From: Jimgerdemannia flammicorona
Lineage: Eukaryota; Mucoromycota; Endogonomycetes; Endogonales; Endogonaceae
Direction of reading: 5' to 3'
Assembly: GCA_003990745.1 (NCBI GenBank)
Contig: RBNI01002821.1
Span: 1 to 17,411, forward strand
Length of the DNA: 17,411 bases
Under the pieces are notes generated by a model. The model did no database searches. It saw only the letters and a list, made by a program, of their open reading frames with translations, and was not told the DNA's origin. Positions 1-17,411 of this stretch are shown here, piece after piece. Made by a program: the position numbers and the translations under genes. How positions within the stretch are numbered: the first letter of the stretch is position 1; the number at the start of each line of letters is the position of its first letter.

Positions 1-261
1 CGTACCACCAAGCATTTTGAACTTCTGGCTGGTGCAGTTTGTGGGGGTGGATGAAACAATATCATGTGTGTGTGTCAAACGAGTCAATAGGTGCGTCTTA
101 ATTTTTTACCTACAATAATTACAAACAACATCATCTCCTATCTTAGCACAATGTTGCCAGATTTCGGAGCGAGGATTGCGTGGAAGATGTGGAGCTATCA
201 GGGATGTTTGACTTGAAGCATCATCGGTACTGTGAACTGTTGAAGACTGATCTGTCGACAT
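1..261 (-). CDS. hAT-family transposase, N-terminal BED zinc finger, partial
   Basis: Seen: the ATG at 261 (minus) opens a 50-codon first exon with a Ser/Thr-rich leader, then SEIWQHCAKIGDDVVCNYC. A GT-AG intron at 109-29 joins it to exon 2 (28-1), giving VCNYCSQKFKMLGGT before the window ends. Known: BED fingers have an aromatic residue (here W), a CxxC pair, a Gly-Gly-Thr stretch and then an HxxxH pair; the histidines would lie outside the window. BED fingers at the N terminus are typical of hAT transposases, where they bind the element ends. Inference: this is the start of a hAT transposase running off the left edge. There are no stops in the visible exons, unlike the neighbouring elements. 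A host BED-domain gene is possible, but the terminus at 680 and the repeat array favour a transposon. Confidence 0.66.
29..109 (-). other. Spliceosomal intron (81 bp) in the hAT gene
   Basis: On the minus strand the donor is AG|GTAAAA and the acceptor CACCAG|CC. TTGAC-type branch-point candidates lie inside, along with a CACACACACA run. Without splicing the frame stops at TAA (108-106). With splicing it continues through the second half of the BED finger in frame (C-S-Q-K-F-K-M-L-G-G-T). The alternative acceptor four bases downstream (CCAG|AAG) breaks the frame. The size is normal for an ascomycete intron. Confidence 0.65.
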
Positions 262-316
262 GTGTGTTTGCGTGTTTGCATGTGCATGTGTGTGTATTGT
301 GTGTGTATTGTGTTGT
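259..316. repeat. TG-rich microsatellite
   Basis: An imperfect TG run with TGTGTGTGTATTG units, directly upstream (minus sense) of the transposase ATG. A shorter pure (TG)n tract lies at about 64-75 inside the intron. The Cys/Val-rich frames it makes on the + strand are not genes. Confidence 0.75.
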
Positions 317-347
317 GGACGCGTCCGGCATATGAGTCATGTGGAGG

Positions 348-660
348 ATTTGGATTGGAGGATTCGGTTGAAGGATTCGGATTCAGATTCGGATTGGAGG
401 ATTCGAATTGGAGGATTCAAATTGGAGGATTCGAATTGGAGGATTCGAATTGAGTGATTCGGATTGAGTGATTCGGATTGAGTGATTCAGATTGAGTGAT
501 TCGGATTGAGTGATTCGGATTGGGGTGGTTCGGATGGGTGATTCGGATGGGGCGATTCGGATGGGGCAATTCGGATTAATCCGAGTTGATTCGGATGGCT
601 TCGGATTTGAGATTCGGATCAATCCGTCATGTGACGAATCGAATCCGGATTTGATTCGAA
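348..660. repeat. Subterminal array of about 14-bp repeats
   Basis: About 20 copies of a GATTCGG/GATTCGA core recur, with starts close to 387, 400, 414, 428, 442, 456, 470, 484, 498, 512, 527, 541, 555 and 569, a 14-bp period. Spacer types change along the array: ATTGGAG first, then ATTGAGT, then ATGGGGC. The last part (about 580-680) is less regular and includes inverted copies (aatccg, cgaatc). Long frames on both strands here (260-457, 383-766, 510-803) are products of the repeat. Its position between the hAT terminus and the transposase start suggests subterminal transposase-binding repeats, as in other hAT elements; this is inference. Confidence 0.7.
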
Positions 661-682
661 TTGACTCGTTCGGAGCACTATA

Positions 683-1250
683 TACTGTTATTCTTGAGTA
701 TAGGCTTGGTGAGGATCTTGAGGCTTTTAATGAGATTCTGATTGATGAAGTTTCCTGTAGCTCCACTGTCTATGAGTACTTGAACTTCTTTTTCTTTAAC
801 TAGATCTTTGAAAATGAGCATAGCTTGAGCTTGATTTTCACTAAGGCTTACTACTTGATCAGTGCTACCAAAACCTTTTTGGTCTCATTTGGTTTCAGAA
901 AGTTCTTGGACTTCAGTAATCTTGAGTTGACTGGCTTTTTCTAGGATCATTTGTGTAACTTGGTCTCCTTCCTTGACTATGTAGTCTTAATCCTTCTGAT
1001 TGATAAGCAGAACTTGAACTTATCCTCAAAAGTCTGAGTCAATGACACCAGCACCTACATCTAAATGATATTTGATACTGAGTCCTAATTGTAGTATAAT
1101 CCTGACATAATGTCCTTTAGAACATTGGACTGCAATTCCAGTAGGCACCAGAGTTTAGCCCTTGGCTAGAATGGTGACTTGTTTGACAGAGTGTAAGTTA
1201 AGACCAATGGCTCCTTCTGTTTAGTATTGAGGGGCCTGGGCCTTTGAGTG
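683..1250 (-). pseudogene. Element A dUTPase-aspartic protease (dUTPase first)
   Basis: In one unbroken frame register from the zinc knuckle (1394) down to 683, the minus strand reads TEGAIGLNL (dUTPase motif 1, Asp replaced by Asn), RIILQLGLSIK (motif 2), GVIDSDF (motif 3), EGDQVTQMI (motif 4) and GFGSTD (motif 5, 875-858). A linker of about 30 residues leads to VQVLIDSGATGNFINQN, the retropepsin active site (about 780-735). Scattered TAA/TAG codons interrupt it. dUTPase hydrolyses dUTP to dUMP and limits uracil incorporation during reverse transcription; the protease matures Gag-Pol. Motif 2 differs from the usual RIAPRSGL by C-to-T and G-to-A changes only. The sequence ends at 681 where the hAT begins. 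The domain order is opposite to that of element B. Confidence 0.82.
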
Positions 1251-1344
1251 AAGCTTCTTGATCTTGAGCTCAGGTTGACTAGTAGTAGAGTTGACAGGTG
1301 TATCTTTGGACAATATGGTGACTGGTCTAGAAGGTTCACTAGTC

Positions 1345-2211
1345 TTCTTAGGACATTTGGTTGCAATATGTCCTATTTGGCAACAGAAGAAATAGGCTCT
1401 GAATTTCTTCAGGCAGTCCTTTTCTTTAGGGGTAAGTTGGTGTTCTTTTTGTTCATAGTGTTCAAATTCATTAGTACTGGGTCAACTATTCTTAGTTGGT
1501 TTCTGTAGTGATTCTTGAAGTAGTTTTTCTTACAGTATTCTGGTTTGAAGTAATTGCTAAAAGTGATTATATCAAACCTATTGGCAATCCTCATAGCTTC
1601 ATCAAGACTTTGTAGCTCTTCTAGCTTGACCTTGACTTATATATTTCCTTTCAGACCTCAGATATAGTAGTCTATCTTTTCATCCTCCACTATTACTGGT
1701 AGTTCAAGTAGGATTAACAGGAATTGTGCATTGTAGCTTTGTATAGACTTGAGTTACTTGATGTTCACTAACTTGTCTCTAGCTAGCTTGATAGTATTAG
1801 TAGGCTTGAACTGCCTATAAAGGGCTCTCTTGAAAGCTTCTCAATCTTTGATTTATATATGTGAGTATATAGATATAGTCATGATGTAATTATACTACCA
1901 AATGGCTACATTTCCTCAGAAGAGTGTGGTGGCAAATTAGACTTGCATATCTTCTTCTATTCTTGTGAGCTCAAAGTATTGATCCAATTGGAACTATAGA
2001 TAGTCCTTCTCAGTGACTGTTAAAGATGTCTGACTTAAGTGACTTGAAACTAGTGTGATATACTCATAGGTCTTGTTTTCTACTATTCTAGTTGTGCTTG
2101 AAGTACTTGAATTTGGTGAGCTATAGTAGTAATCATGTTCTTTATGCTAGCTTATAGTTCTCCTGCTTCTCTAGAGAGATCTGACTTATAGGCTGACTCT
2201 TTGTTGCTCAT
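1345..2211 (-). pseudogene. gag: Element A Gag with damaged zinc knuckle
   Basis: The minus-strand frame opens at ATG 2211 (MSNKESAYKSDLSREAGEL, then a stop). After at least one frame change it gives a recognisable retrotransposon capsid stretch: EAFKRALYRQFKPTN, then LARDKLVNIKQ-like, YNAQFLLILLELP and DEAMRIANRFD at about 1830-1560. Such Gag proteins form the virus-like particle in the cytoplasm and package element RNA. A CCHC knuckle follows at 1394-1353, read YFFCCQIGHIATKC; the first zinc ligand is Tyr (TAT) where Cys (TGT) is expected, a G-to-A change. Several stops and a frameshift near 1400 make this a pseudogene. Confidence 0.75.
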
Positions 2212-2274
2212 TTTGGGTTTGTGTGACTAGTTATGACTGTTTCTGAATTTGTATGAGATTTATTAATAAGGTAA

Positions 2275-2288
2275 CACCACTGCTATCA
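2275..2288 (-). other. Primer-binding site candidate, element A
   Basis: On the minus strand, TGATAGCAGTGGTG begins two bases inside the 5' LTR. It resembles a TGGTAGCAG-type PBS complementary to a tRNA 3' end, with TGG changed to TGA. The tRNA cannot be named with confidence. Confidence 0.45.
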
Positions 2289-2290
2289 AG

Positions 2291-2580
2291 TATAACAGTT
2301 CTAGTTTCTTTAAGAGGAAGTAGCTTAATCTGGAAGTTCTAGTTAGCCTAAAGTAGCTTGAAGAAATACTTAAAGGTTCAAGTATTCTCAAAGGATTTCT
2401 GGAAGAAAATATTTTGAGCTTTATTCAAATAGAGAATAAGGATATTTATATATGATCTAAAAAGAAAGATCTGGAAAGAAAGAGAAATGCCAAGAAATAG
2501 ATTCTTGGCAAAGATGACTAATATGGTTCTACAATGTTCCAAAAGGTTCTATAACTAGCTAAGATAAGATACTTGATACT
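2291..2580 (-). repeat. 5' LTR of element A (about 290 bp)
   Basis: It aligns along its length with the split LTR at 5905-6046 plus 15003-15164. Shared blocks include agttctagtttctttaag, ggttcaagtattct, gaaaatatt, aaagatgactaata and aaaggttctataactagct. The left edge reads TATAACAG against TGTAATAG in the other copy, so the terminal TG has become TA. The right edge is approximate (gatactt at about 2570-2580). Confidence 0.72.
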
Positions 2581-3799
2581 AAGGAAAAACAAGAGTATTC
2601 TAGTGATGTCTGGGCACTGAGAGAAGATTTCTAAGTAAGTAGAAGATAGTAGAACATAGTAGAATATTCAAGAAATAATAAGAAAAGACTAACTAAAAGA
2701 TGTGAAAATGTACTAAGACTAAATATAACTGTGAAATTGTTACAATAACTGATATATATAAGTATTATATATATTATAGTAAGTTTGTAAACTATTTGTG
2801 AACTCTTTAACTAAAAAAAAAAATCTTTTAAAAGATATTTCTCTTATTCATAAGTGGATTTTCAAATTACTTAGTATTGTTAAATGTCTTACAATATTCA
2901 TTAAGTAATACTTCTATATCTCATCACTAGTCCAGACTGAAAAAATACTTATAGATCAAGATATGCTATTATCTCAATTCAATAAACTAAAAGAGTAGTT
3001 TGTAGAGATTTTACTAAGTTTTCTAAACTTTGAAAAACTCCACTCTCTATAGTATATTTCTGAGTCAACTCAAATATTTGATATATTAGATAATGCTGAT
3101 ATAAAGATAACTAAATATTAATATTATATAGAAGTTAAGATATCATATTGATGAATAAATAAATATGATCTTCTCTAAGTTGTTAAGTTTGTAAAGTGCC
3201 AAACAGTACTTAAGGACAAGCTTGATCATATGTAAGTCTATTAACTTACATATTTAGAGTAGTATAATATAATAGATATTGAGGATTCTAGTACTAAAAA
3301 TATAGTCTCTTATGATTATAAGATAGAAATAGCTATTATTATGTAGACTGAGCAGTTCAATATTATATCTATAAATGTAATTATTTGTATAGTATATATA
3401 TAACTCTTGTTTGAGAAATGTGATTCAGTAAGAAAGAACTTAGCAGATAGATTGAATATATATTCTTTTTATTCATATTTAGTAAATAAGTATATAGATT
3501 ACATATTATGAGAGAAACTTTTTTAAATATATATTTTATTTATAAACACATAGTTGAACTAAATAGCCAAAAAAATACAGTTATACAAATCTAGCATTAC
3601 TTGTAATTGTGACTAGTTTTTATTCAAGGAGTATATAGTAGTATTAGAAGTATATATTCAATAATAAATTATATATAATATAAGAGTCTGTAGATTATTA
3701 TTGAAACTAAATCTTTATTAACATAAGTTAAGATATTTGTATATATGTATGAACTTAAATAGCTGTGAATATAAATTAGTAAATATATATGAACTGATA
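2581..3799. other. AT-rich unidentified sequence
   Basis: Very A+T-rich sequence with no CpG seen. An 11-base A run lies at 2813-2823. Apart from the coding-like stretch at 3133-3540 I recognise no gene, LTR or terminal repeat. It is probably old decayed transposon sequence. Confidence 0.5.
3133..3540 (+). pseudogene. Unidentified coding-like remnant
   Basis: One + frame through 3180-3530 reads protein-like in very AT-rich DNA: VVKFVKCQTVLKDKLDHM, later NIIDIEDSSTKNIVSYDYK, then FEKCDSVRKNLADRLNIY and YLVNKYIDYIL, with about five to seven stops over roughly 130 codons. In sequence this rich in TA I would expect more stops by chance, so it may be a decayed gene or transposase. No catalytic motif or family is recognisable, and there is no clear start or end. 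Confidence 0.25.
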
Positions 3800-3879
3800 T
3801 TTTTTTTTTCTAATATCTACTCTATATTATAATACTCCTTATACTCAAAAATCCCCCCACCTATCAAATGACCTAAACA

Positions 3880-3988
3880 AAAGTTCAATATGATATTTCT
3901 CTTCAAGATATACTACTATACTATCCAGAACTTTGAAGGAATCTACTGCTACACCTCAGTACTCTAAGACCAGACTCCAGCCTCCTAT
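3880..3988. repeat. Degenerate direct repeat, copy 1
   Basis: The segment starting aaaagttcaatatgata, continuing through caagatata, tatccagaact and ctcagtactc, matches 4367-4474 in order and spacing, offset by 487 bp. It lies in the 3' part of the LINE remnant. The copies differ by many transitions, so the duplication is old. Confidence 0.6.
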
Positions 3989-4366
3989 CTCTACTATCAA
4001 CTAGATAGAATATCTACCATCAATCTCTCCCATCTTATTATCTTTTCTCCTAAGATTATTCATTGCTCATCCTTAAATATATATAGTCAGTATTCAGCTA
4101 ACTCTACTTATATTACCAATATCCATCTAACAGTAAGCTATTTATTATCAATATACTCTACCAATATCCCCTATAAATCTCTTCATCTATTCCCTACCCT
4201 ATCAATATACCACCTTACTTCCAGATAACTCTCAACCTTTTTCCAGAAATAATCAAGTACTTTGCACTCTTTTAGCTAATGTTCAGGTATCTGTAATCTC
4301 CTCCTCTTGCTCTATATTAAAGCTAGCCTTATACTTAAAACTTTTACCTACTACTAAATATTTTAA

Positions 4367-4474
4367 CTAAAAGTTCAATATGAAATTCTTCTTTAAGATA
4401 TATCACTATATCATCCAAAACTTAGGAGAAAGCCATTACTATATCTCAGTACTCCAAGATCAGACTCTGGCCTA
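4367..4474. repeat. Degenerate direct repeat, copy 2
   Basis: The partner of 3880-3988: aaaagttcaatatgaaat, then taagatata, tatcatccaaaact, ctcagtactccaaga and cagactctggcct. The ends are not sharp. It could be an internal duplication of the LINE 3' region or parts of two stacked LINE copies. Confidence 0.6.
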
Positions 4475-4789
4475 GTTTTAAGCTTTACTAATATCTATAT
4501 CTACCAACCTACTGGCTATAGATCCTAACCTACACTCTGCTAATACTTGATATCTTTACCAATATTAAAGTCTATCAGCAGTATACTACTCAATAAGAGT
4601 CTATCTCATCTCTATATTATAAGACTTCACTAGGCCTCACTCTTATCACTATGTCAATATAAGCCAATATAGTGAGTACTTTCTACTATTCCCTATCAGA
4701 ATATCTGAGTTTACTATTCTCTAATCTAACTATAGATAGTAAGTTACTAGAGAATTCTCTAGGAGAGAACCTTGTCTCTCAAACCCTCT

Positions 4790-5904
4790 ACATCAATGAT
4801 ATCCATCTACCTCTCTATAACTTAGTAGCTCTCTTCAATTACCAAGCTTTAAGGCTATACAACCTCATTGAGAAGTATACCAAACTGACTTCTCCTCTGT
4901 CCATCAGAGTTGCTAAGACCTCTCAACCTATCTGGCTCCTACTCCTAGCTCAAATCTAATCTTTAGCCATCTTTAACAACCTCTTTATCACTTATATAGA
5001 GAAATTTAAGTAATATGCCAGATACTAGAACTTTGGCAGTTAGTAGATATTCAAAATCAATACTTATCTAGTAAGAGAAATAGGGTACCCCTTCCAATTC
5101 TGAAGGATATCCCCCCATTTTATCACCTTTTTTTCCCACCAAGCACTAGACAAGACTGATTCATACTAATAGAAAGATGTCCAGATAATATACTATCTCT
5201 CTCATAGGAATAATAGTTCCAATAATATTCCTACTTATTAAACCATTCTCCAGCACTATTGTCTCATACTTATGCTAGTTGAGCTTTACTTCAGAGTACT
5301 CTTTGTACTAATCTACAGTCTCTCTCAGTATGTCTACATTAGCAACAGAGCTAAGTTCAACTACTATATTATCTGCAAAAGCCCCAACCTTCTAGACTAC
5401 TCTGAGAACTGGAAGTTCTGATACTTTATGGAAAATCCTGTCTATAAATAGCTCTAATAATAGAGCATATATATAGAATAGAGAATAGTATGTCTCTCTC
5501 TAGAAAACTTCTCTCTTTAATAAGAAATATAGTACTATAATGACCATTATATAAAATTACCACCCTGCTGCTCTCTAATAGACTAACTATCAATATTTAG
5601 AACTGATGAGGAATACTAATCCTCTCTAGCACCTTCTCTAGCCAAACTTACTAAACCTTTCTCTTGATCTAGAAGTATAATTGGTCTCCAGTTCCTCCAA
5701 TCTTCTTACCTACTCTTATTCTTATATAGCAATACTATCAGACTGAGGTTCTGCTCTCTGACTCACTCTTTAGTAATGAGAACAAAGTTGCAAAGTGTTA
5801 TTATCTCCCCTAACACTCACTATCTTCTTCCAAAAGTCCCAGAGCATATCATCCTTATCAGGAGCTATATCTAATTTTATAACCAATAGGACACTCAGAA
5901 TCTT
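4790..5904 (-). pseudogene. LINE reverse transcriptase (ORF2) remnant
   Basis: Minus-strand reading across two frames gives LINE RT blocks in the right order. They are LDIAPDKDDMLWDFWKK (matching the PGPDG-type block, about 5870-5830), LSLIVLLYKNKS with EDWRNWRPIILLD (about 5745-5665), LISSKY.QLVYQRAAG (about 5605-5560), the active-site region AFADN at 5379-5368 where AFADD is expected (GAT to AAT), and KLN.HKYETIVL (about 5290). After the RT come EKKVIKWGDILQNWKG (about 5140-5090), a SLTR.VLILNIY block (about 5055-5020) and MDRGEVSLVYFSMRLYSLKAW (about 4905-4843). This C-terminal pattern is typical of LINE ORF2 proteins with fungal Tad-like relatives. Several stops and a frameshift near 5800 show it is dead. 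The enzyme copies element RNA by target-primed reverse transcription. Confidence 0.75.
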
Positions 5905-6046
5905 TGTAATAGTTCTAGTTTCTTTAAGAAGAAGTAACTAAGTTTTGGTAATTCTAATAGATCTAAAGTAGCTTAAAGAGTTACTTATAGGTTCAAGTAT
6001 TCTTAAAGGAATTCTGAGAGAAAATATTCTGGCTTTATTTAAGTAG
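5905..6046 (-). repeat. Element A-family LTR, left half
   Basis: It begins TGTAATAGTTCTAG and matches 2291 onward through gctttatt(c/t)aa. It stops at 6046, exactly where element B starts, and the LTR resumes at 15003. The two halves together give about 300 bp, the same as the LTR at 2291-2580. Confidence 0.78.
6043..6046. repeat. Target-site duplication of element B, left copy
   Basis: GTAG immediately before the LTR TG at 6047; the same four bases follow the right LTR at 15003-15006. Removing the element and one copy restores the continuity of the interrupted LTR (compare 2425-2445). Because an A precedes GTAG on both sides, a 5-bp reading (AGTAG) is possible if the terminal A of the LTR is counted as target. 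Confidence 0.75.
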
Positions 6047-6386
6047 TGTCATGTAGTGGTCACGGAGTCCTTTAAATACACCAGATTCTCTTCAAGGTGT
6101 ATCTCTTAGACTAACTCAAGTTTGTTATAAGCAAGTTCTTATTGGAGTATCTTCCCAAGGTCTTATAGTCCTCAAAATTCTTATCTTTAACTATCTTGTT
6201 ATCTTTAGATTGCTTGCAAGGAAGTGTGTGTAAGTGAAACCAGAACTAACTTTATTTCAGAGGAAATAAGAGAGGTATTTATACAAAATATAATTCAATA
6301 GTTGCTAATATATGAAGCTAAATATAAATTCCAATAACTAAAACTACTAAGTTCCAGGATCAGTACTGATGATTGTACAGGTTCAG

Positions 6387-6515
6387 GATGCTGGTATTAT
6401 TTAGTATCATATCAAAATACCAGTACTGGAATAATTTTGTGTCACCTCAGAATACTAGTGCTGGCATTATCCAGTATTACATGAGAATACTGGTACTGGC
6501 ATTATCCAGTATAAC
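6387..6515. repeat. Tandem repeats of about 35 bp in the 3' LTR
   Basis: Four diverged units built on a pattern like aatact(g/a)gt(a/g)ctgg(c/a)attat(c)cagtat, starting near 6387, 6416, 6450 and 6485. They lie in the downstream part of the LTR in element sense, after the LTR reading frame. Confidence 0.65.
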
Positions 6516-6530
6516 AAAGAACTTAGAGCA
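6516..6530. repeat. 15-bp target duplication of the poly(A) insertion, left copy
   Basis: AAAGAACTTAGAGCA, identical to 6623-6637. The exact 3' boundary is ambiguous by the A bases shared with the poly(A) tail. Confidence 0.85.
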
Positions 6531-6622
6531 GATAGGGGGTGGGATCATTGTATTTATATGGGATAGATGGGAATTAATAAAGGAATGGAGTCCGAGTGAC
6601 TATAAAAAAAAAAAAAAAAAAA
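6531..6622 (+). mobile_element. Short poly(A)-tailed retroposon insertion
   Basis: It is present in the left LTR only. A body of about 73 bp (6531-6603) carries TTAATAAA (6574-6581) and GAGTCC (6588-6593) and is followed by a pure A run (6604-6625). It is flanked by AAAGAACTTAGAGCA at 6516-6530 and 6623-6637; the other LTR has this 15-mer once (about 13894-13908). These are the marks of LINE-driven insertion: a 5'-truncated LINE, a SINE or a processed transcript. The body also contains a CpG, consistent with youth. No coding content. Confidence 0.88.
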
Positions 6623-6637
6623 AAAGAACTTAGAGCA
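6623..6637. repeat. 15-bp target duplication of the poly(A) insertion, right copy
   Basis: AAAGAACTTAGAGCA following the A run. The LTR sequence then resumes and matches 13909 onward. Confidence 0.85.
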
Positions 6638-7487
6638 AAAAGTTCAGGACTATGGGGGCTTCATCATCATCATCATTATCACTGAAGGAGATGAGATCCG
6701 CAAATTCATCATGCAGGTCATATGTTTCGTATACTTCGCATGCTTCGGATATGTTGCATGTCTTGCATATGTCGAAGTCACATAGAATGACATCATCGCC
6801 AATGACATCATCATGTTCAGCAGTGGGGAAATTGGGAATAAGATCTGGAGCTCTCCAGTCTATGAGGTTCTCTTCCACAAAATAAAGAACAAATGTGGGA
6901 TCTTAGGGAGGTCTAACCTGGATGCTTGGGCCTTGGAATACTGAGATCAATCCTTGCAGGAATTGATCTGGGTTGTCCTGGAGGATAGGATGCCAGAAGT
7001 CTTCTACTTATTCACTATTGAGGGTGATAGTGGACTGGGCTTCTGTAGCCACTCTGGCTTCTAGCACATTGATACAGTGGAATGACAGGTCTCTGAAGTC
7101 TGAGACTCTAACATACTCCAAGTTGGGGATCGACTATGGTGCATGTCTGAAGATCTGATGGATCTTCTTAGCTGTCCTCATTTTGCATATATCCATGAGA
7201 GTGGCATCTTGTAGCTCTTGAGTGCTGGCCTGTGGGAACTCCCAGCAGAGGAGATTTCCTATTTTGTACTCCTGCCACATCTGGAGGCATTCAGTAGCAA
7301 TAGTGATCCTTGTTTCCATTTCATGGCAGTAGAGAATAAAGTGATAAGGGTCTGCAGTACCTAGGTTAACACTAGGAGTCCTTCTTGAGCAGGTCCCCAT
7401 GGCTCTTCTGATGTCTTGGAACATCTTTTTCTTGACTGAGATGCCTTGGTGATTCCTTGACCTTGAGGTTTGGTGGGCAGCAGGCAT
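6630..7487 (-). pseudogene. LTR-internal ORF of element B, 3' LTR copy (285 codons)
   Basis: I do not recognise this protein. From ATG 7487 (GAAATG context) the minus strand runs 285 codons to TAA, with in-frame stops at codons 118 (7136-7134, TAG where the other LTR has TGG), 160 (7010-7008, TAA against GAA) and 195 (6905-6903, TAA against CAA). Visible features: a basic, Arg/Lys-rich N terminus (MPAAHQTSRSRNHQG); a middle part with DPYHFILYCHEMETRITIA and EDFWHPILQDNPDQFLQG; and a Cys/Asp-rich C-terminal part with a patchy acidic tail (SFSDNDDDDEAP) ending in NFLL. No signal peptide, membrane segment or enzyme motif is obvious. It is in element sense, lies wholly inside the LTR and has the same length in both copies. 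Confidence 0.72.
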
Positions 7488-7729
7488 TTCATTTGTGGTA
7501 AGTCTTTAAACTATTTTGGGATTGGTGGTTCTTGTTGGTTGCTGCTACTGCAGTTCCTTGATCCTTCTTTTATATTCTTCAGAATGCTTGTACTGTGGTC
7601 ACAATGACTCATGGTTGGTTATCATTGCTCATTTCATATGCCATATGATCTTCTTGTGCTCCGATCTAGTGACTTGCAAGGAAAGGCTGTCTCCTGTACT
7701 GATGTCATCATTCTGGGGTCACCATTACA

Positions 7730-7741
7730 TCTTCCTCCTGA
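7730..7741 (-). other. Polypurine tract of element B
   Basis: Minus-strand CAGGAGGAAGA(TG) directly abuts the 3' LTR start TGTAATGG. Such a tract primes plus-strand DNA synthesis in LTR retrotransposons. Confidence 0.75.
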
Positions 7742-8084
7742 ATAAGGATCTCCTTGAGCATCCTTATTCATTGGTCCAGTCCTGAAAAATTTGCTGATCC
7801 CATAACCTCTGGCAAAGGGTCAAAAAGTGGTGTTTATGGGCTGGCATCTTCTCTTTATATTTTGGTGTGATGATGAAGAGTCACTTTCTTCATATAGAGC
7901 AAGGACCTGATTCTGATCTTGACCAATCAGTTGATAGTTCAAACTCCTCTGACTTTGAAAGTCTCACAGATGAGTAGTTGCCAGTGTTGTATCCCTTAGA
8001 GAATGGTCCAGACAGATAGCCTGCTGGTCACAGGACATGCTATTATAATTTGTGGACTAGAACCTTGCAGGTGGTCATTATATT
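7742..8084 (-). other. Element B 3' untranslated region
   Basis: Between the end of pol and the PPT. No frame longer than a few dozen codons and no recognised motif on either strand. Confidence 0.6.
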
Positions 8085-9290
8085 TTACTTCTCTTGTATA
8101 GGTTTGTGGTACTTCTTAAGTCTGTTCCTATGTACCATAGTAGGCAGTATGGTCTCTGAGATTTTTCTAAGCCAGAAGGTGGTTTCCTTGATATCTTGTA
8201 TGTAGAAGGGTCCTTCCCATTTGGGCTCCAGTTTTTGTGACCATGAGGCTTCTACTATATTTCGATATAGTAGAACCTTTTCTTCAATTCAGATGGGTTC
8301 TAGGGCCTTGTGATTCTTTTCCGTATTCTTCCTTGTCAGTACTTGTGACTTGGTGATATAATCTTCAGCCTTCTTCCTGATTTGGTATAGTCTCCGGATT
8401 TCTGCATCAATCTATCTCCAAGTTAGGTCTAGATTTGTGGCTAAGGTTCTATTAGAATCTTCTTCTCTGAAGAGCAGCACTCTTGGGGTAAAGTGTGTAC
8501 TCTGTGACTGTATATCTCGTAGGACAGAGAGGGCAGTTGGGAGATAGTTATCCCAATTCTCATATGTCTCTGAGATCTTCGCTAAGATGTTCTTGAGGGT
8601 CTTGTTGGTTCTCTCTGTCTGTCCATTTTCTTGAGGGTGGTACATGGTGGTCTTGATGTGCTGGATCTTGTATTTCTGATACATTATCTTATGGAATCCA
8701 TTGACAAATTCTGTGCCATGGTCTGTTGTGATTTGCTTCAGTGTCTTGTAGTGGCAGATGATTTCTCAGTACAGGAAGTTGGCTATAGAGAGGGCATTGG
8801 CTTCTTGTAATACTCCTGCCTCTATCCATTTAGTGAAGAGGTCTACAATAACTATAATATAACAGTTTCCTGATAGTGTTACTGGTAGTGGTCCAATGAT
8901 ATCCATTGCAATGTGGTGGAAGGGGATAGGTTCAATTCTTGATGACCTAGGTGTCTGGTCTTGTTGATCTTGTTTCTGTTTTTGGCACTTGTTACACCCT
9001 TTGACAAATTGGCACAGGTCTTCTTCTATCTTGGGCCACCACATAGTTCTTCTTGCCTTGTCATATATATTGGTTCCTTCTAAGTATCCTTGCTCATATA
9101 CTTCCTTCATTACTTGATACTTCTTATGTTCAGGTATTACTAGCTTTTCTTCTTTTCTGAGTATAGTATTGTCTAATTCAAACTGTTTCCAAGTCCAGTT
9201 GATGATGGTGGTTGTCCAGGATTCAAGATGGTTGGGCATCTTCCACTACCCAAGGTAGCTGATTAATCCATAGTATAGCTCCTTATTCAT
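8085..9290 (-). pseudogene. pol: Element B integrase with GPY/F module
   Basis: Minus strand. The N-terminal zinc-binding region reads KEVYEQGYLEGTN (about 9111-9073), where the two expected His residues are Tyr (TAT, TAC), then CNKC (about 9000-8985). The catalytic core follows: AMDIIGPLP with the first Asp at 8903-8901, TDHGTEF with the second Asp at 8723-8721, and NGQTERTN with Glu at 8615-8613, which gives D,D35E spacing. Stops fall near 8766 and 8410. A GPY/F-type module follows (KWEGPF, then VHRNRLKKYHKP, about 8225-8105), ending at TAA 8087-8085. No chromodomain is visible after it. The enzyme inserts element cDNA in the nucleus. Loss of both His ligands by C-to-T changes would abolish the zinc finger. 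Confidence 0.9.
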
Positions 9291-10700
9291 GTTGAATAGT
9301 CTTGATGGGGGTGTTTCGGGGTATTCTTGAGAGTACATTGGCATTGGTGTTGGTCTTTCCTGAGCAGTGCTTAACAGTACAGTCATACTCTTGCAGTCTG
9401 TAGATCCATCTGGCATATATTCCTTTAGGGTTCAGAGTGTGGAATAGCCAGACAAGGGTGGAATGGTCTGTTTAAATGGTGAAGTATTTCCCAGCTAGGT
9501 AGTAGTGGAACTTGTCTACTGCCCAAACTACTGCTAAGCATTCAAGCTTACATGACTCATAGTTCTGTTCTGCTCCATGGGTATCTCAGCTTGCATAGGA
9601 GATGACATATTCATGTCTATCTTTCTTCTGAGCTAGGACTGCTCCAAGTCCTATAGTGCTCACATCTGTCTGCAGGATGAATTCTAGATTCCAGTCTGGT
9701 CTTCTGAGGATAGGTGCTTGGGTCAATCTGGTCTTGAGTTCATTGAAGATTTCTTGGCACTCCTTGGTCCATTCGAATTTGGTTTCCTTCTTCAGTAGCT
9801 CATAGATAGGTGCTGCAATGTTGGAATATCCTTTGATGAATCTTCTGTAGTAGCTGGCCAGTCCAAGGAAGGCATGGACTTCTGTGGTTGTTCTGGGTCT
9901 CAGATAGGCTGCAACAGCCTCAATCTTCATAGGGTCTGTGTGGATTCCAGTCTGGTTGATGAGGTGTCCTAGGTAGGTGATTTCTTGAGCTGCAAACTTA
10001 CATTTCTTGGGCTTGATGTAGAGGCCATACTCCTTGAGTTTCTTGAGGGCTAGCTGTATGTGATTGATATGTTCCCATGCTGTATTGCTGAAGATGATCA
10101 CATCATCAATATAGACAAAGAGCTATTTTTCAATCTCGTTGCTGAAGACTCTATTCATTATTCGCTGGAAACTTGCTGGGGTATTGCACATTCCAAATGG
10201 CATTCGCAGGTAGATATAGATGGCATCAGGTATAATAAAGGCTGATTTCTCACTGGCATCTTGAGTGAGACCGATCTGATGGAAGTCTGAGAACAGATCC
10301 AAGGTGGTGTAGTATTTGGCTTTGCTTCCAAGAGTAGTAAGGATTTCTTGAATATTTGGCAAGGGCTGCCTATCCTTCTTGGTGATGGCATTGAGCTTCC
10401 TGTAGTCAATGCAGAGTCTTGGTGCAAACTCTCCAGGCTTGCTTCCTTTCTTTGGAGCAAGGATAATGAGTGAAGTCCAGGGGCTGATAGCTTGCTTGAT
10501 GATTCTGGCTTCTTCCATTTCCTTGAGTTCTGCTTGCAGCCATTCTCTGTAGACAGGTGGTATGGGTCTGGCTTTCTGGTAGATGGGCTTGGTATCACCA
10601 GTGTCAACTTTGTGGTAGTACTTGGGTTCTTGATTGTGGATATCCCTGAAGTCTGTAGCAAGTACTTCTTCATTCTGGTACAGGATCTTGAGAAGTTGTC
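9291..10700 (-). pseudogene. pol: Element B reverse transcriptase-RNase H
   Basis: Minus strand, in the -1 frame relative to the dUTPase. RT blocks in order: ARPIPPVYREWLQAELKEME, SPWTSLIILAPKKGS, PRLCIDYRKLNAIT, TTLDLFSDFHQIGL, LRMPFGMCNTPASFQRIMN, then FVYIDDVIIF with YIDD at 10113-10102, KKCKFAAQEITYLGHLI and FLGLASYYRRFI. RNase H follows with LQTDVSTIGLGAVLAQ (about 9660-9615), TDHSTLVWL and a terminal ANVLSR where ADALSR is usual. Stops occur just before YIDD (10122-10120) and after SYAS (near 9586). RT copies element RNA in the particle, and RNase H removes the template. The register returns to that of Gag-dUTPase before the integrase. Confidence 0.93.
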
Positions 10701-10779
10701 CTCCAGGGGAAAGATTTCTCCAATAGTATATGTGTGCTTGTTCTGGTCCTTGTCTTTCTTGTGCTCAAGTTTGGTAATC

Positions 10780-11215
10780 TTAGTTGCAGCATAGGCTCCT
10801 CTTCCAGTAGATCCAAAGCCTTGTTCTCCTCTCTTAGTCTTGATGAGTTTAATGGCTTCTATAATCTTGGGCTTCTTGATTTCATGGATCAGCATCTGGC
10901 CAATTCTGTCATGCTTCTTGACTTCGAAGGGGGTGGTGTAGTTGTGATTTCTGACTATGAGGAAGATCTTGCCAGTGTAATCAGGGTCAATTACTCCTCC
11001 TTCAACTGAGATTTCACTTTTGGCCAGACTGCTCCTAGTCTTGATAATTCCAGCATGGTCCTCTGGCAGCTTGACTCCAATTCCAGTGCCAAGTAGGGTG
11101 GTGGTCTGTGGTTTGAGGATAGCATCTTGAATGCTGGCAAGGTCCATTCCTATGGCTCCTTCAGTCTTATATTCTGGGATCTTGGCTTCAGGGTGAAACT
11201 TCTTGATCTTGAGAG
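10780..11215 (-). CDS. Element B dUTPase domain (no internal stop)
   Basis: Minus strand, in the same frame as Gag and protease. All five trimeric-dUTPase motifs are visible: motif 1 EGAIGMDLAS (about 11170-11141), motif 2 TRSSLAKS (about 11040-11015), motif 3 GGVIDPDYTGKI with the catalytic Asp (about 11003-10968), motif 4 KHDRIGQML and motif 5 GFGSTGR (10820-10800). Length, about 135 residues, is normal for a trimeric dUTPase. The enzyme converts dUTP to dUMP and pyrophosphate and probably keeps uracil out of element cDNA. It is part of the polyprotein, not a separate gene; the frame stays open from 11147 to 10158, although after about 10690 the true continuation is in another frame. It lacks stops and keeps its motif residues, unlike the element A copy. 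Confidence 0.9.
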
Positions 11216-11549
11216 TGATGTCTGATTCTTGTTCCTCCTCATCGTCACTATCAGCTTGAAGTTATGGGGGCTGGTCATCTTCTTCGGCTTTCCTTTTTGC
11301 TTTAGTGGCTTCTTGCTCATATTTCTGTTAGCAGATTTTCCTGACTTCACTGATACAGGACCAGTAGTCATTCAGGTGTTCAGAGCAGTACATCCTAGTG
11401 CTATGGGGGCATCTTCCTTGAGAGGCATACCTATCGATGATCTTGTTGTACCACTGCTCATTTGTGAGCTTGGGTGCCTTGTTCTTATTCTTATTCACCA
11501 AGTACATAAAGACCTCTGTGTCTTCTTCATCTCCTTCCTCCATGTCTAG

Positions 11550-11985
11550 TAGGACTCCTTTGTGGACATTGATAGAGACTCATACCTTTCTCCCTCTGTA
11601 GTTGATCTGTATCTTCTGGGCATTGAGGTCAATGATAGCCTTGGCCTTGTGAAGCCATTGGTTGCTAATGAGGATGTCATAGTTGGTGGCGCTTGTAACA
11701 ATTACATCTACTGGGATAGTAGCTCCTCCTATCTTAATGGGGACTTCTCGGATTTTGCCAAGGGGGGTAGCTCATGTACCATCTACTGTAACATAGACTA
11801 TCTTGATAAACTCTTCAACATCCCAACCTAGGCAGTCAATTGCCTTCTTGCTCATAAGGTATCCTCCAGCACCAGTATCAATGATGGCATCAAAGATACA
11901 GTCTTTGATCTAGCAGGAGGTATAGGCTGATGTCTTGCACTGGTCTTTGGATTCTTCACCTGAGTTCTCAGATTCTTCCTGTATA
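11550..11985 (-). pseudogene. Element B aspartic protease
   Basis: Minus strand: FDAIIDTGAGGYLMS with the catalytic Asp at 11879-11877, then YVTVDGT, a stop near 11770, PLGKIREVPIKIGGATIP, IVTSATNYDILISNQWL and AKAIIDLNAQKIQINYRG (about 11600). This is the standard Ty3/Gypsy retropepsin pattern of about 110 residues. Additional stops lie upstream (about 11910) and downstream (in the GRKV region). It cleaves the Gag-Pol polyprotein. It lies between the zinc knuckle and the dUTPase, with a linker of about 120 residues (Lys/Glu-rich, with acidic runs) before the dUTPase. Element A has the reverse arrangement. Confidence 0.9.
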
Positions 11986-13372
11986 TTGTGAGCTTCTACA
12001 ATCTTGTACTCTTGATTTTTGGCAGTAGTTGTAAGTCCTACTCTCAACTACTGTCTAAAGGCAGGGACTTCAGCTAGTTGTCCAAAAGTAGCATTGACCT
12101 TCTGTTCCTTGAGATTCTTGTAGATATCATACTGGTGGATCTTGGTCTTGTACAGCTTCTGTTCCTTCTTGCTTTTGCTTTCTCCTGAGACTGGAGTAGT
12201 GCCTTCAATAATTTGATAGGCAGCTTCATCTAACTCCATGCCTTGATCAATCTCCTTGGGTTGGGTCTTGCTTTGAATAGTGACAGCTGGGGTCTTCTTT
12301 GGTCTTCCAACTGGCTTGCTATTGCTCTTCTTATCATAGGGCTTGGACTGAGTTCTGGTACCTTCAGTAGCAGGGTAGAATTCAAGCTCCTCATAGTATT
12401 CTTCATCATCAGTATCACCAATCTCCTCAATGACTACTATATTGGTTTGTTCTCTAGTTCTACTAGCATTGCTTGGTTGGGCTTTGCATCTTGTTTCGGT
12501 CATGCAATTCTTTGCATAGTGGCCTTCTTCTCCACATCTGAAGCATATGATATTGCATTCTTCTGTAGCAGCTACAAATCTCTGTACTGGTCTTCTGTTG
12601 GCGCTTCAGACTTCTTTAACAATATCACCAAGGTGTGCAGTCATCTCGGCAAACTGCTTGACAAGTTCTTCCACTAGGTCAGCTTTGGCTGTCTTGGGAG
12701 TAGGTGGGGTTGGTTGTCTGTTTACAACTGTGGTGGGTATGATACTAGTTGGCTTTAATGGCTCCATCTTGATGCCAGTTATTTTCTCCATTGAGTGTTC
12801 AGCAGGGTGTCTGGCAGTCTAATATCTCTGTGCAAAGACCACTTTCTGATCAAGAGTCAGTGCAGCTGGAGTAGACTGGATTGCTAGGGCAATTTCAGAG
12901 TGAACTCCTTTGAGGAAGGTTGAATCCACTATTTGTTCCTTAAGACAGTCATCATAGCCAGCCAAGACAATCTGGTGGCAAATTCAGGTATAGAATGAGT
13001 TGGGATCTTCACTAAGTCTCTGGCAGATAGTATTGAGTTGATCCTTGAGAGCTTGCTTGATCTCTTTGGTATAATATGTTGTTCTGAGAAAGACCTTCAT
13101 GTTGGCAAGTTTGGTTGTACTAGCATCAGCAATGGTGGCTGTATTGAACTTATCTCTGGTAGGTCCTCTGAGGCTAACTGGTAGAAGGGCCAATTGAGCA
13201 TCCACACCAAGGGCTCATATGGCAGCAAATTGTTCAAAGTCTTCAATGAAGGTCAGGATTGACTCTTCAGTAGTATATCCATAGAATGTAGGGGGACACA
13301 TTTCCATCTTATCTTGAATTCTTGCAGGGGTAACTCTTGTAGTCAGGGTAGTTGTTGTGGGAGTTGTTCATT
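11986..13372 (-). pseudogene. gag: Element B Gag with CCHC zinc knuckle
   Basis: Minus strand. Capsid-like sequence includes PPTFYGYTTEESILTFIEDF, then ALLPVSLRGPTRDKF and ALKDQLNTICQRLSEDPNSF (about 13320-12985), with stops near 13217 and 12984. A central segment (12791-12606) precedes an intact knuckle CFRCGEEGHYAKNC at 12545-12504. A long charged linker follows, with acidic EEIGDTDDEEYYEELEFY and basic KKSNSKPVGRPKK parts (12440-12290), up to the protease. The start codon is unclear: a TGA sits where the frame would begin (about 13367), and the first in-frame Met is DKMEMCPP near 13312. Gag, protease and dUTPase share one register with no frameshift. Confidence 0.85.
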
Positions 13373-13406
13373 TTTCAGCTTGAAAGTGAGGGATTCATCT
13401 TGAATC

Positions 13407-13424
13407 ACCAGCCAATGGGCACCA
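13407..13424 (-). other. Primer-binding site of element B
   Basis: On the minus strand TGGTGCCCATTGGCTGGT starts three bases inside the 5' LTR. A complementary tRNA would end in ...GGGCACCA. This is not the initiator-Met type common in fungal elements, and I cannot name the tRNA. Confidence 0.6.
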
Positions 13425-13767
13425 AGTTGTTATGTAGTAGTCACTGAGTCCTTCAAATATGCCAGATTCTCTTCAAGGTGTATCTCTTAGACTAACTCAA
13501 GTTTGTTATAAGCAAGTTCTTATTGGAGTGCCTTCCCAAGGTCTTATAGTCCTCAAACTTCTTATCTTTAACTGTCTTGTTATCTTTAGATTGCTTGCAA
13601 GGAAGTGTGTATAAGTGAAACCAGAACTGACTTTATTTTAGAGGAAATAAGAGGGGTATTTATACAAAATATAATTCAATAGTTGCTTAGATATGAAGCT
13701 AAATATAAATTCCAATAACTAAAACTACTAAGTTCCAGGGTCAGTACTGATAGTTGTACAGGTTCAG

Positions 13768-13896
13768 GATGCTGGTATTATTCAGTATCACATCAAAATG
13801 CTGGTGCTGGAACAATTTCATGTCACCTCAGAATACCAGTGCTGGCATTATCCAGTGTTACATGAGAATACTGGTACTGGCATTATCCAGTGTAAC
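13768..13896. repeat. Tandem repeats of about 35 bp in the 5' LTR
   Basis: The same four-unit array as at 6387-6515 (gatgctggtattattcag, then three further units with gctggcattatccagt-type cores). Its presence in both LTRs shows that it predates integration. Confidence 0.65.
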
Positions 13897-13903
13897 AAAG
13901 AAC

Positions 13904-14761
13904 TTAGAGCAGAAAGTACAGGACCATGGGGGCTTCATCATTATCATCATCATCACTGAAGGAGATGAGATCTGTAAATTTGTCATACAGGTCATACATT
14001 TCACATACTTTGTGTGCTTTGGGTATATCATGTATCTCACATATGTCAAAGTCACACAGAATGATGTCATCACTGATGACATCATCATGTTTGGCAGCAG
14101 GGAAATCGGGAACAAGATCTAGAGCTCTCCAGTCTATGAAGTTCTCTTCCACAAAATAAGGAACAAATGTGGGGTCTTGGGGAGGTCTAACCTGGATGCT
14201 TGGGCCTTAGAATACTGAGATCAATCCTTGCAGGAATTGATCTGGGTTGTCCTGGAGGATAGGATGCCAGAAGTCTTCTACTTCTTCACTGTTGAGAGTG
14301 ATAGTGGACTGGACTTCTGTAGCCACCCTGGCTTCTAGTGCATTGATATAGCAGAATGACAGGTCTCTGAAGTCTGAGACTCTAACATACTCCAAGTTGG
14401 GGATCAACCATGGTGCATGTCTGAAGATCTGATAGATCTTCTTAGCTGTCCTTGTTTCGCATATATCTATGGGAGTGGTATCTTGTAGCTCTTGAGTACT
14501 GGCCTGTGAGAACTCCCAGCAGAGGAGGTTTCTTATTTTGTACTCCTGCTATATCTGGAGGCATTCAATAGCAATGGTGATCCTTGTTTCCATTTCATGA
14601 TAGTAGAGAATAAAGTGATAAGGGTCTGTAGTACCCAGGTTGATACTAGGAGTCCTTCTTGAGCAGGTCCCCATGGCTCTTCTGATGTTTTAGAACATTC
14701 TTTCCTCAACTGAGATGCCTTGGTGATTCCTTGACCTTGAGGTTTAGTGGGCAGCAGGCAT
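13904..14761 (-). pseudogene. LTR-internal ORF of element B, 5' LTR copy (285 codons)
   Basis: The same frame as 7487-6630 and exactly the same length (858 bases including the stop), with no indel across it. In-frame stops are at codons 6 (14746-14744, TAA against CAA), 24 (14692-14690, TAA against CAA), 71 (14551-14549, TAG against TGG) and 185 (14209-14207, TAA against CAA). All four are C-to-T or G-to-A relative to the other LTR, and none coincides with a stop in it. Taking the sense codon at each site gives an uninterrupted ancestral frame. The C terminus again has an acidic run (SFSDDDDNDEAP) and ends in YFLL. Lying at the 5' end of the element, it precedes Gag; whether it was translated from the genomic RNA or a separate transcript cannot be seen. 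Confidence 0.72.
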
Positions 14762-15002
14762 TTCGTTGTGGTAAGTCTTTGAGCTATTTTGGGATTAGTG
14801 GTTCTTGTTGGTTGCTGCTACTGTGGTTCCTTGATCCTTCTTTTATATTCTTCAGGATGCTTGTACTGTGGTCACAATGACTCATGGTTGGTCATCATTG
14901 CTCATTTTGTATACTGTATGATCTTCTTGTGCTCTGATCTAGTGGCTTGCAAGGAAAGGCTGTCTCCTATGCTAATGTCATCATTCTGGGATTACCATTA
15001 CA

Positions 15003-15006
15003 GTAG
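15003..15006. repeat. Target-site duplication of element B, right copy
   Basis: GTAG matching 6043-6046, directly after the terminal CA of the right LTR (15001-15002). Confidence 0.75.
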
Positions 15007-15164
15007 AGAATAAGAATATTTATATAGAATCTGAAAGAAAGATTCAGAAGGATCTTGGAAAAGAAGAGAAATACTAAAAAATAGATTTTTGGTAAAGATG
15101 ACTAATAGAATTCTACAATATTCCAAAAGGTTCTATAACTAGCTAAGACAAGATACTTATTACA
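15003..15164 (-). repeat. Element A-family LTR, right half
   Basis: It resumes at gtagagaataag and matches 2430-2580 (aaagatgactaata, ccaaaaggttctataacta, gctaaga.aagatactt), ending TTATTACA at 15164, so the joined LTR has TG...CA ends. On the minus strand a purine run, AAAGAAAGG, lies two bases outside this edge. That looks like a polypurine tract and suggests a 3' LTR rather than a solo LTR. Confidence 0.76.
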
Positions 15165-15414
15165 TACCTTTCTTTAGTATAATTCAGATTACACAAACTT
15201 TTAACAATACTTTCAATATCATTTTTAGAGAAAATGTTATAATAATATAGCAACTAATGAGTATTCTAAGGAGTGTATAGGGCAGGAAAGCCCTAGTACA
15301 TTCAACTAACAATATGTGGAGAGGAGTCACAGATTGGAGGAGAGCTTGCTGGATACTCTCACTGGTGGATAAGGAGATAAATGAGAGGGGACCAGTAGGT
15401 AGGGGTCTGGAAGA
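15165..15414. other. Decayed sequence right of the LTR; possible internal end of another element
   Basis: On the minus strand a PPT-like AAAGAAAGG abuts the LTR, and just inside it one frame reads NIFSKNDIESIVKSLCNLNY (about 15240-15180), preceded by a stop-interrupted stretch with GFPALYTP. This could be the last coding part of an element A relative, but the sequence is too short to assign. From about 15310 the + strand becomes G-rich, C-poor leader sequence of the frame that starts at 15415. Confidence 0.35.
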
Positions 15415-16251
15415 ATGAGTTTTGCTGATAAGATTAAGACAGAATGTCCAGTGACTAGACTAGAGAGCTGGCTACAGAAGAGCAAGGAGAAGGAGGAGGC
15501 TGCAGGGCCTGGTAGAGGGGTCCATAGTAGTGGTAGTAGTAGAGCTAGGGGAGTAGAGACTGGGAGAAGTGGGACTGCTAATAGAGAGGAGACTGCTAAT
15601 CTGGAAAAAAATCCAGATATGATGACTGATGGTAGGGCTTGGCTGGAGAAAAGCATGAGGCCTAGAGACCTGGCTGATAGTATAACAGATTTGGTGGTAG
15701 CACTATTACTCAAGAAGTTGGTATCTGAATTTACTATCACTTTGTACTTCTAAGGCTTAGCAGTTATGGCAAAAATAGTTCTAAGTCTTCTGGCTCAGAA
15801 GATAAAAAGAGCAGCTTTAGTGAAGTTCTTGAAGAGACTAGAAGGAGTGAAGGTAGGCTTTGAGAAGAAGGAGTTGATATTGAGAGTATTGGAGAAAGGA
15901 GTAGTGGTGAGAGGGGTGGCAATTTCTATAGCTTAGTATCTATACTAGAACTCCAGAGTAGTATAACTAGTAGTGGCAAATATATCTATAGTGAAGAAGG
16001 AAGTGATCAGAAGGCTGATTGTAGATATCATTAAGGAGTATAGTGATATAGTAGATATTAGTTTTCAAGTCTGGAAAGGGACTGAGTTCCAGACTGGTAA
16101 TGTGGATATCTGAGTTAGGCTGATAGGCAAGAAGAATACTGGAAAAGGATGGGATTGGTCAGTGGTACTGAAGTGGGGACTAGTGGAGTATAAGGTCTTA
16201 AGAGTAAAGAGGATACCAGCACCCCTTTCTCCACTACCTTACTGGTCATAA
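15415..16251 (+). pseudogene. Unidentified 278-codon frame, possibly LINE ORF1-like
   Basis: ATG 15415 (AAGA ATG context) opens 112 codons to TAA 15751-15753. The same register continues to TAA 16249-16251 with only TAG 15934, TAG 15946, TAA 15964 and TGA 16111 between. All five internal stops can come from CAA, CAG or CGA by C-to-T change, so the ancestor was probably one 278-residue protein. Visible: a charged N terminus (MSFADKIKTECPVTRLESWL), a Gly/Arg/Ser-rich stretch (GPGRGVHSSGSSRARG), a Leu/Lys-rich helical part (AKIVLSLLAQKIKRAALVKF), and WDWSVVLKWGLVEYKVLRVK near the end. No zinc knuckle or catalytic motif. The coding strand is G-rich and C-poor like the LINE sense strand at 3800-5904, which is why an ORF1-type protein is suggested; this is inference only. 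Confidence 0.45.
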
Positions 16252-17411
16252 GGTTTGGTAGGTGACCTTCTGAGTCCCCTTTCCCCTATTATTACCCCCT
16301 CTACCTTGGGTTGGTTTGCTGTGCTTACATAGGCATAGTGGGAGGAGGGCAATGGTGATGAGTTGCCCCTTTATCGGTGTTGGATCGGTGTCTTCTCTAC
16401 TTTTTCGCAGTTTCTGATATCTTCAGCTGCATCTGGAGTGCATCTGTTTTAGTGTGGTGCCTTCTTCCTTTTGCTGTCACCAACAAGGTGCTGTCTTGAT
16501 ATATCTCAGGCTACGTAGGGAGTCAGCCAATCTTGGGCATCAAGTGCTCAGTGTAGGTTACCTGCAGGTCCTCGGTGCCTGTGGTGGGGCCCTCTGGCTT
16601 TGGCAAGCTTCCCGGCGAGCGTGGTTCTGGCATAGGTGACTGTTTTTTGGGTGATATCGGGATGAGAGGGGAGATGGCCATCACAGATAGGAGGAAGAGC
16701 GATTACAGTGGACCAGTGGGGTGCTAGGCTGGGGGCAGTCATCGGGGCTGGGGTGGACAATATTTCGGTGGGGCCTTTCAATTGGCTGGTGGGGGGTGGG
16801 GTGGTGCAGGGGCTGGCATCCTGGCTATACCCAACTGGAACCGGGAGCTGACATGGTAACATGATCGAGGCCTACAGGCTTAGGGAGTGGGACCTTCCTC
16901 ATTTAGCAGTACCCGACTAGAACCAGGAGCTGACACAGCAATGTGATTGAGGCCCGCAGGCTCAGGGAGTGGGAGTGGGGTCTTTTCAGGCCCTAGCCCA
17001 TGTGTAAGTCCTTTGGAGAAGGTGCTGCATGTAAGTCCTTTACTCACTCACTTTGAATCCACTTTACTCTCTGTTGGTTGGTTGGGGGGTTTTTTCTTTG
17101 TCTCGGGCTTTCTTTTGGGGTTTGGGGGGCTATTCTTTATTCAGTTCCAGTGCTGCTAGATCTGATGCATAGGTGTGCTCTCACATGTAAATGATGATCC
17201 AGCCCTGGTGAGCAGACAAGTCTAGTCTATATCGTGGGGGTTGACGTAGCCGGTGTTCAACAGGCATAGCTGGAGTGGTGGGACTGCTGGACAATTTAGT
17301 AGCCTAGGTTAATGGGGGGATATTGTTCAGTGGGTGGTGGGGGAGGGTTTTGGCCTATATAGTCTAGGTTCCCTTTTAATAAAAATCTGCAGGACTATGA
17401 GTCCATTAAAA
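16252..17411 (+). mobile_element. LINE-like 3' region, CpG-containing, cut by the window end
   Basis: From about 16374 CpGs reappear (atcggtg, cccggcgagcg, gacgtagccgg). The sequence is G- and T-rich with no RT, endonuclease or other recognisable domain on either strand; the frames at 16454-16639, 16548-16862 and 16947-17159 show no coding features. The last 40 bases carry TTAATAAA (17376-17383) and GAGTCC (17399-17404) just before a terminal A run at the window edge. This matches the layout of the poly(A)-tailed insertion at 6531-6622. I read it as the 3' untranslated part of a younger LINE or a related non-autonomous retroposon, with its left boundary between 16252 and 16373. Confidence 0.45.
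16828..16974. repeat. Tandem duplication, 82-bp period, two copies
   Basis: Unit 1 (16828-16892) and unit 2 (16910-16974) share tacccractrgaaccrggag, ctgacay.g, atgtgattgaggcc-like and aggctyagggagtggga, with about 10 differences, nearly all transitions. It lies in the LINE-like 3' region. Confidence 0.8.

What the first reader, a model, noticed from the sequence alone, without database searches (positions are those of the whole stretch)
6630..14761. A 285-codon protein gene inside the LTRs of a fungal Ty3/Gypsy element
Seen: both LTRs (7487-6630 and 14761-13904, minus strand) carry the same 858-base frame in element sense, with no indel. The left copy has stops at codons 118, 160 and 195; the right has stops at codons 6, 24, 71 and 185. 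None coincides, and in each case the other LTR has a sense codon. Six of the seven are C:G to T:A changes. LTRs are identical at integration, so the ancestral LTR held one uninterrupted frame. Known: coding LTRs are rare; the LTR open frame of mouse mammary tumour virus is the best-known case. Inference: the long (1.6 kb) LTR of this element grew by taking up, or evolving, an accessory gene. The product has a basic N terminus and an acidic tail and matches no family I know.
Basis: partly seen in the sequence, partly recalled or inferred. Interest (0 to 1): 0.88.

Follow-up and report, generated by a model that had tools for sequence, protein, structure and literature searches.

The report
A hidden gene inside retrotransposon ends
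The repeated ends of a family of jumping genes in this probably fungal genome, normally only switches, also carry what looks like a real protein gene kept by natural selection for a long time, and what the protein does is not known.

Summary
Both LTRs of a decayed Ty3/gypsy-type element with a dUTPase (LTRs 15002-13428 and 7729-6047, minus strand) carry the same 858-nt frame, with the stops as listed. In 30 copies chosen by DNA similarity, indels are mostly multiples of three (75 of 82 copy-level events; 2 of 40 in the noncoding LTR beside it). dN/dS is 0.58 in frame and 1.3-1.4 shifted; pol, in 13 of those copies, gives 0.615. Stops shared between copies arose repeatedly. A much diverged family B has the frame in both LTRs of a dUTPase-bearing element; between A and B only codons 1-212 of the LTR align cleanly. 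Eight proteins on short public contigs are relatives; no Pfam or PDB family matches above cut-off. The gene lies in U3, behind its own TATA-like site and before TATA and poly(A)-like signals. The predicted protein is soluble, basic at the N-terminus and acidic at the tail. My best guess is a nuclear regulator of the element; function and expression are not shown.

The parts
13428..15002 (-). 5' LTR, 1575 bp, begins TGTAATGG, ends CATAACA
6047..7729 (-). 3' LTR, 1683 bp including an insertion of about 108 bp; ends CATGACA, flanked by a probable 4-bp target duplication CTAC (15003-15006 and 6043-6046)
13904..14761 (-). LTR gene, 5' LTR copy, 286 codons including stop; in-frame stops at codons 6, 24, 71, 185
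6630..7487 (-). LTR gene, 3' LTR copy; in-frame stops at codons 118, 160, 195
14840..14847 (-). TATAAAAG upstream of the LTR gene (5' LTR): candidate own promoter
   Evidence: a TATA-like match at -85 to -88 in 50 of 50 family A copies
7567..7574 (-). TATAAAAG upstream of the LTR gene (3' LTR)
13657..13664 (-). TATAAATA downstream of the gene: candidate promoter of the genomic RNA, end of U3 (5' LTR); the 3' LTR equivalent is 6276-6283
   Evidence: TATAAATA present downstream in 47 of 47 A and 8 of 8 B copies long enough to examine
13631..13637 (-). AATAAAG poly(A)-like signal (5' LTR); the 3' LTR equivalent is 6250-6256
13411..13424 (-). candidate primer-binding site next to the 5' LTR (TGGTGCCCATTGGC)
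   Evidence: inferred from position, no tRNA identified
7730..7739 (-). polypurine tract AGGAGGAAGA abutting the 3' LTR
12501..12548 (-). gag zinc knuckle (PF00098)
10803..11189 (-). dUTPase domain (PF00692)
9589..10455 (-). reverse transcriptase and RNase H (PF00078, PF17919), interrupted
8574..9137 (-). integrase zinc-binding domain (PF17921, above cut-off) and core (PF00665/PF13683, below cut-off), interrupted

Best explanation
The LTR frame is a genuine, long-maintained accessory gene in the U3 part of the LTR of a dUTPase-bearing Ty3/gypsy-type lineage. Shown by sequence: it is repeated through the genome (40 of 2758 first-look candidates scored, all of them matches over the frame), lies in both LTRs of elements, evolved under protein-level constraint similar to pol, and is shared by two deeply diverged element families. 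Inferred: it is transcribed from its own TATA box about 87 nt upstream and ends at the poly(A)-like signal later in the LTR, so any LTR, solo LTRs included, could act as a small gene. Inferred, about 35%: the protein is a nuclear trans-acting regulator of the element. Its basic clusters near the N-terminus (such as RRAMR...RRTPS in A and KRAMR...RRTPS in B copies) would serve entry to the nucleus or binding to DNA or RNA, and its acidic-hydrophobic tail would serve as an activation domain on the downstream promoter.
For: Frame and stops. Five of 30 DNA-selected copies have ATG, no internal stop and an end stop; two more are open but begin ATA, and one (L027) is open but its match ends one base short. 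Indels are a multiple of 3 in 13 of 20 distinct and 75 of 82 copy-level events in the frame, against 1 of 9 and 2 of 40 in the adjacent 139-nt noncoding LTR. Omega is 0.583 in frame against 1.317 and 1.445 shifted (30 copies); in the same 13 copies the LTR frame gives 0.599 and a pol segment 0.615; in the same 10 copies the LTR frame gives 0.569 and a gag segment 0.798. A+C+B omega (16 sequences) is 0.478 against 1.296 and 1.549 shifted. One A copy against six B copies: codons 1-200 align without gaps at 0.57-0.66 nt identity per 100-nt block, the block that runs past codon 212 at 0.54, the rest of the LTR at 0.40-0.52. 37 of 50 A copies directly adjoin the element's internal region, 19 as 3' LTR and 18 as 5' LTR. 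Contig C2742 has the frame in both LTRs of a family B element with gag, dUTPase, RT, RNase H and IN pieces between; RT is 39% and the two frame copies 33% and 41% identical to family A. TATA positions and downstream signals. Charge pattern and absence of membrane segments. Database relatives.
Against: No transcript or protein evidence was available. Trinucleotide slippage in the Asp (GAT) run can give in-frame indels without selection, although most of the in-frame events lie elsewhere. Between A and B, transversions per site at codon positions 1/2/3 are 0.173/0.089/0.170 (0.280 at fourfold sites), and fixed purine/pyrimidine differences are 33/16/33: unequal over positions (p 0.029) but with no significant excess at position 3 (p 0.11). 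Between A and C transversions show no such pattern (0.018/0.011/0.013; fourfold 0.009), so there the in-frame signal rests on transitions. Within family A the ratio of nonsynonymous to synonymous variants is only slightly lower among shared variants (63/56) than among singletons (45/31), so that test is weak. The B copies, the C copies and family A copies L031-L060 were found by protein similarity, which favours conserved frames. One antisense frame also gives omega below 1 (0.679), and several fits hit the kappa ceiling of 50. The structure models are poor (mean pLDDT 40.5 and 49.8), so the functional reading rests on charge pattern and analogy only.
Confidence: 0.8

Rival explanations
1. The protein acts after transcription, as an RNA-binding export or packaging factor (Rev/Rem-like, recalled), through its arginine-rich stretch; the acidic tail is incidental.
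For: Basic clusters near the N-terminus in both families; net charge of the first 40 residues is +5, +5 and +8 in L024, L025 and P0002, the three sequences that hold the whole N-terminus.
Against: No motif match; the acidic tail persists in the relatives (net -17 to -20 in the last 70 residues of L024, L025, P0001, P0002, P0003 and P0005; -12 in P0007; -13 and -7 in two decayed family B pieces).
Confidence: 0.2
2. The protein counters or tunes silencing (an anti-silencing or self-limiting copy-control factor), with each LTR adding a dose.
For: The eight frames tested are CpG-depleted and copies vary mostly by C/T and G/A changes, so silencing pressure is likely; the frame is in the LTR and so scales with copy number.
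Against: No domain or homologue points to this.
Confidence: 0.2
3. The open frame is an accident: a low-stop stretch preserved only because copies are recent and come from few source elements.
For: Family A copies are close relatives with low transversion rates over most of the LTR (27 copies).
Against: Shifted frames give omega above 1; in-frame indels; gap-free retention to family B at about 60% nt identity, where the flanking LTR no longer aligns well; relatives at 46-75% aligned identity in the databases.
Confidence: 0.04
4. The frame is a host gene or another mobile element's gene picked up by the element.
For: No similarity to the element's own gag or pol pieces.
Against: Present in families A, C and B with pol about as diverged as the frame, so a recent capture is unlikely; no host relative turned up, though that database may hold few fungi. 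Ancient capture is not excluded.
Confidence: 0.1
5. It is a remnant of an env-like or downstream internal gene swallowed by a lengthened LTR, as nef- or sag-type genes overlap or lie in U3 (recalled).
For: Position in U3, downstream of pol and the polypurine tract in the 3' LTR.
Against: No hydrophobic segment: the highest 19-residue hydropathy is 0.43-1.09 in the nine sequences tested; the start codon is 241-242 nt inside the LTR, not upstream of it.
Confidence: 0.1

Closest known systems
Mouse mammary tumour virus LTR gene (sag)
   Same: A whole accessory gene inside U3, duplicated with the LTR (recalled; papers on it appear in the listing)
   Different: The sag product is a type II membrane glycoprotein (recalled); this product has no membrane segment and no Pfam match above cut-off. 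Host and element group differ.
Foamy virus Tas/Bel1 and lentiviral Nef (recalled)
   Same: Accessory genes near or overlapping the 3' LTR; Tas has an acidic activation region
   Different: They lie mostly or partly outside the LTR (recalled); no Pfam match above cut-off was found
dUTPase-bearing fungal Ty3/gypsy elements (Phanerochaete, Postia, Tuber; passages of PMC2864245)
   Same: Ty3-type pol with a dUTPase domain, found upstream of RT in the window
   Different: The passages read mention an additional ORF of unknown function in the figure key but no gene inside the LTR
Retrosat2 ORF0 of rice (passages of PMC3485330)
   Same: Plant element with long LTRs and an extra ORF of unknown function
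   Different: ORF0 lies upstream of the gag-pol ORF; the passages read do not place it in the LTR; no relation tested

Membership tests
Ty3/gypsy (Metaviridae) LTR retrotransposon | RT and RNase H before integrase in the element sense | tested here: met
   RT/RNase H 9589-10455 precede IN 8574-9137 on the minus strand; integrase core matches are below the Pfam cut-off, the zinc-binding domain above it
Ty3/gypsy (Metaviridae) LTR retrotransposon | Paired LTRs with PBS, polypurine tract and target duplication | tested here: met
   the duplication CTAC is only 4 bp and the PBS tRNA is not identified
Ty3/gypsy (Metaviridae) LTR retrotransposon | Placement in an RT tree | not tested
   no RT tree was built
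dUTPase-bearing fungal Metaviridae | dUTPase domain in the element | tested here: met
   PF00692 E 6.5e-28; also in the family B element, 41% over 80 aa
dUTPase-bearing fungal Metaviridae | Fungal host | not tested
   no call names the host
LTR-encoded (U3) accessory genes, sag-like arrangement | Complete frame inside both LTRs, under coding constraint | tested here: met
   that it lies in U3 is inferred from the downstream TATA and poly(A)-like signals
LTR-encoded (U3) accessory genes, sag-like arrangement | Transcribed and translated | not testable with these tools
   no transcriptome of the host available
MMTV superantigen protein family | Sequence family match and membrane anchor | tested here: not met
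   no such Pfam match; no hydrophobic segment

The most novel reading that the evidence does not exclude
A whole clade of retrotransposons carries a self-promoted regulatory gene inside its LTRs, so that every LTR, even a solo one left after the element is lost, is a free-standing mobile minigene for a protein family with no known relatives. The genome may then hold hundreds to thousands of scattered copies that can act in trans on elements or host genes.
Probability: 0.4. Interest if true: 0.88.

Novelty: new variant of a known kind. Interest (0 to 1): 0.78.

Why it matters
LTRs are usually treated as noncoding control regions and masked in gene searches. A selected gene wholly inside the LTR of Ty3/gypsy elements would show that this arrangement is not peculiar to one vertebrate virus. 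It would mean that solo LTRs can be genes, and it adds a protein family with no known relatives whose role in transposon control can be tested directly.

Tried and rejected
Chance frame: rejected. Shared stops as refutation: met literally, but explained by recurrent changes, since 16 of 18 stop positions are commonly CAA, CAG or TGG and the 32 occurrences at the seven codons shared by 3 or more copies need 30 Fitch changes. Singletons against shared variants within family A as a selection test: weak, probably because transitions recur (codons 1-212: syn/non 31/45 for singletons, 20/26 for variants in two copies, 56/63 for variants in 3 or more). Structure prediction: two jobs, mean pLDDT 40.5 and 49.8, mostly helix plus a tail of low confidence; I did no fold search on such models. 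In the second alignment (A3) several C-terminal family B fragments were placed wrongly by the aligner; I left those out of A4. Pfam: only matches below cut-off, best ATG5_HBR E 0.02. PDB: one chance-level match, E 0.28, for one sequence and none for the profile. Viral and prokaryote contigs: pattern matches but no confirmed relative. Phage records: no match. LTR protein against the element's own gag and pol pieces: best E 0.2. Naming the host: not achieved; a paper search by contig number and genome size found nothing useful. CpG depletion and the dUTPase fit a truffle-like fungus, but this is a guess. Papers: searches listed no paper that I recognised as reporting a gene inside the LTR of a fungal Ty3/gypsy element. 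I saw passages of PMC2864245, PMC3485330, PMC3087523, PMC4165359, PMC12037069, PMC4016481 and PMC13195028; in the last three the matched words mean ordinary element ORFs or domains. For the rest I saw listings and abstract starts only. The Tmt1 paper was not seen.
Full report
What is there. On the minus strand the window holds an interrupted Ty3/gypsy-type element: 5' LTR 15002-13428, candidate primer site, gag zinc knuckle, dUTPase, reverse transcriptase and RNase H, integrase, polypurine tract, and 3' LTR 7729-6047, flanked by a probable CTAC duplication.

Is it more than chance? A search of the window's own assembly (134.8 Mb, 7754 contigs) scored 40 of 2758 first-look candidates; the 40 are 87-100% identical to the query over 857 or 858 of its 858 bases. 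Four same-strand pairs on one contig start 7.19-7.28 kb apart, as LTR pairs should (C2821, C797, C454, C1839). Of 50 family A copies held, 19 directly follow the 3' end of the element's internal region and 18 directly precede its 5' end; the other 13 were not placed. Among the 30 copies chosen by DNA similarity alone, five have ATG, no internal stop and an end stop, two more are open but begin ATA, and one is open with its match ending one base short. Twenty-two of the 30 have at least one stop in register with the frame. In a protein-similarity search that scored 142 of 4424 candidates, 55 had no stop in the match (my count by eye of the listing; such a search favours open frames).

Coding signature. 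In the 30 DNA-selected copies, indels relative to one copy are multiples of three in 13 of 20 distinct events and 75 of 82 copy-level events inside the frame, against 1 of 9 and 2 of 40 in the 139 nt after it. With all 50 copies, 24 of 32 distinct events in the frame are multiples of three, against 1 of 11 after it; by my split of that list, 8 of the 24 lie in the GAT (Asp) run, where slippage alone could act, and 16 do not. Codon models give omega 0.583 in frame and 1.317 and 1.445 in the shifted frames. In the same 13 copies the LTR frame gives 0.599 and a pol segment 0.615; in the same 10 copies the LTR frame gives 0.569 and a gag segment 0.798. Of the three antisense frames, two give 1.306 and 1.487; one gives 0.679, though it holds 272 stops, 4.3 per 100 codons. 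The LTR frame therefore behaves much like the element's own enzyme gene.

Shared stops. Eighteen codons are stops in at least one of 30 copies, and 16 of these codons are commonly CAA, CAG or TGG. At the seven codons that are stops in three or more copies, 32 occurrences need 30 changes on a tree built without the stop codons, and codons 118 and 211 show both TAG and TGA. Together with CpG depletion (0.00-0.57 of expectation in the eight copies tested), this fits recurrent deamination of silenced repeats.

Deep conservation. The genome also holds a subfamily C (L061-L065; mean aa identity to five A copies 81% over 212 codons) and a much older family B. Over the first 212 codons, compared without gaps, six B copies have 59-63% nt identity to A and 41-49% aa identity to L024, while the LTR on either side aligns at 40-52%. 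Omega for A+C+B is 0.478 in frame and 1.296 and 1.549 shifted. Transversions between A and B are fewest at codon position 2 (0.089 per site) and most frequent at fourfold sites (0.280), but position 1 equals position 3 (0.173 and 0.170); fixed purine/pyrimidine differences are 33/16/33, unequal (p 0.029) but without a significant excess at position 3 (p 0.11), so this test is only moderate. Between A and C transversions are too few to show the pattern (0.018/0.011/0.013). Contig C2742 carries a family B element with the frame in both LTRs (repeat identity 81.6% over an alignment of 1560 columns, one end close to the edge of my stretch) and gag, dUTPase, RT, RNase H and IN pieces between them. 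Its RT is 39% and its frame copies are 33% and 41% identical to family A. The gene has thus most likely been in the LTR since before these element families split.

Relatives elsewhere. Three searches of 5.8 billion proteins gave only eight relatives, on short contigs of 600-1625 bases from public collections, probably metagenomes. The six aligned are 46-90% identical to L024. No Pfam family passes its cut-off and no solved structure matches beyond chance. Viral and prokaryote contig collections gave no confirmed relative.

Anatomy and likely working. The start codon is 241-242 nt inside the LTR. A TATA-like match lies 85-88 nt upstream in 50 of 50 family A copies, and at 63-69 nt in at least 6 of 10 family B copies; TATAAATA and AATAAA follow the gene in 47 of 47 A and 8 of 8 B copies that were long enough. 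Copies of one family are not independent, and the DNA is A+T-rich. In the window these sites are 14840-14847, 13657-13664 and 13631-13637. The gene therefore appears to sit in U3, between what look like two promoters. The protein has a basic N-terminus (+5 to +8 in 40 residues for L024, L025 and P0002), an acidic tail (-17 to -20 in 70 residues for six sequences; weaker in P0007 and two B pieces) and no membrane segment. The predicted structure is mostly helix with a tail of low confidence; neither model is good. I infer a nuclear regulator, perhaps an activator of the element's own downstream promoter (about 35%); an RNA factor or a silencing modulator are rivals.

Against known things. The arrangement resembles the mouse mammary tumour virus LTR gene (recalled), but the protein does not, so I call it a new variant of a known kind. 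Paper searches listed no fungal example that I recognised, and three listed papers with matching words turned out to mean ordinary element ORFs or domains; subscription papers, including the Tmt1 report, were not seen. Host identity and expression remain open.

Noticed in passing
window 6531-6602 and the poly(A) run after it, to about 6625: A short repeat with a poly(A) run is inserted at the stop codon of the 3' LTR frame (about 108 bp with its duplicated target of about 12-14 bp, which includes the stop codon). It looks young: 40 of 572 candidates were scored, all 96-100% identical. It may be a SINE or a short LINE 3' end.
   Followed up: partly
window 347-581: A tandem array of 14-bp GATTCGGATTGAGT-type units.
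   Followed up: no
window 2331-2416 / 5946-6031 and 2472-2579 / 15056-15163: Short direct repeats on both sides of the element suggest that it inserted near or into another repeated element.
   Followed up: no
family A copies L001-L030: CpG is depleted and 52 dinucleotide positions show at least three of CG, TG, CA and TA among the copies, suggesting methylation-linked decay besides CpA changes.
   Followed up: partly
G000:C2742:3504-14852: A decayed family B element with LTR identity 81.6% and LTR copies about 9.8 kb apart, further than the 7.3 kb of family A.
   Followed up: partly
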